From Fischerella sp. PCC 9605 (GTDB taxonomy: Bacteria > Cyanobacteriota > Cyanobacteriia > Cyanobacteriales > Nostocaceae), in assembly GCF_000517105.1 (NCBI RefSeq), contig NZ_KI912149.1, forward strand, positions 1,079,946 through 1,143,945: a stretch of 64,000 nt of DNA, in the 5' to 3' direction. Position 1 is the stretch's first letter, and each line of letters opens with the position of its first letter. The position numbers and the translations under genes are program-made. This document shows positions 1 through 64,000 of the stretch, piece after piece. The notes under the pieces were generated by a model. The model saw nothing but the letters and a program-made list of their open reading frames with translations, was not told where the DNA came from and did not search any database.

Positions 1-2
1 AT

Positions 3-164
3 CTTGCTGAGGAAGCTTTTCACCGCAAGTTGATTTCTGGATATGGAGATGGGCCAGATATCAACGAATACCAAATTGTATTTCAAGGAAAACCTAGACA
101 TTTTTCCTTGGAAGAAGCACATACTTTTTTAGTAAATCTACTTTTTAACAACCAAGTTGATTAG
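3..164 (+). CDS. C-terminal end of an unknown protein, cut by the window edge
   Basis: An open frame runs from the window edge to a TAG at 162-164 and gives 53 residues. The sequence is mixed polar and hydrophobic and ends in L-F-N-N-Q-V-D. I recognise no family. The frame is open across the whole segment while the other two forward frames stop quickly, which supports it as the tail of a real gene. The function cannot be judged from this piece. Confidence 0.5.
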   Translation, partial: LAEEAFHRKLISGYGDGPDINEYQIVFQGKPRHFSLEEAHTFLVNLLFNNQVD

Positions 165-806
165 AAAGTTTTGGCAAATTTTCCAGCTTAAAAAAATAAA
201 GTTTTAGAAGTGCGATCGCTTGATCTCATATTTTATCTCACTCCCGTTGTTTTGAGGTGTGAGTATTTTTTTATTAATTATCAAAATATCGTACAGCAAT
301 GGGGTGGAAGAGAGGCTCTATTCTCGTTTCCAGGTTGCATCTATTTACAAGGATTTGAAGGCTCTGCGTCTCAGTTGCAAAAAGCCTCCAAATGTAAGTT
401 GATGCCTACCCTACATTTGCTTGAATTCGCATAATAGCTCTAAAGTATGTCTATCAAACTATAATATTTGTTTACAAAAAAACCTTATTGTAGATCAAAG
501 CCACGGCTGAGCATAGATATTTCTATCTATCTATTCCTATCTAAATAATATACATCTATAGTATCCCTACATACAATATGTCTTCTGATTTAAACAATAT
601 CTAAATAGTTAATAATATTGATTTTTTAAATAAAACAAATATGTCAGCAGAATGAGGTTAAACATTCCTTACTTATGTATATTTAATAATACAAAGCAAA
701 TGTAATTATTTGGCTTGTTTATTAATTAATTGAGCGAGGAGATTGTAACCATTAATTAATAATTATTAATTATTTGGTCATCTTCTTAGAGACACTTGGA
801 GGCACT
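165..806. other. AT-rich intergenic region upstream of cphB
   Basis: No convincing gene is present. A 74-codon open frame at 210-434 lacks a ribosome binding site and any family signal. The part around 300-400 resembles a worn copy of the AGAGCCT-type dispersed repeats common in Nostocales. From about 721 to 775 the DNA is made of repeated TTAATTAAT units, probably part of the cphB promoter and leader. Confidence 0.5.
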
Positions 807-1658
807 ATGGCTGGGAGCGAAATCAAACGGCAGTTGGTAATTATTGGAGGAGCAGAAGACAAGGAGGGAGATTGCCGAATTCTACGAGAGTTTGTACGCC
901 GCGCTGGCGGTACTAAGGCACGAATTGTGATAATGACAGCGGCTACAGAATTACCAAGGGAAGTAGGAGAAAATTACATTCGAGTGTTTGAGCGCTTAGG
1001 AGCAGAAGATGTTCGGATAGTTGATACCGAAACCCGTGAAGATGCTTCTTCATCTACTGCTTTGGAAGCAATTAGTAAAGCAACTGGAGTATTTTTTACT
1101 GGCGGAGATCAAGCTCGCATCACCAGCGTAATTAAAGATACTGAACTCGATCAAGCTATTCACAAACGCTTTTCAGAAGGCATTATTGTGGGAGGCACAA
1201 GCGCGGGAGCAGCTGTGATGCCAGATGTGATGATTTTAGAAGGTGACTCTGAAACCAATCCTCGGATTGAAATTGTGGATATGGGGCCTGGTTTGGCTTT
1301 TTTGCCTGGAGTGGTGATAGACCAACATTTCTCACAGCGCGGACGCTTAGGACGATTAATTTCAGCTTTGGCACAACAGCCTGCTGTATTAGGATTTGGT
1401 ATTGATGAGAATACTGCTATGGTTGTTACCGATAGCCAATTTGAAGTGATTGGGGAAGGTTCTATCACTATCGTAGATGAATCAGAGGTCATACATAGCA
1501 ATATTGAAGAAATTTTAAAGGATGAACCTTTGGCAATGTGCGGAGCGAGGCTTCATATTTTGCCGCATGGATATAAATTTGACCTGAAAACTCGCAGGCC
1601 TATTCTGAATAATGGCTCTGTAGCAAGTGCTCCTGTGATGTCTGAGGTAAATACCTAA
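807..1658 (+). CDS. cphB: Cyanophycinase
   Basis: A serine-type exopeptidase that cuts the storage polymer cyanophycin (multi-L-arginyl-poly-L-aspartate) into beta-Asp-Arg dipeptides in the cytoplasm (peptidase S51 family). The nucleophile elbow G-G-T-S-A-G-A-A-V places the serine at residue 132. Other family hallmarks are I-I-G-G-A-E-D-K near the N-terminus, F-F-T-G-G-D-Q at about 97-102 and V-V-I-D-Q-H-F. I chose the ATG at 807 because GGAGG lies four bases upstream; an in-frame TTG at 774 is less likely. The product is 283 residues, normal for the family. In most cyanobacteria cphA follows directly, but here the next gene is convergent and unrelated, so this copy stands alone in the window. 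Confidence 0.93.
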   Translation: MAGSEIKRQLVIIGGAEDKEGDCRILREFVRRAGGTKARIVIMTAATELPREVGENYIRVFERLGAEDVRIVDTETREDASSSTALEAISKATGVFFTGGDQARITSVIKDTELDQAIHKRFSEGIIVGGTSAGAAVMPDVMILEGDSETNPRIEIVDMGPGLAFLPGVVIDQHFSQRGRLGRLISALAQQPAVLGFGIDENTAMVVTDSQFEVIGEGSITIVDESEVIHSNIEEILKDEPLAMCGARLHILPHGYKFDLKTRRPILNNGSVASAPVMSEVNT

Positions 1659-1664
1659 CTGAAT

Positions 1665-1706
1665 GTAGAGACGTGATTGGGAATTTACCAAGTGCGATCG
1701 CGTCTC
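1665..1706. repeat. Imperfect inverted repeat after cphB
   Basis: GTAGAGACG and CGTCTC arms face each other across about 27 bases that contain a HIP1 site. The arms match the ends of the perfect 28-bp palindromes at 7904, 17862 and 37783, so this may be a decayed or HIP1-interrupted relative. It lies between two convergent genes and could also serve as a transcript end. Confidence 0.5.
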
Positions 1707-1710
1707 CATA

Positions 1711-2790
1711 TTATTTACCATCGGATGACCAATGAGGAGGGTCACTATCTAGCTTATACACTCCGTAGGATGCACCTACTTTCCACATAGCTTTATTTAA
1801 AGCAGCATTACGGGGTTCGCCAACAGTAACTATTTTTCCACTAGCATCCTTAATAATAATTTTGTCATTCCAGGTAATATTCCAGTCGATTGCCAGCCCT
1901 TGAGTATGGCGAGAATTTAACGATACAGGATTACCACCAATACCATAAGCCTCAACCATATCTTTAGCAGCTTGCAGCGATCCTGCATTAGTGTAATGTA
2001 CCCATTCAATATCCACTCCACTCAAAGGTGGGACATACTGAGGAGCAATTTCTTGGCGACTAATCCTAGCAGAGTAATGCATTAGATAAGCACGTTGTTT
2101 GGGACGGTAGGTAGCGGTAACAATCACCTGACAACCAGCGTCAATCATTGCTTTGTGGAATGCTTCTACTTTTTGACGAAATGGTGAAGCTAAATCAGAA
2201 ATTAACTTGCTAGTAGGAAAATATTTAGCCCAATGGGATCCGCTAAGGCGAAATCTCTGTCTTTTTGCATATTCATTAAAGATATCCAATGCTTGAGTCA
2301 AATCTGCTCCCAGTTTCTGTTTAGTTGTATTACTTAGCACCCCTTCCAGTTCGCCACGCAAACGCACATCTCTTTTTTTATACGCTTCGGCTAACCCTTT
2401 GGTGCTTGTTTTACCAAAATCACCATCAACTTGTAATGGAGGGTTGAGTTGTGCTACCTGATTCAAACACTTTTGTAAATCCTTAACCTCTGTTTCACCA
2501 AAACCAAGATAACTCAGCAATGTGCTAGCTGAAAGGTTAGGTACTTTAAAAATAAAACCTTGAGGAGCTGCTTTACTGTAAGTGTTATTGCCAACAACCC
2601 CATCAGCTTGCAAGCCATTTCTTTGTTGATAACTACGAGTGGCTTGGTCAGTTGCTTTGCCAAAATCGCCATCAACAGCTCCTATAGGATATTCTGCTTC
2701 TTTTAAAAAGCTTTGCCAAGCACTTACATAGATGCCATTAGAACCGAGTTTGATAACTGGTAGTTTCAGTACATTGATGTTAAAAGCCAT
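1711..2790 (-). CDS. Peptidoglycan-binding protein with M15-type D,D-peptidase domain
   Basis: Predicted peptidoglycan peptidase. The first ~75 residues form a PG_binding_1 repeat (V-D-G-D-F-G-K-A-T, then G-L-Q-A-D-G-V-V-G), and a second, weaker one follows (L-Q-V-D-G-D-F-G-K). The C-terminal ~170 residues carry the M15/VanY pattern: S-R-H-T-Q-G-L-A-I-D-W supplies the zinc His and Asp, and D-P-P-H-W-S near the end supplies the second His. The ATG at 2790 has GGAG six bases upstream; a TTG at 2802 is the alternative. No signal peptide is visible, which is odd for a wall enzyme. The gene lies directly downstream of an amidase on the same strand, so the two probably form one unit. Family call is good; substrate and target cell are inferred. 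Confidence 0.8.
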   Translation of the reverse strand: MAFNINVLKLPVIKLGSNGIYVSAWQSFLKEAEYPIGAVDGDFGKATDQATRSYQQRNGLQADGVVGNNTYSKAAPQGFIFKVPNLSASTLLSYLGFGETEVKDLQKCLNQVAQLNPPLQVDGDFGKTSTKGLAEAYKKRDVRLRGELEGVLSNTTKQKLGADLTQALDIFNEYAKRQRFRLSGSHWAKYFPTSKLISDLASPFRQKVEAFHKAMIDAGCQVIVTATYRPKQRAYLMHYSARISRQEIAPQYVPPLSGVDIEWVHYTNAGSLQAAKDMVEAYGIGGNPVSLNSRHTQGLAIDWNITWNDKIIIKDASGKIVTVGEPRNAALNKAMWKVGASYGVYKLDSDPPHWSSDGK

Positions 2791-2805
2791 GATTTTCTCC
2801 AATTA

Positions 2806-2883
2806 TTAGTTAGTAGATAGTAGATAGTAGTTAGTAGTTGGTAATTTGTTTTTACCACTAACCACTAACCACTAACTACTAAC
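2806..2883. repeat. Heptamer tandem repeats forming a hairpin
   Basis: Short units of the TTAGTAG/TTAGTGG type run out and then return in inverted form (CACTAAC units) on either side of a T-rich loop. This is a short tandem repeat region typical of Nostocales. It separates the two peptidoglycan hydrolase genes and contains the stop codon of the upstream amidase gene. Confidence 0.75.
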
Positions 2884-3820
2884 CAATTAATTTCTGCCAG
2901 GTTGCAGGCCCAACAATTCCATCAGCTGTTAAACCATTTTGCTGTTGAAATTTCTTCATTGCTGCCTCTGTCTGAGGACCATAGATGCCGTCAATGTCAA
3001 CTCCTAAACGGTATTGTAAGTATCTGACTACTACACCACCCGCATGATTTACTCTAATAATTCTTTTCGCTAAAATCTGATTAATTGCATTCCATGTAGT
3101 GTCTCCAGCAATTCCTGTTTGTTGAATGCCTGTGATACTCTGAAATTTTTCGATTGCAGATTTTGTTGTGGCATCGTTTGTGCCATTCTCTACCAAAGGT
3201 TTACCATTTTTATCAGTTATTTTGAGTCTATTTAAAGCTTTCTGAAATCTCAAGGTTGTTGTATCTGGATTTTGTTCTTCATCCTCTATGGGATTAACAG
3301 GAGTACTAGGTAATTGACCAGTTAAACCTTTGACGATCGCATTTGCCATTGCCTCTGGATTATACAGATTCATGTCTTTTTGCGAATCGACAAAACAGCC
3401 TTCTACCAAAATCGCAGGCATATCTGTATTTTTGAGGACAAATAAATGACTGCCGTTTTTAACACCGCGATTAAAAAAGCCTAATTTGACAATTTCATCT
3501 AATACAGGTTTGGCAATTCTTCTGCCTGTATCGCTAACTGCAAATACTTCCGTACCATTCGCCTGACGATTAAAGGCATTAAAATGAATAGATACAAAAG
3601 TATCTACTTTGTTAGCATTAGCTGTAGCGCATCTTTTTCGGAGCGATTCGCTTACTGATGAGGCTCTAGCTGGCTTGCATTCTACGACTTGATGCCCTAA
3701 AGCTTTTAATTTGGCTATAACTCTGTTACCTACATCTAAGGTCAAATTATCCTCAAATTTTATCCCTCTAGCTCCGGTATCGGGAGGACAATTATGGCCG
3801 ATATCTATTCCAAATTTCAT
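2879..3820 (-). CDS. N-acetylmuramoyl-L-alanine amidase with two peptidoglycan-binding repeats
   Basis: Cleaves the bond between N-acetylmuramic acid and the stem peptide. The Amidase_3 domain fills residues 1-170, with zinc ligands His9 (D-I-G-H-N), Glu23 (F-E-D-N-L-T) and His79 (S-I-H-F-N) and catalytic Glu140 (L-V-E-G-C-F-V-D-S). Two PG_binding_1 modules follow, about 190-250 and 255-313; the last ends G-L-T-A-D-G-I-V-G-P-A-T-W. The protein begins straight in the catalytic domain with no signal peptide, unlike cell-division AmiC enzymes, so it is built like an endolysin. It is probably cotranscribed with the M15-type peptidase downstream. The start at 3820 has GGAG-type bases (AGGAGAAG) just upstream. 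Confidence 0.9.
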   Translation of the reverse strand: MKFGIDIGHNCPPDTGARGIKFEDNLTLDVGNRVIAKLKALGHQVVECKPARASSVSESLRKRCATANANKVDTFVSIHFNAFNRQANGTEVFAVSDTGRRIAKPVLDEIVKLGFFNRGVKNGSHLFVLKNTDMPAILVEGCFVDSQKDMNLYNPEAMANAIVKGLTGQLPSTPVNPIEDEEQNPDTTTLRFQKALNRLKITDKNGKPLVENGTNDATTKSAIEKFQSITGIQQTGIAGDTTWNAINQILAKRIIRVNHAGGVVVRYLQYRLGVDIDGIYGPQTEAAMKKFQQQNGLTADGIVGPATWQKLIG

Positions 3821-4419
3821 TTGCTTCTCCTGAATTGATTTTTGATAACACTTCTATGTATTTAATCTAGATATTAGTTTATATGAATCATTAATATAAA
3901 ATTTATTAGTAATAATTATGAATTAATCGAAAGTTAGTGGAGGCTGGTTGAAGTAGAAATTCTACCTTTTGACCTTCCAAATACTAAATTTAAACTCGCT
4001 TACATAGTAATTGATAGCTGATAACTGGTTATTGCAAATAACAAACAACAAATCTGCGATTCATTACTAATTACCGATATAACAAAAAATCTGAGTATTT
4101 TAGCTAAAATAATATGCCAACCGTCTATGATAGAATACTGTTTCCCAACTGTCCATTGTAACAAAGAAGAAACTTAAAGATTTTTGATAAAAATTTGGCA
4201 ACGCCCTTTTATCCATCTGGTGTTGCATACTTATATATAATTAGGTTGTCCTTGGCTATTTGTCATTTGTAATTTGTTCTTAGTAATGACAATCAACTAT
4301 TTACTAATGACAGTGGTTGAGCGATTGTTTCTCTCACTTTTGAAAGAGCAAGCTTTTCTACCGGCATTTTGTTAATTTTTTGCGAGAGCACAATCAATGC
4401 ATTGTCATAAAAAGCACAT
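3821..4419. other. AT-rich intergenic region between divergent genes
   Basis: About 600 bases with no supported gene. It holds degenerate tandem units (ATTTGTAATTTG and AGTAATGAC/ACTAATGAC) around 4260-4310. It must contain the promoters of the amidase gene to the left and the SGNH hydrolase gene to the right, but I cannot place them with confidence. Confidence 0.4.
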
Positions 4420-6039
4420 ATGACTAATCTAACAGCTTCACAATCACTTAGCGAGGAGCGCAAAACGCCTTCAGATGTACAGGTGCAATTTGAAGCGCGA
4501 AAGCCAATTATAGATCCAACTTTGGGTATTCCTGTCAATGTCAAAAAAGTAGGAACTCCCCAGCATCGCTTGGTAACTATTGGCGATTCAATTACACATG
4601 GTTTTCAAAGTGGGGCTATTTTTAATACGCGGCTATCTTATCCTGCGATTATTGCCAGGGAAATGGGTTGGAATCAGTTGCGTTATCCCACGTATGATTC
4701 ACCAGGAGATGGATTGCCGTTAAACTTAGAAAGCTTGGCTCGTAATCTCCAGCAGCAGTTTGGCGACAACATCAATTTTTCGGAATTTGTTTCAGCCGTG
4801 CTGTTTTTACGCAAATACCTAGATGCAATTGAAGATTACTGGGAACGTGGTGAAGGTTCGCTGTTGCCAATTCAACGCGAGATCAACCACAACTTATCAG
4901 TCTATGGTTGGGATTTGCGGAATACCTTATCGCGCAATGCAGATATCTGCATAGAAGTAATCAGAAATTCTTCGTCTCGGGATGATTTTTTCCAGCAGAT
5001 TGTCGATAATCATAACGATCGCGCTGCCATTCGGGTTTTGAACTCAGCTAGAGATACGAATGCTAAAGCACTCACACCGTTGCAAGCAGCCGCAGTTCTC
5101 GGTGCAGAAGGAACAGAAGAAACCGAAGGAATTGAAACTCTGATTGTCTTTATTGGTGCGAATAATGCTCTGGGCAGTATTCTCACATTTAATGTGGTAT
5201 GGAGTGATACTGGCTATGATGATATGACAGTGAACGATAAATATACTGTCTGGCGTCCTATTCACTTCAAAGCTGAGCTAGATCTGGTAGTTGCCGAAGT
5301 TAGGAGAATTCGCGCCCGGCATGTGATTATTGGCACAGTGCCTCACGTTACCATCGTACCTTTTGCCCGTGGAGTCGATAATAAAGTCACACAGGGTTCG
5401 CGGTACTTCCCTTACTACACTTTGCCTTGGATTGAAGATGAGGATTTTGACCCAGATAAACACCCACACCTCACCGAAGACGAGGCAAGAGCAATTGATA
5501 GTGCTATTGACAAGTACAACGAGTATATTACTGATGCGGTACGGCAAGCGAGAACAGAAGGTAGAGATTGGTATTTACTAGAAACCTGTGGATTACTGGA
5601 TAGGCTTGCATCCCGGCGCTATCTGGAAGATCCCACTGCTAGACCTTCTTGGTGGGAGGAAGTTGGTGGTGAGTATGAATTGCCACCCGAGTTGAAAGCA
5701 CTATCACCTGTACCAAACTCTCGCTTTTTCATCTCTGGGCCAAACGGTCGTACTCAAGGCGGTTTATTCTCTATGGATGGGATTCATCCTACTACGATTG
5801 GTTACGGCATTCTAACTCAGGAAATTATCAACATTATGCAATTGGCAGGTATAAAATTTTATGAAAACGACGGTCAAACCGAGCGTACAGGAGACATTAA
5901 AGTTGATTTTCGGCGATTAATTGCTGAGGATACGTTGATTTCCCAGCCACCACGAAACCTCGCCAATATTCTAGATATAATTGGTGAACTGGATAAAAGA
6001 TTTAATATTGGGGGTCTGTTGTTGAGAAGGAATTACTAG
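4420..6039 (+). CDS. SGNH/GDSL-family hydrolase
   Basis: Predicted esterase or lipase-like hydrolase. The block I motif T-I-G-D-S-I-T-H places the nucleophile at Ser57. A block III-like F-I-G-A-N-N appears mid-protein, and the C-terminal M-D-G-I-H-P-T-T-I-G-Y-G gives the Asp and His of the triad. At 539 residues it is much longer than the usual ~200-residue SGNH domain; a helical insert separates blocks I and III. No signal peptide or membrane segment is seen. The start ATG at 4420 lacks a strong ribosome binding site. It sits beside two leaderless peptidoglycan hydrolases, transcribed away from them. Substrate unknown. Confidence 0.75.
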   Translation: MTNLTASQSLSEERKTPSDVQVQFEARKPIIDPTLGIPVNVKKVGTPQHRLVTIGDSITHGFQSGAIFNTRLSYPAIIAREMGWNQLRYPTYDSPGDGLPLNLESLARNLQQQFGDNINFSEFVSAVLFLRKYLDAIEDYWERGEGSLLPIQREINHNLSVYGWDLRNTLSRNADICIEVIRNSSSRDDFFQQIVDNHNDRAAIRVLNSARDTNAKALTPLQAAAVLGAEGTEETEGIETLIVFIGANNALGSILTFNVVWSDTGYDDMTVNDKYTVWRPIHFKAELDLVVAEVRRIRARHVIIGTVPHVTIVPFARGVDNKVTQGSRYFPYYTLPWIEDEDFDPDKHPHLTEDEARAIDSAIDKYNEYITDAVRQARTEGRDWYLLETCGLLDRLASRRYLEDPTARPSWWEEVGGEYELPPELKALSPVPNSRFFISGPNGRTQGGLFSMDGIHPTTIGYGILTQEIINIMQLAGIKFYENDGQTERTGDIKVDFRRLIAEDTLISQPPRNLANILDIIGELDKRFNIGGLLLRRNY

Positions 6040-6129
6040 GAAAATAGGGGTTGAAGGCTAAGGGTTAGAGAAGAAGGTTTTTATACTTTCGTTGTGAAGT
6101 TTTCTCATGAATTACTGCCTGAAATTGCG

Positions 6130-6738
6130 TTAGGATTTTAACACTTGCTCTGCTGTCAGCGCCAATTCTGAGAAAGTCTGCGAGACAATGCGATCGCTAC
6201 CACGATAAGGTTTACACTGGTAGACTCCATTTTTATCCAGCAAGTAAACAAAGATTGTTGGGACTTTCGGGTTGCCTAAATAACTACGACTAGCAACTGC
6301 TAAATAATCTACAATCCAATATTCAGGAATACCCAGCCGCTGGTATTCATCCAGCTTATCAATGTAGTCATCTTCCCAATTAGTAGACACAACCTCTACA
6401 GCTAGTTGGAGGGGTTCCAGCAGCGCCGAATAAGCAGCAAGGTTTGAATCCCAAAGAGTCTTGTCTACAACACTCACATCAGGATGACGACCTTGTTCTT
6501 TACCATCTGAGGTGAGTGTCCTAACCATAATTCTGCCTGAAACTCTGTAGTTTAGCTTGAGACGTTTTACCTCGTCTTTGAATGAGTCTGAAATATACTC
6601 AGCTATGTTATCGTGTTGTCTTGTTGGTAATATCCTCACAATTTCTCCGTTAACAAGCTCATAGCGACCTTCTTCATCAAGGTCTTGCTCTAGGAATTGC
6701 TCAAAAGTTAATAGTTGCTTGGGTGTGGTTGTAGTCAT
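6130..6738 (-). CDS. Uma2-family (DUF820) putative restriction-like nuclease
   Basis: A 202-residue protein of the Uma2/DUF820 family, which has a PD-(D/E)XK nuclease fold and is greatly expanded in cyanobacteria. Typical marks are the N-terminal T-F-E-Q-F-L-E, the R-Y-E-L-V-N-G-E-I strand, H-P-D-V-S-V-V-D (catalytic Asp), L-A-V-E-V-V-S (catalytic Glu) and K-L-D-E-Y-Q-R-L-G-I-P-E-Y-W-I-V-D. Length is normal for the family. Biological role is unproven; mobile-element association has been proposed for the family. It stands alone here, convergent with the SGNH hydrolase gene. Confidence 0.85.
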   Translation of the reverse strand: MTTTTPKQLLTFEQFLEQDLDEEGRYELVNGEIVRILPTRQHDNIAEYISDSFKDEVKRLKLNYRVSGRIMVRTLTSDGKEQGRHPDVSVVDKTLWDSNLAAYSALLEPLQLAVEVVSTNWEDDYIDKLDEYQRLGIPEYWIVDYLAVASRSYLGNPKVPTIFVYLLDKNGVYQCKPYRGSDRIVSQTFSELALTAEQVLKS

Positions 6739-6801
6739 GGTTAGTTAGTATTAAAATCTATGGTGTTGCTGAATAATGGGATGAATGAGGCTGACGCACC
6801 A

Positions 6802-6820
6802 GACGCGGTGACGCGGTGAT
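6802..6820. repeat. Two-unit GACGCGGT octamer repeat
   Basis: Two exact GACGCGGT units followed by GAT. The same octamer family appears in degenerate form inside the PgpH-type gene at 36075-36110. Confidence 0.6.
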
Positions 6821-6980
6821 TATGAGTCATGCAAATTCCAAAATCATCCCGCAATTATGCAACGCCAAATATATATATTATTGTGGAGATTATCTTTTAA
6901 GTCTGCTTGTAAAGATTCTGAAACTTGTGATGTTAGTAAGCTAAAGCACGTTCAAATTACATAGTCAAATTTTCTCAATC

Positions 6981-7040
6981 TCTTGTGGGGTGGGCATCCT
7001 GCCTGCCCAAGTCATGCAACTTAGATGTGGAACAGCTTTG
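6981..7040. repeat. 60-bp dispersed repeat, copy 1
   Basis: Begins TCTTGTGGGGTGGGC and continues through TGCCTGCCC and ATGCAACTTA. It aligns without gaps to 58081-58140 with about 45 of 60 identical positions by eye. The GGGTGGGC/GCCTGCCC part can form a short hairpin. It lies just after the 3' end of the WD40 gene. Confidence 0.7.
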
Positions 7041-10000
7041 CTACCCTAATAACCCCTCCACTGCACCCAGTTCTAGCAAAGTTGATTTCTGCGCCTCGGT
7101 CAAACCTGTGACACCGTAAATATTCATGTTTTCATAAAGGCGTTCTGCTCTCAAATTCTTGATACACTCTTTTGTCTGTACATCCCATAACTTGATGACA
7201 GCATTGCCATCACCACTCACCAGCATTTTACCATCAGAACTAAAGTCAACGGACATTACCCAGGTGTTATGTCCTGTTAAGGTAGCAATGCAATCACCCG
7301 TTGCTACGTCCCAGAGTTTGATCGTGCCGTCACTGCTACAACTGACAAGAGTACTACCATCGGGACTAAAAGCGATCGCCCAAATCCATTCTTGATGTCC
7401 CCGCAGTATATGAAGACACTCGCCTGTGCGAATATCCCATAGCCTCACAGTGCGATCGGCACTACTACCAGTGGCGAGGGTCAGACCATCTGGACTAAAG
7501 GCAACCCACCAAACCCAACTGTCGTGTCCTTTGAAGGTTTGACAGCACTGTTTTGTTTCTAAATCCCATATCCTGACTGTATCATCAAAACTGCCCACTG
7601 CCAGTTTTTTACCATCTGGGCTAAAAGCAGTTGAGATCGTAATGTGTTCTGGAAAAGTGTGCAGGAGTTGACCTGTTGCAACGTCCCACAGTTTCACTGT
7701 GCGGTCATAGCTACTGCTGGCTAGAATACAACCATCTGGACTAAAAGTTACGCCTGTCACCATCCCGGCGTGTCCATGCAAGACTTTGGTACACAGTCCT
7801 GTTTTTACATCCCAAAGTCGAATTGTTTGGTCGGCGCTACCACTAGCCAAGCTTCGACCGTCAGGACTAAAGGTGACTGCAAAGATAAAATCTGTGTGTC
7901 CGCGTAGAGACGTTACATGTAACGTCTCTACATTCCATAATCTAACGATTGTGTCTTCGCCGCCACTAGCGATGATTTCACCTAGCGAGTTGGAGGGAAT
8001 TGGACTAAAAACAACGGATGAAAACCAGTTGTGTCTGCCTTTGAATGTTCTCACACACTCCCCAGTAGTAATATCCCATAGCTTAATCGAGAAATCATCA
8101 CTACCAGTAGCGAGCAAGGTTCCTTCGGGGTTGACGGCATTTACGTAAATTGCATTTGTATGCCCTTGCAAGGTTTTCACACATTGTTGAGTAGCAACAT
8201 CCCACAGTCGCACCGTCCGATCAATACTACAGCTAGCCAGAATATTTCCCTCACCAATAAAACAGACTGTAAATACTCCATGCGTGTGTCCTTTCAGGAT
8301 ACCAACACACATACCCTTGTCTAAATCCCAAAGCCTGATAGTTTGGTCTAAACTGCTACTGGCAAGCAATCCTTGTTTACTAAATGCGACACTCCTGATC
8401 CAATCAGTATGTCCTTGCAAAGTTTTGATACAGCGACCAGTAGTAATATCCCAGATTTTAACTGTATTGTCGTCGCTGCCACTGGCAACGATCGCCCTAT
8501 GTCCTCCCTTATTAAGGGGGGAATTAGGGGGAATCGGGAGTAAAGCCACAGACCAGACTCCATTGGTGTGTCCTTGCAACACTTTAGTGCATTTCCCCGT
8601 GCTTATATCCCAAACTCTGATGGTTGAGTCGGTGCTACAACTAATCAAAATGTTACCATCAGGCGCAAACACAACAGTACGAACTCCACCTTTATGACCT
8701 TGCAGAGTTTGCAAGCACTGACCACTGCTGACATCCCAAAGCTTAATTGTGCCATCTTCTCCCCCTGTGGCGAGAGTGCTACCATCTGGACTAAAACTCA
8801 CTCCCCAAATAATACCCAAATGTCCCTGATAGCTGATTAGCAGATGACTGCTAGCGACATCCCACAAACGCAGATAACCATCTGTATGAGTTGTTGCTAA
8901 AGCTTTGCCATCCGGACTGAACGCCGCACACATGGCTGTTGAAAAGGTTTTGGCAAACACCGATTGAGATAGGTCAGCACAAGCAAAGTTAACTTGCACC
9001 AGAGGAGTATCCTGGAGGTATGCCTGCCAAATTGTCAGATGCGAGAAGTCATAACCCGTCAAGTCTGTTTGCAGGTGAGACAGTAGGTTAATTATGTTAC
9101 CCCCTGCATAGCCAGGTTCTGGGTTAGGAGTGGAGGAGCTTTTGCTTAGAGAATGCTCTCGTAAATCATTGAGAATCTGAACGAGTCGAGTTTCGATTGC
9201 TTGTTTGCTTCGCAGTGACAATAACAGTTGTTCAATTACAGGTTCAAGAATGAGTTTCGTTTGGGCAAGGCGGATATAATCTTTAGCGATCGCTTTGATC
9301 AAAGCATGGCTGTTAAATATCAGTTGTTGGTTGGTGGTTGTTGGTGGTTGGTTGTTGGTGGTTGGTTGTTGTTTGTTGGTTGTTATTCTCCCACTCTCCC
9401 ACTCCACAATCTCCTCAGCCACCTGCTGAATTAAATAATCTGTGACAAATTCCATCACTACAGGTTGGAGGGTGAATTGTACCGGGGGTTGGAGAAGTGA
9501 TTTTTTTTCGATCAGATTTCGCCTCGCCAGTGACTCTAGCGCCTCTAGTAGTTTCATTGATGATACAGGCAATACCAAATCGCTACGCAACTCCGCCATA
9601 GTGACTGGTTCTCGATTGATTGCCAGCCAGTACATTAAGTCTTTTTCGAGTGTGGAAAGGCGATGAAATTGCTGTGATAATAAGTCACAAATACTACCAA
9701 ATACTGTAGTACCTTGAGCGAGAAATTCCGCAACATCACCATTAAATAGCTCGCCAATTGTAGTAGCAATAATTTTCAGCGCTAGAGGATTGCCTGTGTA
9801 GTGATGAATCAAGTCTTGCCATTGTGCATCCGAACCGTAGAAAAAACTCTTGGTTTTTACCAACTCAAGGGCAGCGATTACACTCAAGCCTGATAATTGG
9901 AATGACCGGACTGGTAAAGTTTCGCCTTCTAAAGCTGCAATTTGTTGAGGTTTTTCCCGACTTGTCAGTATTACGCAGCTTTGATGGGCTGTTTCTCCTG

Positions 10001-10790
10001 CTTGCTGCAATAATTGTCCGTAGTCTTCATATCCAGCTTGGAAATGTCCGCATTGGTCGCCACTTGCCAAAATCGATTCTGCATTATCTAGTACGATCAA
10101 ACAGCGGTGCGATCGCAAGTGTGCCATAAATTGGGAAATCAACACAGGTGTAGCAACTTGTCTTGTCACATCCCCTAAATTTTCCGATAAATTCACGGGT
10201 TGACCATCGGCGAAGAACTGAAGCAAGTTGCTCAACAATTCTCTCAATGGTGGACTATTGCGGAGACTCCGCCATACTACAAACTCGAATTGTGCCTGAA
10301 TTTGCTGTGCTAGTTTCACCGCAAGTGTTGTCTTGCCAACTCCACCCATTCCTAGCAAAGCAATCAGCCGACAGCGATCGTTAACAATCCAATACCCTAA
10401 CTTGCTTAGTTCCTCTGCGCGACCAAAAAAAATGGAGACATCAACAGTTTCGCCCCAGTCTTGATGTTGGGGTGATGGGGAGATTGGGGGATGGGGTGAG
10501 TCTGTCCCCACCTCCCCATTTCCTGCTTTCACGTAATCACTTTTCGCTAACTCTAACCCAAAACCTCTAAAGAAGTAGTCAAGGGTTTGCTTATCAACTC
10601 CTTCTTCCCGTGCCAAAACCTTGGAGACAGTAAAGGGGGCAAGTTGAGTGCGATCGCTCAATTCTTCCAGAGTAAATCTGGCTCCATCATTTTCTAGAAT
10701 CTCTGCCTGATGCCTAGCTTCCTGTAGCTTTTTCCATCCTTGCAGGCTGAGGATTACACCACGTCTGCGTCTTTGCTTGTGCAGTTCCAT
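7041..10790 (-). CDS. STAND NTPase: helix-turn-helix, NB-ARC and 14 WD40 repeats
   Basis: A 1249-residue signal-transduction ATPase. Residues 1-85 form a helix-turn-helix-like adaptor ([11 protein letters not shown]). The NB-ARC domain has its P-loop G-M-G-G-V-G-K-T-T at 147-155, Walker B L-I-V-L-D-N, the sensor V-I-L-T-S-R-E and the GLPL-like G-N-P-L-A-L. From about residue 610 to the end I count 14 WD40 repeats, enough for two seven-bladed propellers that would sense a ligand. Several inserts break the pattern and match dispersed genomic repeats: a Pro/Ser linker after residue 95, a Thr/Asn/Gln stretch near 480, [10 protein letters not shown] in repeat 4, P-I-P-S-N-S-L in repeat 8 and V-E-T-L-H-V-T-S-L at its end. 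Defence or regulated-death roles are known for related STAND proteins; here that is inference. Confidence 0.9.
7904..7931. repeat. 28-bp perfect palindrome inside the WD40 gene
   Basis: Half-site GTAGAGACGTTACA followed by its exact reverse complement. On the gene strand it encodes V-E-T-L-H-V-T-S-L at the end of WD40 repeat 8. The same family occurs at 17862-17889 and 37783-37810 in other genes. Confidence 0.92.
8503..8540. repeat. Polypurine/pyrimidine mini-repeat inserted in WD40 repeat 4
   Basis: Sequence of the CCCTTATTAAGGGGGGAATT type followed by AGGGGGAATC. It is translated in frame as [12 protein letters not shown] between the second and third strands of a WD40 blade, where neighbouring blades have only S-P-D-G. 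The region at about 7977-8008 (P-I-P-S-N-S-L-G-E) looks like a worn copy of the same insert in blade 8. Confidence 0.75.
9323..9386. repeat. TTGGTTG/TTGGTGG tandem repeats within the coding sequence
   Basis: Units of GTTGTTGGTTGGTGG run for about 64 bases within the STAND gene and encode a Thr/Asn/Gln/Pro low-complexity stretch. The same units make up intergenic repeats at about 56390-56450 and 58640-58690, so this looks like an intergenic-type short tandem repeat grown or inserted in frame. Confidence 0.75.
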
Positions 10791-10883
10791 TGACTTACAA
10801 GGCTAACGCCAAGTTGAAAGTTATTTTACTGGTTTTAAGGCAAGATATGGAATTGCCCTTTATTGTATATAAATTAATACAAC

Positions 10884-11507
10884 TTAACTATTATCAATTC
10901 CACCTAGTCCTGGCATGATTAAATTAATCAACTCATCAACAAATTCTTCAGTCAAAGGTGCATGTTTCAACAAAAGACGATAAAACAGGGGACTGTAAAG
11001 TGCATCAATTACCGCTTCAATATCAATATCAGAGCGTATTTCCCCGCGTTGTATACCTTTTTTAATCACCTGAGTGCAATCTTTACGACGTGGTGATAAC
11101 CAATTAGCTACAAACGCTTCTATCATTTCAGGGTCTGTTTGTCCTCCACCTATCAGCGTTGCAATTACTTGTCCCCGTGGACTGTTCATAATTTTGACTA
11201 ATTTTTGCATTTGCAAGCGAATATCTTCCTTTACTTCCCCTGTATTGGGAAAAGAGAGTTCTGGATTAGTTGCAGCCAAAAAAGCATCCATCACCAAACG
11301 TGCTTTACTAGACCAACGTCGGTAAATTGTTGGTTTACCCACACCTGCACGCGCCGCAACTCCTTCGATCGTCAATTCTGTAAATCCCACTTCCATCACT
11401 AATTCGTAAGCAGCTTGCAATATGCTTTGATGCGCTTCATCCGAACGCGGTCGTCCTCTACCCCGTGACTGAAGTTTTGCCGTTGTTTTTCCTACTACTT
11501 TTGGCAT
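10884..11507 (-). CDS. TetR/AcrR-family repressor of the divergent oxidoreductase island
   Basis: A 207-residue dimeric DNA-binding repressor. The N-terminal helix-turn-helix spans about 25-70 (I-L-Q-A-A-Y-E-L ... L-T-I-E-G-V-A-A-R-A-G-V-G-K-P-T-I-Y-R-R-W), preceded by a basic R-G-R-G-R-P-R arm. The C-terminal ligand domain is of the TetR_C type seen in oxidoreductase-linked regulators. The gene is divergent from the 11720-13037 genes, and two operator-like sites with three ACGT cores each lie between them, so it probably represses itself and that island. Confidence 0.9.
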   Translation of the reverse strand: MPKVVGKTTAKLQSRGRGRPRSDEAHQSILQAAYELVMEVGFTELTIEGVAARAGVGKPTIYRRWSSKARLVMDAFLAATNPELSFPNTGEVKEDIRLQMQKLVKIMNSPRGQVIATLIGGGQTDPEMIEAFVANWLSPRRKDCTQVIKKGIQRGEIRSDIDIEAVIDALYSPLFYRLLLKHAPLTEEFVDELINLIMPGLGGIDNS

Positions 11508-11525
11508 AATTTGTTGTCTCCCAAA

Positions 11526-11553
11526 ATAATTAACGTAACGTTACGTTAATTAT
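11526..11553. promoter_or_regulatory. Perfect 28-bp palindromic operator near the TetR start
   Basis: The core TTAACGTAACGTTACGTTAA sits inside a longer perfect palindrome that begins ATAAT and ends ATTAT. It carries three ACGT units at 5-bp spacing. It lies 19 bases before the TetR start codon, the usual place for an autoregulatory operator. Confidence 0.85.
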
Positions 11554-11668
11554 AGCATAACAGCAAGGCTCTAAAAGCTTTAACCGCTGGATGTTTTAGC
11601 GTGAGAATGACACCGAAAAATTTTTTCTCTACCCACTTGACACGCCTGATTATTTCGCCTTAGATTAA

Positions 11669-11688
11669 TTACGTGACGTAACGTTAAA
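11669..11688. promoter_or_regulatory. Second TetR operator upstream of the island
   Basis: TTACGTGACGTAACGTTAAA repeats the three-ACGT, 5-bp-spaced pattern of the palindrome at 11526, with weaker symmetry. It lies about 30 bases before the first gene of the island, so binding there would block its transcription. Confidence 0.7.
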
Positions 11689-11719
11689 TATTCAAGGTGA
11701 CAACAGATGGTTAGAGGTG

Positions 11720-12043
11720 ATGCTTCATAGTCAAAAGAGATTACGTTGGGTCAATCGCTTAATGTACATGCTTAGAAAGCGCCGTGCAGTCAAAGTACAT
11801 TCATACACGCGCCTAACGCAGCAAAATAAACCACCTCGCTATAAAGTCTTTTTGCTGACTTGGTTGGCAATTTATCCTTTGATTACAGCTATCTTTTTCT
11901 TATTTGGTAAACAACTAAGTCTTTTGCCACTACCAATACGCACACTCTTACTCACAGGAATCTTGGTTTATTTAATGACTTATATTGTCATGCCTTGGTT
12001 GATGAAAGTATTTCACAATTGGCTTTATCCAAATAGTAAATAG
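11720..12043 (+). CDS. Small membrane protein like the tail of ABM-type monooxygenases
   Basis: About 107 residues with a basic, tyrosine-containing N-terminus followed by two membrane helices: V-F-L-L-T-W-L-A-I-Y-P-L-I-T-A-I-F-F-L-F, then L-P-I-R-T-L-L-L-T-G-I-L-V-Y-L-M-T-Y-I-V-M-P. The P-P-R-Y-K ... L-T-W-L-A-I-Y-P ... M-T-Y pattern matches the C-terminal membrane tail that I recall in antibiotic-biosynthesis-monooxygenase (ABM) proteins of cyanobacteria and other bacteria. Here the catalytic ABM domain is absent, so this is either a free-standing tail or a truncated gene. ATG at 11720 is preceded by a GTG at 11717 and an AGAGG sequence very close. First gene of the TetR-controlled island. 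Confidence 0.7.
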   Translation: MLHSQKRLRWVNRLMYMLRKRRAVKVHSYTRLTQQNKPPRYKVFLLTWLAIYPLITAIFFLFGKQLSLLPLPIRTLLLTGILVYLMTYIVMPWLMKVFHNWLYPNSK

Positions 12044-12081
12044 CAATAATCGGTTAACTTTAATAGCAAAGGACAGGAAAT

Positions 12082-12537
12082 ATGGAACTTCTAGATCGAG
12101 ACAAAATTGCAAGTGTAGAAAAAGAAATTCATGAATTTATTCACAGTTGGGGCGAAGGGTGGAGTCCGCGAGAAGAAGCGCCAGAATTCCAACGCGAAAG
12201 ATTCACTCCGTTTTATCTCCAAACCAAAGAACTGCTTGCATTTGACTTTACAGATGCTCAATCCCGCACAGTTTTCAAAGGTTCAAAAATTCATGCTGAC
12301 ACCTGGGAAAAATTTGTTCGTAACTTTCGATATTGGACTTTCACACCAGTAGTGGAAAGTATTCGAGTGTATCCACATGCAGACAATGCCGCAGTGACGC
12401 TTTATGTTGATAATTACGGCAAGACAAACGATGGAAAAGAATTCAAAGCGCGTGCTCACGCAACATTACTGTTAGAAAAACACAATGGCAAGTGGGTGAT
12501 TGTGCATGAAAACATTTGGGGCCCAGTAAACGAATAA
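12082..12537 (+). CDS. SnoaL-like / NTF2-fold protein
   Basis: A 151-residue protein with the NTF2-like cone fold pattern: an N-terminal helix (E-K-E-I-H-E-F-I), a middle F-R-Y-W-T-F-T-P segment and a final A-R-A-H-A-T-L-L-L-E-K strand followed by G-K-W-V-I-V-H-E-N. SnoaL-type proteins include small-molecule isomerases, hydratases and dehydratases, but many have no known substrate. AAAGGACAGGA precedes the start. It follows the small membrane protein by 38 bases and precedes a VOC-family gene by 26 bases, so it is probably cotranscribed with both. Confidence 0.75.
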   Translation: MELLDRDKIASVEKEIHEFIHSWGEGWSPREEAPEFQRERFTPFYLQTKELLAFDFTDAQSRTVFKGSKIHADTWEKFVRNFRYWTFTPVVESIRVYPHADNAAVTLYVDNYGKTNDGKEFKARAHATLLLEKHNGKWVIVHENIWGPVNE

Positions 12538-12563
12538 TATCCAATATTTGTAAGGAGATTTTT

Positions 12564-13037
12564 ATGTCAGCACTTGATATTTCTAGCTACCATGGTTTGG
12601 TTTCAATGCGTGTAGACCATATCATGCTGAGCGTACCTAACTATGAAGAAACAATGCAATGGTATCAACAAAAGCTGGATGCAATCGTTGAGAAAGAATG
12701 GATTGTAGACCAACTACCAGATTTAAAATTAGCTTATCTCAACATTCGTGGATTCCGTATAGAAATAGTTGGTAGTAACCAGCCACGTTCTGGAATGCCT
12801 GATTCATTAACTTTTGAAGAAGCACTACGCACAACAGGAATCGGTCATTTTTGTTTTCGTGTTGATGATGTCGATGTAGCACTTGGCGAATTAAAAGAAC
12901 GCGGTGTACAAACATTTGTTGAAGCCGCAGATTATCCCAATGTTGGAGTCAGAGTAGGGTTCATTAAAGACAACAACGGAAATATTATCGAGTTTTCAGG
13001 GCCGCTCAAAGAAGCTGAACAAAAAGCAACACAATGA
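12564..13037 (+). CDS. VOC (glyoxalase/bleomycin-resistance) family protein
   Basis: A 157-residue vicinal-oxygen-chelate protein with two beta-alpha-beta-beta-beta modules. Metal-site candidates are the His in V-D-H-I-M-L-S-V near residue 20, the Glu in F-R-I-E-I-V, the His in G-I-G-H-F-C-F-R-V and the Glu in N-I-I-E-F-S-G near the C-terminus, the classical four-ligand pattern. The ATG at 12564 has AAGGAG upstream; the upstream in-frame extension overlaps the previous gene and is unlikely. The substrate is unknown; placement with SnoaL-like, GMC and aldo/keto reductase genes suggests electrophile or xenobiotic handling. Confidence 0.85.
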   Translation: MSALDISSYHGLVSMRVDHIMLSVPNYEETMQWYQQKLDAIVEKEWIVDQLPDLKLAYLNIRGFRIEIVGSNQPRSGMPDSLTFEEALRTTGIGHFCFRVDDVDVALGELKERGVQTFVEAADYPNVGVRVGFIKDNNGNIIEFSGPLKEAEQKATQ

Positions 13038-13102
13038 GAAATTTTTGAAATTCAATTTCAGCACTTTTCAATGGCAATCAATTTTTACATTGAGGAGAAA
13101 AA

Positions 13103-13213
13103 ATGAACGTGCAAAATTTCAATCAGGCTGAATACGACTTCATCGTTGTTGGTACAGGTTCCGCAGGTTCTGTGATGAGCGATCGCCTCAGCGAACAAGC
13201 AGATATCAATTGA
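13103..13213 (+). pseudogene. Remnant of a GMC-family FAD oxidoreductase
   Basis: Only the first 36 codons remain: a good ribosome site (GAGGAG), ATG at 13103, then E-Y-D-F-I-V-V-G-T-G-S-A-G-S-V with R-L-S-E, which is the dinucleotide-binding start of choline-dehydrogenase-like GMC oxidoreductases (normally over 500 residues). A TGA at 13211 ends it, and the next gene starts 53 bases later, so most of the gene has been deleted. The start region is intact, which suggests the loss is recent or that the short peptide is still translated. Confidence 0.8.
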
Positions 13214-13266
13214 ACATTTACGATGATTTGGACAAGTTTTGAACGGAACTTTATCAAGGATGATTT

Positions 13267-14154
13267 ATGAATACAAATGCCACACAAATATCTACTCATT
13301 TTGCCATTGGAGGCGATTTGTTAGTTCATCGTCTCGGTTACGGTGCAATGCGATTGACTGGACAACCTGGGAATTTTGGCCCTTATTCAGATTGGGAAGG
13401 TGGTCAAAAACTCCTGGGTCGTGCAGTGGAATTAGGTATTAATTTTATTGATACGGCTGAAGCCTACGGGCCTGGTTTCAATGAAGAATTAATTGCTTCT
13501 GCACTTTCCCCTTACTCAAAAGATGTAGTCATTGCGACTAAAGGCGGTATTAATAAACCTACACCGGATGATATTCGCGCTGACGGAAGCCCGAAGAATT
13601 TGCGGCGGGGTTGTGAAGCAAGCTTGCAAAGGCTGAAGGTAGAGCGCATTGATTTATACCAATTGCATCGTCCTGACCCAAAAGTACCCTTGACGGAATC
13701 AGTAGGGATGCTAGCGACTTTGAAAGAAGAAGGTAAAATTCGTCACGTGGGACTATCTAACGTCACAATTGAGCAAATTGAACAAGCGCGACAGATAGTT
13801 CCAATTGCTTCTGTGCAAAATCGCTTCAGCATTAGCGATCGCAATAATGAAGACGTGCTGGATTACTGCACCAAACACGGGATTGCATTTATCCCTTACG
13901 GTTCACTTGGCGCACATCCTCTTAAGCAAGGCGCACCACTGGCGATCGCTCAAGGCATTTTAGCAGAAATTGCTAATAGTCACGGTGTAAAACCAAATCA
14001 AATTGCTTTGGCGTGGTTGCTACACCGTGCTAACAATATCATTTTAATTCCGGGAACAACAACCATTTCCCACCTCGAAGAAAATATTGCAGCGTCTGCA
14101 ATCAAGCTGACTAGAGACGAAATTGAAGCTTTAAATCAGATGCAAACAGTTTGA
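13267..14154 (+). CDS. Aldo/keto reductase
   Basis: A 295-residue NADPH-dependent carbonyl reductase with a TIM-barrel fold. The catalytic tetrad is visible as Asp and Tyr in F-I-D-T-A-E-A-Y-G, Lys in V-I-A-T-K-G-G and His in Y-Q-L-H-R-P-D. The C-terminal I-P-G-T-T-T-I-S-H-L-E-E-N cofactor loop is typical of the oxidoreductase subgroup. It follows the GMC remnant in the TetR-linked island and may be its last gene. Substrate unknown; detoxification of reactive aldehydes is a reasonable guess. Confidence 0.92.
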   Translation: MNTNATQISTHFAIGGDLLVHRLGYGAMRLTGQPGNFGPYSDWEGGQKLLGRAVELGINFIDTAEAYGPGFNEELIASALSPYSKDVVIATKGGINKPTPDDIRADGSPKNLRRGCEASLQRLKVERIDLYQLHRPDPKVPLTESVGMLATLKEEGKIRHVGLSNVTIEQIEQARQIVPIASVQNRFSISDRNNEDVLDYCTKHGIAFIPYGSLGAHPLKQGAPLAIAQGILAEIANSHGVKPNQIALAWLLHRANNIILIPGTTTISHLEENIAASAIKLTRDEIEALNQMQTV

Positions 14155-14232
14155 ATTTCGTCACAGTCTATGAGGAGAGTATAAGAAAGTCGGGGTTGTA
14201 GATCTACTACTCCACCACACTAATTGTGATAG

Positions 14233-14287
14233 GTTTGTAGTGAGGGCTTTAGCCCTCATTTAAGCACGCTTGCTGCTTACTACAAAC
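14233..14287. repeat. 55-bp palindromic element with internal hairpins
   Basis: GTTTGTAGT at the left end and ACTACAAAC at the right end are exact inverted copies. Inside are two smaller hairpins, GAGGGCTTTAGCCCTC and AAGCACGCTTGCTGCTT. It looks like a cruciform miniature element between the aldo/keto reductase and the AhpD-like pseudogene. Confidence 0.8.
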
Positions 14288-14321
14288 TTCCTTAGCCTGT
14301 CATAAGCTTTGTGGCAAACTA

Positions 14322-14875
14322 CTACATAGTGGGTTTTGACCAAGTGTAATGTTTAAACTCTTTATCGAGTGGCGTTTGAGCAATGTGATTAGTGTAGTTG
14401 TGGATAACTTTCACAGCGATACCAAGAATCACCTCTAGAACCTGCTGTTTTGTGTAACCAGCATTCATAAATGTCTCGATTTCTTCGTCAGTTACCCAAC
14501 CACGAGCTTGCACCATTCGCTGAGTAAAGTAGCGGAGTCCTGTAGCTTTGGATCTTGTAGGGGTTCACCACTTCGTAAGACATCTATATCCTCGGTTGAC
14601 ATGCCAACCATTTTTGCCAAGCCTGAGTGTGCTGCCATGCAGTAATCACACTCATTTTCATAATTTGCTGTCAGGTAGATTACCTGCTGTTCAACAGGGC
14701 TAAAGCTGGTTGTGCTGAAAAGATCCCACAGAGTCATACCACCCTTTAAAAGTGCAGGAGCTTCAGCGCAGATGCCCTCTAGATTGGGAATGAAACCAAA
14801 TGTTTCCTTGGCATGACGCAGAGCTTTTTTTGATGCTTCAGGTGCAGTTTCTAAAGTATAAATGGTGAATTCCAT
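14322..14875 (-). pseudogene. Carboxymuconolactone decarboxylase/AhpD-like gene with one frameshift
   Basis: The first 118 or so residues (start 14875) are a normal CMD/AhpD-like protein with the redox motif E-N-E-C-D-Y-C-M-A-A-H-S. Around 14537-14541 one base appears to be missing. Up to there the frame reads L-Q-D-P-K-L-Q; shifting by one gives L-R-Y-F-T-Q-R-M-V-Q-A-R-G-W and continues to a natural end at 14322. The two pieces overlap only in this region and together make one full-length domain of about 185 residues. It is a recent frameshift or a sequencing error. It is divergent from a TetR gene, with two operators between them. Confidence 0.85.
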
Positions 14876-14967
14876 TGTGCTGTATTTTTTGAAGTATCGG
14901 CATAATGCGACATTGCATGTCGAAGGTAAAAACCACTCGACAACGCTTATTACACACTTATCGCTGA

Positions 14968-14985
14968 GTAGACAAGTTTGTCTAC
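14968..14985. promoter_or_regulatory. TetR operator 1
   Basis: GTAGACAAGTTTGTCTAC is an almost perfect palindrome. The site at 15005 is its exact reverse complement. It lies in the divergent promoter between the AhpD-like gene and the TetR gene. Confidence 0.88.
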
Positions 14986-15004
14986 TTTTAGTAGAGTATC
15001 TTAA

Positions 15005-15022
15005 GTAGACAAACTTGTCTAC
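15005..15022. promoter_or_regulatory. TetR operator 2
   Basis: GTAGACAAACTTGTCTAC, an exact inverted copy of operator 1, ends 14 bases before the TetR start codon. Centre-to-centre distance is 37 bases. The pair probably allows autorepression and control of the divergent AhpD-like gene. Confidence 0.88.
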
Positions 15023-15036
15023 ATGATGATAGACCT

Positions 15037-15603
15037 ATGGCATCACAGACTAACCAAATCTACGATCGCATCCTGGAAACTGCCTCTGAGCTTTTCTACC
15101 AGAAGGGGATTCAGCACGTCGGAATTAACGAGGTAATAGCTGCGTCAAACGTTGCAAAACGGACGTTTTATAAGTACTTTCCCTCAAAAGACCAACTCAT
15201 TTTAGAAGTGATGCGCTATCGCGAGAAGCAGTGGTTGCAGTGGTTTCAGAAAGCTGTTGAGGAGCGAGGAAAAAAAGCTAAAGAAAAGCTACTTGCTACG
15301 TTTGATGTGCTGGGCGAGTGGTATGCTCAACCAGACTTTCGGGGGTGTCCATTCATTAATGCAGTCCTGGAAATTGCCGATGCAAATCATCCAGCCCATC
15401 ATGTTTCTGTCTCGTTGCGTGAGGCAATCCGCACTCACATTATGAAACTAGCACTCGAAGCGGGGATTCGTAATCCAGAGGCATTCTCTCAGCAGTACTT
15501 ACTGCTAATTGGTGGTGCCAGTCTGATGGCAACAATTGAAGGAACTCCAGCAGGTGCAAAACATGCCCGTCAGGCTTTATCTATTCTCATTGATGGAAGT
15601 TAA
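15037..15603 (+). CDS. TetR-family repressor of the AhpD-like gene
   Basis: A 188-residue regulator. The helix-turn-helix lies at about 10-55 (I-L-E-T-A-S-E-L-F-Y-Q-K-G ... I-N-E-V-I-A-A-S-N-V-A-K-R-T-F-Y-K-Y-F). The C-terminal domain, with R-G-C-P-F-I-N-A, belongs to the TetR subgroup that often contains a conserved Cys and is linked to redox or electrophile sensing. Two 18-bp palindromic operators precede the gene. The gene is intact although its divergent target is frameshifted. Confidence 0.9.
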   Translation: MASQTNQIYDRILETASELFYQKGIQHVGINEVIAASNVAKRTFYKYFPSKDQLILEVMRYREKQWLQWFQKAVEERGKKAKEKLLATFDVLGEWYAQPDFRGCPFINAVLEIADANHPAHHVSVSLREAIRTHIMKLALEAGIRNPEAFSQQYLLLIGGASLMATIEGTPAGAKHARQALSILIDGS

Positions 15604-15734
15604 CTATTTTCTTAATATAACTTAACTTAGCACTTAACACCCATATCTTTACTGGTGCAGACAGAGTAAAAAACACACACTGTAAACATAAGCAGTTCAT
15701 AAAACTTAAAACCTTCCCAAGGAGCCGAACTATT

Positions 15735-15932
15735 ATGTTTGCAACATTCATTGTTTTAACTCGTAATTATCTCGGTCAGGCAAAATTCAATCAACTACGT
15801 GGCAAATTAATTGCATGGCACACCCAGACGATTACTAGCTTTTGTAATCACTTAGGAATTGACCGTACTACTCGTCAAAATCTCATCCGTTTGGCTCATG
15901 CCAATGGTAAGCGATTGGGTTTACTTTCTTAA
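15735..15932 (+). CDS. Small conserved-looking cyanobacterial protein of unknown function
   Basis: 65 residues, basic, with a hydrophobic start (M-F-A-T-F-I-V-L-T-R-N) and a C-terminal helix (R-T-T-R-Q-N-L-I-R-L-A-H-A-N-G-K-R-L-G-L-L). AAGGAG lies about 10 bases before the ATG. I recall similar short proteins in filamentous cyanobacteria but no function. It has no signal peptide cleavage pattern and no clear membrane span. Codon use and the ribosome site support a real gene. Confidence 0.65.
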   Translation: MFATFIVLTRNYLGQAKFNQLRGKLIAWHTQTITSFCNHLGIDRTTRQNLIRLAHANGKRLGLLS

Positions 15933-16499
15933 GGAGAGTTGCCAAAATAACTATTTTTCTGTTGGCAGCAAAAAAGAGAATATACAGTCAAGTGGAAAAT
16001 TGTGCTGTAGCATTCGCCACAGACATTCACTACAGTTAACGTAGAATTTAGCATTAATAACCTGTAACGCCTTAAAATTGCACAATTGCTCGTAAGGGTC
16101 GTCATTAGTCATTAGTCATTAGTCATTAGTCATTAGTCATTGGTCATTGGTCATTAATAACCAAGGACTAATGACATAGACGCCCTCCGGGCGGCTTCCC
16201 GTAGGGTAGGACAAATGACGGTCTTAACGAAAAAAAGTGCAATGTGTAGGCGCAACAGCTTAACCTCATGCTTAGCTACGTTTCACATCTTTGTTTATTA
16301 TTTATTGCTTGTAATCATAAGCGGAGCGTAGAAGTGTTAAGCACGTCTACGCTTATGTATTATCTAACAATATTTTTTAATATCTTGAGAAATACTTAAT
16401 AAATTAACATGAAACACAAAAAACTTTTGAATATCTAAAAAATATGCACACAAATAAATAAAATTCAGTCAAATCAGGGTTATATGAATAAGAGCAAAA
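15933..16499. other. Repeat-rich intergenic region
   Basis: About 570 bases without a supported gene. It contains TCATTAG heptamers (16101-16156), a G/C-rich hairpin segment near 16170-16205 and an inverted repeat AGCGTAGA/TCTACGCT at 16325-16353. The last 150 bases before 16500 are AT-rich and probably hold the metalloprotease promoter. Confidence 0.5.
16101..16156. repeat. TCATTAG heptamer tandem repeat
   Basis: Seven to eight units of TCATTAG, changing to TCATTGG at the right end. A classical short tandem repeat of Nostocales. An inverted partner unit (CTAATGAC) follows at about 16170. Confidence 0.9.
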
Positions 16500-19370
16500 A
16501 TGGCTATTTTATTATTAATAAAGCGGCTTACAAGCAGAAAGTCAGCTTATTATGGTAGCTCAAGGATGAAAAATTGGTTCGTAAAATTAACAGCTTATAT
16601 ATTGTTATTTTATAACTTGTTGTTTGGCACAAACTATGCTGGAGCTAACCAAGTCGCAAATATTGATTTGCAGCAATTCAATTCATTACCAGGATCTGAA
16701 CAATTAGCCAGTGCTGATTATAGTTTCAAAGACAACAAAAAGGAAGATTTTTGGCGATTTCGTGAAACAGTTAAAGGAACAGATAAATTAGATGGACTGT
16801 TCACGTTTTATCACAGTGAAGAAAACAGCAAATTTTATTTGGAAATTAAGCCGGAACAGCTAAATAAAAATTATCTATGTACAGTAACATTGGAATCTGG
16901 CATTGGAGAAAGCGGGATTTATAGTGGATTACCTCTGCAAGATTTCCTGTTCTACTTCCGGCGAGTGAATAATCATTTGCATTTTGTTGTTCGTAATGTC
17001 AAGTTCCGTACAGAAAAAGATGAACCAGAAGTGCGCTCGCTCGCTCGTTCATTTAGCGATTCAGTTCTTTATGCACTCGAAATCGTTAGTATTGACCCAT
17101 ACAGTAAAAATATTCTTATTGACCTAGATGATCTGCTCATGCAGGATTTTCCTGGATTAACTTCTCTATTAAAATATTATTTGCAGGCAGATTATCATCT
17201 GGAAAAAAATCGATCATATTTTGGCGATGTTAACAGCTTTCCTTTGAACGTAGAGATTGAATCTATTTACGGTTTTTCATCACCAGAAGGAACATATTTA
17301 GTAACTTTACCAGACAGCAGGGCACTCACCCTGAAAGTACACTACAGTTTTTCTCAACTGCCTGAAAACAACGGTTATATTCCCAGGCTAGCCGACGACA
17401 GAGTAGGATATTTTCTCACTGCCTTCCAGGATTTTTCTAACAATAATAGTAAAGAACCATTTGTGCGTTACATCAATCGTTGGCATCTTGAACCATCCGA
17501 CAGTAGCGCACCGTTATCCCCACCTAAAAAGCCAATTATATTTTGGATTGAAAATGCTGTGCCACTGGAGTATCGCGACGCAATTCGTGAAGGCGTCTTG
17601 ATGTGGAATCAAGCATTTGAAAAAGTAGGATTCCAAAATGCTATTGAAGTGCGGCAAATGCCAGATGATGCTGATTGGCACCCAGCAGATGTGCGCTACA
17701 ACACGATTCGCTGGTTCAATTCTTTGGATGCAAGATTTGCTAGAGGGCCAGCCCGCGTCAATCCGTTGACTGGGGAAATCTTGGATGCAGATATCATTAT
17801 TGATGCCAACATGGTGCGCTCAATTCAGCAAGAATATCGCGTCCTGACTCCGTCAGGAGTTGTAGAGACGTGCCATGGCACGTCTCTACAGAGTCAAGAG
17901 TCAAGGGTCGATAAACAAGGAGTTTGGAAGGATGATTTTATGCTTATTCCCAACCCCGAATGCATTCATGGGGACTCACCCCGGACTCTTGATACTCGAC
18001 TGTGGACTTCTCAACAAAGAGATTCTGACCTCTGCTATGGTATGGAAACTTCAACTCAAGCAGCGATGGGGGCGCTGGCGTTGTCACTTTTGCAAAACGC
18101 TGCACCAAATAGTGACGAGATGAAGAAGTACGTACATCAATATTTACGTTCTCTCATCGCTCATGAAGTCGGACATACTCTTGGTTTGCGCCACAACTTT
18201 CACGGCAGCACTATGTTAGCGCCTGGGGAATTAAACAACACTGAAATCACTCACTCTAAGGGTTTGGTGGGTTCGGTGATGGACTATTTGCCCGTGAATA
18301 TAGCACCCCAAGGAGTAGAACAAGGCGACTATTTTCCAACAGTTATTGGCCCCTACGACGAATGGGCAATTGCATACGGTTATAAACCTAACCCGTACTC
18401 TCCAGAAGGAGCGATCGCTCCTGAAGCTGAAAAGCCTTTTTTGGAACAGATTGCTTTGGCGTCGCCCCAACCAGAATTATCTTATGCTACTGATGAAGAT
18501 ATCTGGGACATCAATCCACTGGCAAATGTCTGGGACATGAGTAGCGATGTGCTGCTTTATTCCCAGTGGCAAATGGATAATGCCCGCGCGATGTGGCAGC
18601 GCCTTGACAAGCGTTACCCACTCAAAGGAGAAAGTTATAGCGACCTGCGCGTATTGTTTAATAGAATACTGAGATACTATTTTCGTAACGCCTCTTTGCT
18701 GACTCAATACATAGCTGGGCAGTCTTTTGGGCGTCATCATGCTGATGAGAATACTCGCCCTAGCTTTGTACCAGTTTCTTTAGAACAACAACGTCAGGTA
18801 TTAGCGAAGTTACAAGAATATATATTTGCTGAGGATGCTTTCAGCTTCCCACCGCAATTGCTGAATCAGCTAGCACCTTCGCGCTGGCAACACTGGGGCA
18901 ACTTTATACCTGTATCTCGCCTTGATTATCCAATTCACGATCGCATTCAGCATTTCCAAGGTGCGATACTGCGATCGCTCCTAAATAGCGATCGCTTAAA
19001 TCGTCTGCGAGATATAGAATTCAAAACCCCGCTTGGACAAGCGCTTTCCATGCCGGAACTATTCGACACCCTGCAAAAAGACATTTGGACAGAAGTTTTA
19101 GGCACTAGGGAAGCAAAACCAATTTCTAGCATCCGCCGTTCATTGCAAAGAGAACATCTAAATATTTTGCTGGAGATGGTATTGCGTACTACTGATGATG
19201 TACCTGAAGATAGTCGTACACTAGCCTGGTATGAATTGCGCCAACTACGCAAAGCCATTGATGCCAGTCTCAAACGAAGTGAAAATCTTGATATTTACAC
19301 ATTAGCGCATTTGGAAGAGACGAGCGATCGCATTACCAAAGCATTAAACGCAGGATTGCTATCAAATTAA
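16500..19370 (+). CDS. Secreted zinc-dependent metalloprotease of the metzincin type
   Basis: A 956-residue protein with an N-terminal signal peptide or anchor (L-T-A-Y-I-L-L-F-Y-N-L-L-F-G after a basic segment). The catalytic site is L-I-A-H-E-V-G-H-T-L-G-L-R-H-N-F, the long metzincin zinc motif HExxHxxGxxH, followed by a Met-turn candidate V-G-S-V-M-D-Y. The overall plan matches the DUF5117/DUF4953 zinc-dependent metalloproteases of cyanobacteria and Bacteroidetes. A start at 16566 (M-K-N-W-F) would place the hydrophobic stretch closer to the N-terminus and is equally plausible. A 28-bp palindrome at 17862 and a nearby repeat-like segment add about 35 residues before the L-C-Y-G-M-E-T-S region, well away from the zinc site. 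Confidence 0.88.
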   Translation: MAILLLIKRLTSRKSAYYGSSRMKNWFVKLTAYILLFYNLLFGTNYAGANQVANIDLQQFNSLPGSEQLASADYSFKDNKKEDFWRFRETVKGTDKLDGLFTFYHSEENSKFYLEIKPEQLNKNYLCTVTLESGIGESGIYSGLPLQDFLFYFRRVNNHLHFVVRNVKFRTEKDEPEVRSLARSFSDSVLYALEIVSIDPYSKNILIDLDDLLMQDFPGLTSLLKYYLQADYHLEKNRSYFGDVNSFPLNVEIESIYGFSSPEGTYLVTLPDSRALTLKVHYSFSQLPENNGYIPRLADDRVGYFLTAFQDFSNNNSKEPFVRYINRWHLEPSDSSAPLSPPKKPIIFWIENAVPLEYRDAIREGVLMWNQAFEKVGFQNAIEVRQMPDDADWHPADVRYNTIRWFNSLDARFARGPARVNPLTGEILDADIIIDANMVRSIQQEYRVLTPSGVVETCHGTSLQSQESRVDKQGVWKDDFMLIPNPECIHGDSPRTLDTRLWTSQQRDSDLCYGMETSTQAAMGALALSLLQNAAPNSDEMKKYVHQYLRSLIAHEVGHTLGLRHNFHGSTMLAPGELNNTEITHSKGLVGSVMDYLPVNIAPQGVEQGDYFPTVIGPYDEWAIAYGYKPNPYSPEGAIAPEAEKPFLEQIALASPQPELSYATDEDIWDINPLANVWDMSSDVLLYSQWQMDNARAMWQRLDKRYPLKGESYSDLRVLFNRILRYYFRNASLLTQYIAGQSFGRHHADENTRPSFVPVSLEQQRQVLAKLQEYIFAEDAFSFPPQLLNQLAPSRWQHWGNFIPVSRLDYPIHDRIQHFQGAILRSLLNSDRLNRLRDIEFKTPLGQALSMPELFDTLQKDIWTEVLGTREAKPISSIRRSLQREHLNILLEMVLRTTDDVPEDSRTLAWYELRQLRKAIDASLKRSENLDIYTLAHLEETSDRITKALNAGLLSN
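17862..17889. repeat. 28-bp perfect palindrome inside the metalloprotease gene
   Basis: Half-site GTAGAGACGTGCCA and its exact reverse complement. It is read as V-E-T-C-H-G-T-S-L, the same codon phase as the copies at 7904 and 37783. It is followed by GAGTCAAGAGTCAAGGGTC, a heptamer-type repeat also found at 21832-21935. Confidence 0.92.
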
Positions 19371-19820
19371 AGAGGGAACAGGGAACAGGGAACACCGTTC
19401 CCCTCTTCGATAAAGGAGCAAGGGTAAAGGAAGGAGGAATGGTTAACAAGCAACAACCAACAAACAACAAACCTTAAGTTAGCACCTTAAAACCTTTATC
19501 TTTAGTGGAATAACTCAAAGGCTTTTTAGAAACTATAGTTATCAGCGGTGTAGTTATCTATGCTTTGAAAGCTCTTGCAAGCGAAAACTGCTTTCCCAGG
19601 TAGGACTCTAATTCATACTAAGTTGCAGTCAAAGACAGTACTTCCCTCACCCCGCCTGTCGGCACCCCTCTCCCAATTTGGAACAGGGGAAGGGGAGAGG
19701 GCACGAATTGCTATTGCTATGTCTGAACGCAACTTGGTATCAACTTTAGCTTCTAAATTTCACCGCCCAAAAAGCGCAATTCTCCAAGAACTCATTCAAA
19801 ATAATTGGGGGACTCAGCCA
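19371..19820. other. Intergenic region before ndhK with GGGAACA units and a MITE
   Basis: Begins with GGGAACAGGGAACA tandem units and a GGGAAC/GTTCCC hairpin (about 19376-19402), then CAACAA-type simple repeats (19448-19475). A MITE fills 19615-19740. The remaining 80 bases before the ndhK ATG hold its ribosome site region and perhaps a promoter. Confidence 0.6.
19615..19740. mobile_element. 126-bp MITE, copy 1, upstream of ndhK
   Basis: Ends ATACTAAGTTGC and GCAACTTGGTAT are inverted copies with one mismatch. The interior (CTTCCCTCACCCCGCCTGTC, then GGCACCCCTCTCCCAATTTGG) is nearly identical, in opposite orientation, to 63453-63572. No transposase is encoded, so movement would depend on an enzyme elsewhere. 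An open frame through this element joins the ndhK frame, but that is chance extension, not part of NdhK. Confidence 0.88.
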
Positions 19821-20513
19821 ATGAGTGATACTATTGTTAATCCTATTGAGCGTCCTCAAGTGACGCAACAACTTTCTGAAAATGTCATTCTCACAACCGT
19901 AGATGACCTCTACAACTGGGTGAAAATGTCCAGTTTGTATCCACTGATGTTTGGCACAGCTTGCTGCTTTATCGAATTCAGTGGTATGCTTGGTGCCCGT
20001 TTTGATCTGGATCGATTCGGCTCTTTTCCTCGCATGACTCCCCGACAGGCAGATTTGATTATTACCGCAGGCACAATCACCATGAAGTATGCTCCTACGT
20101 TGGTGCGTCTCTATGAACAGATGCCAGAACCAAAGTACGTTATTGCGATGGGAGCTTGCACAATTACAGGAGGAATGTTCAGCGCAGATTCTCCAACCGC
20201 CGTTCGGGGTGTAGACAAGTTGATTCCTGTAGATGTCTATTTGCCGGGATGTCCACCCAGACCAGAGGCAATTATGGATGCACTTATCAAACTTCGCAAG
20301 AAAATTGCTAACGAAAGCATCCAGGAACGGCAAATTACCCAACAAACTCACCGCTATTACAGTATTTCCCACCAAATGAAGGTAGTATCTCCTGTCCACG
20401 ATGGGCAATATCTGAAAAGCCCAGAAAGGCAAGCCCCATCTCCAGAACTTACTGAAGCAACAGGTTTGCCATTGCCTTTGAAACTGCCAGCAACCACAGC
20501 CAATCAAGATTAA
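19821..20513 (+). CDS. ndhK: NDH-1 subunit NdhK (PSST/NuoB), orphan paralogue
   Basis: The subunit that carries iron-sulfur cluster N2 in the peripheral arm of the photosynthetic NDH-1 complex. Cluster ligands are all present: Cys48-Cys49 (G-T-A-C-C-F), Cys113 (M-G-A-C-T-I) and Cys144 (L-P-G-C-P-P-R-P). The ATG at 19821 gives 230 residues, the usual length, and begins [12 protein letters not shown]. Usually ndhK lies in ndhC-ndhK-ndhJ; here neither neighbour is present, and residues near the cluster differ from the typical form as I recall it ([17 protein letters not shown] versus A-A-L-I-G-S-R-F-D-F-D-R-F-G-L-I). It is therefore probably a second, specialised copy. Its 3' end overlaps the convergent sbcD-like gene by four bases. 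Confidence 0.9.
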
Positions 20514-21826
20514 AGTAGTTTCAACTGATGATTTGTATTACCTGATGATGTCTGATTAAGTTGATTGGTGTTTTCCTCTATAGGAGTGGATTCTAACCAA
20601 TCTTCCTCATCTGCGGCTAGCAGTTGATGTGCAGCTTCTAACATTGATGCTGCGATATCTTTCAAATCTTCACGGTTGTTTAAGTATGTTTTTAGTGCTT
20701 CTATGGGGTCGATGCTGTTACTAGCGCTTAATTCAGGAACGCGAGGTCTAGCCAACTGACTCACCAATTCTGGTTGAATTGTGTAGGTATGAGCTGGAAT
20801 TAATGCCTGATGCAGTGCAGCATTATCAATTAAGTCCAACTGTTCGGAACGAAGTTTATAAATTAATCTGACAACTGCATTTTCAATATTGTACTTGGCG
20901 ATCGCTTTGATGATTGCCGCTTGCGGATCTTCTGCTTTCGATACATCCACCTCGATTGTGCGGAAACTCCGGGCTGGCAAAGGATAAAATTCCCACTTAG
21001 CGCAAAAGCGTTCCAACTCAACCATCACATAGCCTTTTTCTTCCTTTTCTTCACTAAAGTCCACCCGTTCAATACTCCCTGGGTACACCACCGGCGGATC
21101 GTTTGATTTATTTAAGTTCTGGTGGCGGTGGACGTGCCCTAAAGCTACATAGTCAAAACAAGATCGCGTCAGCATGGAAAGGGGGATTGTAAAGCCTTTA
21201 CCTACTGCCAAAAAACGCTCAGCTCCTAAACTGGCATTATCAGCCATCAAGTGACCCAAAAGAATAGTTGGTACATTCGGATCGAGCCGGCGAATTTCTG
21301 CTTCCAAAACAACTTGCAGACGTTCAGTTAACAGTTGATGTACTTCGCTTAGAGATAAACCTTCACTTTCTTGGCGAGTCATCAACGTGGAACGAGTCAG
21401 CCAAGGTAAGGTAATGATTTGCACCAGACCATTGCGAGTTTGGATACGGTGAGTCTTTAATGTATCACCTACCACAACCCCTGGCACACCTAAAGTGCGG
21501 TAAATACATAGACTTGCTCCTCCCTGCCCTTGCGAATGTTGGTCATGATTGCCCACCAACAATACCGTAGGAATTTGAACATCCACAAGACGGCGAAACT
21601 GACTGGCAAAAGCTTCCTGAACATAAGGCGGTGGTGTAGCATCGGGAAAGGCATCACCGCCAAAGACGACAAGATCCACAGGCTCTGTCAATGCTTTGTC
21701 AATACAGCAAGACAGAGTCTTGACAAAATCCTCCAACCGTGTATTTAGTCCTGTTTCAGGGTTGATGCGTCCGTGGGAGAAACCGCTTCCCATGTGGATA
21801 TCTGAAAGATGGAGGATCTTAATCAT
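20510..21826 (-). CDS. sbcD: SbcD-like metallophosphoesterase (DNA exonuclease subunit)
   Basis: Nuclease subunit of the SbcCD (Mre11-Rad50-like) complex, which processes DNA ends and hairpins. The calcineurin-like motifs are in order: [31 protein letters not shown] and L-G-H-V-H-R-H. The ATG at 21826 matches the family start; a TTG at 21835 lies within a repeat. At 438 residues it has a C-terminal region beyond the capping domain, rich in acidic residues. The partner sbcC is not adjacent. A run of GACTCTTGACTCTTGACT repeats comes right up to the start codon, leaving no clear ribosome site. Confidence 0.85.
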
Positions 21827-21831
21827 AGGAG

Positions 21832-21935
21832 TCAAGAGTCAAGAGTCAATGGTCAATAGTCAATGGTCAATGATCTTATAGTCAACGGTCAATTAAATTT
21901 TGACTTTGGACTCTGGACTATTGACTATTGACTCT
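21832..21935. repeat. GTCAATGGTCAATAG tandem and inverted repeats
   Basis: Units GTCAAGA, GTCAATG and GTCAATA run from the sbcD start outward and then return as inverted units (GACTATTGACTATTGACTCT). The arms can pair into a long hairpin between cysH and the sbcD-like gene, where it may attenuate read-through. Similar units occur within the metalloprotease gene near 17890 and at 38880-38945. Confidence 0.85.
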
Positions 21936-21938
21936 TGA

Positions 21939-22664
21939 CTAAATATGGATTCCACACTCAGTTTTACCACTACCCCGCCAGCGTCCAGCGCGTTCGTCTT
22001 CTCCTTCGGCTACTGGGGTAGTAATGGGTTCATCGCCAATACTGGGATAACCTTTGTCGTGGAGGGGGTTGTAAATCATCCCATTCTCAGAGACATAAGT
22101 CCAGGTCTGTTTGCGTGTCCAATTGGCTAGGGGATTGATTTTGATCCGACCGTTGCCATCAATTTCAAATATAGGCATATTCGCGCGAGTCGCGGCTTGA
22201 TCGCGACGGCGTCCGGTGATCCAAGCAATGGTGTTTAGTTCCGCAAGACCCCGTTGTAAAGGTTCAATTTTAGTTATTTCATGGAATTTGGCAATATCTT
22301 TATCCCAAAGGGCTTCGCCGTATTTAGCTGCAAACGCTTCACGGGTATTTACATCGGGAGTTTTGTAAACTTTCAAATCTAGGTTGTAAATTTCTTTGGC
22401 TTTTTCTACCAATTCCAAAGTTTCGCGGAAGTGGTATAGTGTGTCGAGAAAGATCACAGGTACTGGGTGCTTAAGTTCACGGTAAAGAATATCCGTGATT
22501 AAAATGTCATCAACGTTAAAAGCACTAGTTTGCACCAATCCTGTAGGAATATTTTCTACAGACCATGCCAGTATTTCTCTTGGATGAGCATTTTCATACT
22601 TCTGATTTAGTTGCTCCAAGTCAAAATTGGCATTTTGATTTGTAGATACAGTGGAAGTGGTCAT
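21939..22664 (-). CDS. cysH: Phosphoadenosine phosphosulfate reductase
   Basis: Reduces PAPS to sulfite with thioredoxin in assimilatory sulfate reduction. The protein (241 residues) has the adenine-nucleotide alpha-hydrolase fold with S-A-F-N-V-D-D near the N-terminus, F-L-D-T-L-Y-H-F, I-T-G-R-R-R-D-Q and the catalytic C-terminal K-T-E-C-G-I-H. The paired cysteines that hold a 4Fe-4S cluster in APS reductases are absent, so PAPS rather than APS is the expected substrate. Start ATG at 22664 is clear. It is on the same strand as the sbcD-like gene, with repeats between. Confidence 0.93.
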   Translation of the reverse strand: MTTSTVSTNQNANFDLEQLNQKYENAHPREILAWSVENIPTGLVQTSAFNVDDILITDILYRELKHPVPVIFLDTLYHFRETLELVEKAKEIYNLDLKVYKTPDVNTREAFAAKYGEALWDKDIAKFHEITKIEPLQRGLAELNTIAWITGRRRDQAATRANMPIFEIDGNGRIKINPLANWTRKQTWTYVSENGMIYNPLHDKGYPSIGDEPITTPVAEGEDERAGRWRGSGKTECGIHI

Positions 22665-23460
22665 GATTATTTTCTAGTCGAACAGTTCTTTAGAATAACG
22701 TTAATTTTACACTACAAAGACACCTAATTTGGTCGGGTATTAGGTATTTGATCGGATGTTTCGGAATATTTTAAATAGTCCGCCTACGTGGGCTTGCAGC
22801 TAAATGTTAAAAAAGTTATTAAGCAAGGCTGATTCAATAAAAATTTAAACTTGAGGCAGTTAGTTGCATACTTTTGCTAAAAGTAACTTCAGTATTGACT
22901 TGCTTATAGTATAGTTAGTCTGATAATTTTGGATATACAAGTTAGCCTCAGTAGCTTGTTCTAGCTGTCGCTTTTTTTACTACCAAGGTAATACTGAGCA
23001 TAGCAGAGCAAAAGCCTGAAGGAAAGGGATCGCTTTAAAGTGCGCTGTAACGTGAACCTTTGTCAAAAACCGTAAGTGGGTGTGTCTATTGATTGCTACT
23101 TTCTGGAGGGGGTTCTAGGGAATTTACTCTACATTCCACAGGTAAAAATAAGTTGATACCTATCCAATATGGAATAAAAAGCGGTATTAATTGCACTAAT
23201 CGCCCTGTTATGGAAATGTGTACCTTGCTTAGGCGAAAAGCAAGATTCAAACCATCTATCCAAATTTCTAATTACTAGCATTTATTCTTATCCCTAGCAA
23301 CCTACTAGAAACAAGGCTAGCAAGTAGCTGTATTTTTGCTCTCTAATAAATCCGGGTGGATCTAGCAAATCTATTAATAAAGCAAGTTCTTTTACAAAGA
23401 TGGAAAAGCTTGATTTATCCTGCTTATTCTTAAATTTACAGCAGCCGCTTTTTAGACACA
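22665..23460. other. Intergenic region between cysH and the chemosensory operon
   Basis: Nearly 800 bases. A 61-codon open frame at 23093-23278 lacks a ribosome site and family signal. The near-repeat TGGTCGGGTATTAGG/TTGATCGGATG lies close to the cysH start at about 22730-22762. AT-rich DNA at 22860-22940 could hold a promoter for the chemosensory genes, but I cannot place it. Confidence 0.4.
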
Positions 23461-24663
23461 ATGCGAATAAATATTCAGTACAACGCAGGGCAATTACGTA
23501 ATATCCTACAAGATTTGCGAAGTCAGCATACCAATGGATGTGTTTATATACACGCGATTGTAGATTCTTGCCAAAAGTTAAGATCTCGTGCTGTAGTTTT
23601 GAAAAATGGCGAAATTGTTTATGGCGGCTCAAGAGTTCCAAATAATCAAGAATTTGCAAGAATGATTGGGCTGAAGATTAGCCACAGTTGGGCTGATACT
23701 GCCATTAAATATGCCATGCAAAAGTTACAAAATCAATCATCCTTTCGAGAACTTTTAGAACAAATCGTCCGGATACGAGTGTTCAAATGGGAGGAGATTG
23801 AAAGCGCTGTTCATGCTCAAGTTGTGCAAGTGTTAGAGCAAACATTGCCCTATCCTGGACGGTTAGAGTTAGACTCTGCTGTCGAGTGTGACCTGAGTTA
23901 CGGGAAAGAAGGTCACGGTTTAGACTGGTATAGATTAATTCTAGACGTAGCTCATCGTCGCCAGCAATGGGCTACACTTGCTCCTGTTGTCCCCTCTATG
24001 GAGGCTGTTCCTCAACTTTCAGCAATTGGTCGGCAAGCAGTTACAAATAACAAGGTGCAGCATCTACATAAGTTGATCGATGGGGAGCGATCGCTCATTG
24101 AAATTGCCGAACAATTAGACCAAGACCCCTTGGAAGTAGCCCGTTTATATATGACATGGGTAAGACCAGGCTGGGTTACATTTGGCGAAAAAGCACCCCA
24201 ACCTCAAATAACTCAAGTAATATCTGCTGTTGAAAAGCAACGTTCAATTATTCTAAGTGTTGATGACAGTCCTGTAGTGCAGATATTGATTAAGCGGGCG
24301 TTGAGCGATCGCTATCAGGTACTTTTTGCAAGTAATGCTGTAGATGCCCTCAGACTCATGAATACCAATCCCATTGCACTGCTGCTTTTAGATGTCACCA
24401 TGCCAGATATTGATGGGTTAGAATTCTGCCGCACAGTACGCAGCATCCCGAAATTTAAACAGTTACCTATTATTATGGTCACGGCACGAGATAAATTCTC
24501 TGATAAACTCCGAGGTCAAATTGCTGGTTCTACTCATTATTTAACCAAACCATTTGAACCTAAACAATTACTAGAAATTGTAGATAAATATATTCACAAA
24601 GAATCCAACTCTTCGCAAGCAACCCCTCAGAATGTAGTTATTGCTGATAGGAGTTCAGAATAA
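23461..24663 (+). CDS. PatA-like response regulator (PATAN + REC)
   Basis: A CheY-like regulator of a cyanobacterial chemosensory system. The N-terminal ~260 residues are a PATAN (DUF4388-type) module, with Y-I-H-A-I-V-D and V-V-L-K-N-G-E-I-V-Y-G-G near the start and a winged-helix-like part (L-I-D-G-E-R-S-L-I-E-I-A-E-Q-L-D). The C-terminal receiver domain runs from about 265 (I-I-L-S-V-D-D-S-P) with phospho-acceptor Asp in L-L-L-D-V-T-M-P-D and Lys in L-T-K-P-F. PatA, PixG and TaxP1 share this plan; they act in heterocyst patterning and pilus-based taxis. First gene of the cluster ending at 31047, so a motility output is the likeliest role. Confidence 0.88.
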   Translation: MRINIQYNAGQLRNILQDLRSQHTNGCVYIHAIVDSCQKLRSRAVVLKNGEIVYGGSRVPNNQEFARMIGLKISHSWADTAIKYAMQKLQNQSSFRELLEQIVRIRVFKWEEIESAVHAQVVQVLEQTLPYPGRLELDSAVECDLSYGKEGHGLDWYRLILDVAHRRQQWATLAPVVPSMEAVPQLSAIGRQAVTNNKVQHLHKLIDGERSLIEIAEQLDQDPLEVARLYMTWVRPGWVTFGEKAPQPQITQVISAVEKQRSIILSVDDSPVVQILIKRALSDRYQVLFASNAVDALRLMNTNPIALLLLDVTMPDIDGLEFCRTVRSIPKFKQLPIIMVTARDKFSDKLRGQIAGSTHYLTKPFEPKQLLEIVDKYIHKESNSSQATPQNVVIADRSSE

Positions 24664-24830
24664 AACAAGAATAAACTAAAATTTTTAGGTTTTTGCAAAT
24701 ACATTAATCTTATTTGTTGCTTTACCTGTATATATTTATTCAAATTTGTCAAAAACTTCAATGTAAGCTCGGTTATTGCAATTTATTAAATTACTCATCA
24801 ATCTCTTCTACGCTATTGAAAAATACAGCA

Positions 24831-25868
24831 ATGAAAAATAAAGAATACCTGACATTTCGCATACACAATTTGTTATATGGAATCGATGCAGATGTGATTC
24901 AAGAAATGTTCCCTCTTCCGGAACTAATTCCCATTACTGAAGCACCTAGCGATATTATCGGGATTCTGCTCTTGCGAGAACAAATCGTGCCGATCGTACA
25001 TATAGGTGTACTTCTAGATTATCCATTAAAAGATTGCCAATTGAGTGATTACGTCATTGTTGTACTATGGAAAGGCTTGCAAATTGGCTTACTGGTTCAC
25101 GAAGTCAATCAAGTGCTAGAACTTGATGCCACAGTTATTGAACAAGAAACCTTTTTTGGACTTATTAATCATGTTAACGCTGCATTTATTGCTGGTATTG
25201 CTAAGGTAAAATCAGACACAATTTTATTGCTCAACTTTGAGAAATTAATTCGTCAACCAGACGCTTTAGTCACTTTGATTTGGGATGCAGAAAGCCAATT
25301 AGATCGAATCACAGCTTTTACCAGCTTCTTCTACGATTTATATTGTCCCAATGCTACTTCAGAAGAAAGAGCTATTTTCAAACAGCGAGCCGATAATCTC
25401 CGGCAATCGGTTCAAGACTTAAAATTTACAACAAATCTGATTCCTTTAGCAGTAATCGGCTTTGGTAAAGAATACTTTGGATTTGAATTGGAACTGATAC
25501 AAGAGTTCACTGATATTCGCAATTTGACACCAATTCCCTGTTGTCCAAAGCATATCATCGGCAACATGAATTTGCGCGGAGAAATTATCACTTTAGTTGA
25601 TATTCGGAATATTTTAAATCTCTCTATCACCCCCGTCAAAGTTGGTTCTAAGGCTGTGGTAGTTCAGATTGATGATATTGTTGCCGGATTACCCGTAGAT
25701 CAAGTGTTTGAGGTAGTCTATATAAATTCTGCCGAAATTATTCCCTTACCCACTGGCAATAAACAATATCTTCTGGGAACTGCTCCTTTTCAAGAAAAAA
25801 CGCTTAGTGTTATAGACTTACGTAAAATTTTTATCAATGGAGAGTTAGAAGTGAACGAAGAAGTTTAA
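24831..25868 (+). CDS. Double CheW-domain adaptor
   Basis: Scaffold that links the receptor to the CheA kinase. Two CheW-like beta-barrels are visible: residues about 5-150 (L-T-F-R-I-H-N-L-L-Y-G-I-D, I-I-G-I-L-L-L-R-E-Q-I-V-P-I-V) and 205-340 (I-G-F-G-K-E-Y-F-G-F-E-L, I-I-G-N-M-N-L-R-G-E-I-I-T-L-V-D), joined by a charged helical linker. Canonical CheW proteins have a single domain of about 160 residues, so the tandem form is a variation. The ATG at 24831 starts the first barrel; the longer open frame upstream (from 24714) is probably not translated. A 120-bp miniature element separates it from the receptor gene. Confidence 0.85.
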   Translation: MKNKEYLTFRIHNLLYGIDADVIQEMFPLPELIPITEAPSDIIGILLLREQIVPIVHIGVLLDYPLKDCQLSDYVIVVLWKGLQIGLLVHEVNQVLELDATVIEQETFFGLINHVNAAFIAGIAKVKSDTILLLNFEKLIRQPDALVTLIWDAESQLDRITAFTSFFYDLYCPNATSEERAIFKQRADNLRQSVQDLKFTTNLIPLAVIGFGKEYFGFELELIQEFTDIRNLTPIPCCPKHIIGNMNLRGEIITLVDIRNILNLSITPVKVGSKAVVVQIDDIVAGLPVDQVFEVVYINSAEIIPLPTGNKQYLLGTAPFQEKTLSVIDLRKIFINGELEVNEEV

Positions 25869-25888
25869 ACCAACAAAAATAGAAGTTC

Positions 25889-26008
25889 ACATCTTGCATG
25901 GCCTATGCAACCACACTGAAGCAGAGCCTCCAAAACCTCTTTACCAGGTTCAACCTGGCAGGTGAAAATTAAAAACCTCTGGCTCTTGTTGAGAAGGATG
26001 CAAGATGT
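25889..26008. mobile_element. 120-bp miniature inverted-repeat element
   Basis: Terminal repeats ACATCTTGCAT and ATGCAAGATGT are perfect inverted copies. Inside are AGAGCC/GGCTCT arms and the hairpin CCAGGTTCAACCTGG, so the element can fold into a branched structure. It fills most of the gap between the double-CheW and receptor genes and may act as a processing or attenuation site. Confidence 0.85.
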
Positions 26009-26128
26009 CAAGAAGGCACAAACAAAGGCAGCTATACAGAAAGGGTAATAATTTTCTTTTCCCATTCCCATTTCCCCTTGATCGGTGAATACTAAATCAT
26101 ACTCAACTTACTTTGAAGGAAGAAAAAT

Positions 26129-27616
26129 ATGCTAAATAAAATTCCAGGCAAATCACCTCTAAAGGTTAATCAAATTGTACCTATAGGTTTTGGAATTGTG
26201 ATTGTTTTGGCAGGAGTTGCTACAGCTTTTTCTGAATTTGCTAAGGTGAAATTGGCAGAAAATCAGCGATGGATCAATCACACATTTGAAGTACAAGCAA
26301 AACTAAAGCAGTTAGAAAAAGATTTAGTTGATGCCGAAAATGGACAACGAGGTTTTCTGGTGACAGGTAAAGAAAACTACTTGGAACCATATACTAGTGG
26401 ACGCAAAAATTTTCAAGAGCACAGCCAAGATTTGAAGCAGTTAGTCAGCGATAATCAAACTCAGCTTGATCGAACTCAAAAAATAGTAGAAATAGCTCAG
26501 CAAAAATTCGCGGAATTGGAACAAACTATTGCGATTAAAAAAGCTGGTAAATATCAAGAAGTGGTTAACTTGATACTTTCCAATAAAGGCAAGCAGATTA
26601 TGGATGAAATTAGAAATCAGCTTGCCCAAATGAGTACGGAACAGCAGAAACTGCTAGATCAAAGAAAACAAGCATCAGATCAACTTCAGCAATTGTCATC
26701 TGTGATTGCTTGGAGTGGATGGCTTGTTTGCTTAGGAGTCGGAATTTACATCTCCTATTATGTTGCTGCTTATATTCTTAACTTCATTGTGCAGCCTATT
26801 ACTAATGCAGCCCAAGCAGTTGCTTCTTCTTCTGCAAATATTACTGAAACAGTTTCTGAGCAAGAACGCATCATCTTGCAGCAGTCTGCCTCAGTAAATG
26901 AAACTACCACGACTATCGAAGAACTGGGGGTTTCTGCACTTCAATCTGCTGGACAAGCCGAAACCTCCGCCGGCGAAGCAAAGCAAGCCTTAGTTCTCGC
27001 TGAGGGAGGAACTAAGACAGTGGGTCTGACAATTGAAGGTATCTCGGATCTGAAAGAGCAAGTGACAGCGATCGCCAACCAGATTGTCCGCCTCAGCGAA
27101 CAGACCGCCCAAATTTCCATAGTTTCTGACTTGGTAGCAGATTTGGCAAACCAAACAAACATGCTAGCCCTGAATGCAGGCGTAGAAGCAGCGCGGGCGG
27201 GAGAACAGGGTAAAGGCTTTGCCGTGGTAGCTAGTGAAATTCGCAAACTCGCCGATCAAAGTCGGAAGTCTGCTGACCGGATTAACAGCTTGGTTAACGA
27301 AGTGCAAACTGCGATTAACTCTACCGTGATGGTAACTGATGAAGGTACAAAAAAAGCTACGCAGGGAATCAGGCTAGTTTCAGAAACTGGTGATGTGTTT
27401 ACAAGCATTGCTGGTGCCCTCAACAGTGTATTCCTCAACAGCCAACAAATTGCCCAGAGTGCCAAACACCAAGCTGTTGCCGTCCAGCAAGTCGTCTCAG
27501 CCATGAATGCCATCAATCTAGGGGCAAAAGAAACAGCAGCTAGTATCATCCAGGTTAGAGAAGTTACCTACGAACTCAACAAAGCCGCTCAAAATCTTCA
27601 AGCTGTAGCCGAGTAA
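26129..27616 (+). CDS. Methyl-accepting chemotaxis protein with CHASE3 sensor domain
   Basis: A 495-residue receptor. Membrane segment 1 lies at about 15-36 ([16 protein letters not shown]), then a helical periplasmic CHASE3 domain with [19 protein letters not shown], then membrane segment 2 at about 190-215. The cytoplasmic signalling hairpin includes the kinase-contact tip [19 protein letters not shown] and [12 protein letters not shown]. No convincing HAMP domain precedes it. GGAAGAAA lies before the ATG at 26129. No GAF or phytochrome domain is present, so it is not a PixJ-type photoreceptor. Confidence 0.92.
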
Positions 27617-27666
27617 AGCAAAATACCCATTTGTCTTTGCCAATTGTTAACAACAGTCTCAAAGCC

Positions 27667-29967
27667 ATGATTATAGAAGATGAAGAACTGCGATCGCTTT
27701 ACAAAGCAGCTAGTGCAGAACACATTCAAAAAATAGAAGCTGGGTTGCTTCATCTCGAAAAGTATCCTCACGACTTTGCCAAACTTGAGGCATTACTACG
27801 AGAAACCCATTCTCTTAAAGGAGATTCCCGGATGTTGGGAGTAAAAGATGTAGAAACTCTCACTCATCAAATGGAAGAAATTCTCGCCAGCGTGAAGCGG
27901 AATGAGCGAATTTTCACCCCCGAACTGTTTGACAGCCTCTATCAGGCACTGGATGCTGTTCGTAAAATTGCCCAAGAAGCCGTCACCGGACAACCAGCAG
28001 GAGTTAGCGTCTTTCATGTGTTAGCTCAACTAATGATGGTTAGCTCAACTGATGATACATGGTCAGAAATTCTGGAAACTGCTGCTGAATCCGAAGTTTC
28101 TGTTTTTTCCCAACCGATTGTGGAGCAATCCTTAGTCTTTAACGATACAGTCCACCTTAACGGTTCCCATGAGCCAGCAGACGCTGTGACTGAGATCGAT
28201 GACTACCAAATTGACACCATCCGTGTTGAATCGCAAAGGCTTGATAAGCTATTCACTCAAGTGGGTGAATTGGTGGCTAGTAAAGGTCAGATTGCCAATC
28301 AAAAGGATGAAATCGACCAAATTATTGCCCTGTGGGAAGAGTGGAACCGGGAAGTCTCTGCTAGCCGTCAGATATTTACAAACCTAGAGCGACACTGGTC
28401 AGCCAATGAAATCCAACCTCTGAAAAATTTCTATCGCCAAGTTGAAAACCGCCTTAAAGATCTGGGAGTGCACCTGAATCAACTCCGGAATAAAACCAAT
28501 GAGTGCACTACTAGACTTGAAATTGTAGCTAATGAACTCGAATCAGGAGTTACCTCCCTGCGATTGCTACCATTGTCTACAATTTTCAATCTCTTTCCCC
28601 GCACGGTGCGCGATTTAGCCAAGCAGCAAGGCAAAGAAGTAAATTTGCAAATCGAAGGTGGAGAGACTAGCGTAGACAAGCGGATTTTAGAAGAGATGAA
28701 AGATCCGCTGATGCACATCCTCAGCAATGCCATAGATCACGGCGTGGAAACACCCGAGGAACGTCAACAACTTGGTAAGTCTCCGACGGCGACGATTAGC
28801 TTGCGGGGTTATCAAACTGGCAACACAATTACTATCGAAGTTTCAGACGATGGTCGCGGTTTAGATATCGAAGCGATTAAACGATCGGCACTGCGTCGTG
28901 GTATTCGCTCGCAAGCAGAACTGTTACGAATGTCCACAGCGGAAATTCAAACATTGATATTTGCGCCTGGCTTCTCCACTCGTAAAGCAGTCACTGAGAT
29001 TTCTGGTAGAGGAGTTGGTCTGGATGTTGTACGTGCCAATGTCGAGCGCTTGAAGGGAACTATCCAAGTGGAATTTACACCTGGCCAGGGGTGTTTGTTT
29101 CGCATTACAGTAAATAACATTCTGGCAACCACCCAAGTCTTGATTGTCCAAGTCAACGAACATCCCTATGCTATTCCTATAGGTTTTGTGGAAACAATGC
29201 TTTTAGTATCCCCGCAGGAAATTTTTACGGATGAAGGCAGTCAAACGTTTTCATTTCAAGGACAGTCTGTCTCGGTTGTGTGGTTGGCAGATTTATTAGG
29301 CTTACCTGTGAAAGTACCTACATCAACCCAAGCTTTAAATACTGCGGCGAAAACTATTCCCTGCATGATTTTACAGATTGGCTCTGAGCGTTTGGGACTG
29401 CTGGTAAACACTGTATTAGAGCAACAAGACATTGTTGTGAAGCCGCAGAGTAAGTTACTCAAACGAATTCGCAATGTATCGGGTGCTACTATCCTCGGCA
29501 CTGGAAAAGTTTGCACGGTGCTCAATCCACCAGATTTGTTTAAATCGGCCAAGAAAACAGTTGTATCGATTACGGTTCGGGAATTAACAGAAAAAGCACA
29601 ACTCAAACAGAAGATTCTTCTGATCGAAGATTCCATTCCCATTCGTACCCAAATGCGGCGGATTCTGGAGAGTGCTGGTTACGAAGTCACAGCAGCTGTA
29701 GACGGTCAAGACGGTTTGGACAAGCTGAAGGCAGATAAATTCGATGCGATTGTCTCGGATATACAAATGCCAAATCTGGATGGACTAAAATTTACTGCCA
29801 AAATCCGCCAGATACCAGAATACAGAAAATTACCTGTCATTTTGGTGACAACTCTGGCTTCAGAAGAAGATAAACGCCTGGGTGCAGAAGCCGGTGCAGA
29901 CGCTTACATTACCAAGAGTGATTTTGAACAGGGAGTTTTATTAGATACATTGAGGAGATTAATGTAA
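27667..29967 (+). CDS. Hybrid CheA histidine kinase with C-terminal receiver
   Basis: Kinase of the chemosensory system. Domains in order: Hpt (phospho-His48 in R-E-T-H-S-L-K-G-D), a linker and dimerisation helices, HATPase (N-box H-I-L-S-N-A-I-D-H-G-V-E, G1 D-D-G-R-G-L, then G-R-G-V-G-L-D-V-V), a CheW-like domain, and a REC domain over the last ~125 residues (Asp in I-V-S-D-I-Q-M-P-N). I chose the ATG at 27667; an in-frame TTG at 27631 would add 12 residues. Neither has a strong ribosome site. The gene begins 50 bases after the receptor stop and ends next to the CheB ATG, so cotranscription is very likely. Confidence 0.92.
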   Translation: MIIEDEELRSLYKAASAEHIQKIEAGLLHLEKYPHDFAKLEALLRETHSLKGDSRMLGVKDVETLTHQMEEILASVKRNERIFTPELFDSLYQALDAVRKIAQEAVTGQPAGVSVFHVLAQLMMVSSTDDTWSEILETAAESEVSVFSQPIVEQSLVFNDTVHLNGSHEPADAVTEIDDYQIDTIRVESQRLDKLFTQVGELVASKGQIANQKDEIDQIIALWEEWNREVSASRQIFTNLERHWSANEIQPLKNFYRQVENRLKDLGVHLNQLRNKTNECTTRLEIVANELESGVTSLRLLPLSTIFNLFPRTVRDLAKQQGKEVNLQIEGGETSVDKRILEEMKDPLMHILSNAIDHGVETPEERQQLGKSPTATISLRGYQTGNTITIEVSDDGRGLDIEAIKRSALRRGIRSQAELLRMSTAEIQTLIFAPGFSTRKAVTEISGRGVGLDVVRANVERLKGTIQVEFTPGQGCLFRITVNNILATTQVLIVQVNEHPYAIPIGFVETMLLVSPQEIFTDEGSQTFSFQGQSVSVVWLADLLGLPVKVPTSTQALNTAAKTIPCMILQIGSERLGLLVNTVLEQQDIVVKPQSKLLKRIRNVSGATILGTGKVCTVLNPPDLFKSAKKTVVSITVRELTEKAQLKQKILLIEDSIPIRTQMRRILESAGYEVTAAVDGQDGLDKLKADKFDAIVSDIQMPNLDGLKFTAKIRQIPEYRKLPVILVTTLASEEDKRLGAEAGADAYITKSDFEQGVLLDTLRRLM

Positions 29968-31047
29968 ATGCAGTTCTCCAAAAAGAAAGTGGTTTTAATT
30001 GAGGATTCTCCTGTTGCTTTGGAAATTTTACAAAGATTATTAAATTCTTCACCAGACGTTGATGTGGTCGGTACGGCACGTGATGGCGTAGAAGGTCTAG
30101 AGGTGATTTCTCAGACCAATCCGGATGTGATTTGTACAGACTTACTTATGGATAATATGGATGGTCTGGAGTTGACCAAACGCATCATGGCTGAAGACCC
30201 CCGACCAATTTTGGTGATCAGTAATTTTGTCCAAAAAACAGATATAGACAATGTCTTTCGGCTCCTGCAAGCTGGAGCAGCAGATGTTTTCCCCAAACCA
30301 TCCACCGATTCACCCACCGACTACGAAAAACTCAAGGCTGCCCTCATTGCCAAGATCAAAGTCCTTTCTAGTATGAAAGTCGCTCTCAGACGGCAACAAC
30401 AGTTAATGACCGCTCCTGTAGAACTGTCAACTTCTGGATCTATCCTCAGAAGCGAATCATTAATTACCAATGTTGGCTCTCGCATCAAGATCATCTGTAT
30501 AGGAGCTTCCACAGGAGGTCTGCAAACTATCCAGAAGATTCTCAGTCAATTGCCTAGTAATTTTCCCTTGCCTGTGATCTGTACGCTGCATCTGAGTGAA
30601 GGTATTTTATCAGGGCTGGTAAACTGGCTGTCTTCTGAGTGTCAGTTGCGGGTCAAAATTGCCCAAGTAGGAGAGTATCCTTTACCAGGAACAATTTATT
30701 TTGCTCCAGAAAAGCATCATTTGGAATTAGACTTTCTGGGCAAGTTCGCTTACGTAAAGGCTTTACCGGGAGAGAAGCATTGTCCCTCTATTACAATCAC
30801 CTTTAAATCTATCGCCAACTTCTACAGCAGGGCAACTGTAGGAGTTTTATTAAGCGGACTTGGTAGTGACGGTGCAGAAGGCTTACAGATGATTTCTCAA
30901 GTCGGAGGTATGACGATCGCTCAAAATGAGAAAAGTGGTGCAATATTTGGCATGGTTAAAGAAGCGATCGCCCTAGGTGCGGCTCAAAATTTACTTGAGG
31001 TTGAAGAAATCGCCCCCTTCTTGCTAAAGACCATATCCGGTCAGTAG
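29968..31047 (+). CDS. cheB: CheB-type receptor methylesterase
   Basis: Removes methyl groups from receptor glutamates and is activated by phosphorylation from CheA. The receiver domain holds Asp58 (I-C-T-D-L-L-M). The esterase domain has Ser181 in I-G-A-S-T-G-G, a His at 208 in C-T-L-H-L-S-E-G (usually Q-H-M-P) and an Asp in G-L-G-S-D-G-A-E-G. The esterase triad is therefore complete, but the surroundings of the His are unusual. The ATG follows directly on the CheA stop codon. No cheR methyltransferase gene occurs in the window. Confidence 0.9.
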   Translation: MQFSKKKVVLIEDSPVALEILQRLLNSSPDVDVVGTARDGVEGLEVISQTNPDVICTDLLMDNMDGLELTKRIMAEDPRPILVISNFVQKTDIDNVFRLLQAGAADVFPKPSTDSPTDYEKLKAALIAKIKVLSSMKVALRRQQQLMTAPVELSTSGSILRSESLITNVGSRIKIICIGASTGGLQTIQKILSQLPSNFPLPVICTLHLSEGILSGLVNWLSSECQLRVKIAQVGEYPLPGTIYFAPEKHHLELDFLGKFAYVKALPGEKHCPSITITFKSIANFYSRATVGVLLSGLGSDGAEGLQMISQVGGMTIAQNEKSGAIFGMVKEAIALGAAQNLLEVEEIAPFLLKTISGQ

Positions 31048-31221
31048 TGTAACTTGATTGGCTTTGTACCTCACGACACAAATAATCAAATCATCTGAGT
31101 AATACCATTTCACGAAAGTCCTAATATGATTATTTCCTCTTCCCTTGTCTCCCTTGTCTGACTGCTTGACCTAATGTATCAAAAAGAAAGAATGCAACAC
31201 GTAGGTATAACCCCTCCCTAC

Positions 31222-31361
31222 CCCAGTCAAGGCGTGAGTCTGAGAAATGAATTTTTCTTGGTGTCTTAGTGTCTTGGTGTTTCAATCATTCTTTTTTCAC
31301 CACCAAGACACTAAGACACAAAGAGGAAAATAGTCTTCTCTACTAAGATAATGGTTCGTTA
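31222..31361. repeat. Dispersed element, shorter and partly decayed copy
   Basis: Starts CCCAGTCAAGGCG and includes inverted arms TTGGTGTCTTAGTGTCTTGG and CACCAAGACACTAAGACACA. The right part GACACAAAGAGGAAAATAG matches 54070-54090. The element at 53896-54134 shares both ends of this sequence and carries an extra internal insertion. The right terminal repeat cannot be recognised here. Confidence 0.75.
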
Positions 31362-31486
31362 AGTAATTACCATTGCCTTTATGAAGATAAGTAACGCTAT
31401 TTTAAGTTTTACCAGCTTTTTATTGATAAAAATATTGGTTTTGATATTGTAAATAGAATCCTTAAAAATTATAGGGATTCTAAAAA

Positions 31487-31591
31487 ATGAACGATTCAAA
31501 AAATCTTAACCAACTGAATCAATCTCTTGTCATGGGTGCGCTGGTAATGCTAACTAGTGCTAGCATCATCACGATAATGAGTTTATTCTAA
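31487..31591 (+). CDS. 34-residue single-pass membrane protein
   Basis: Short gene with ATG at 31487, a polar Asn/Gln-rich N-terminus (N-D-S-K-N-L-N-Q-L-N-Q-S) and one hydrophobic helix (V-M-G-A-L-V-M-L-T-S-A-S-I-I-T-I-M-S-L-F) running to the stop. A strong hairpin terminator follows 33 bases later. The size and layout resemble small thylakoid or stress membrane proteins, but I do not recognise the family. AGGGATT upstream is a weak ribosome site. Confidence 0.55.
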   Translation: MNDSKNLNQLNQSLVMGALVMLTSASIITIMSLF

Positions 31592-31624
31592 GGCTACGAT
31601 TAAAACTTTAGTAAAAAAACTTTA

Positions 31625-31656
31625 CAAAACCCCGCTTTCAAATTAGTGGGGTTTTG
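31625..31656. terminator. Bidirectional rho-independent terminator
   Basis: CAAAACCCC and GGGGTTTTG form a 9-bp stem around a 14-base loop. T-rich DNA follows on the right and A-rich DNA precedes on the left, so it can serve both the small gene at 31487 and the ExoD-like gene on the opposite strand. Confidence 0.88.
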
Positions 31657-31666
31657 ACATTTTTTA

Positions 31667-32290
31667 TTAACGACCTAACAAAGTCTTAATGTAATCAAGA
31701 AGACTGGAACCACCCCAAATTAATCCAATTAGTATTGAAGTAGTCAGAATACCTCCCATCAGACAAAGAACTAATCCCCCCAGACTAATTGCACCATCAT
31801 CTTCTAGCAAACCAAAGCCAGTGACAAAAATTCCCATTGCTGGTAGGGTGTTAGTTCCCGGAATGGGAATCATCATCGAAATTCCCATCAGAGCGATCGT
31901 ACAGCCGATCGTGACTCTACCGGCTAAAGTAGTGCAGATATGAATCAGACGAGGACGAGCGATCGCTTCAATTCTTTGCAACCAAGGAATACCTGCCTTC
32001 AAAAACCCTTGGACTGTTTCCAGTTTGATCGAATGATTTACCATCCGTTGCGGTAACCAGGGGGTTTTGGAACCCACAATTAGTTGTATCGCAAGTAAAA
32101 AAATCAGAATACCAAAAGGAGTGGAGTAACCAGGTGCTGGTACTGGTAAAGCTGAAGGTAAAGACAGAACCACGAACAAAAACCCAAAAATTCGCTCTTT
32201 TGCTAGTAGGAGAATATCTGCCAACCTCACCTGAGATGGTTGTTCTACCTCAAAAAAAAAGCGTTGTAATTCACTGGAAAGTCTAGCCAT
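31667..32290 (-). CDS. Exopolysaccharide synthesis ExoD-family membrane protein
   Basis: A 207-residue integral membrane protein with four or more hydrophobic helices. The family signature is F-G-F-L-F-V-V-L-S-L-P-S-A-L-P-V-P-A-P-G-Y, followed by T-P-F-G-I-L-I-F-L-L-A-I-Q and a later G-I-S-M-M-I-P-I-P-G-T-N-T-L-P-A. ExoD was linked to exopolysaccharide production and alkali tolerance in Rhizobium; its biochemical role is unresolved. Length is normal. It ends just inside the shared terminator. Confidence 0.88.
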   Translation of the reverse strand: MARLSSELQRFFFEVEQPSQVRLADILLLAKERIFGFLFVVLSLPSALPVPAPGYSTPFGILIFLLAIQLIVGSKTPWLPQRMVNHSIKLETVQGFLKAGIPWLQRIEAIARPRLIHICTTLAGRVTIGCTIALMGISMMIPIPGTNTLPAMGIFVTGFGLLEDDGAISLGGLVLCLMGGILTTSILIGLIWGGSSLLDYIKTLLGR

Positions 32291-32341
32291 ACGATCTCAA
32301 GGATTTTTATAACTCACTCAAAGACACCACAGACTGCAACA

Positions 32342-33544
32342 CTACTGATTTAAAGAATTAAGCAATAGTCGTTTAATAAAAGCAATCAGCCAATATCTAC
32401 TAACTTGTAGACGATGATTCATAGTTGGTAGGCGGAGAATATAAATCCATCGTCTAATTATGAAGGCAATAGGGCCTTTTATACAAATACCAAAGCTGAA
32501 TACAACTCCTGTATTTATCCCTAATGTCAGCATTTCGCCAAAGTGACGATAGCGGAAGGCAATTAATGGGCGTTCACTTAGAGAAGCCCAAAGGTTTCGG
32601 GCTGTTGTCTTTGCTTGCTGAAAAGCCGCTTGAGCAGTTGCTGGTACTTGTTTTCCCTCGCAATTGTTTACAGCTGCGATGTCTCCGACTGCAAAGACTT
32701 CCGGATAATCAAGCAACTGTAGTGTAGGGCGTGTAAGCAATTGCCCTCTGGTGTTTTGCTGACAATCTAGATTGTCTAACCATTCCCAGTTTTGCGTTCC
32801 AATTGTCCAAATGAGTAGATCTATGAAGCGGGTGTAAGTCTGCTGTTGGCAAACCAGAGTAATTCGATTGCCATCTATAATTTGGATGTGGGTGTTCAAA
32901 TTTACTTCTACTCCAGAAACTGCTAGCGCTCGAAGAGCTGCTTTCTGACAGGGAAACGAAAAGTCTCGCAAAATTCTCCGACGTCGATCAATTAGGTATA
33001 CTTGACCCCGCTTTTGTAGATGGTTAGCTAGTTTACAAGCCAACTCTACACCACTGGCTCCAGCTCCAATCACTGCTACTCGGATATATTTGTCAGAGTC
33101 AGTTTCTAGGACTTGCAAGCGTTGCATCAAACGCTCGGCATCATCCAAAGTACGAAAGTTATAAGTAATATTAGTTACTTCATTTAGAGTACGTGTCTTT
33201 TGACCTACTGCCAAGACGAGGCGATTGTAGGCAATTACTTTTTGCGATCACAACTCAACCAAACGCTTTTTTAAATCAACTCCTTCCACTGTGTCTTGGT
33301 AAAACTGTATGCCTGTGTTTACTAATAACTTCTCAAAAGTGGGGGCAATTTCCCAAGATTGTACTTCCTTTGTTAATAGTTCATATAACAATGGTGTAAA
33401 TAAAAAATGTTCTTTTTGATCAATTAGAATAATGCGAGGACGAATAGCCTGTATTAACCGGGAGTAACGACTCAGATATAAAGCTGTGTAAAGACCACCA
33501 AAGCCCCCACCAATAATACAAATTTGAGTCTGTTGTTTGAGCAT
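32342..33544 (-). pseudogene. Type II NADH dehydrogenase-like flavoprotein split by an in-frame TGA
   Basis: A pyridine nucleotide-disulfide oxidoreductase of the NDH-2 type. The N-terminal FAD motif is I-C-I-I-G-G-G-F-G-G-L-Y; the NAD(P) motif V-A-V-I-G-A-G-A-S-G-V-E-L-A is in the second half; V-F-A-V-G-D-I-A-A-V marks the second FAD site. A TGA at 33246-33248 lies between K-R-L-V-E-L and S-Q-K-V-I-A-Y-N-R-L-V-L-A-V-G. The frame does not shift: removing the single stop gives a full-length ~400-residue enzyme. A CGA-to-TGA change would be enough. Either the gene is freshly inactivated or the base is a sequencing error. Confidence 0.85.
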
Positions 33545-33745
33545 TAAAACTATATTTAAATAGATTTTTATAACTAATGGCTAGTTATATAATTCCCACA
33601 GATTTTGCTCAAATAACAGTTATATAGCAATCCTATTTACAATTGATTAAAAAACATAATGTTGCGCCTGATGTAAATTAAAACAACAGGCAAAAATCAA
33701 ATTTTGGAAACCGACCACAGATAAATACAAATACACACCGATAAT

Positions 33746-34087
33746 TTACTCGGATTTAGCTGTATCCGGTTGAAAATAAAGTGAATTTTGATACAAGACT
33801 TGTTCTTGATGAGTTTCTAAGGTGCAATCAGACAAAGGGTAAGCGACACAAGTAATAGTGTAACCAGCTGCTATTTCATGCGATCGCAGAAACTTTTGTT
33901 CGCTTTGGTCTACTTCTCCACTGACGATTTTAGCAACGCAGGCTGAACATTCTCCTTGTTTGCACCCAAATGGTAAGCGGATACCTGCTTCTTCTGCCAT
34001 GTCAAGAATGTATTGATCGTCTGGTACGTCGATGGTGCGATCTAAGCCAATTGCAGGATTGATCAGTCGAACTTGGTAAACTGCCAT
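33746..34087 (-). CDS. Plant-type [2Fe-2S] ferredoxin with C-terminal extension
   Basis: A soluble electron carrier. Cluster ligands Cys42, Cys47, Cys50 and Cys80 follow the C-x4-C-x2-C-x29-C rule. The loop reads P-F-G-C-K-Q-G-E-C-S-A-C-V-A-K, unlike the C-R-A-G-A-C-S-T-C of the main photosynthetic ferredoxin. It has about 15 extra residues at the end (Y-Q-N-S-L-Y-F-Q-P-D), giving 113 in total. It is probably a minor isoform with a specific partner. It lies between the NDH-2-like pseudogene and the PgpH-type gene, all on the minus strand. Confidence 0.9.
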   Translation of the reverse strand: MAVYQVRLINPAIGLDRTIDVPDDQYILDMAEEAGIRLPFGCKQGECSACVAKIVSGEVDQSEQKFLRSHEIAAGYTITCVAYPLSDCTLETHQEQVLYQNSLYFQPDTAKSE

Positions 34088-34162
34088 TTGCTTTTCTAAT
34101 TTGAGAGTCTATGTGTTATTTTCTACCGTGTGTGGACTTTTAACCAAAAGGTTCGTGACTCT

Positions 34163-36754
34163 TCAACTTGACGCCTTTAACTTTGGATAGGCAATACGTT
34201 TATGATGAAATTGTTGCCAAACTTCCACGAAAATTTCGGCTATTTTCGCCATTTCTTCTCGTGTTAGCCCTGAATTTACCATTTGATTGTCTTGCCATCT
34301 AGCACGAAAGATATTGTTAACCATTACCAAGGCTTGTTCGCGAGTGGCGTCTTTGAGTGATCGCAATGCCGCTTCACAAGAATCTGCTAACATGACAATT
34401 CCTGTTTCTCGCGATTGCGGAATGGGGCCATCGTAGCGAAAATCAGCTTCTTCTACTGTTAAACTCGGATCTTCCTTTGCCATTTGCTGGGCTTGGTGAT
34501 AAAAATAGGCAATCTGCATCGTTCCTTGATGCTCTGGAATAAAAGCTTGAATAGAAGAAGGCAAACTATGCTTGCGTGCCATTGCTAAGCCTTCACTGAC
34601 GTGCTTTTTGATAATGTCAGCACTCTGCCAAGGATCTTTAATTTCTGTATCGTGTTTATTTGGTCCCCCCATTTGATTTTCAATAAAAGCTAAGGGGTCA
34701 TGCATTTTGCCAATATCGTGATATAGTGTACCAGCCCTGACTAATTCAACATTACACCCCAGTTCTTTAGCAGCAGCTTCGGCAAGGGTAGCCACAAACA
34801 GGGTATGCTGAAAAGTTCCGGGCGCTTCAGTGGCGAGTCGTTTTAACAAGAGGCGGTTAGGACTTGCCAGTTCTGCTAAACGGATTGGGGTGACTAAGTC
34901 AAATAATTTTTCTAGATAAGGACTTAACCCTAGAGCAACGATACTCCAAACTAAACCAGACAAGGCGAAGAATCCTGCTTCCTTAAGTACAACATAAAAA
35001 AGCGGGTCAAACGCAGCCCCTAGAAAAATCTGAATCACCAGGTAAACGCTGCCCTCAGTGAAGGCAATGGCTACGCTTAATAGCGCTAGTTCTTCACGCG
35101 ATCGCAGTCGATGGGCCATGCAACTGCCCAATATTCCCCCTGCTGCACCTGCCAGGAGCGAAGTTTTACTGATATCCATGCTCATGGCTAGCAATGCTGC
35201 CAGTAATCCCATCACTGTTACACCCGAAGTGGCTCCGTAGAAGCTACCCAGCAGTAAACCAACACCACTCCAAGTGGTATAGGGCGTACCCATAGTTACC
35301 ACCAAGGGCGTAGTCAGAGTCAGCAGTAATACCAACAGGCGATCGCTTTGCCGCCATTGACATTTGATACGATGCTCTACAACAGTAAAAATACCTACAG
35401 CACAGCTAACAGCCCCTCCCAAATACATCAACCCTAGCCAATTAACCTCCCGACGAACCAAATGATAATGTTCTAATACGTCAAAATGCCATGCTGTAAT
35501 CTGCTGTCCCTTGCGGACAATGACCTCACCTTGCCCCACCGCCACCATTACCGGTTTCACTTCAGCAGCTGCTTGTTCTGCTTGTAATTTTGTTTGTTGT
35601 TCATCTTTTTTTAAATTCGGTACCAGGACGGCTAACAACAGTTTGTTTGCCAAGGGTTCAGCTTGTTTTGGTACCAAATTCTGTACATGCAATTTGACAG
35701 CATTGTCTAAAATACTAGGTGGTAGTCCGGGGGGGATGCCTTGAGTCAAAATCCGCTCCGCACTCAGCTTGATTCCCATTTGAGTTTTTGCCCAGTCTTC
35801 ATCAGATAAGTCGAGAAAAGAAGCTAATTCGTATTCTGTTTCTGAGTTTTCACTCAGTAGCTGTACAAGTTTAGCTTTGGCTTGGGCGTAACCTTGACGT
35901 GCTTGGGAGATTTTGACTAGCAGTGAGGACAAGTTTTGCGTAGATGTCTTGAGGCGGTAAGCCTCTAATTCTGCTACTGCTTGGGTAAAGTCCGCTTTTT
36001 GGAAAAAATCTAGCGATTTTGCGTCTGGAGGGGAAGACACCGGGAGTAGAGGACTTTCTGACATGGGTAAGGAGGACGCAGGGATACGGTGAAGCGGGAA
36101 TGCAGTGATATTCTCTGCGTAAGACCTTTTCATGTTTGCCTTACTAATGCTTTTATGCTTTTGAGTCAAAACTCCTGACTTGTGCCTATTAGTATGTTCT
36201 AGAGTGAGTAGCACTGCTTGCCATTCTAATTCTGTACATGAGCGTAGGAAACGCTGACTACTAACAGATAAAACGAAAGTATCAAAAAAAGGAAAGGATC
36301 CAGCAGAGGCCCGAATTTCATTGCCCCGATCCAGAAGTTGTTGCAAATTTTGGTTGATTTGCTTGTTAATGCTTTTATCAACCATCAACACTGGCACAAA
36401 ACCTTTACTGGCATCTTTGCGCTGTGCTTCTGTTTTATTCTGATCCTCGATTAGGGTAGTATACGGTGCTCTAATCGTTTCTGGTGCAGCGGTGCCGATT
36501 TTCAACTGAGGTTGATTGTATAAGTTTTGCCCCATTATGCCTGTGAGACAAACCACCGCGATCGCGAAAACAACAGGAGAAGGTTTTGCATTTGTGCAGC
36601 TAGCCGCTGTCTTCGAGTTGGGCGCTCTTTGTTTTCGATGTCTGCCTTTCACAGTTGATTTCGATAAGTATAAACGGCTTAGGGCTTGATACCGCTGCCT
36701 ACAGTAAGTTATTTGCTGAGTCAACGATTGCAAAAATGGCTGCGTTTTCATCAT
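34163..36754 (-). CDS. PgpH-type 7TM-HD cyclic-di-AMP phosphodiesterase
   Basis: An 863-residue membrane enzyme predicted to hydrolyse c-di-AMP. After a basic cytosolic start, one membrane helix at about 62-80 leads to an extracytoplasmic 7TMR-HDED domain. A set of six or seven membrane helices follows at about 440-640. The C-terminal HD domain contains L-Y-H-D-I-G-K-M and downstream I-P-E-H-Q-G-T. The extracytoplasmic domain contains a Pro/Ser-rich stretch (A-S-S-L-P-M-S-E-S-P-L-L-P-V-S-S-P-P) that coincides with a GACGCAGG-like octamer repeat at 36075-36110; this looks like a repeat-derived insert. c-di-AMP assignment rests on family knowledge. Confidence 0.88.
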   Translation of the reverse strand: MMKTQPFLQSLTQQITYCRQRYQALSRLYLSKSTVKGRHRKQRAPNSKTAASCTNAKPSPVVFAIAVVCLTGIMGQNLYNQPQLKIGTAAPETIRAPYTTLIEDQNKTEAQRKDASKGFVPVLMVDKSINKQINQNLQQLLDRGNEIRASAGSFPFFDTFVLSVSSQRFLRSCTELEWQAVLLTLEHTNRHKSGVLTQKHKSISKANMKRSYAENITAFPLHRIPASSLPMSESPLLPVSSPPDAKSLDFFQKADFTQAVAELEAYRLKTSTQNLSSLLVKISQARQGYAQAKAKLVQLLSENSETEYELASFLDLSDEDWAKTQMGIKLSAERILTQGIPPGLPPSILDNAVKLHVQNLVPKQAEPLANKLLLAVLVPNLKKDEQQTKLQAEQAAAEVKPVMVAVGQGEVIVRKGQQITAWHFDVLEHYHLVRREVNWLGLMYLGGAVSCAVGIFTVVEHRIKCQWRQSDRLLVLLLTLTTPLVVTMGTPYTTWSGVGLLLGSFYGATSGVTVMGLLAALLAMSMDISKTSLLAGAAGGILGSCMAHRLRSREELALLSVAIAFTEGSVYLVIQIFLGAAFDPLFYVVLKEAGFFALSGLVWSIVALGLSPYLEKLFDLVTPIRLAELASPNRLLLKRLATEAPGTFQHTLFVATLAEAAAKELGCNVELVRAGTLYHDIGKMHDPLAFIENQMGGPNKHDTEIKDPWQSADIIKKHVSEGLAMARKHSLPSSIQAFIPEHQGTMQIAYFYHQAQQMAKEDPSLTVEEADFRYDGPIPQSRETGIVMLADSCEAALRSLKDATREQALVMVNNIFRARWQDNQMVNSGLTREEMAKIAEIFVEVWQQFHHKRIAYPKLKASS
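36075..36110. repeat. Degenerate octamer repeat inside the PgpH-type gene
   Basis: GACGCAGG, GATACGGT, GAAGCGGG and AATGCAGT run in tandem at 8-bp spacing. Related perfect units GACGCGGT occur at 6802-6820 in intergenic DNA. On the coding strand the region contributes to a low-complexity, Pro/Ser-rich stretch. Confidence 0.65.
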
Positions 36755-36949
36755 TTGTGACCGCAGTTATTTACTTTAATAGTTTGAGGGAACACACTTG
36801 AAGCCCATTTGCCACAATTGCTACATGAGGAATCCGATTGAGGTTTGCTGTCGTTAATCTTTTAAGTGTAAATTTTTACTAAAAAATATTTTTCTTAGTT
36901 GGTAAATTCTATGTTTTGCACTTAACACCATTGATAGGTAGAAATGGCA

Positions 36950-37888
36950 TTAAATTAGTCGGATGACGCGAGGAGCGGCGATCGCCCCTAAAGGCTTTTC
37001 GCCCAACGCTATAGTCCATTCTTCTTCCCTAAATTCGCTCTGATGCAAACCAGGGTCATAGACTCCCGACCATGTAGCCACAAGTGCATCTGCTAATTTT
37101 AGCATCCGGGAGAAATTCGTCAGTTGCCAGCGTGCCGACTGAGTTTTTGAGAGTAAAAAACGCCAACTTACGGGAATGCCTGCCACACCGTTGTAAGCTC
37201 CCGATAAAGTACCAGTAAATGCACTGATCAACACTGAGTGTGACTTAACTTGAGTAGCTCGCCCAACAGAAAGACGAAAATCTTCTAGTGTGCCAAGAAA
37301 GCAGTAAAAAGCCATTGCCATTACCTTACTCAGCTTTTCTTCTCTGCTGAACTCGGCTTGCGTTGTTTCTAATCCAACCTGTTTTTCTAAAAAATTATTT
37401 AATTTTAATAAAATTTGTGGCACTTGCGTCGGTGTATCTCCCAAAAAAGCAATTATTTGCGGGATAAGAGTGACAGGAGTGAGTTTTTCTGTTAAAGACT
37501 GAGCAATTGTGTAGCCTATCGCTAGCATCCAATCCTGGAGAATGGGGTTATCCTGCTGGCAAATTTCTACCATACGCAGCAGGCTTTGTCGCAGCTTGAT
37601 TGTATTTTCGTGAGAAAATAATGCGATCGGCAGCGCCCCAAGAATCACTTGTGAGGAGAAGTGGGTGCCACCTTCTAAAATAATCCCTGCTTGTTGCTGA
37701 CGCTTAATCCAATCATTTACATCAAATCTACCCAGTTCTATTAAACTCTCAGTCCCTACAATCACCATTTTTTTCCACTCATGTAGAGACGTTGCATGCA
37801 ACGTCTCTACACCACCACAAGCAAGACATTCGCCAAGTAAAGCCCCTAGTATAGAGCCTCTGGCTCGACTAACAAGAGAGTAGCGCAT
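36950..37888 (-). CDS. ADP-ribosylglycohydrolase-like protein
   Basis: A 312-residue all-helical protein whose start (R-A-R-G-S-I-L-G-A-L-L-G-E-C-L-A) resembles the ADP-ribosylglycohydrolase superfamily. A later segment (V-L-I-S-A-F-T-G-T-L-S-G-A-Y-N-G-V-A-G-I-P-V-S-W) matches the family's G-x-x-x-G-A-x-x-G-x-x-x-I-P pattern. The acidic metal-binding clusters of active enzymes (D-D-T near the start, D-x-D near the end) are not evident, so catalytic activity is doubtful. A 28-bp palindrome at 37783 adds V-E-T-L-H-A-T-S-L right after the first helix, replacing the zone where family members keep their first metal site. It lies just upstream of aroQ on the map but downstream in transcription. Confidence 0.7.
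   Translation of the reverse strand: MRYSLVSRARGSILGALLGECLACGGVETLHATSLHEWKKMVIVGTESLIELGRFDVNDWIKRQQQAGIILEGGTHFSSQVILGALPIALFSHENTIKLRQSLLRMVEICQQDNPILQDWMLAIGYTIAQSLTEKLTPVTLIPQIIAFLGDTPTQVPQILLKLNNFLEKQVGLETTQAEFSREEKLSKVMAMAFYCFLGTLEDFRLSVGRATQVKSHSVLISAFTGTLSGAYNGVAGIPVSWRFLLSKTQSARWQLTNFSRMLKLADALVATWSGVYDPGLHQSEFREEEWTIALGEKPLGAIAAPRVIRLI
37783..37810. repeat. 28-bp perfect palindrome inside the ADP-ribosylglycohydrolase-like gene
   Basis: Half-site GTAGAGACGTTGCA and its exact reverse complement. Read on the minus strand it gives V-E-T-L-H-A-T-S-L, the same codon phase as the copies at 7904 and 17862. Confidence 0.92.
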
Positions 37889-37894
37889 ACAAAA

Positions 37895-37972
37895 AAATTA
37901 TGAATTATGAATGATGAATTATGAAAGTTAAAAATTTCATAATTCATCATTTATAATTCATAATCTATAACT
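37895..37972. repeat. ATTATGAATTATGAA repeat hairpin at the aroQ 3' end
   Basis: Tandem ATGAATTATGAATGATGAAT units are followed, after a short AT-rich loop, by inverted ATAATTCATCATTTATAATT units. The long hairpin lies between aroQ and the following gene on the minus strand and reaches the aroQ stop codon; it may act as a terminator or mRNA-stabilising structure. Confidence 0.8.
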
Positions 37973-38459
37973 GTCTCAAGTAGTACGCTAATGCTTGCAA
38001 GCCTAAGATATAACTTTGAGCACCAAAACCGCTAACTTGCCCAACGGCCACTGCGGCGATGTAAGAATGATGGCGAAACTCTTCTCGCCTATAGATGTTG
38101 CTCAAATGTACTTCCACTGTAGGTAGATTGACAGCGGCGATCGCATCTCGCAATGCCACACTAGTATGAGTGTAAGCTCCTGCATTAATCAAAATGCCTT
38201 GGTGTTGTCCCAAGGCATCATGAATGGCATCCACCAAAACCCCTTCATGATTTGACTGCATGGTGAAAACTTTTACCGCCATTTTTTGACTTTCTGCTTC
38301 TAACTGGCGGTTGATTTCAGCCAAGGTCAGGGAACCATAAATACCAGGTTCTCGCTGACCTAGCAGATTCAGGTTTGGCCCATGCAACACCAGAATGCTT
38401 AAGGGGTGTAACTTCAAGTCCTGCACGCTGACTCTCTTAGCGACGGCGCGAGCGATCAT
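37965..38459 (-). CDS. aroQ: Type II 3-dehydroquinate dehydratase
   Basis: Third step of the shikimate pathway: dehydrates 3-dehydroquinate. Type II hallmarks are [20 protein letters not shown] (the Tyr is the active-site base and the Arg is in the flexible lid), [18 protein letters not shown] and [15 protein letters not shown]. The reported frame from 38459 adds about 20 residues before L-S-I-L-V-L-H-G; an internal TTG could be the real start. The proposed start overlaps the end of a 45-codon gene by 23 bases, suggesting translational coupling. Confidence 0.93.
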
Positions 38460-38574
38460 CTACAGGAATCGGAATAAGCTCCGGTTCCGGCTCAGCTTCC
38501 GGCCCTAAAAGGGCTTCAATCAGCTTGCGTGTCAATTCCTTAAGCTTTTCTAGCACCTTTTCTATATAGTCCAT
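38437..38574 (-). CDS. 45-residue protein overlapping the aroQ start
   Basis: ATG at 38574 and TAA at 38437-38439 give an amphipathic helix ([14 protein letters not shown]) followed by [11 protein letters not shown] and an acidic Pro-rich tail ([13 protein letters not shown]) that ends in R-S-R-R-R. I recall near-identical short proteins in other filamentous cyanobacteria, without known function. The last 23 bases overlap the aroQ frame, so the two are probably one transcript. Confidence 0.7.
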
Positions 38575-38948
38575 TGGACTGACCGCTCCCGATATACTAC
38601 CTCGATTTTTTTGCTTATCAGCTATGGAGAAACTAGCTTATGTTGCACTCTGGCTTAAAATCGGCTAATTCACGCTATCCATATTCCGGGCATGAGCCAC
38701 ATCTTCAAAATTTAGTGTTTATTTTCTCCCTTATTTCTTAGAGTATCACATCATTCACCCAGAAGACTGCATCTTACTAAAGATAGGTATTTAGAAAACA
38801 GGGGAAAAGGGAAAGGGGAAAAGGGAAAAGGAAAAAGATAGGCGCAGTGGTGGAGAAATTCGCGATCGCAATAGTAATTGATAGCCAATAGTTAATAGCC
38901 AATAATTTTCACCATTGACTATGGACTATTGACTATTAACTATAGCGT
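38575..38948. other. Intergenic region between topA and the aroQ unit
   Basis: About 370 bases. GGGGAAAAGGGAAAAGG purine units lie at 38800-38840. From 38876 to 38943 the sequence holds inverted heptamer-type units (TAGCCAATAGTTAATAGCC and GACTATTGACTATTAACTAT) that can form a hairpin just after topA, probably a transcript end. No gene seen. Confidence 0.55.
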
Positions 38949-41624
38949 TTAGTTAGTTTTTTTAGCAGCAGTCGTTGATGACTTGGCTTTTGACTTGGTG
39001 CTAGAACTAGTTGTGGATTTAGTTGTTGATTTACTACTTTTGCGAGTGGATTTCCCACTTGCTGCTTTGCTTGCCAGCAACTCAACTGCTGTCTCTAGTG
39101 TTACATTTTCTGGTGATACACCTTCTGGAATGCTCACATTAGTTTTGCCGTGCTTAATGTAAGGCCCGTAGGGTCCATCGTAAATGTTAACGGGTTCGCC
39201 GTCTTCTGGGTGAGACCCCAATTCCCGTAAAGCAGCCTTAGACTTGGTACTTGTAGCGCGTCCTTTTTTCGGTTCAGACAGCAACTCTAGAGCGCGTTCT
39301 AAAGTAATTGTCAATACATCGTCACCTGCTTTTAAGGAACGATAATCAGGTTTCCCATCTGAACCTTTGTTAAGAACGACATAAGGGCCGTAACGCCCCA
39401 AATTAGCTTGAATTGTTGCGCCTGTTTCTGGGTGTGTGCCCAGTGTCCGAGGTAGGGACAAAAGACCAACAGCCATGTCTAGGGTGACATCTTCTGGCTT
39501 CATACCTTTAGGTAGAGAAGCTTGTTTGGGTTTGGGATTTTCCTCAGACTTGTCACCCAATTGCACATAGGGGCCGTAAGGCCCAATTAGTACGTAAATA
39601 GGTTCGCCTGTTTCGGGGTGACGCCCCACCTCGTCCGGGCCAGAAGTTTTTTGCCGCAGCAAAGTTTCTACTTTTTGGGGATCGAGATCCGCAGGGGTAA
39701 AGTCTTTGGGAATTGATGCCGTCACTACACCATCACCATTTCCGACTTCAATGTAGGGGCCAAATTTACCAATGCGGACTTTGGCATCTAAGTTTTCTAG
39801 TTCCACAGTCCTAGCTGTGTTGGCATCAATTTGGTCTTCTTTTTCTTTGACTTGGGGTTCTAGACCTTTCTCTCCCAGATAAAATTCCCGCAGGTAGGGT
39901 AGCCACTCAGCTTCGCCCTCGGCAATGTCATCTAGGGTTTGCTCCATTTTGGAGGTAAAGCCAGTATCGACAATATCGGGGAAGTATTTTTCTAGCAGTT
40001 CAGTCACGGCAAAAGCTGTGAAGCTAGGGATGAGGGCATTACTGACCAATTGGGCATAGCCTTTGTCAATAATAGTGCCAATAATGCTGGCGTAGGTGCT
40101 AGGACGCCCGATGCCTTCACTTTCTAAGGTTTTGACCAAAGTAGCTTCAGTGAACCTAGCTGGAGGTTGGGTTTCGTGTTTGACTGTCTCTAGGTCTTGA
40201 CAGTTGGGATGATCCCCAACTTTGAGGTCAGGCAAAATGACTTCTTGGTCTTCCAAAGCCGCTTCGGGATCGTCAGAACCTTCAACGTAGGCACGCAAGT
40301 AACCAGGAAAATCAATGCGCTTACCAGAAGACCGAAACCCGGCATCTTCAACTTGCAGTTGCACGGTGATTTGAGTTTGGCGAGAATCTGCCATTTGGCA
40401 GGCTACGGTGCGCTTCCAAATCAGGTCATATAATTGCAGTTCTCTACCGCTTAAACCGGTCTCTTGGGGTGTGCGGAAGGTGCTGCCCGCAGGACGAATG
40501 GCTTCGTGCGCTTCTTGCGCGCCTTTGGACTTGGTGGTGTATTGCCGGGGTTGGGGACTGAGGTATTGCTTGCCGTAAAGCTGTTCTACACAGCTACGAG
40601 CTGCTGCTACTGCCTGTTCTGACAAATGCACCGAGTCTGTACGCATGTAGGTAATATACCCTTGCTCGTACAAACTTTGGGCAATCCGCATCGTATCCCG
40701 TGCCGAGAGGCGCAGTTTGCGGTTAGATTCCTGTTGCAAAGTCGAGGTGGTAAAAGGTGGTGCGGGTTTGCGAGTAACCGGACGTTCTTCGATGTCTGTA
40801 ACCGTCCAAGGTTTCCCAGTCAGGCGTTCCTTGAGTGCTTCGGCTTCGGTTTGGTTGAGCAGTACGACTTTGCGACCAGCTGCAATTTTTCCGGTGGCAG
40901 GGTCAAAATCGCTACCAGTTGCGAGTTTAGTTCCTGCTAGGGTGACAAGGACTGCACTAAAGACCTGCTCTTTCCCTTTCTCGGCTTGTGGTGGGAGCAA
41001 AGTTGCTTTCAAATCCCAGTATGTTCCTTGCTTGAAAGCACGGCGTTCCCGTTCCCGCTTCACCAATAGGCGCACTGCCACCGACTGCACGCGCCCTGCA
41101 GATAATCCCCAGGCGATTTTTTTCCACAACAGGGGAGACAGGGTGTAGCCCACCAGTCGATCCAAAATTCGCCGCGTTTCTTGGGCGCGAACCAACTGCT
41201 CATCGATGTTACGGCAGTTTTGCAGAGCTTTTTTGATGGCCTCTTGAGTAATTTCGTGAAACACCATCCGCTTAGTCGGCACCTTGGGCTTGAGCAATTG
41301 GTATAAATGCCAACTAATGCTTTCACCTTCTCGGTCTTCGTCCGTTGCCAGGATCAGTTCCGAAGCTTCTTTGAGAGCTTCTTTAAGCTGGGTAACAACT
41401 TTCTTTTTGTCTTTGGGGACAACATACACCGGTTCAAAGTCGGCGTCTACATTTACCCCGAGCTGCGCCCATTTTTCCCCTTTGACACTGGCAGGAATTT
41501 CGCTAGCCGACTGGGGTAGGTCACGCACATGACCCATAGACGCCTCCACCCGATAGCTTTTTGGTAGGTAGTTGCGAATGGTACGAGCTTTGGTCGGAGA
41601 TTCGACGATGACGAGAGTTGACAT
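38949..41624 (-). CDS. topA: DNA topoisomerase I (type IA)
   Basis: Relaxes negatively supercoiled DNA. The 891-residue protein starts [13 protein letters not shown] (Toprim), with the metal-binding D-E-D-R-E-G-E near residue 96. The active-site Tyr is in [10 protein letters not shown]. Three C-terminal topoisomerase repeats are visible as [16 protein letters not shown] and G-P-Y-G-P-Y-I-K instead of zinc fingers, the usual cyanobacterial form. The C-terminus ends in a Ser/Thr/Lys-rich tail. Length is normal. Confidence 0.97.
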
Positions 41625-42130
41625 GGAAATTTCAAAAAAAAGAATAGCTGCTAAGCTAAACAGTCAAATTGAGATAATTGAGAGCTAAATGTCAAGATTA
41701 TCAGTCACTAAACATATGTGATTTAATCCTCACACAAACTGCCCGCCTGTAAAATCCCTTAAAATTACAGCGTAGGGCAATTGCCACTTGTTGCAGGTAA
41801 TTTTTCCCAGAGGGTAGGGGAAGCGGAACTGTGAATTTTACAGTTATCTCAATCTTTAACTTATCTCAAGCATAATTGGCGAGTGTAGTTTTCAAAATTC
41901 CCCTTTGTGGGTGATGCTTGCTGAGGGAGTGGGGGAGTGGAAGAGTGGGGAAGTGGGGAAGTGGGGAAGTTGTTTTAACATTTCTCCCCCCTCTCCCTCT
42001 GTTCCCCTCTCCCACTCCTATTTCTCCCCATCTCTCCATCTTTGTTCCACGAGTTAGTTGTGCCAAAATGAAATCAAATTTGTGAGCGTCCGTAACACGG
42101 GCTGTGCAACACTCGCTGGGAGAAAAAGAT
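41625..42130. other. Intergenic region with G-rich/C-rich low-complexity DNA
   Basis: Holds the topA promoter region at the left. From about 41927 to 42045, GTGGGGAA and GGGAGTGG tandem units on the top strand are followed by CCCCTCTCCC-type units. The two halves can pair, and the G-tracts could form quadruplexes. No gene is supported; the minus-strand frame at 41866-42066 only translates the repeat. Confidence 0.55.
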
Positions 42131-42424
42131 ATGCAACCAATTCGTCAGGGCGACGTTATTCTAATGCCTATACAGCAATTTGAGGGGCAAAAGCTACCAC
42201 ACTTGACTTTGGCGGAAGGCGAAGTGACCGGACACAAACATCGCATCATTGATGGACAAGCAGAATTATACGAAAAAGATGGTACTCTCTACCTCCGCGT
42301 CCTTTCATCAGCGGCGGTACTTGCCCACGAGGAACATAAGGCAATTTCTATTCCTCAAGGGACGTGGATGGTACGAATTCAACGAGAATATGAGCCTCAA
42401 GGTTGGCGGTATGTAGCCGATTGA
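42131..42424 (+). CDS. Small conserved protein of unknown function
   Basis: 97 residues from ATG at 42131, preceded by GGGAGAAA. The protein starts M-Q-P-I-R-Q-G-D-V-I-L-M-P-I and has G-E-V-T-G-H-K-H-R-I, L-Y-L-R-V-L and a C-terminal W-M-V-R-I-Q-R-E-Y-E-P. It is probably an all-beta domain with conserved His residues (G-H-K-H, H-E-E-H), which could bind metal. I recall similar short proteins in cyanobacteria and actinobacteria but no known role. A GTG at 42104 is a weaker start. Alone in its context. Confidence 0.7.
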   Translation: MQPIRQGDVILMPIQQFEGQKLPHLTLAEGEVTGHKHRIIDGQAELYEKDGTLYLRVLSSAAVLAHEEHKAISIPQGTWMVRIQREYEPQGWRYVAD

Positions 42425-43222
42425 AAAGCATTTTTTTAGGGTGCGCGATCGCATGATTGAGTTTTTATGATTGCAAATTCTGCATCTGCTTGCACTGTAA
42501 CGCAGTATTAAGTAGCGATGCGTTAACGCAGTCTAACGCATCCTACTAAGTCATGATATGAAATCAGCACATGCAGCTATTGTTTCAGTGAATTGGGGAA
42601 TTGCTGCGAAAAGATTTTTAGTGCAAACATAAATTAGCCTTGTATTTTACACTTTCTCAAAACTCAAAACTAACAAACAAAAGTCTGAGGTCAGACTTAA
42701 AACAGAATTGTATTTATTATCAAGTTATTTAAAAATTATCATCCTCCTTAAGACATAGTTATAAAATAATTATTACGCTATCTAACATTTTAAATTTCCT
42801 TAAGAAAGTAGATTTTCCAAGATTCGGTTTCCTCATTTATAGAGAAACTATGAGTTTGAAAATACTCTATATAGTTCTCTATCCAATGTTGGTTAGTAAT
42901 TATGAACTATTGCAAATATCAAGATATTTAGTATTAGCCTGACAACCCACTATTGACAGTTACTAAATGTGCGTGCAAACCCAAATTATTGTTTTAGTTT
43001 GAGCATAAATTATGATAATGGTTTTAATCGTAAAAAATAATACATTTTAGTTCAAAACACGGCATAACAGGGCAAATTCAGCCTTGCGGAAATAGAAATT
43101 ATGCTAAAATGAGGATGGAGAAGTAGTTCGGTAGTGATGTTCTTGTTTTTGTTGAAAATTGCAAGTGGCTCTCCGGATGAACGTCTCTACATAACGAAAT
43201 TCTGGAGAGAGTGGAGAAATTA
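42425..43222. other. Long AT-rich region upstream of the RRM gene
   Basis: About 800 bases without a supported gene. It contains the hairpin at 42511-42546. The last ~130 bases (43090-43222) probably form the leader of the RRM gene; leaders of cyanobacterial cold-inducible RNA-binding proteins are typically long and regulatory, but I see no defined motif. A half-site ACGTCTCTAC at 43181 matches one arm of the 28-bp palindrome family. Confidence 0.45.
42511..42546. repeat. GATGCGTTA hairpin repeat
   Basis: GATGCGTTA and TAACGCATC are exact inverted copies around an 8-base loop, extended by AGTAG/CTACT with a one-base bulge. This looks like a common dispersed palindrome of filamentous cyanobacteria. 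Confidence 0.8.
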
Positions 43223-43537
43223 ATGTCTATCTACGTAGGCAACCTATCCTACAACGTGACCCAAGACGAACTCAGTGATGTATTTTCTGAGTATGGCACT
43301 GTAACGCGAGTTCAACTTCCCACTGATAGGGAAACAGGCCGCGCACGAGGCTTTGGTTTCGTAGAAATGGAATCAGAAGCCTCAGAAGAAGCTGCCATTC
43401 AAGCTCTAGATGGTGCTGAATGGAAGGGTCGTGTAATGAAAGTTAATAAGGCAAGACCACGGGAGGAAAAAAGCGGGCGCTCTAGCGGTGGTAGCTGGGG
43501 TAGAAGCAACAGCGGTGGATACTCTAGACGTTATTAA
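43223..43537 (+). CDS. RRM-type RNA-binding protein (Rbp family)
   Basis: A 104-residue single RRM protein. RNP2 is I-Y-V-G-N-L-S-Y at residues 3-10, and RNP1 is R-G-F-G-F-V-E-M near 45. A short Gly/Ser/Arg tail follows (S-S-G-G-S-W-G-R-S-N-S-G-G-Y-S-R-R-Y), the layout of cold-induced cyanobacterial Rbp proteins. GTGGAGAAA precedes the ATG at 43223. Role: RNA chaperone or regulator, by family. A hairpin terminator follows. Confidence 0.93.
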   Translation: MSIYVGNLSYNVTQDELSDVFSEYGTVTRVQLPTDRETGRARGFGFVEMESEASEEAAIQALDGAEWKGRVMKVNKARPREEKSGRSSGGSWGRSNSGGYSRRY

Positions 43538-43626
43538 GTCTTAAATGACCTCATAAGCTCAAGCTAAAGAGCTATTGCTGAAAGGCATAAGTGATATATT
43601 TGCCAAGCGCGATTTAATACAGAAAT

Positions 43627-43666
43627 AGCAGATCGGTATCTAACTGATCTGCTTATTATTTATTTA
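43627..43666 (+). terminator. Terminator after the RRM gene
   Basis: AGCAGATC and GATCTGCT pair around an 11-base loop and are followed by TTATTATTTATTT. It lies 90 bases after the RRM stop codon. Confidence 0.75.
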
Positions 43667-43675
43667 GATAAAAAT

Positions 43676-43711
43676 GAGTTAGTAGATAGTGGTTAGTAGT
43701 TAGTGGTAAGT
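43676..43711. repeat. GTTAGTAGATAGTGG tandem repeat
   Basis: Heptamer-type units of GTTAGTAG and GTTAGTGG, the same unit family as 2806-2883. The region 43667-43905 otherwise contains only AT-rich DNA and the ndhB promoter. Confidence 0.75.
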
Positions 43712-43905
43712 TTTTCTAAACAAGAACCAACAAAGAAACAATAACAGGTTTTGGCTGTAGCATCGCGATCGCCAAATTTAAGCATAATTTAATTTGATGG
43801 TATTGATCCCGCAATACAAACACGTTTACGAAACTTTAGTAAAAAACACAATAGAATTAACACAGTTGGTTCCTTAATGTCTAATAGCCAAAACCTATAC
43901 AGCTC

Positions 43906-45468
43906 ATGGATTTTGCTAATGTTGCATCCCAGTTGAATGCTGGAACGATATTGCCAGAGGGAATTGTAGTTTTTACCCTCTTAGGGGTTTTGATAGTGGA
44001 CTTGATTTTGGGGCGGAGTTCCTCGCGCTGGATTGGATATCTGGCGATCGCTGGTCTATTTGCCTCAATCATCGCCCTATATTTTCAATGGGACAGTTCC
44101 GATCCCATCTTCTTTGCTGGTGCCTTTAACGGTGACGACCTCAGTATCGTGTTTCGCGGTATTGTGGCTTTGTCTGCCGCTGTGACAATTTTGATGTCAA
44201 TTCGCTACGTCGAACAAAGTGGCACCGCTTTAGCAGAATTCATAGCGATTTTGCTGACTGCTACCTTGGGAGGGATGTTCCTGTCAGGGGCTAGTGAGTT
44301 GGTGATGATTTTCGTCTCCCTAGAAACCCTGAGTATCTCTTCTTATTTGCTCACAGGTTATACCAAGCGTGACCCTCGTTCTAACGAAGCGGCACTGAAA
44401 TACTTGTTGATTGGTGCTGCAAGTACGGCAGTGTTTTTATATGGTGTTTCCCTGCTGTACGGTTTGTCGGGTGGACAAACAGAACTAAATGCGATCGCCA
44501 ATGGTATTGCCACAGCTAACCTGGCTCAATCTTTGGGTGTGGTAATTGCCTTGGTATTTGCGATCGCAGGTGTGGGCTTTAAAATCTCTGCCGCACCCTT
44601 CCACCAGTGGACACCAGACGTTTACGAAGGCGCACCAACCCCGGTGATTGCCTTTTTGTCTGTAGGTTCCAAAGCCGCTGGTTTCGCTCTTGCTATCCGC
44701 TTGCTAACGACTGTCTTTCCTCTCGTCGCCGAGGAGTGGAAGTTTGCCTTCACCGCCCTTGCTGTGTTGAGTATGATCTTGGGTAACGTAGTTGCCTTAG
44801 CACAAACCAGCATGAAACGGATGCTAGCTTATTCATCCATTGCCCAAGCTGGGTTTGTGATGATTGGCATGATTGCTGACACCCAAGCCGGATATGCCAG
44901 CATGGTATTTTACCTGTTGGTTTATCTGTTTATGAACCTGTGCGGCTTTACCTGCGTGATTCTCTTCTCCCTGCGGACGGGAACCGACCAAATTGCCGAA
45001 TACTCGGGTTTGTATCAGAAAGACCCACTTCTGACTTTAGGTTTGAGCATTTCTCTGCTGTCCTTAGGTGGAATTCCGCCCTTGGCTGGGTTCTTTGGGA
45101 AGATTTACCTATTCTGGGCTGGTTGGCAAGCAGGTCTTTACTGGTTAGTCTTGTTAGGGTTAGTCACTAGCGTCGTCTCCATCTACTACTACATTCGCGT
45201 AGTTAAGATGATGGTGGTTAAAGAACCTCATGAAATGTCTGATGCTGTGAAGAATTATCCCGCAATCAGTTGGAATTTGCCTGGGTTTAGACCTTTGCAA
45301 GTGGGTTTGATAACTACTCTCATCGCCACTTCTATTGCTGGGATTTTATCGAATCCATTATTTACCCTAGCCAACAATTCCGTTACCGATATCCCAACTT
45401 TGCAAGCTAAGGCAGTTGATAATACACAGGTAAGTGCGATTTCTGTTGAGCAAACAGAAGGGCTGTAG
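43906..45468 (+). CDS. ndhB: NDH-1 subunit NdhB (NuoN)
   Basis: Proton-pumping, antiporter-like membrane subunit of the cyanobacterial NDH-1 complex. The 520-residue protein has about 14 hydrophobic helices. It carries the conserved [49 protein letters not shown] and [14 protein letters not shown] segments, with Lys and Glu residues of the proton path. Start M-D-F-A-N-V and length fit the family. A strong terminator follows. Confidence 0.97.
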
Positions 45469-45509
45469 GTTTTATTGCAAATACTGTTCTGTGTAAAATT
45501 TTGCAACTA

Positions 45510-45541
45510 AGACGCCTGACATTTTTGTCAGGCGTTTTTGC
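45510..45541 (+). terminator. Rho-independent terminator of ndhB
   Basis: ACGCCTGAC and GTCAGGCGT form a perfect 9-bp stem around ATTTTT, followed by TTTTG. Confidence 0.93.
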
Positions 45542-45553
45542 ATAGAATATACT

Positions 45554-45740
45554 TTGTGCCTTTGTGCCTTAGTGGTTAAAAAATCTTGAAACACCCTACT
45601 CTGCGAGAAGCCGCTGCGCGTCTACGGGTTCGCCAGTCCCCCTACCCTTACGGGAAGCCGCGCTGCGCGCGTCTACGTGACGGGAACCGCCAAGACGAGG
45701 GCTGGTCTCACCAAGACACTAAGACACAAAGAGTATTTGA
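45554..45740. repeat. Composite dispersed repeat region
   Basis: Contains TTGTGCCTTTGTGCCTTAGTGG, GCCGCTGCGCGTCTACGGG, GGGTTCGCCAGTCCCCC and GGGCTGGTCTCACCAAGACACTAAGACACAAAG. The right part matches, partly in inverted orientation, the internal segment of the element at 53896-54134 and the arms at 31260-31325. A 75-codon open frame across it is only repeat sequence. Confidence 0.75.
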
Positions 45741-45922
45741 AGACTTGCATAAATCATTGAACAAATATAAAGTTGTCGCCGTTACATCAGTACGGCTGCA
45801 TAATATGCGGTAATGTCTGAAAGTTACATTGGCTTTGGTGGCTTACCCCGATCAAAAGCATTGTGTCTGTGGAAGCTAAGACACCACCAATCTGCTGACA
45901 ACCCTAAATTGGGAGGTATAAA
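45741..45922 (+). promoter_or_regulatory. Possible structured leader of the hupE gene
   Basis: The sequence before hupE contains TTTGGTGG and CCACCAA arms about 45 bases apart, plus smaller pairs between them. GGGAGG precedes the ATG. HupE genes of cyanobacteria are sometimes under cobalamin riboswitches, but the B12-box core GCCACTG is not seen, so the class is unknown. Confidence 0.35.
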
Positions 45923-46600
45923 ATGTCAAATATTCAACTTTACTCTTCAAAGCAAACAAAATTATCACCACTGCCTCTAGGAAAGCTTTATATAGGAATT
46001 GCTGCTGTAACTTGCTTAGCACTATTGAGTGCGGCTAATCAAGCTTTAGCCCACCACGCCTTGGGTAGTAAACTCCCATCAAATTTCTTTGAAGGGTTCA
46101 TATCTGGGATGGCGCACCCAATTATTGGACTTGATCATTTTGCGTTTGTCGTAGCTATTGGTTTACTCAGTATTGGACAGCAAAATAGTTTTTTGATTCC
46201 CGCTGCTTTTGTATTAACTGCTATGGCGGGAACAGGAATTCACGTTCTCAAGTATGATTTACCATTTCCTGAAATCATTATTGCTTGCTCTGTGATTGCT
46301 TTTGGGGTGATGCTGGTACTGTCTCGTAAACCCAATTGGTTGATGCTGCTAGGGTTGGGCGCAATTGCAGGCTTATTCCACGGTTACGCCTACGGTGAGT
46401 CCATCGTTGGTGCTCAAATGACACCATTGGTTGCTTATTTGGCAGGCTTTACCCTCATCCAGTATGTAGTTGCTATCGGTGCTTTGCTAGTTGGTAATGC
46501 TCTCAGCAGCAGATTTGGTAGCACTAAAATGCTGCGGTTTGCTGGCTTGGCAATCTCTGCCATTGGTGCTGTATTTTTGACTACCGCGATCGCTGGCTAA
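45923..46600 (+). CDS. hupE: HupE/UreJ-family metal transporter
   Basis: A 225-residue membrane protein of the HupE/UreJ family, thought to move nickel or cobalt. After a signal-like N-terminus it has the family signature F-I-S-G-M-A-H-P-I-I-G-L-D-H-F-A-F-V-V-A-I-G, whose His and Asp residues are the likely metal path. A further conserved segment is I-A-G-L-F-H-G-Y-A-Y-G-E. About six helices follow. It lies upstream of a His-rich heavy-metal ATPase on the same strand, which suggests linked metal balance. GGGAGG is the ribosome site. Metal specificity is inferred. Confidence 0.88.
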   Translation: MSNIQLYSSKQTKLSPLPLGKLYIGIAAVTCLALLSAANQALAHHALGSKLPSNFFEGFISGMAHPIIGLDHFAFVVAIGLLSIGQQNSFLIPAAFVLTAMAGTGIHVLKYDLPFPEIIIACSVIAFGVMLVLSRKPNWLMLLGLGAIAGLFHGYAYGESIVGAQMTPLVAYLAGFTLIQYVVAIGALLVGNALSSRFGSTKMLRFAGLAISAIGAVFLTTAIAG

Positions 46601-46617
46601 TCTCAGCGTTTGCTCAT

Positions 46618-46743
46618 TCACCAGACTAATATTACTACAATTCCCAGTCCGCAAAATGTAGCAAGAGCGATCGCTAACTTATTTTCCTGTGATGGAATCG
46701 CACTGCTTGCTGTATTCTGTGACTGGGTTATTTCTTTACTTTT
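46618..46743 (-). other. Possible small membrane-tail open frame
   Basis: An open frame of about 41 codons on the minus strand gives a polar, Ser/Gln-rich stretch followed by a hydrophobic helix (L-A-I-A-L-A-T-F-C-G-L-G-I-V-V-I-L-V-W) up to a TGA. No usual start codon is present after the upstream stop. It could be the tail of a decayed gene. Beyond it, 46744-46940 shows only AT-rich promoter-like DNA before the ATPase gene. Confidence 0.25.
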
Positions 46744-46940
46744 TTATTTGCACATTGACATAAATTGATGACCGTGTCCAAAGACACCTTGTCAAACTTA
46801 AAGATACAAATTTGCTGATGAAAATTGCAGAATGATTCTTATTTTAAAAATAGGTATTTGCAATCAATAGTTTAAAATTGTCACTTGCAAAAATTGACTT
46901 CAACAAATATATTTGAATTGTTGTTCATATATATTATGAG

Positions 46941-48950
46941 ATGCTGAAGCGCCATAAAAAGCCTGAGAATTCACGCTGTAGCTGTCATGATGACCATGAA
47001 CGCAGTCATCATGATAATCATAACCATAAACATCATCAAAATGAGAATCATGACCACGATCGCAGTCATGAGCATCACCATCATGGTGGAGAATTTAACC
47101 TGAGAAATGAAATTTTCTCTTTAACTGTAATATTCGGTTTGTATGGTTTGGGTTTAATTTTTGAAGAACAATTACATAATAAATTTTATGGTATTGCTGA
47201 GTATTTGCTTTTTATTCCTGCCTATCTTTTAAGTGGATGGAGTGTGTTAACCGCAGCAGGACGTAATATCCTCAAAGGTAGAGTATTTGATGAAAACTTT
47301 TTGATGACGATCGCAACACTGGGAGCACTTGCAATTCATAAGCTTCCAGAAGCAGTTGGGGTAATGTTGTTTTATAAAATCGGAGAATTATTTCAGGATA
47401 TAGCTGTTAGTCGTTCGCGCAATTCCATAAAATCTCTTCTCGAAGTCCGCCCTGATTATGCCAATCTCAAGATAGATACAGAAGTCAAAACAGTATCTCC
47501 AGAAACAGTTAATATTGGTGATGTTATCCTTGTCAAAGCAGGAGAAAAGATTCCCTTAGATGGAGAGATTATCGAGGGAAACTCTCAAGTTGACACATCA
47601 GCATTAACTGGTGAATCTGTACCGCGAACCGTAAAAGTAGGAGAACCAGTTTTAGCAGGGATGATGAACAAAATGGGACTCCTAACTATTCGAGTCACAA
47701 AACGATTTGGTGAGTCTTCTATTGCCAAGATATTGGATTTGGTTCAAAATGCCAAAAGCAAAAAAGCTCCCACAGAGAAGTTTATTACTAAGTTTGCCAG
47801 ATACTATACACCAGTGGTCGTGGTTAGCTCCTTGGCAGTTGCTTTGTTACCTCCCTTATTTATACCAGGAGCTACCCATGCTGAATGGGTGTATCGTGCT
47901 CTAGTTTTATTAGTAATTTCCTGCCCTTGTGGACTTGTGATTAGTATTCCTCTAGGTTATTTTGGGGGTATTGGTGGTGCTGCTAAACGCGGTATTTTAG
48001 TTAAAGGTGCTACTTATTTAGATACACTAACGGCAGTGAAAACAGTTATCTTTGACAAGACAGGAACCTTGACAAAAGGTGTATTTCATGTAGTAAAAAT
48101 TGTTCCTAAAAATGGCTGGAATGAGCAAAATCTACTGCAATTAGCTGCCAAAGTCGAAGCTCATTCTAATCATCCAATTGCCAAATCAATACGAGATGCC
48201 TGCGATGAAAAATTTGATGCATCGCAAGTAGAAAATTACTCCGAAATTGCTGGTTACGGTATCAAAGCAGAGGTCGAAAATCAAGTAGTACTAGCAGGAA
48301 ACGATCGATTATTGCATCGTGAGAACATTGCTCATGATGTTTGTGAAGTTGAAGGAACAGTGGTACACATAGCAGTAGATAATGTATATGCTGGGTACAT
48401 TGTCATCGCTGATGAATTGAAAGAAGATGCGAGAGAAGCTATTCAATCTCTCAAGGGCTTGGGCGTAGACAAAACAGTCATGTTGACGGGAGATGAGAAT
48501 GCGATCGCTTCTCGTATTTCTCAACAATTGGGTTTAGATTCATATCTGGCAGAGTTATTACCAGAAGATAAAGTTTCTGCGTTGGAGAACATATTAAACT
48601 CGCCTGAAAAGTATAATAAAGTTGCCTTTGTTGGCGATGGCATTAATGACGCACCAGTAATTGCTAGAGCCGATGTTGGTGTGGCGATGGGTGGCTTAGG
48701 CTCTGATGCAGCGATAGAAACTGCTGATGTTGTGGTGATGACAGATGCACCATCAAAAGTAGCCCAAGTAATCCAAGTTGCTAAAAAAACTCACCGTATA
48801 GTTTGGCAAAACATCATTTTCGCCATAGCAATCAAGGGTGTATTTATTCTGCTTGGTACTATGGGTTTGGCGACTATGTGGGAAGCTGTGTTTGCTGATG
48901 TGGGTGTAGCTTTATTGGCAATTTTTAACGCAACTAGAGTACTGAATTAG
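46941..48950 (+). CDS. P1B-type heavy-metal ATPase with His-rich N-terminus
   Basis: Pumps divalent metals such as Zn2+, Cd2+ or Co2+ out of the cytoplasm. The first ~50 residues are packed with His and Asp (H-D-D-H-E-R-S-H-H-D-N-H-N-H-K-H), replacing the usual C-x-x-C metal-binding domain. The transmembrane metal site is S-C-P-C-G-L-V-I-S-I-P-L-G-Y-F-G-G. Catalytic marks are V-D-T-S-A-L-T-G-E-S, F-D-K-T-G-T-L-T (phosphorylated Asp), the H-S-N-H-P-I ATP-binding motif and V-G-D-G-I-N-D-A-P. The 669 residues match a ZntA/CadA-type pump. It probably belongs to the same metal island as hupE; no SmtB or Zur gene is seen next to it. Confidence 0.93.
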   Translation: MLKRHKKPENSRCSCHDDHERSHHDNHNHKHHQNENHDHDRSHEHHHHGGEFNLRNEIFSLTVIFGLYGLGLIFEEQLHNKFYGIAEYLLFIPAYLLSGWSVLTAAGRNILKGRVFDENFLMTIATLGALAIHKLPEAVGVMLFYKIGELFQDIAVSRSRNSIKSLLEVRPDYANLKIDTEVKTVSPETVNIGDVILVKAGEKIPLDGEIIEGNSQVDTSALTGESVPRTVKVGEPVLAGMMNKMGLLTIRVTKRFGESSIAKILDLVQNAKSKKAPTEKFITKFARYYTPVVVVSSLAVALLPPLFIPGATHAEWVYRALVLLVISCPCGLVISIPLGYFGGIGGAAKRGILVKGATYLDTLTAVKTVIFDKTGTLTKGVFHVVKIVPKNGWNEQNLLQLAAKVEAHSNHPIAKSIRDACDEKFDASQVENYSEIAGYGIKAEVENQVVLAGNDRLLHRENIAHDVCEVEGTVVHIAVDNVYAGYIVIADELKEDAREAIQSLKGLGVDKTVMLTGDENAIASRISQQLGLDSYLAELLPEDKVSALENILNSPEKYNKVAFVGDGINDAPVIARADVGVAMGGLGSDAAIETADVVVMTDAPSKVAQVIQVAKKTHRIVWQNIIFAIAIKGVFILLGTMGLATMWEAVFADVGVALLAIFNATRVLN

Positions 48951-48971
48951 GCTACGGTAGTGCAACTTGTA

Positions 48972-49970
48972 CTAACTAGCTAGATAGCTGCTGACTTGCT
49001 CCTTATGTCTTCGTAGAGTTTTCAGAGCTTGTTGTTCTAATTGTCGCACTCTTTCTCGGCTGATGCCCATACGCTCACCAATTTGTACCAAAGAAAGTTC
49101 GTATCCATCTGTTAAACCGAAGCGCAAATTTAATATTTCCTGTTGTTGGCGAGGAAGTTTGGACAACAAATTTTGCAAGTCTTGATTAAGGGATTTCTGA
49201 ACAGTATAGTTTTCAGGAGATAATCCCTTATCCTCTAACATATCCTGTAATTGTGTATCGTGCTCAGTTCCTATTCGTATTTCTAGAGAAACAGGTTGAC
49301 GCGCAAACTGCAAACATTCTCGAATTTCTTTGGGTTGTAAATCCAGAGCTTCAGCAATTTCAATTGTAGTGGGAATGCGACCTAATTTTTGAGATAAATC
49401 TCTTTGAATAAATTTAATTTTGTTTAGCTTTTCAGTGATATGAATGGGTAAGCGGATGGTACGTCCTTGCTGTGCGATCGCCCTTGTAATTGCCTGACGA
49501 ATCCACCAGTAAACATAAGTAGATAACTTGTAGCCCCTGGTTGGATCAAATTTCTCAATTCCTCGCTCTAGCCCTAAAGTACCTTCTTGAATTAAATCTA
49601 GAAGTTCTAAGTTACGTTTCTGGTATTTCTTCGCGATTGAAACTACTAATCGCAGATTGGCAGCAATCATTTTCTGCTTGGCTTTGTGTCCTTGATTTAG
49701 TAAATTAAGCAACGCCCCTTCGCTCATTTCCATCTTATTAGCCCATTCTTGTAGTGTAGGTTCACGCTTTAATTCCAGGGCCAATTTTTCCTGAACAGAT
49801 AGCACAGTCATCATCTGCTGTACTTGTTTAGCCAAAAAAATCTCTTGTTCGTAGCTTAGTAGAGGTATGCGCCCAATCTCATGCAGATAAGTACGCACAA
49901 TATCAACTTTGGGTAGAGATTCTTTATTTTGAAAATGAACTTCGCTATTTATGGAGCTTGAGTTATTCAT
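48972..49970 (-). CDS. Group 2 sigma-70 factor (RpoD/SigA-like, non-essential type)
   Basis: A 332-residue sigma factor. Region 1.2 (V-R-T-Y-L-H-E-I-G-R-I-P-L-L), region 2 (N-L-R-L-V-V-S-I-A-K-K-Y, L-D-L-I-Q-E-G-T-L-G-L, Y-K-L-S-T-Y-V-Y-W-W-I-R-Q-A-I), region 3 and region 4.2 (I-G-E-R-M-G-I-S-R-E-R-V-R-Q-L-E) are all present. The long N-terminal region of the principal sigma factor is absent, so this is a group 2 (SigB/C/D/E-like) factor. I prefer ATG 49970 over a TTG at 50033. The last 20 bases before the P1B ATPase gene end are shared intergenic DNA with no clear terminator. Confidence 0.9.
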   Translation of the reverse strand: MNNSSSINSEVHFQNKESLPKVDIVRTYLHEIGRIPLLSYEQEIFLAKQVQQMMTVLSVQEKLALELKREPTLQEWANKMEMSEGALLNLLNQGHKAKQKMIAANLRLVVSIAKKYQKRNLELLDLIQEGTLGLERGIEKFDPTRGYKLSTYVYWWIRQAITRAIAQQGRTIRLPIHITEKLNKIKFIQRDLSQKLGRIPTTIEIAEALDLQPKEIRECLQFARQPVSLEIRIGTEHDTQLQDMLEDKGLSPENYTVQKSLNQDLQNLLSKLPRQQQEILNLRFGLTDGYELSLVQIGERMGISRERVRQLEQQALKTLRRHKEQVSSYLAS

Positions 49971-50033
49971 GGGTTGCTTATTACCTTCTCCTTTGTCTCG
50001 GTTTGCAATTCCACTGTAGGGAGCAAAAGTCAA

Positions 50034-50341
50034 GAACCACGAAAAGAAATCTTTAGGCGACTATTAGGTATATCATCACCAGTCAGAACTGATTAGAACT
50101 GATTATGTTTAAGTTAAAACTCAGATGTTTCGGAGTTATGTCAAAAACTTGAAGAGTATATGTCAACAATAAAGTCACCTAGCTAAATTTTGATAACTTC
50201 AAACTAATTTTTCCAATTTCTTAACTTTTTTATATATATCGAACCCGTGTAATTACTTATAGCTTGCCCTTACTCCCACTCTCCCAGCCTGCGAGAGGGT
50301 TTTACGTGGTATCTCCAGCGCCCAAAATTTTCGGTCTTCCT
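50034..50341. other. Short intergenic region
   Basis: About 300 bases, AT-rich, with a CTCTC/GAGAG mini-hairpin at about 50279-50298. It holds the sigma factor promoter. No gene or clear motif seen. Confidence 0.4.
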
Positions 50342-50980
50342 TTAAGGTTGTATCGTGACGAGTGTGCCAATAGTTACCTGTTCGTACAAAGCGATTACAT
50401 CCTGATTCCGTAAGCGAATACAACCGTGGGAAACTGGCTGTCCAATCAATTCCTCTTGATTAGTACCATGAAACCCAAGTTGGGTTTTTCCATCTGTCCA
50501 AATACCAATCCACCTTGCTCCCAATGGATTATCTGGCCCAGGATAGATGATTTTACCAGTTTTGAAACTCTTAAAAATAGGATTTTTTTCTTTAGAGAAC
50601 ACCCTGAAAGTACCAACAGGGGTGCGCCATCCCGGCTTACCTATAGCAATTGGATAGCTAACTAATAACTTGTCTAGGCGATAGACATGAACCTGGCGAT
50701 CGCTCAGCTTCACAACTAAGTGAGTGTCAAGATTATTTGAATGAGTAGAAGGATTTGCTTGACCTGGAAAATACGTAGAGTTGCCTTCAATTGAAGGTAA
50801 CTCTAATTTATGGAATTGGTTTGTTTGAGATTGAGTCTCAGTCTCAAGCGCAATTACTTGCTTAGAGACGCACAGCATTAGAATTGTTGCACCAAAACCA
50901 ATAGAGAACAAACTTAGAAACAATGACATGTCTCGGAGAAAATTCCAGGTCAAAGCGCCTACTATCCTGTAAATCGGCAT
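50342..50980 (-). CDS. L,D-transpeptidase (YkuD family)
   Basis: A periplasmic cross-linking enzyme of peptidoglycan. It has an N-terminal signal or anchor helix (M-S-L-F-L-S-L-F-S-I-G-F-G-A-T-I-L-M-L-C) and a YkuD domain from about residue 86 (L-V-V-K-L-S-D-R-Q-V-H-V-Y). The catalytic motif is H-G-T-N ... S-H-G-C-I-R-L, with the Cys nucleophile. R-T-P-V-G-T-F and N-P-L-G-A-R-W-I-G-I are further family marks. 212 residues is normal for the family. An internal Met at residue 18 might be the true start. Confidence 0.93.
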   Translation of the reverse strand: MPIYRIVGALTWNFLRDMSLFLSLFSIGFGATILMLCVSKQVIALETETQSQTNQFHKLELPSIEGNSTYFPGQANPSTHSNNLDTHLVVKLSDRQVHVYRLDKLLVSYPIAIGKPGWRTPVGTFRVFSKEKNPIFKSFKTGKIIYPGPDNPLGARWIGIWTDGKTQLGFHGTNQEELIGQPVSHGCIRLRNQDVIALYEQVTIGTLVTIQP

Positions 50981-51053
50981 TGTGACACCTCAGCCGACAA
51001 GATCGAACAACCGCCTTATCTTCAACTGCAATAGTTTATCTGTGAGACATCCT

Positions 51054-51689
51054 TCACCAAGTTTGGGGAACAATCTCAGTCTCAGGAGTAGGTTGCTCTG
51101 TTGGTTGTTCTGGCTCCGTTGGTTGTGTTGGTTGAGTTTCTGGGGTAGGAGACGGAACGACTGGTACGCGCTGCGTAGTTTCCCGTTCCATAATACTTCG
51201 ATATACTTCTGAAACGTTGCTCGCCCCTATTGGAGTTGGAGCTGGTGAAGGGGCCCAAGTAATGAGCCATTCAGAAGGGTCAGTGTTTATCATTACCCTT
51301 TGACCGACAATCTGTCCCATATGCACTCGCTCTTCACGAGGGACAGTGACATGTCTGGTTTCTCCATTGTCCAGCTCGATCATAACTATGTCACCAACTA
51401 CACTGTAGACCCTACCAACAAGCTCTTGCTGTTCAACTTCCTGCTGTTCTTGTTGCTGTTCGATTTCCTGTTGCTGTTGTTGGTCGACTTCCTGTTGCTG
51501 CTGGATTTCCTGTTGTTGTTGGATTTCCTGTTGCTGCACTAGTTTTAATGCTTGGGGCTGCTGCGCTCTAGGTACAGATAAGGATGATAGTTGCGAAATG
51601 CTCTCTGGTAGTGCTAGAGCTTTACCTACGGCAAACAAGGGTAATAGCGCTACCGATAGTAGTAAAAGTCTGTTCCACATTTGCTTCAA
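51054..51689 (-). CDS. Secreted Gln/Glu-rich repeat protein of unknown function
   Basis: A 211-residue protein with a signal peptide (L-L-L-L-S-V-A-L-L-P-L-F-A-V-G-K-A-L-A). Next comes a tandem repeat of Q-Q-Q-E-I-Q-Q-Q units over about residues 50-90, likely a coiled coil. Then follows a small beta domain (L-V-G-R-V-Y-S-V-V-G-D-I-V-M-I-E-L-D-N-G-E-T) similar to short OB/SH3-like barrels, and a Pro/Thr/Glu-rich tail. The repeat is also present in DNA as CTGTTGCTGCTGG-type units, so copy number may vary between strains. Cell-envelope location is inferred. No homologue recognised. Confidence 0.7.
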   Translation of the reverse strand: MKQMWNRLLLLSVALLPLFAVGKALALPESISQLSSLSVPRAQQPQALKLVQQQEIQQQQEIQQQQEVDQQQQQEIEQQQEQQEVEQQELVGRVYSVVGDIVMIELDNGETRHVTVPREERVHMGQIVGQRVMINTDPSEWLITWAPSPAPTPIGASNVSEVYRSIMERETTQRVPVVPSPTPETQPTQPTEPEQPTEQPTPETEIVPQTW

Positions 51690-52453
51690 TCCTAATAACG
51701 ATTAAGTGATAGAGGACTGAGTGTTAATCAGACAATAAATTTTTTACTATTGGGTATAAAACTATGCGCCTAACTTAGACAGGCGCTGCTAACCTCACAC
51801 CAAAATCTTCTATACCCAAAGTTCTAACTGCGTTATCAGTCTGCGTAACTTAAAGCTTCCTGGAAGCAAATTTATCAGTAAAACTGGTCAAGCTTTGCGA
51901 TTCAATAAACTCGACTTGATCGCGATTTGCGTCGATAGGACAGCACGTAACTGCATTTCCAAGTAAGGAAGTAACCTCCTTGACTTGACTAAAAAACCGT
52001 GCATTAACTCCTTAGTTAACACAATTTTTTAGTAATAATAAAAAAGTCTCTAAAATTTAATAATATCCAATTTAATTGGACAAGTCAATAAGAATTTGAG
52101 CGAAAATATCAATTATATAGCTATTTTCAATTCAGTGAAATACAAACCTCACCCCCCTGCCCCTCTCCTTACCAAGGAGAGGGGTGCCCGTTAGGGCGGG
52201 GTGAGGTGTATTCTATCCAAATGCAAACCGCTATATATATTCAGTATTTTTGAATTAAATTACTTAAATGATAAACAAAATCAATTTAGTTTTCAGTCTA
52301 ATTGATAGTAGAAAAAAGCAATTTTTGTATGGCAATAGCTGAGCTAGATTCCAATTTAGCCTCACTCTTAATTATATGTACTGAAAACTGAATAATCTTT
52401 GTCCCCAGTAGATGCCAATTGGGCATCTTAATCAGGATAAACTTCACCCTTGC
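51690..52453. other. Intergenic region with a miniature element
   Basis: About 760 bases with no supported gene. Contains the palindromic element at 52140-52211 and AT-rich DNA on both sides. A TTAACTCCTTAGTTAA inverted repeat lies at about 52004-52019. Promoter of the Gln-rich gene at the left. Confidence 0.45.
52140..52211. repeat. Palindromic element with CCTCACCCC/GGGGTGAGG arms
   Basis: Outer arms CCTCACCCC and GGGGTGAGG are exact inverted copies, with ATACA/TGTAT outside them. Inside is the hairpin CCCCTCTCCTT/AAGGAGAGGGG. The interior resembles the middle of the MITEs at 19615 and 63453, so it may be a shorter relative. Confidence 0.8.
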
Positions 52454-53836
52454 TCAAATGGCGCGAGAGAATTTTTGATCCCGCATGATTCGATGGGCAT
52501 CAAAAATAACGGCAATATTTCTGACTAATAACCGGCCGATTTCGGTGATGCCAATCTCGTTATTTGATAAGGTAACTAATCCATCTGCTTCTAGATTTTT
52601 CAATGCTTTGATTTCTTTAGAGAAATACTCATCAAAACAAATGTGATACTTGTTTTCAATGTCTTGTTTATGCAGCTTGGCGTGAGACATGATACGCATA
52701 ATTACATCCCGTCTGATCGTGTCATCCCAATTCAGTTTGATGCCTTTAGCGATGGGTAACTGTCCTGCATCAATTGCCTGGTAATAATCACTTAATCGTT
52801 TGTGATTTTGAGCATAGGCATCTTCTAGCATACTGACGGATGTAGCATCAAAACCAAAGAGTTCTGCTTGCGCCCAAGTAGTATAGCCTTGAAAGTTGCG
52901 CTTGAGTGTGTAGTTGCGTTGAGCGATCGCTAATTCATCATGGGGTTTGGCAAAATGATCCATGCCAATGAAGAGATACTTGCTATTCGTCAGTTCCTCA
53001 ATGGTCATTTTCAAAATCTCTAACTTCTCCTGCGGTCGTGGTAGCGCATCCTTGCAAATATTTTTTTGCACTGGCTTCAGCCACGGCACGTAGGCAAAGT
53101 TAAAGACTGCAATGCGATCTGGGTCTAATTCTATGGTCTTTTTAATTGTCTCCTTGAAGCTCTGGTGAGTTTGATACGGTAGACCATAAATTAGGTCTAC
53201 ATTCACACTTTGAAACCCCGCTTCCCTAATCCAGTCCACGATCTCAAACAGCATTTCCTCTGACTGGACGCGATTCACAGCCGCTTGCACCTGCGGATTA
53301 AAATCTTGAATGCCAAAACTAATGCGGTTAAAGCCAATCTCTTTAAGAAAGAAAATGTAGTTTTTCTCTACATAGCGGGGATTAATTTCTATTGAGACTT
53401 CTGCTTGTGGGTCGATGCTGAAGTGGCGAGTTATATTGTTCCACAACTGTTCTACCCGTTCCAGACTTAAGTAATTCGGAGTTCCTCCACCCCAATGCAT
53501 CTGAACTACTTTGCGATCTGCATCAAGCAAAGATGCTGTGTTCCTGATTTCTCGACCTACATATTCTAGGTAAGGTTTGACAATATTTTTGTTGTTGGAA
53601 ATTACTACGTTACAGCCACAGAAGTAGCAAGCACTCTGGCAAAAGGGTATGTGAAAATACAAAGACAGAGGCGTTTTCCTTTGATTGGAAGTGGCGATCG
53701 CATCTCGAAAATCAGCTTCAGTAAATGTTTCGGTTAGTTCTGTAGCGGGTGGGTAACTGGTGTATCTGGGTGTGGGAATATCGTACTTCTTGATGATATC
53801 AATGTCGAACTTCACACCAGGAATTTGAAAAACCAT
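52454..53836 (-). CDS. hemN: Oxygen-independent coproporphyrinogen III oxidase
   Basis: Radical-SAM enzyme that converts coproporphyrinogen III to protoporphyrinogen IX without oxygen. The 4Fe-4S/SAM motif C-Q-S-A-C-Y-F-C-G-C places ligands at Cys66, Cys70 and Cys73, preceded by L-Y-F-H-I-P-F. G-G-G-T-P-N and the HemN-specific C-terminal domain are intact over 460 residues. The gene is downstream of heme oxygenase on the same strand but separated by a 338-base gap that holds a 239-bp miniature element. In Synechocystis the equivalent genes form one low-oxygen operon with chlA-II and ho2. Confidence 0.95.
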   Translation of the reverse strand: MVFQIPGVKFDIDIIKKYDIPTPRYTSYPPATELTETFTEADFRDAIATSNQRKTPLSLYFHIPFCQSACYFCGCNVVISNNKNIVKPYLEYVGREIRNTASLLDADRKVVQMHWGGGTPNYLSLERVEQLWNNITRHFSIDPQAEVSIEINPRYVEKNYIFFLKEIGFNRISFGIQDFNPQVQAAVNRVQSEEMLFEIVDWIREAGFQSVNVDLIYGLPYQTHQSFKETIKKTIELDPDRIAVFNFAYVPWLKPVQKNICKDALPRPQEKLEILKMTIEELTNSKYLFIGMDHFAKPHDELAIAQRNYTLKRNFQGYTTWAQAELFGFDATSVSMLEDAYAQNHKRLSDYYQAIDAGQLPIAKGIKLNWDDTIRRDVIMRIMSHAKLHKQDIENKYHICFDEYFSKEIKALKNLEADGLVTLSNNEIGITEIGRLLVRNIAVIFDAHRIMRDQKFSRAI

Positions 53837-53895
53837 TGAGTTGTTTCCAGTGAATATATTACTTTAAAGATGAAGGGATAAGGGTTAAAGGGTAC

Positions 53896-54134
53896 CCCTG
53901 TCAAGGCGTAAGTCTTGAAATGAGTTTTTCTTGGTGTCCCTTCGCTGCGCTCGAGGGCAAGCTTAGTGTCTTGGTGAGACCAGCCCCCGTCTTGGCTTCT
54001 GCCTTTAGGGGGGACTGGCGAACCCGAAGGGTGGTGAAAAAATCATTTTTGAAACACTAAGACACCAAGACACAAAGAAGAAAATAGTCTTGTTGACTGA
54101 GATTTGGGTTCGTTTTTTACCCACCTTGACAGGG
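53896..54134. mobile_element. 239-bp element with 11-bp perfect terminal repeats
   Basis: CCCTGTCAAGG at the left end and CCTTGACAGGG at the right end are exact inverted copies. The outer parts match 31222-31361. The middle (about 53939-54045) carries a different repeat (CCCTTCGCTGCGCTCGAGGG, GGGGGGACTGGCGAACCC) also seen inverted at 45600-45720, so one repeat has inserted into another. It occupies most of the heme oxygenase-hemN gap. Confidence 0.82.
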
Positions 54135-54174
54135 CTAGGGTTAAAGGGGGTTAAAAACCTTTTCCCTTTGCCCT

Positions 54175-54900
54175 TTACCCTTTTCCCACATTAGTTAGTT
54201 CGGTGCTACCACTGTTATGTCCACGGGTTAAGGCATTAAACAAGACTTGACCAATTGCTTGAATTAAATTTCCTTCCAGTTCTTGAGCTATCTGCATATT
54301 GAACCAGAACGCGTTATTAGCTTCTGCGACAATCTTTTCTGCTGTGGCATCGTCGATAGGTAGTGCGTCTAATGCCTGACGATATTTGTCTTTAAAAGCC
54401 TTTTTATCAGGAATTTCCTCAAAATTGTAAAAAGACGTACCTTGGTAATCTTCTAACTTCAAGGCTGACTGAGCAATTTTCTGTAACATTTGACCGCCAG
54501 AAAGATCGCCCATGTAGCGGGTATAGGCATGTCCGATTAACAATTCAGGTGCAGTAGCAGAAACTTCTCGAATACGGGCAATATAGTTCTGGGCTGCGGG
54601 AGATGGTTTGATTTGCTGCGATCGCCAATCTTTACCATAGTAGAACTCCATGTCTTTCTCTAAAGCGGCTTGACGATTTAGTTCCGGAAAATAAATGCCG
54701 CCAACTACGGCATGATCTTGGTGTCGTTCTATTTCCGCTTCTAGTTCGCTGTAAACGTAATACAAGTTACCTAAAAATTTGGCGAAGCAGCCTCGATCTA
54801 CAACTCCTTTAAGAAAACACTTCATAAATCCCACATTTTCCGCAGCTGTGTGGGATTTATGAGTTCCTGTACGAAGTTTTATGGCTAGATTGCTACTCAT
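54175..54900 (-). CDS. ho: Heme oxygenase
   Basis: Opens heme to biliverdin IX-alpha, CO and iron, the first step of phycobilin synthesis. The 241-residue protein starts M-S-S-N-L-A-I-K-L-R-T-G-T-H-K-S-H-T, with the proximal His at 17, and has Y-M-G-D-L-S-G-G-Q-M in the distal helix. AAGGAA lies before ATG 54900; the longer frame to 54927 is unlikely. Neighbours hemN and acsF make this the probable low-oxygen isoform (Ho2-like), which is inference from context. Confidence 0.94.
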   Translation of the reverse strand: MSSNLAIKLRTGTHKSHTAAENVGFMKCFLKGVVDRGCFAKFLGNLYYVYSELEAEIERHQDHAVVGGIYFPELNRQAALEKDMEFYYGKDWRSQQIKPSPAAQNYIARIREVSATAPELLIGHAYTRYMGDLSGGQMLQKIAQSALKLEDYQGTSFYNFEEIPDKKAFKDKYRQALDALPIDDATAEKIVAEANNAFWFNMQIAQELEGNLIQAIGQVLFNALTRGHNSGSTELTNVGKG

Positions 54901-55307
54901 TGTTTGTTCCTTCATCTCAAAACGCAAGCTGATCCCTACCAGTTCACTGTCAACGCCAGCGTTGAAGAATCGTTATTTAGGTTTAGGAAAGGATCTGCAC
55001 CCGACCGTCAACTGACACCACCACCGATGCAGACCCAAGCCATGTTGATTTCTACCAAAATCATTTAACTATTAATATCTCAATAGTCATATAGTTATTA
55101 ATATTTTTTCATATTTCTCAGGTGATAGCTACAGATACGCCCAGATGAAAGACCCAAAATAGTTGTGAAATAAGCATTCATACCATAATTACTTCCAGTA
55201 GCGAAGCTCATGACTAAAAATGTTTTTCTAAATTAATTTAACAAAATCATCGCCATTAATAAAGTTTTATGTTTTTATAGCTATAAAACGAAAAATTGTA
55301 ATCTCCT
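54901..55307. promoter_or_regulatory. Divergent promoter region of heme oxygenase and acsF
   Basis: Some 400 bases between two divergent genes of the same pathway. TAACTAT (55066) and ATAGTTA (55091) form an inverted repeat in AT-rich DNA, with TTAATAT following each arm; this could be a regulator site. In Synechocystis the MarR-type ChlR activates the equivalent operon at low oxygen; no chlR gene is visible in the window. Confidence 0.4.
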
Positions 55308-56384
55308 ATGGTTAAGTCTCTTCCCACCCCACAGCCGGATTTGCTGAAGCCAGGTATTAAAGCGCCGGTTAAGGAAACATTATTAACACCCCGGTTTTAC
55401 ACCACTGACTTTGACGCAGTGGCGCAGATGGACATTTCGGCGAATGAAACTGAGTTGCAGGCAATTGTCCAGGAATTGCGGACTGACTATAATCGCCATC
55501 ACTTCGTGCGTGATGAAGAGTTTCAGCAGAATTGGGATCGCATTGACGGGGAAAAGCGTCTCGCATTTATTGACTTTTTGGAACGTTCCTGCACTTCCGA
55601 GTTTTCCGGATTTCTACTGTTTAAAGAGTTATCGCGCCGACTCAAAGATCGCAATCCCATTTTGTCAGAAGCCTTTGGTTTTATGGCGCGGGATGAGGCA
55701 CGTCATGCGGGATTTTTGAATAAAGCAATGGCGGATTTTAATCTTTCCCTAGATTTGGGCTACTTGACTAAATACCGTACTTACACTTTCTTTCCTCCTG
55801 AGTGGATTATCTATACTGTCTACCTATCTGAAAAAATTGGTTACTGGCGCTACATCATTATGTATCGCCATTTAGAGAAACATCCAGAAAATCAATATTA
55901 TCCACTGTTCCGTTACTTTGAGAGTTGGTGTCAGGATGAGAACCGTCACGGAGACTTCTTTAAAGCGCTACTGCGATCGCAACCTCAGTTGTGGAACAAC
56001 TGGAAAGCGCGTTTGTGGGTACGTTTCTTTTTGCTATCGGTGTTTGCCACCCATACTTTGACAGTATTTGAACGGGCAAACTTTTATCAATCTATAGGCA
56101 TAGATCCGCAACAGTACAACATTCAAGTCATTGACAAGACAAACGAAACCTCCGCACGGGCATTTCCGGTGATATTGAATACTAGACACCCAGCTTTTTT
56201 TGATCGGCTGGAAAAGTGTTCAGACAATAATCTCAAGCTGGCAGAAATTAACAACAGCGATCGCCCAGGTATTGTGAAGTTTTTCCAAAAATTACCCCTC
56301 ATCCTCTCCACAACCTGGCATTTACTGCGGCTTTACTTGATCAAACCCATTGATGCAGAAACATTGCGAGGAATAGTTAATTAA
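55308..56384 (+). CDS. acsF: Mg-protoporphyrin IX monomethyl ester oxidative cyclase
   Basis: Forms the isocyclic ring of chlorophyll using oxygen and a di-iron centre. Two iron motifs are clear: [12 protein letters not shown] and [22 protein letters not shown] near the N-terminus is typical. At 358 residues it is full length. Its place beside heme oxygenase and hemN matches the chlA-II/acsF-II micro-oxic isoform of other cyanobacteria; a second, main copy is expected elsewhere in the genome. Confidence 0.95.
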
Positions 56385-56592
56385 ATTGTTGGTGGTTGGG
56401 GTTGTTGGTCGTTGGTCGTTGGTGGTTCCAAATAACAAACAACTAACAACAAACAACAATCAGGAGAGTTGCTTTGATTTGTAACAGATGCGTGATGCAT
56501 TTTGCGATCGCATCCGTTACAAAGTGTTGTCATCAAACGCTCTTTTGTGAAAGAGCGCTACCGTTATTAAAGACACGATCTGGAGAGCAACC
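56385..56592. repeat. Simple repeats and two hairpins downstream of acsF
   Basis: TTGTTGGTGGTTGG units pair with inverted AACAACAAACAACAA units (56387-56460). The stem TTTGTAAC-A-GATGCG / CGCATC-C-GTTACAAA spans 56478-56523. The stem CGCTCTTT/AAAGAGCG lies at 56538-56557. These may end the acsF transcript. Confidence 0.75.
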
Positions 56593-58017
56593 TTGCCTGA
56601 TTCGATTCAACATGCCCAACCAAGACTAGAGTTTATTCCGCAACGCTTTAACCCAGTTGTACTCCAGCTTACCCAGTGGTTGCTGCCTTTTTTGCTACGG
56701 CTTCGGCTTCGACCGTGGTTACCAGCTGGGATTTCACGCATTGAAGTTAAGAATGCGGAAATTTTAGCCGAATTATATCAACAATTCCAGGCTGGTAAAG
56801 TTCGCTTTTTGATGGCATTTCGCCATCCAGAGGTAGACGATCCACTTTGTATGTTCTACCTACTTTCCCGAGTGGTGCCACGAGTTGCCCGCAAGCAAGG
56901 AATTTGGCTGCAATACCCAATTCATTCACACTTCATCTACGAACGGGGGATGCTGCTGTGGGCGGGAGATTGGCTAGGTTGGTTTTTCTCTCATTTGGGG
57001 GGTACTTCCATTCGTCGAGGTAAGCGACTTGATCGGCTTGGTATTCAAACTGCGCGGGATTTGTTTGCTAATGGCAAAATGCCGATCGCAGTTGCACCCG
57101 AAGGTGCTACCAATGGTCATAGTGGAATTGTTAGCCCATTAGAACCCGGTGTTGCTCAGTTAGGGTTTTGGTGTGTTGAAGACTTGCACAAAGCGAATCG
57201 TTCAGAAAAAGTTTTGATTGTACCCATCTCTATCCAGTATTCCTACATTGAGCCACCTTGGTCAAAACTGGATTGGCTGTTGAGTAAACTGGAAGCTGAC
57301 TGTGGTTTGTCAGTGCAGTGCATCGATCAGTCTGATGTATCCAACCCGGAAGAGATTTTCTATCAACGCCTCTTGCGCCTAGCAGAACATCTCTTAACAG
57401 AGATGGAAAATTTTTATCGGCGGTTCTATCATCAAAACCTACCCGAACCTATCTCAATCGCTACTGACAAAACTGCCAATCCCAATCAGGTACTGGTGGC
57501 AAGACTTCACCGCTTGCAGGATACAGCTTTAAAAGTCGCTGAACAATATTTTGAATTACAACCACACGGAAATTTTATCGACCGTTGTCGCCGCTTGGAG
57601 GAAGCTGGCTGGAGTTACATTTACCGAGATGATATCCCAGAATTAAATGCTTTACCACGCTTCAAACGAGGGCTTGCAGACTGGGTTGCAGCTGAAGCAG
57701 ACTTGCGGATGCGGCATATGCGTTTGGTGGAAAGTTTTGTCGCAGTCACCGGAACCTATGTGCAGGAAAAGCCTACGGCTGAACGATTTGCGGAAATAGC
57801 GCTATTGATATTCGATACGATCGCTCGCATCACGAGTAACAAAAAACTGCCCGGACGTCCCCGGCTTGGTTGGCGACAGGTACAGATGGCAGTTGGTGAA
57901 CCCATCTCAGTCACAGAATACTGGTCAACTTATCAATCCGATCGTCGTGCAGCAAGAGTTGCGGTTACTGAACTGACGCAAAAACTACATAGCGCTTTAG
58001 AAAAGTTGATTTCATGA
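56593..58017 (+). CDS. 1-acylglycerol-3-phosphate acyltransferase-like protein (PlsC superfamily)
   Basis: Predicted to transfer fatty acyl groups to lysophosphatidic acid or a related acceptor at the membrane. The PlsC domain shows the HxxxxD motif as F-R-H-P-E-V-D-D-P, the glycerophosphate-binding V-A-P-E-G-A-T-N and G-G-T-S-I-R-R-G. Hydrophobic helices lie at about 22-45 and 120-135. The C-terminal half (about 240 residues) is an extra helical domain not found in short PlsC enzymes. The start is a TTG at 56593 with GGAGAG about nine bases upstream. Not linked to other lipid genes here. Confidence 0.85.
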   Translation: MPDSIQHAQPRLEFIPQRFNPVVLQLTQWLLPFLLRLRLRPWLPAGISRIEVKNAEILAELYQQFQAGKVRFLMAFRHPEVDDPLCMFYLLSRVVPRVARKQGIWLQYPIHSHFIYERGMLLWAGDWLGWFFSHLGGTSIRRGKRLDRLGIQTARDLFANGKMPIAVAPEGATNGHSGIVSPLEPGVAQLGFWCVEDLHKANRSEKVLIVPISIQYSYIEPPWSKLDWLLSKLEADCGLSVQCIDQSDVSNPEEIFYQRLLRLAEHLLTEMENFYRRFYHQNLPEPISIATDKTANPNQVLVARLHRLQDTALKVAEQYFELQPHGNFIDRCRRLEEAGWSYIYRDDIPELNALPRFKRGLADWVAAEADLRMRHMRLVESFVAVTGTYVQEKPTAERFAEIALLIFDTIARITSNKKLPGRPRLGWRQVQMAVGEPISVTEYWSTYQSDRRAARVAVTELTQKLHSALEKLIS

Positions 58018-58080
58018 TCGTTCACTCAATTAGTAGCTAAGCTAAAAGGCATTTAATTTGCATTCTCAAAAAAATCAAAC

Positions 58081-58140
58081 TCTTGTGGGGTGGGCGTCTC
58101 GCCCGCCCTGATTATGCAACTTAAATGCACATCAGCTTAA
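58081..58140. repeat. 60-bp dispersed repeat, copy 2
   Basis: Same orientation and length as the copy at 6981-7040, starting TCTTGTGGGGTGGGC and including ATGCAACTTA. About three quarters of positions match. Confidence 0.7.
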
Positions 58141-58181
58141 TCCCAGATTTACTAAGCACCCTAAATCCTTACACCCTTCTC

Positions 58182-58230
58182 CAGCCCACCCAGTCTGGAA
58201 ATTTTCTGAAACTGAGTGGGCTGATTTTTT
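58182..58230 (+). terminator. Strong terminator downstream of the acyltransferase
   Basis: CAGCCCACCCAGT and ACTGAGTGGGCTG pair with one mismatch around a 16-base loop and are followed by ATTTTTT. Confidence 0.9.
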
Positions 58231-58421
58231 ATGGCATCAACTCGTCACACAAGCGATCGCCATAGACGCGCAGCTGTCGCCAACTAACTTTAATAAGTAA
58301 TAAGTAGCTTTTATTGATACTATTTACCTTTATGTGTCAAGTTGTATTGACTCTTTGTAACAATATTGTTATATTTATTTACATAAGTTAGCAACAAGAA
58401 AACAAAACGGAGAAACAAACC

Positions 58422-58592
58422 ATGTACACCACAGTTAACGAAGATGGCATTCTCAACAACTACGCAACTGAACCTGAAATGTATTACGCTGCTTACCCCT
58501 CTCCTGAACAGCAAAATCGCTATGCTTTGGCTGGTGCAGTTGCGGCCTTATTCGTCACCGCTGTAATTTTGGTTGCTTTTGTGGTTAGCTAA
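58422..58592 (+). CDS. psb34: Small photosystem II-associated membrane protein (Psb34-like)
   Basis: A 56-residue protein starting M-Y-T-T-V-N-E-D-G-I-L-N-N-Y-A, with Y-P-S-P-E-Q-Q-N-R-Y before one membrane helix (A-L-A-G-A-V-A-A-L-F-V-T-A-V-I-L-V-A-F-V-V-S). This matches, as I recall it, the single-helix Psb34 family of cyanobacteria, which associates with photosystem II assembly intermediates. CGGAGAAA lies 10 bases before the ATG. The strong ribosome site and short monocistronic layout suit a highly expressed gene. Confidence 0.78.
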   Translation: MYTTVNEDGILNNYATEPEMYYAAYPSPEQQNRYALAGAVAALFVTAVILVAFVVS

Positions 58593-58910
58593 TTGAAATA
58601 ACTTGCGCGCGCGTATTAATAACAAACTTTGACACGAAGGCGTTGGTTGTTGATTGTTGCAAACAACAAAAAAACTAATAACAACCAACTAACAATTATT
58701 TATACCGCTCTAATTCAGTAATGCGGTAACTGTATCTTTTATCTCCCATCACATCAATAAATATACTTCTCCTAATTCCTAACCTCGGCGTCATAGCTGA
58801 GGTTATTTATTTTTACTGTCAAAATTGACACTAATATACTAATATTTATTTTTCTACAAATTTAAGCGATCGCTAGATGCAAAAATGCTTGGCAACCTAT
58901 AATCGACTAA
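58593..58910. other. Intergenic region with simple repeats
   Basis: Begins with a short CGCGCG run, then TTGGTTGTTGATTGTTG units paired with inverted AACAACCAAC units (about 58640-58690), and a terminator-like hairpin at 58781. HIP1-like bases lie just before the next gene. No gene seen. Confidence 0.5.
58781..58815 (+). terminator. Terminator-like hairpin
   Basis: AACCTC-GGC and GCT-GAGGTT pair around TCATA and are followed by ATTTATTTTTA. It lies about 190 bases after the Psb34-like stop codon. Confidence 0.7.
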
Positions 58911-60269
58911 GTGTTGGAACCGAGAGATAGAACTGTGGATGCAGTCTTAAAGCGATCGCACGAACTCAAACAAGCCTTAGTCGATTTCGTCTTGGATGCA
59001 GATGGCGAAATGGCAGAAGCGCTGGAAACTTATGCAGCGGCACAGTTACGCCGTGGTGCAGGGGATTCTGTGCAGCAAGAGTTGGCCATTGACAGCTTTG
59101 CAATAGAAGGCAAAGTTGGAGACAAGTCACCACTGGATGTGTTTGTACAAAGTCATCCAGAATTATCAGAGAGCGATCGCAACTTACTTAACAGTTGGCA
59201 TCAGAGTTTCACTGGCTTATTTGCCATCACAAAAATTCTACCTGATGGCTTTGAATTGATGAACTGGCTCACAGCCAAACACTACATCGTCAAACCAAAT
59301 AACACCAAAACACAACAGGAAATGTCTCGGTTGAAAGAGGGTGAAATTTTACTGACTCGCATTTCTCCCATTACCGACACCTATTGGACATTTTCTGGCC
59401 CCTACACACAGATGGGCAAATTAGGTAAACCGAAACTTGCCGTTGCAATTGGAAATTTCAAAGATAACTACAAAAATCACCTTTACAGTGATGCTCCCGA
59501 CTTGCTAGAAGAAGCTTGGCAGTCGGTAGTAAAGTATAATCAGCAGTTTGTTGAGTTTTTTGGTAGCGATGAAGTCACAATGCCTGGATACCAACTCAAC
59601 AAAAAGATAGCTGAACTCCAGGAAATAACGGCAGAGAAAAGTTTAGCAGCGGCAGGTATTGATCCCTCTAAATCATTAGCAGAAATAGCACAAGAAGCAG
59701 GAGTGGACGAAGAGGAAATCAAAACAGCAGCCCAAGAAATGGGTACTGACGCCAAAGTAGTAACCCAATTACTCAATAACAAAACCAGCACTGCCAAGAT
59801 GGTAATGCCAAAAGTTGATTTACCTGCCGAACTCAAGAAAGCAGAAGAGGTGACAGCACTTTCTCATCCTCGTTGGGGGCAGATGTTTTTACCAACCTAC
59901 AATAAAGTCAAAACAATATTAGCAGCAGAGGATTGGCAAAGCATTGAAGGTGCTGAGAAACTCATTCGCCACTATCTGGAAGACAAAAAGATAAATGCTT
60001 TTATCTGGTATCGCTTAGCCGCAGAGTACCCAACTTCACTAGAAAAGATATTGCAAACAGTTCTACAGCGTCCAGAGTTTAGCTTAGAAAATGATTTAGA
60101 TGCACTGTTGCAAGAGTATGGTAAACCTATAGAGCCAGAACTACCAGAAATTGCCAGCGTACCCCTACATTTACATAATCTATTTCAAGAAGCCCTTGGA
60201 GAAGTTCAAAAATCTAAATCCAAGAGTAAAGGGCAAAAGAAGGCAACAAAAGGTTTCCAAAAATTGTAA
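58911..60269 (+). CDS. Conserved cyanobacterial protein of unknown function
   Basis: A 452-residue soluble, largely helical protein with no signal peptide or membrane span. Visible parts are a helical start (V-L-K-R-S-H-E-L-K-Q-A-L-V-D-F-V-L), a mixed region with Y-W-T-F-S-G-P-Y, an acidic helix repeat (S-L-A-E-I-A-Q-E-A-G-V-D-E-E-E-I) and a Lys-rich tail (K-S-K-S-K-S-K-G-Q-K-K-A-T-K). The start is a GTG at 58911 or a second GTG at 58935. I recall similar proteins in other cyanobacteria but no function. The GNAT gene follows 71 bases later and may be cotranscribed. Confidence 0.7.
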   Translation: MLEPRDRTVDAVLKRSHELKQALVDFVLDADGEMAEALETYAAAQLRRGAGDSVQQELAIDSFAIEGKVGDKSPLDVFVQSHPELSESDRNLLNSWHQSFTGLFAITKILPDGFELMNWLTAKHYIVKPNNTKTQQEMSRLKEGEILLTRISPITDTYWTFSGPYTQMGKLGKPKLAVAIGNFKDNYKNHLYSDAPDLLEEAWQSVVKYNQQFVEFFGSDEVTMPGYQLNKKIAELQEITAEKSLAAAGIDPSKSLAEIAQEAGVDEEEIKTAAQEMGTDAKVVTQLLNNKTSTAKMVMPKVDLPAELKKAEEVTALSHPRWGQMFLPTYNKVKTILAAEDWQSIEGAEKLIRHYLEDKKINAFIWYRLAAEYPTSLEKILQTVLQRPEFSLENDLDALLQEYGKPIEPELPEIASVPLHLHNLFQEALGEVQKSKSKSKGQKKATKGFQKL

Positions 60270-60340
60270 GGGGATGCATAAGCAATAGCTAATCTTGCAT
60301 TATGTAGGGAGTTTTCCCTATAAATTGAGGGGAGAAAACA

Positions 60341-61138
60341 GTGAAGGCGCTAAGCATACACGATAAAGATAAAATAGCAGCTTTCCTCCGTCGCCATCCG
60401 TTTCTTCATCTATATTCTCTAGGAGATTTAGACGACTTTTTTTGGCACTACACGGCTTGGTACGCCTTCACCAAAAATGACGAAATTACACAGCTAGCTT
60501 TGCTGTACACTGGAACATCTCTACCTGTTCTGCTGGGACTTTCTGAAGAATCCACAGATTTGATGAAAGATTTGCTGCATTCTATAATTCATTTGTTGCC
60601 AAAGCGGTTTTATGCTCATTTGAGTAGAGATGTGGCAACTGTGCTTGCAGATGACTACCAAATAGTATCGCACGGTCTACATCACAAAATGGCTTTGACC
60701 AATTTGGCAAGTTTAGATGCGTTTGATACTTCAGATGTCATACCCCTGTCAGTTGCAGATGAGGCGGAATTGAAAGAATTCTATCGTGTCAGCTATCCAG
60801 AAAATTGGTTTGAACCGCGTATGCTGGAGACTGGCCATTATTATGGCATCAGGCATGGAGGAGTTCTGATGAGTGCAGCGGGCGTGCATGTGTACTCTCA
60901 ATCTTACAGAGTAGCAGCATTGGGAAACATCGCCACACACCCACAGTTTCGCAAACAAGGATTGGCGAGGGTAGTCTGTGCCAAGCTGTGCCAAAAACTG
61001 TTGCGAAAAGTGGATTACATAGGTTTGAATGTCAAGGCTGATAATAGTAGTGCGATCGCCTGCTACACTAAACTGGGTTTTGAATGCGTCAATACCTATG
61101 AAGAGTATTCCCTCCAGTTAAAGCCAACGGCACTATAG
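60341..61138 (+). CDS. GNAT-family N-acetyltransferase
   Basis: Transfers an acetyl group from acetyl-CoA to an unknown amine. The C-terminal GNAT domain starts near residue 130. Its acetyl-CoA loop is I-A-T-H-P-Q-F-R-K-Q-G-L-A-R-V-V, followed by L-N-V-K-A-D-N-S-S-A-I-A-C-Y-T-K-L-G-F. The N-terminal half is a separate alpha/beta domain (F-L-R-R-H-P-F-L-H-L-Y-S-L-G-D-L), as in two-domain GNATs. GTG start at 60341 with GAGGGGAG upstream. 265 residues. Confidence 0.88.
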   Translation: MKALSIHDKDKIAAFLRRHPFLHLYSLGDLDDFFWHYTAWYAFTKNDEITQLALLYTGTSLPVLLGLSEESTDLMKDLLHSIIHLLPKRFYAHLSRDVATVLADDYQIVSHGLHHKMALTNLASLDAFDTSDVIPLSVADEAELKEFYRVSYPENWFEPRMLETGHYYGIRHGGVLMSAAGVHVYSQSYRVAALGNIATHPQFRKQGLARVVCAKLCQKLLRKVDYIGLNVKADNSSAIACYTKLGFECVNTYEEYSLQLKPTAL

Positions 61139-61239
61139 ATATCCCTAACTTTTCCAAATGCGTCTGTTGAGATTCAAGTCTTCCACAATTCCCAGCATCA
61201 ACTGGATGTTTTCAAAATATTCCCGCATTGGGGTAAAGC

Positions 61240-61485
61240 TTAACATGCTTTTGTATAGCTTCGGTTCAAATAAATCTTCTGGATACTCTGTAGTAGTTGG
61301 GCTGCTTGTTCTGGTGTTAGAGTAGGCTTTTGGGGAGTAGTTTCTTTTTCAGGCGTTGACTCAGACTTAGCAGATAGAAACACCATAGCTTCCTGTGCCC
61401 AAGCCTGTATCTGGGGATTTTGACTTGCTGCTAGCTGTTGACACAATGCGATCGCTTTTGGCTGTTGTCCGGTATGATGATAAGC
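61240..61485 (-). pseudogene. C-terminal remnant of a TPR-like cyanobacterial protein
   Basis: The frame is open from just after an in-frame TAA at about 61486 to a stop at 61240. It reads A-Y-H-H-T-G-Q-Q-P-K-A-I-A-L-C-Q-Q-L, then S-Q-N-P-Q-I-Q-A-W-A-Q-E-A and a Pro/Thr/Lys linker before L-T-P-E-Q-A-A-Q-L-L-Q-S-I. The first part resembles the last helix pair of a TPR-like repeat. There is no good start codon or ribosome site, so the upstream part of the gene appears lost. Confidence 0.5.
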
Positions 61486-61799
61486 TTAGAAGTTAACTAT
61501 TGGTGTCTGGCATTTGTCGTGAAGTTACCGATGAGAGCATAGTTTTGAGTCTGTTCCTATGGCGATCGCCCTACTCATCAAAATCCTTCTGCAAAGAAAA
61601 GTAATTATCTTTATGTGGCAATTTGCTAAGTGACACATGAGATGAAAGCGTTTAAACCCTTAAAAAGGGAATTTTTTACTCTTGTTTGTTCAATTTATGT
61701 CAAGAGCAATGTTACCTTCTCAAGCTGTCCTAAGCCACTAATTCTCATTGATTTCACTCGTTATATATATTCCTGTGAAACGAATTGAGGGCAGCGAAC
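61486..61799. other. Intergenic region before the glycosyltransferase
   Basis: About 310 bases with one HIP1-like site and AT-rich DNA. GAGGG at 61787-61791 is the ribosome site of the next gene. No other feature seen. Confidence 0.4.
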
Positions 61800-63080
61800 A
61801 TGACTCACTTCGGTATGATCTGTTTAGGTGCAACGGGGCACATCAACACACTGTTTCCATTGGGATATGAACTACACAAACGCGGACATCAAATTACAGT
61901 CTTCAGTGCCCCCCATGTGCAATCAAAAGCGATCGCAGCAGGGTTCAAATTCCGGGCAATCGGCGAGGCTGAGTTTTCGCTAAAACAAGATACCCAACTA
62001 TTTGAACAACAGGGAAAACTGAGTGGATTTGCTGGATTACGCCATACAATAGAATCATTTCGGACGATGGTAGCTGTTGGTTTTCGAGATACACCAGCCG
62101 CTATCAAAGAATCAGGTGCAGAAGCGTTACTGGTTGATATGTCTGCGGTTCAAGGAGGAACCATCGCAGAACATCTCAATCTACCATTCGTAACCGTGTG
62201 CAGCGCCCTAACTTTCTATCAAGATGAATATATTCCACCTGTCAATACACTGTGGAGCTATAATCCTGGTTGGTGGGCACGTTTGCGAAATATTGCTGCA
62301 TATCGACTGCTTGAAGTTCTCATCCAACCAGTTTGGAAGGTTATATCCGAACATCGCCAAATCTGGAATTTACCACCATATAAAAATTTCAACGATCTGT
62401 TTTCCAAACTAGCCATAATTAGTCAACATCCGGTTGAATTTGAATTCCCAAATCGCAAATTACCTCCTTGGTTTTATTTCACCGGGCCTTTTCATGATGC
62501 TATAGGGCGGCAAAAAGTTGATTTTCCTGATGAGAAACTGACTGGACAACCATTGATTTATGCGTCGATGGGAACAATCCGCAATCGTCTTAAGCATATT
62601 TTCTACATAATTGCGGAAGCGTGTCAGGAAATAGACGCCCAACTGGTTATTTCTTTGGGAGGTGCATTAGAACCAGACACACTGTCTAATCTACCTGGAA
62701 AGCCATTAGTTGTTCAATATACTCCACAACTAGAATTACTGAAGAGGACAACGTTAACCATCACTCATGCTGGATTAAACACTACTTTGGAATCACTAAG
62801 TAACGCTGTACCGTTGGTTGCAATTCCAATTTCAGATGAACAACCTGGAATTGCCGCGAGGATTGCTTGGACGGGTGTTGGAGAAGTAGTACCATTGTCT
62901 CGTCTAAGTGTTTCTAAATTGCGAAACGCCATCCAAACTGTACTGATAGAAGAGTCTTATAAGCAAAATGCAGTTCGATTACAAGATGCTATTCACCGTG
63001 CAGGTGGTGTCTGTCGCGCTGCTGATATTGTTGAACAGGCGGTATCGAGTAGAGAACCAGTCATAAATTTTGAGTTCTGA
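61800..63080 (+). CDS. UGT/MGT-family glycosyltransferase (GT1 type)
   Basis: Transfers a sugar from a nucleotide donor to a small hydrophobic acceptor. The N-terminal half has the G-H-I-N-T-L-F-P-L-G acceptor-side motif. The C-terminal half has the donor-binding signature I-T-H-A-G-L-N-T-T-L-E-S-L ... P-L-V-A-I-P-I-S-D-E-Q-P-G-I-A-A-R, typical of GT-B enzymes such as zeaxanthin glucosyltransferase and macrolide glycosyltransferases. 426 residues from ATG 61800. A carotenoid glycoside role is possible in cyanobacteria but not shown. The neighbouring pseudogene is a flavin monooxygenase on the opposite strand. Confidence 0.9.
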   Translation: MTHFGMICLGATGHINTLFPLGYELHKRGHQITVFSAPHVQSKAIAAGFKFRAIGEAEFSLKQDTQLFEQQGKLSGFAGLRHTIESFRTMVAVGFRDTPAAIKESGAEALLVDMSAVQGGTIAEHLNLPFVTVCSALTFYQDEYIPPVNTLWSYNPGWWARLRNIAAYRLLEVLIQPVWKVISEHRQIWNLPPYKNFNDLFSKLAIISQHPVEFEFPNRKLPPWFYFTGPFHDAIGRQKVDFPDEKLTGQPLIYASMGTIRNRLKHIFYIIAEACQEIDAQLVISLGGALEPDTLSNLPGKPLVVQYTPQLELLKRTTLTITHAGLNTTLESLSNAVPLVAIPISDEQPGIAARIAWTGVGEVVPLSRLSVSKLRNAIQTVLIEESYKQNAVRLQDAIHRAGGVCRAADIVEQAVSSREPVINFEF

Positions 63081-63118
63081 TTATGTCGAAAACTATTGAC
63101 ATTTGTATTAACTTGTGA

Positions 63119-64000
63119 TTATAGTCGCAGTTGGTTGTACACAGATGGATTTACCGGTTTCATAGGTCTGGATGGAACCATACCACAAGCATCTAGATGC
63201 AATTGTAGCCGCACAATCATTTCATTTATTCGCCAAAAAGCCCAAACTAATGGTCTGCCTAGAGTGTGCAATATTAGTTCCCCACCTTTCAGTTTTCGGT
63301 AGGGTAACCATGCCTCAGCAAAGCGCGTTAACAAAACGTGTTTAATGTTGACCATGCCCAAGAAAAATCTCGGTAATTTCCACATCACCTGACGGAAGAC
63401 AAGGGTACATTCTTGTGCAATACTGGCAGCAAAGGTTGCAATATCGGTGCTGATACCAAGTTGTGTTCAAATATAGCAATTTGTGCCCTCTCCCCCTCCC
63501 CTCTCCCAATTTGGGAGAGGGGTGCCGACAGACGGGGTGAGGGAAGTACTATCTTTGAGTGCAACCTAGTATGACTTGCCAAAACCCACAACCACCACCC
63601 GTTTATCCTGAATCTGAGACGAGTCATTAAACCCAGTAGAGTGAAGAATTTCGCCTCCAGAAGCTATAAACTCTTCCATACCAGGCATCGAGGGTATCTT
63701 AGGAATGCTGAATGTACCGTTACAAACTAGAACGAAGTCAAATTCGTAGTTCTCCTCCAAACCGTCCTTGAACCTGACAGTCACTAGCCAACCTGGTCTT
63801 CCTTGAGTATTTCTAGAAACATTAATAACTTCTGTTTGAAAACAAATCCTCTCGGTGACACCGAAATTGTCTGCGTAGGACTGCAAGTAATTCCGCATTT
63901 GTTCTGCTGTCGGCCACTCTGGATAGGATTCAGGCATGGGATAGCCGATCTTGATACAGATAGTGTCAGCATGGGAACTCTAAGGAAAGCTTGATTGATA
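63119..64000 (-). pseudogene. Flavin-containing monooxygenase gene interrupted by a MITE
   Basis: The upstream piece (to 63573) has P-M-P-E-S-Y-P-E-W-P-T-A-E-Q, F-V-L-V-C-N-G-T-F-S-I-P-K-I-P and the NADP site K-R-V-V-V-V-G-F-G-K-S. There a 120-bp element (63453-63572) breaks in, adding a stop. Beyond it the frame resumes as S-T-D-I-A-T-F-A-A-S-I-A-Q-E-C-T-L-V-F-R-Q-V and runs to a stop at 63119. Joining the flanks directly gives G-K-S-S-T-D-I-A with no frame change. Compared with typical FMOs (over 430 residues) the C-terminal part is also missing, and an in-frame TAG at 63980-63982 suggests loss on the N-terminal side. The window ends before the start. Confidence 0.87.
63453..63572. mobile_element. 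120-bp MITE, copy 2, inside the FMO pseudogene
   Basis: Top-strand ends are ATACCAAGTTGT and GCAACCTAGTAT, inverted copies with a few mismatches. The interior, with the hairpin CCCCTCTCCCAA/TTGGGAGAGGGG, matches the copy at 19615-19740 in opposite orientation. No target duplication is evident, because the coding frame is restored by removing exactly 120 bases. Confidence 0.9.

Follow-up and report, generated by a model that had tools for sequence, protein, structure and literature searches.

Nezha is a MITE that reportedly comes from Anabaena and Nostoc hosts. It is named as a MITE in a title in the reference list of PMC10969869. For Anabaena sp. 90, a total of 147 MITEs has been reported for which the genome has no IS with matching ends, and 15 of these MITEs lie within ORFs that are disrupted (PMC3542288); to find an orphan MITE inside a pseudogene is accordingly nothing unusual in itself. 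For the IS1031 subgroup of the IS5 family, a TNA target and an exclusive 3-bp repeat are described in the accessible part of PMC12016507, and the corresponding part of PMC3610870 makes no mention of MITEs. A literature search with four stretches of the letters of the element described below matched no paper, and the family may still have been published.

The window analyzed here (64,000 nucleotides of Fischerella sp. PCC 9605) contains, at 63453-63572 on the minus strand, a 120-bp stretch, ATAC...GTAT, that separates two segments of a flavin monooxygenase (FMO). The first-pass annotation had read it as a MITE inserted in an FMO gene, with its ends at ATAC...GTAT and with an exact removal that restored the reading frame. 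We consider it very likely that this is a MITE mobilized by a trans-acting DDE transposase, which generates a 3-bp TNA duplication, and that a 121-bp insertion together with the separate loss of one base lies in an FMO pseudogene. The features are listed in Table 1.

Table 1. Coordinates of the features in the window and of related plasmid elements (the latter given within their own loci).
Feature	Location	Strand	Basis or remarks
FMO remnant, 5' part, from residue 65 of a 517-residue homologue	63575..63943	-	tblastn
Target duplication, copy 1 (TCA on minus strand)	63572..63574	-	sequence; TNA rule; empty sites in G073
118-bp MITE proper (TAC...GTA), with inverted ends and a strong hairpin	63454..63571	-	copies, flank rule, fold
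Target duplication, copy 2 (TCA on minus strand)	63451..63453	-	as for copy 1
FMO remnant, 3' part, large internal deletion probably near 63150	63119..63450	-	homology to residue 294, then weak at 474-489
Related MITE copy (L094) of 124 bp (TAC...GTA), member of the longer subfamily, flanked on each side by TCA	19616..19739	+	sequence, flank rule
Plasmid element, L203	2501-2587		similar ends, other interior
Plasmid element, L204	2501-2593		similar ends, other interior
Plasmid element, L205	2501-2660		similar ends, other interior

The MITE family in the genome

Both the 120-bp sequence and its relative at 19615-19740 (126 bp when counted ATAC...GTAT, a member of a 126-bp subfamily) were confirmed. 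The end pattern, allowing up to two mismatches, was matched 86 + 78 times in the genome (8.08 Mb, 12 contigs) and a reversed control pattern 11 + 4 times, an excess that makes a chance repeat untenable; the 164 matches against 15 in the control put the family at about 75 copies. From 49 pairings, after removal of one false 277-bp pairing outside the length limit (L004), 48 distinct copies were read, which are a sample of the approximately 75 picked by similarity rank and list order. These copies are 98-173 bp long, within the limit of about 300 bp for a MITE, and carry no transposase gene. The copy at the FMO locus has terminal inverted repeats (ATACTAGGTTG.. and ATACCAAGTTG..) and folds with -57.8 kcal/mol (z -6.65; none of 200 shuffles was equally good) into a hairpin whose stem closes at the ends. 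Inverted ends, a target-site duplication and many dispersed copies are all present, and the identification of the feature as a non-autonomous MITE is supported.

A strong hairpin would also be expected of a palindromic repeat that had been spread by recombination or slippage rather than as a mobile element. Matches to the window element occurred in 32 of 100 genomes searched (own genome included; at most eight candidates scored in each), and many of the matches listed consist of the interior palindrome only, as in L181 and L182, where no ends adjoin it. Fixed ends, duplicated flanks and identical copies on different contigs argue instead for insertion as a unit, and the paralogous sites described below, one filled and three unfilled, contradict such a repeat, which makes this origin extremely improbable.

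Median pairwise identity is 87% over 47 copies, the 173-bp copy having been left out of the comparison. The FMO-locus copy has a best match of 95%, departs at five positions from a consensus built on 15 members of its 120-bp subfamily and is not among the youngest copies. The family as a whole has probably moved recently. The copy at 19615, from which recent mobility had been concluded at first, is a weak sign of this because it belongs to another length subfamily; better evidence is the identity of L005 and L008, two 120-bp copies that lie on separate contigs, although gene conversion could also account for it. A NuoB/NdhK-type gene starts (ATG at 19821) about 80 bp past the 19615-19740 copy, and because its frame stays open through the copy, a 312-codon ORF spans both element and gene (window 19575-20513). 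Among the other copies in the genome, frame tests found none that clearly joins a long gene, with or without the duplication.

Target duplication and true ends of the element

In 46 of the 48 copies read, the base to the left of ATAC is the same as the base to the right of GTAT, whereas bases that vary independently would agree in 27% of copies (P about 9e-24). These bases lie in a T-N-A context, with T at position -2 in 46/48 copies and A at position +2 in 48/48, and the two copies that break the flank rule are L043 and L047. A related genome (G073) contains 104-bp members with related ends, which follow the same rule in seven of the eight copies read, the exception being L174. One site in this relative, distinct from the FMO site, shows the 3-bp duplication directly, since the filled copy (L173) has TCA on both sides and the three unfilled paralogues (L282, L283 and L285) each have a single TCA. 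Alignment scores at these paralogues were 175 and 170 for a join with one TCA versus 171 and 166 for a duplication-free join. The four loci are copies of a dispersed repeat of approximately 150 bp, filled by the MITE in one of the four copies read. Another copy of the MITE in the Fischerella genome (L089) lies inside a 7-bp tandem array which, by eye only, continues more smoothly if the duplication is assumed.

The flank rule and the single TCA of the unfilled paralogues together indicate that the element is TAC...GTA, flanked by a 3-bp TNA target duplication, and that the outermost A and T of ATAC...GTAT belong to the duplication triplets. As TCA stands on both sides of the FMO-locus copy, the element there is 118 bp long and the insertion amounts to 121 bp. 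The boundaries given by the first-pass annotation are therefore replaced, and its view that no target duplication is visible does not hold; its second suggestion, that the duplication lies inside the ends, came closer, although part of each triplet lies outside ATAC...GTAT.

State of the FMO gene

The FMO segments are homologous to a 517-residue intact FMO over residues 65-294 only, to which can be added a weak match to a 16-residue tail at residues 474-489 (E 4.6-5.0 in tblastn; 0.012 and 0.022 in another comparison). The stretch 63569-63937 gives PF00743 with E 1.7e-20. About 64 N-terminal residues and most of the C-terminal part are missing, and no FAD-binding N-terminus was found in the 5.5 kb searched. 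The gene falls well short of full length even when the MITE is disregarded, and is a pseudogene with or without it. That the element inserted into an FMO gene is upheld, although what is left of this gene is a truncated copy with part of it deleted. At 63119-63172 of the window the remnant seems to pass directly from residue 294 or so to residue 474 in the numbering of a homologue, which would be an internal deletion of approximately 180 residues; the match to the tail is weak. An open UDP-glucosyltransferase-like gene (PF00201; window 61785-63080) adjoins the remnant, and upstream of the remnant lies a divergent 757-codon ORF (L009) that by eye resembles a sensor histidine kinase. The nearest intact FMO is that of Nostoc sp. 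KVJ20 (72% identical over a 122-residue query), and 10 of the 11 loci in named genomes that match the FMO fragment are cyanobacterial (Nostoc and relatives), the other belonging to a Cytophagales bin.

Reading frame across the insertion

When the flanks are joined at ATAC...GTAT, a single open frame (VVVVGFGKS-STDIATFAAS) runs across the NADP-binding motif of the FMO, and at this site it is as long, in residues, as the intact homologues; the extra residues in homologues that the first-pass annotation had named as refuting its reading are thus not present. The explanation that suggests itself is that the element is ATAC...GTAT, inserted without a target duplication into a gene that was ancestrally GKSSTDIAT, so that exact removal restores the frame. 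It would, however, require TNNA targets with two equal bases in 46 of the 48 copies, and the unfilled paralogues of G073 hold one copy of the triplet. It also predicts Ser at a position where the homologues have Ala: these read GKS/GRS-A-[T/C/S/V]-D rather than GKS-S-T-D, and GKS/GRS is followed by Ala (codon GCN) in all 20 loci in which the motif was found (23 examined; the 20 represent about 18 records, as L013/L126 and L018/L128 each appear, from length and position, to come from a single contig). The motif search left L017, L130 and L131 unmatched, and L017 nonetheless reads Ala. We regard a duplication-free element of this kind as very improbable.

With the 3-bp duplication, TCA falls on the Ser codon and the Ala codon is left one base short. 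An insertion of 121 bp implies an empty site that is itself one base short of the FMO frame, and true excision would leave the FMO out of frame by that base. The conserved Ala, set against the Ser of the join, fits a separate loss of one base beside the insertion, and an insertion of 121 with a loss of one gives the net 120 bp that makes the join at ATAC...GTAT look frame-perfect. In tblastn, the match accordingly continues across the element without a change of frame and meets stop codons within it. Since the join matches the homologues in residue number, the duplication does oblige us to assume one extra event, the 1-base loss, which would be separate from the insertion and could have preceded or followed it.

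The missing base might alternatively reflect a fault at the junction, the same MITE with the same habit of 3-bp duplication having entered an intact frame and the FMO copy having either inserted duplication-free or lost a base at its edge. The site of the missing base is only a few bases away from the right-hand triplet, and two of the 48 copies break the flank rule, but both TCA triplets are intact and the shortage lies in the next codon, so that we consider this course of events very improbable.

We therefore retain an insertion with duplication and a separate 1-base loss. A DDE transposase acting in trans, probably of the IS5/IS1031 type, would recognize the inverted ends TACYARGTTGC..., cut T-N-A targets with a 3-base stagger and insert TAC...GTA, which would render the TNA duplication. 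In the FMO gene, the MITE would then have taken a TCA next to the GKS motif as its target, adding 121 bp, and one base would have been lost from the neighboring Ala codon, before or after the insertion, to leave a net 120 bp. The inverted ends, the TNA duplication and the spread of the copies fit a DDE transposase acting in trans. The frame-perfect repair on cutting at ATAC...GTAT is a coincidence: exact removal does yield an open, in-frame join, but not the ancestral frame, and the original statement that no base was gained or lost has to be given up. A frame-perfect join is no proof of the boundaries of an element, here shown by other copies and by empty sites to generate a 3-bp duplication.

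Search for the transposase

The first-pass annotation had proposed a search for a transposase gene flanked by the same ends. In the Fischerella genome, no pair of MITE ends was found around 20 loci matching the transposase families PF13340 (4), PF13359 (0) and PF01609 (16), and in 12 relatives none of the 90 loci examined for these families (30 of 46, 30 of 75 and 30 of 301 matches, or 90 of 422) lay between MITE ends. Neither 20 stretches of the own genome, most of them chosen around end matches for which no partner was listed, nor the plasmids had a transposase between matching ends, and the phage collection gave no match. The exact 26-base end pattern matched once in each of two of 100 genomes and no transposase accompanied it; one match (L287) belongs to an element of approximately 210 bp without a transposase, and for the other (L286) no right end was found. 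At partial end matches in three further genomes (G005, G081 and G033) no transposase was recognized by eye. A loose end pair (L208) was considered as a parent and dismissed for its poor ends and unlike flanks. As a positive control for the end search, the same relatives contain IS5-type elements that end in GAGGATGTTT-like sequences and are flanked by TNA duplications (L240, L246, L248, L251, L295, L302 and L314).

The TNA target and the 3-bp duplication agree with a derivation from IS5/IS1031, and ends in common with an IS5-family transposon were absent from the loci examined. As no transposase with the MITE ends was found, the link to IS5/IS1031 comes from target choice alone, and the parent may exist among the remaining matches or in other genomes. 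The defined ends, target and empty sites now provide a search key for the missing transposase of this apparently orphan cyanobacterial MITE.

Ends and interiors in other cyanobacteria

Elements with similar ends and other interiors were found on plasmids of Nostoc sp. NIES-3756, Calothrix sp. NIES-4101 and Allocoleopsis franciscana PCC 7113. Their first 26 bases are 88.5% identical to those of the window's element, at a BLAST E of about 4, and the three matches were kept only because their ends and TNA flanks read well (TGA, TGA and TTA in the Allocoleopsis, Nostoc and Calothrix plasmids, respectively; 3/3). Between the similar ends lie different G-rich repeats or palindromes in Nostoc, Calothrix, Allocoleopsis and the own genome. 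Ends and interiors may therefore have been mixed, which is the sole part of our results that might be new. That the conserved ends of about 26 bp constitute a transposon system shared by at least two cyanobacterial orders, with interchangeable interiors and an undescribed group of TNA-targeting transposases, is a tentative proposal that we think unlikely.

Comparison with known systems

Like the MITE described here, the Type II MITEs of Anabaena sp. 90 are, in the accessible part of the source, short, multi-copy elements of a filamentous cyanobacterium with no IS of matching ends (PMC3542288); they are likened by description, and for the present MITE a 3-bp TNA duplication is shown. Nezha is likewise a MITE of cyanobacteria, and is likened by kind alone. 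The IS1031 subgroup of the IS5 family shares the TNA target and the 3-bp duplication, whereas the MITE ends TACYARGTTGC are unlike the GAGGATGTTT-like ends of the IS5-type elements of the relatives, and the MITE has no transposase inside. In its copies, ends and duplications the family behaves like an ordinary MITE, with a choice of target like that of IS5/IS1031.
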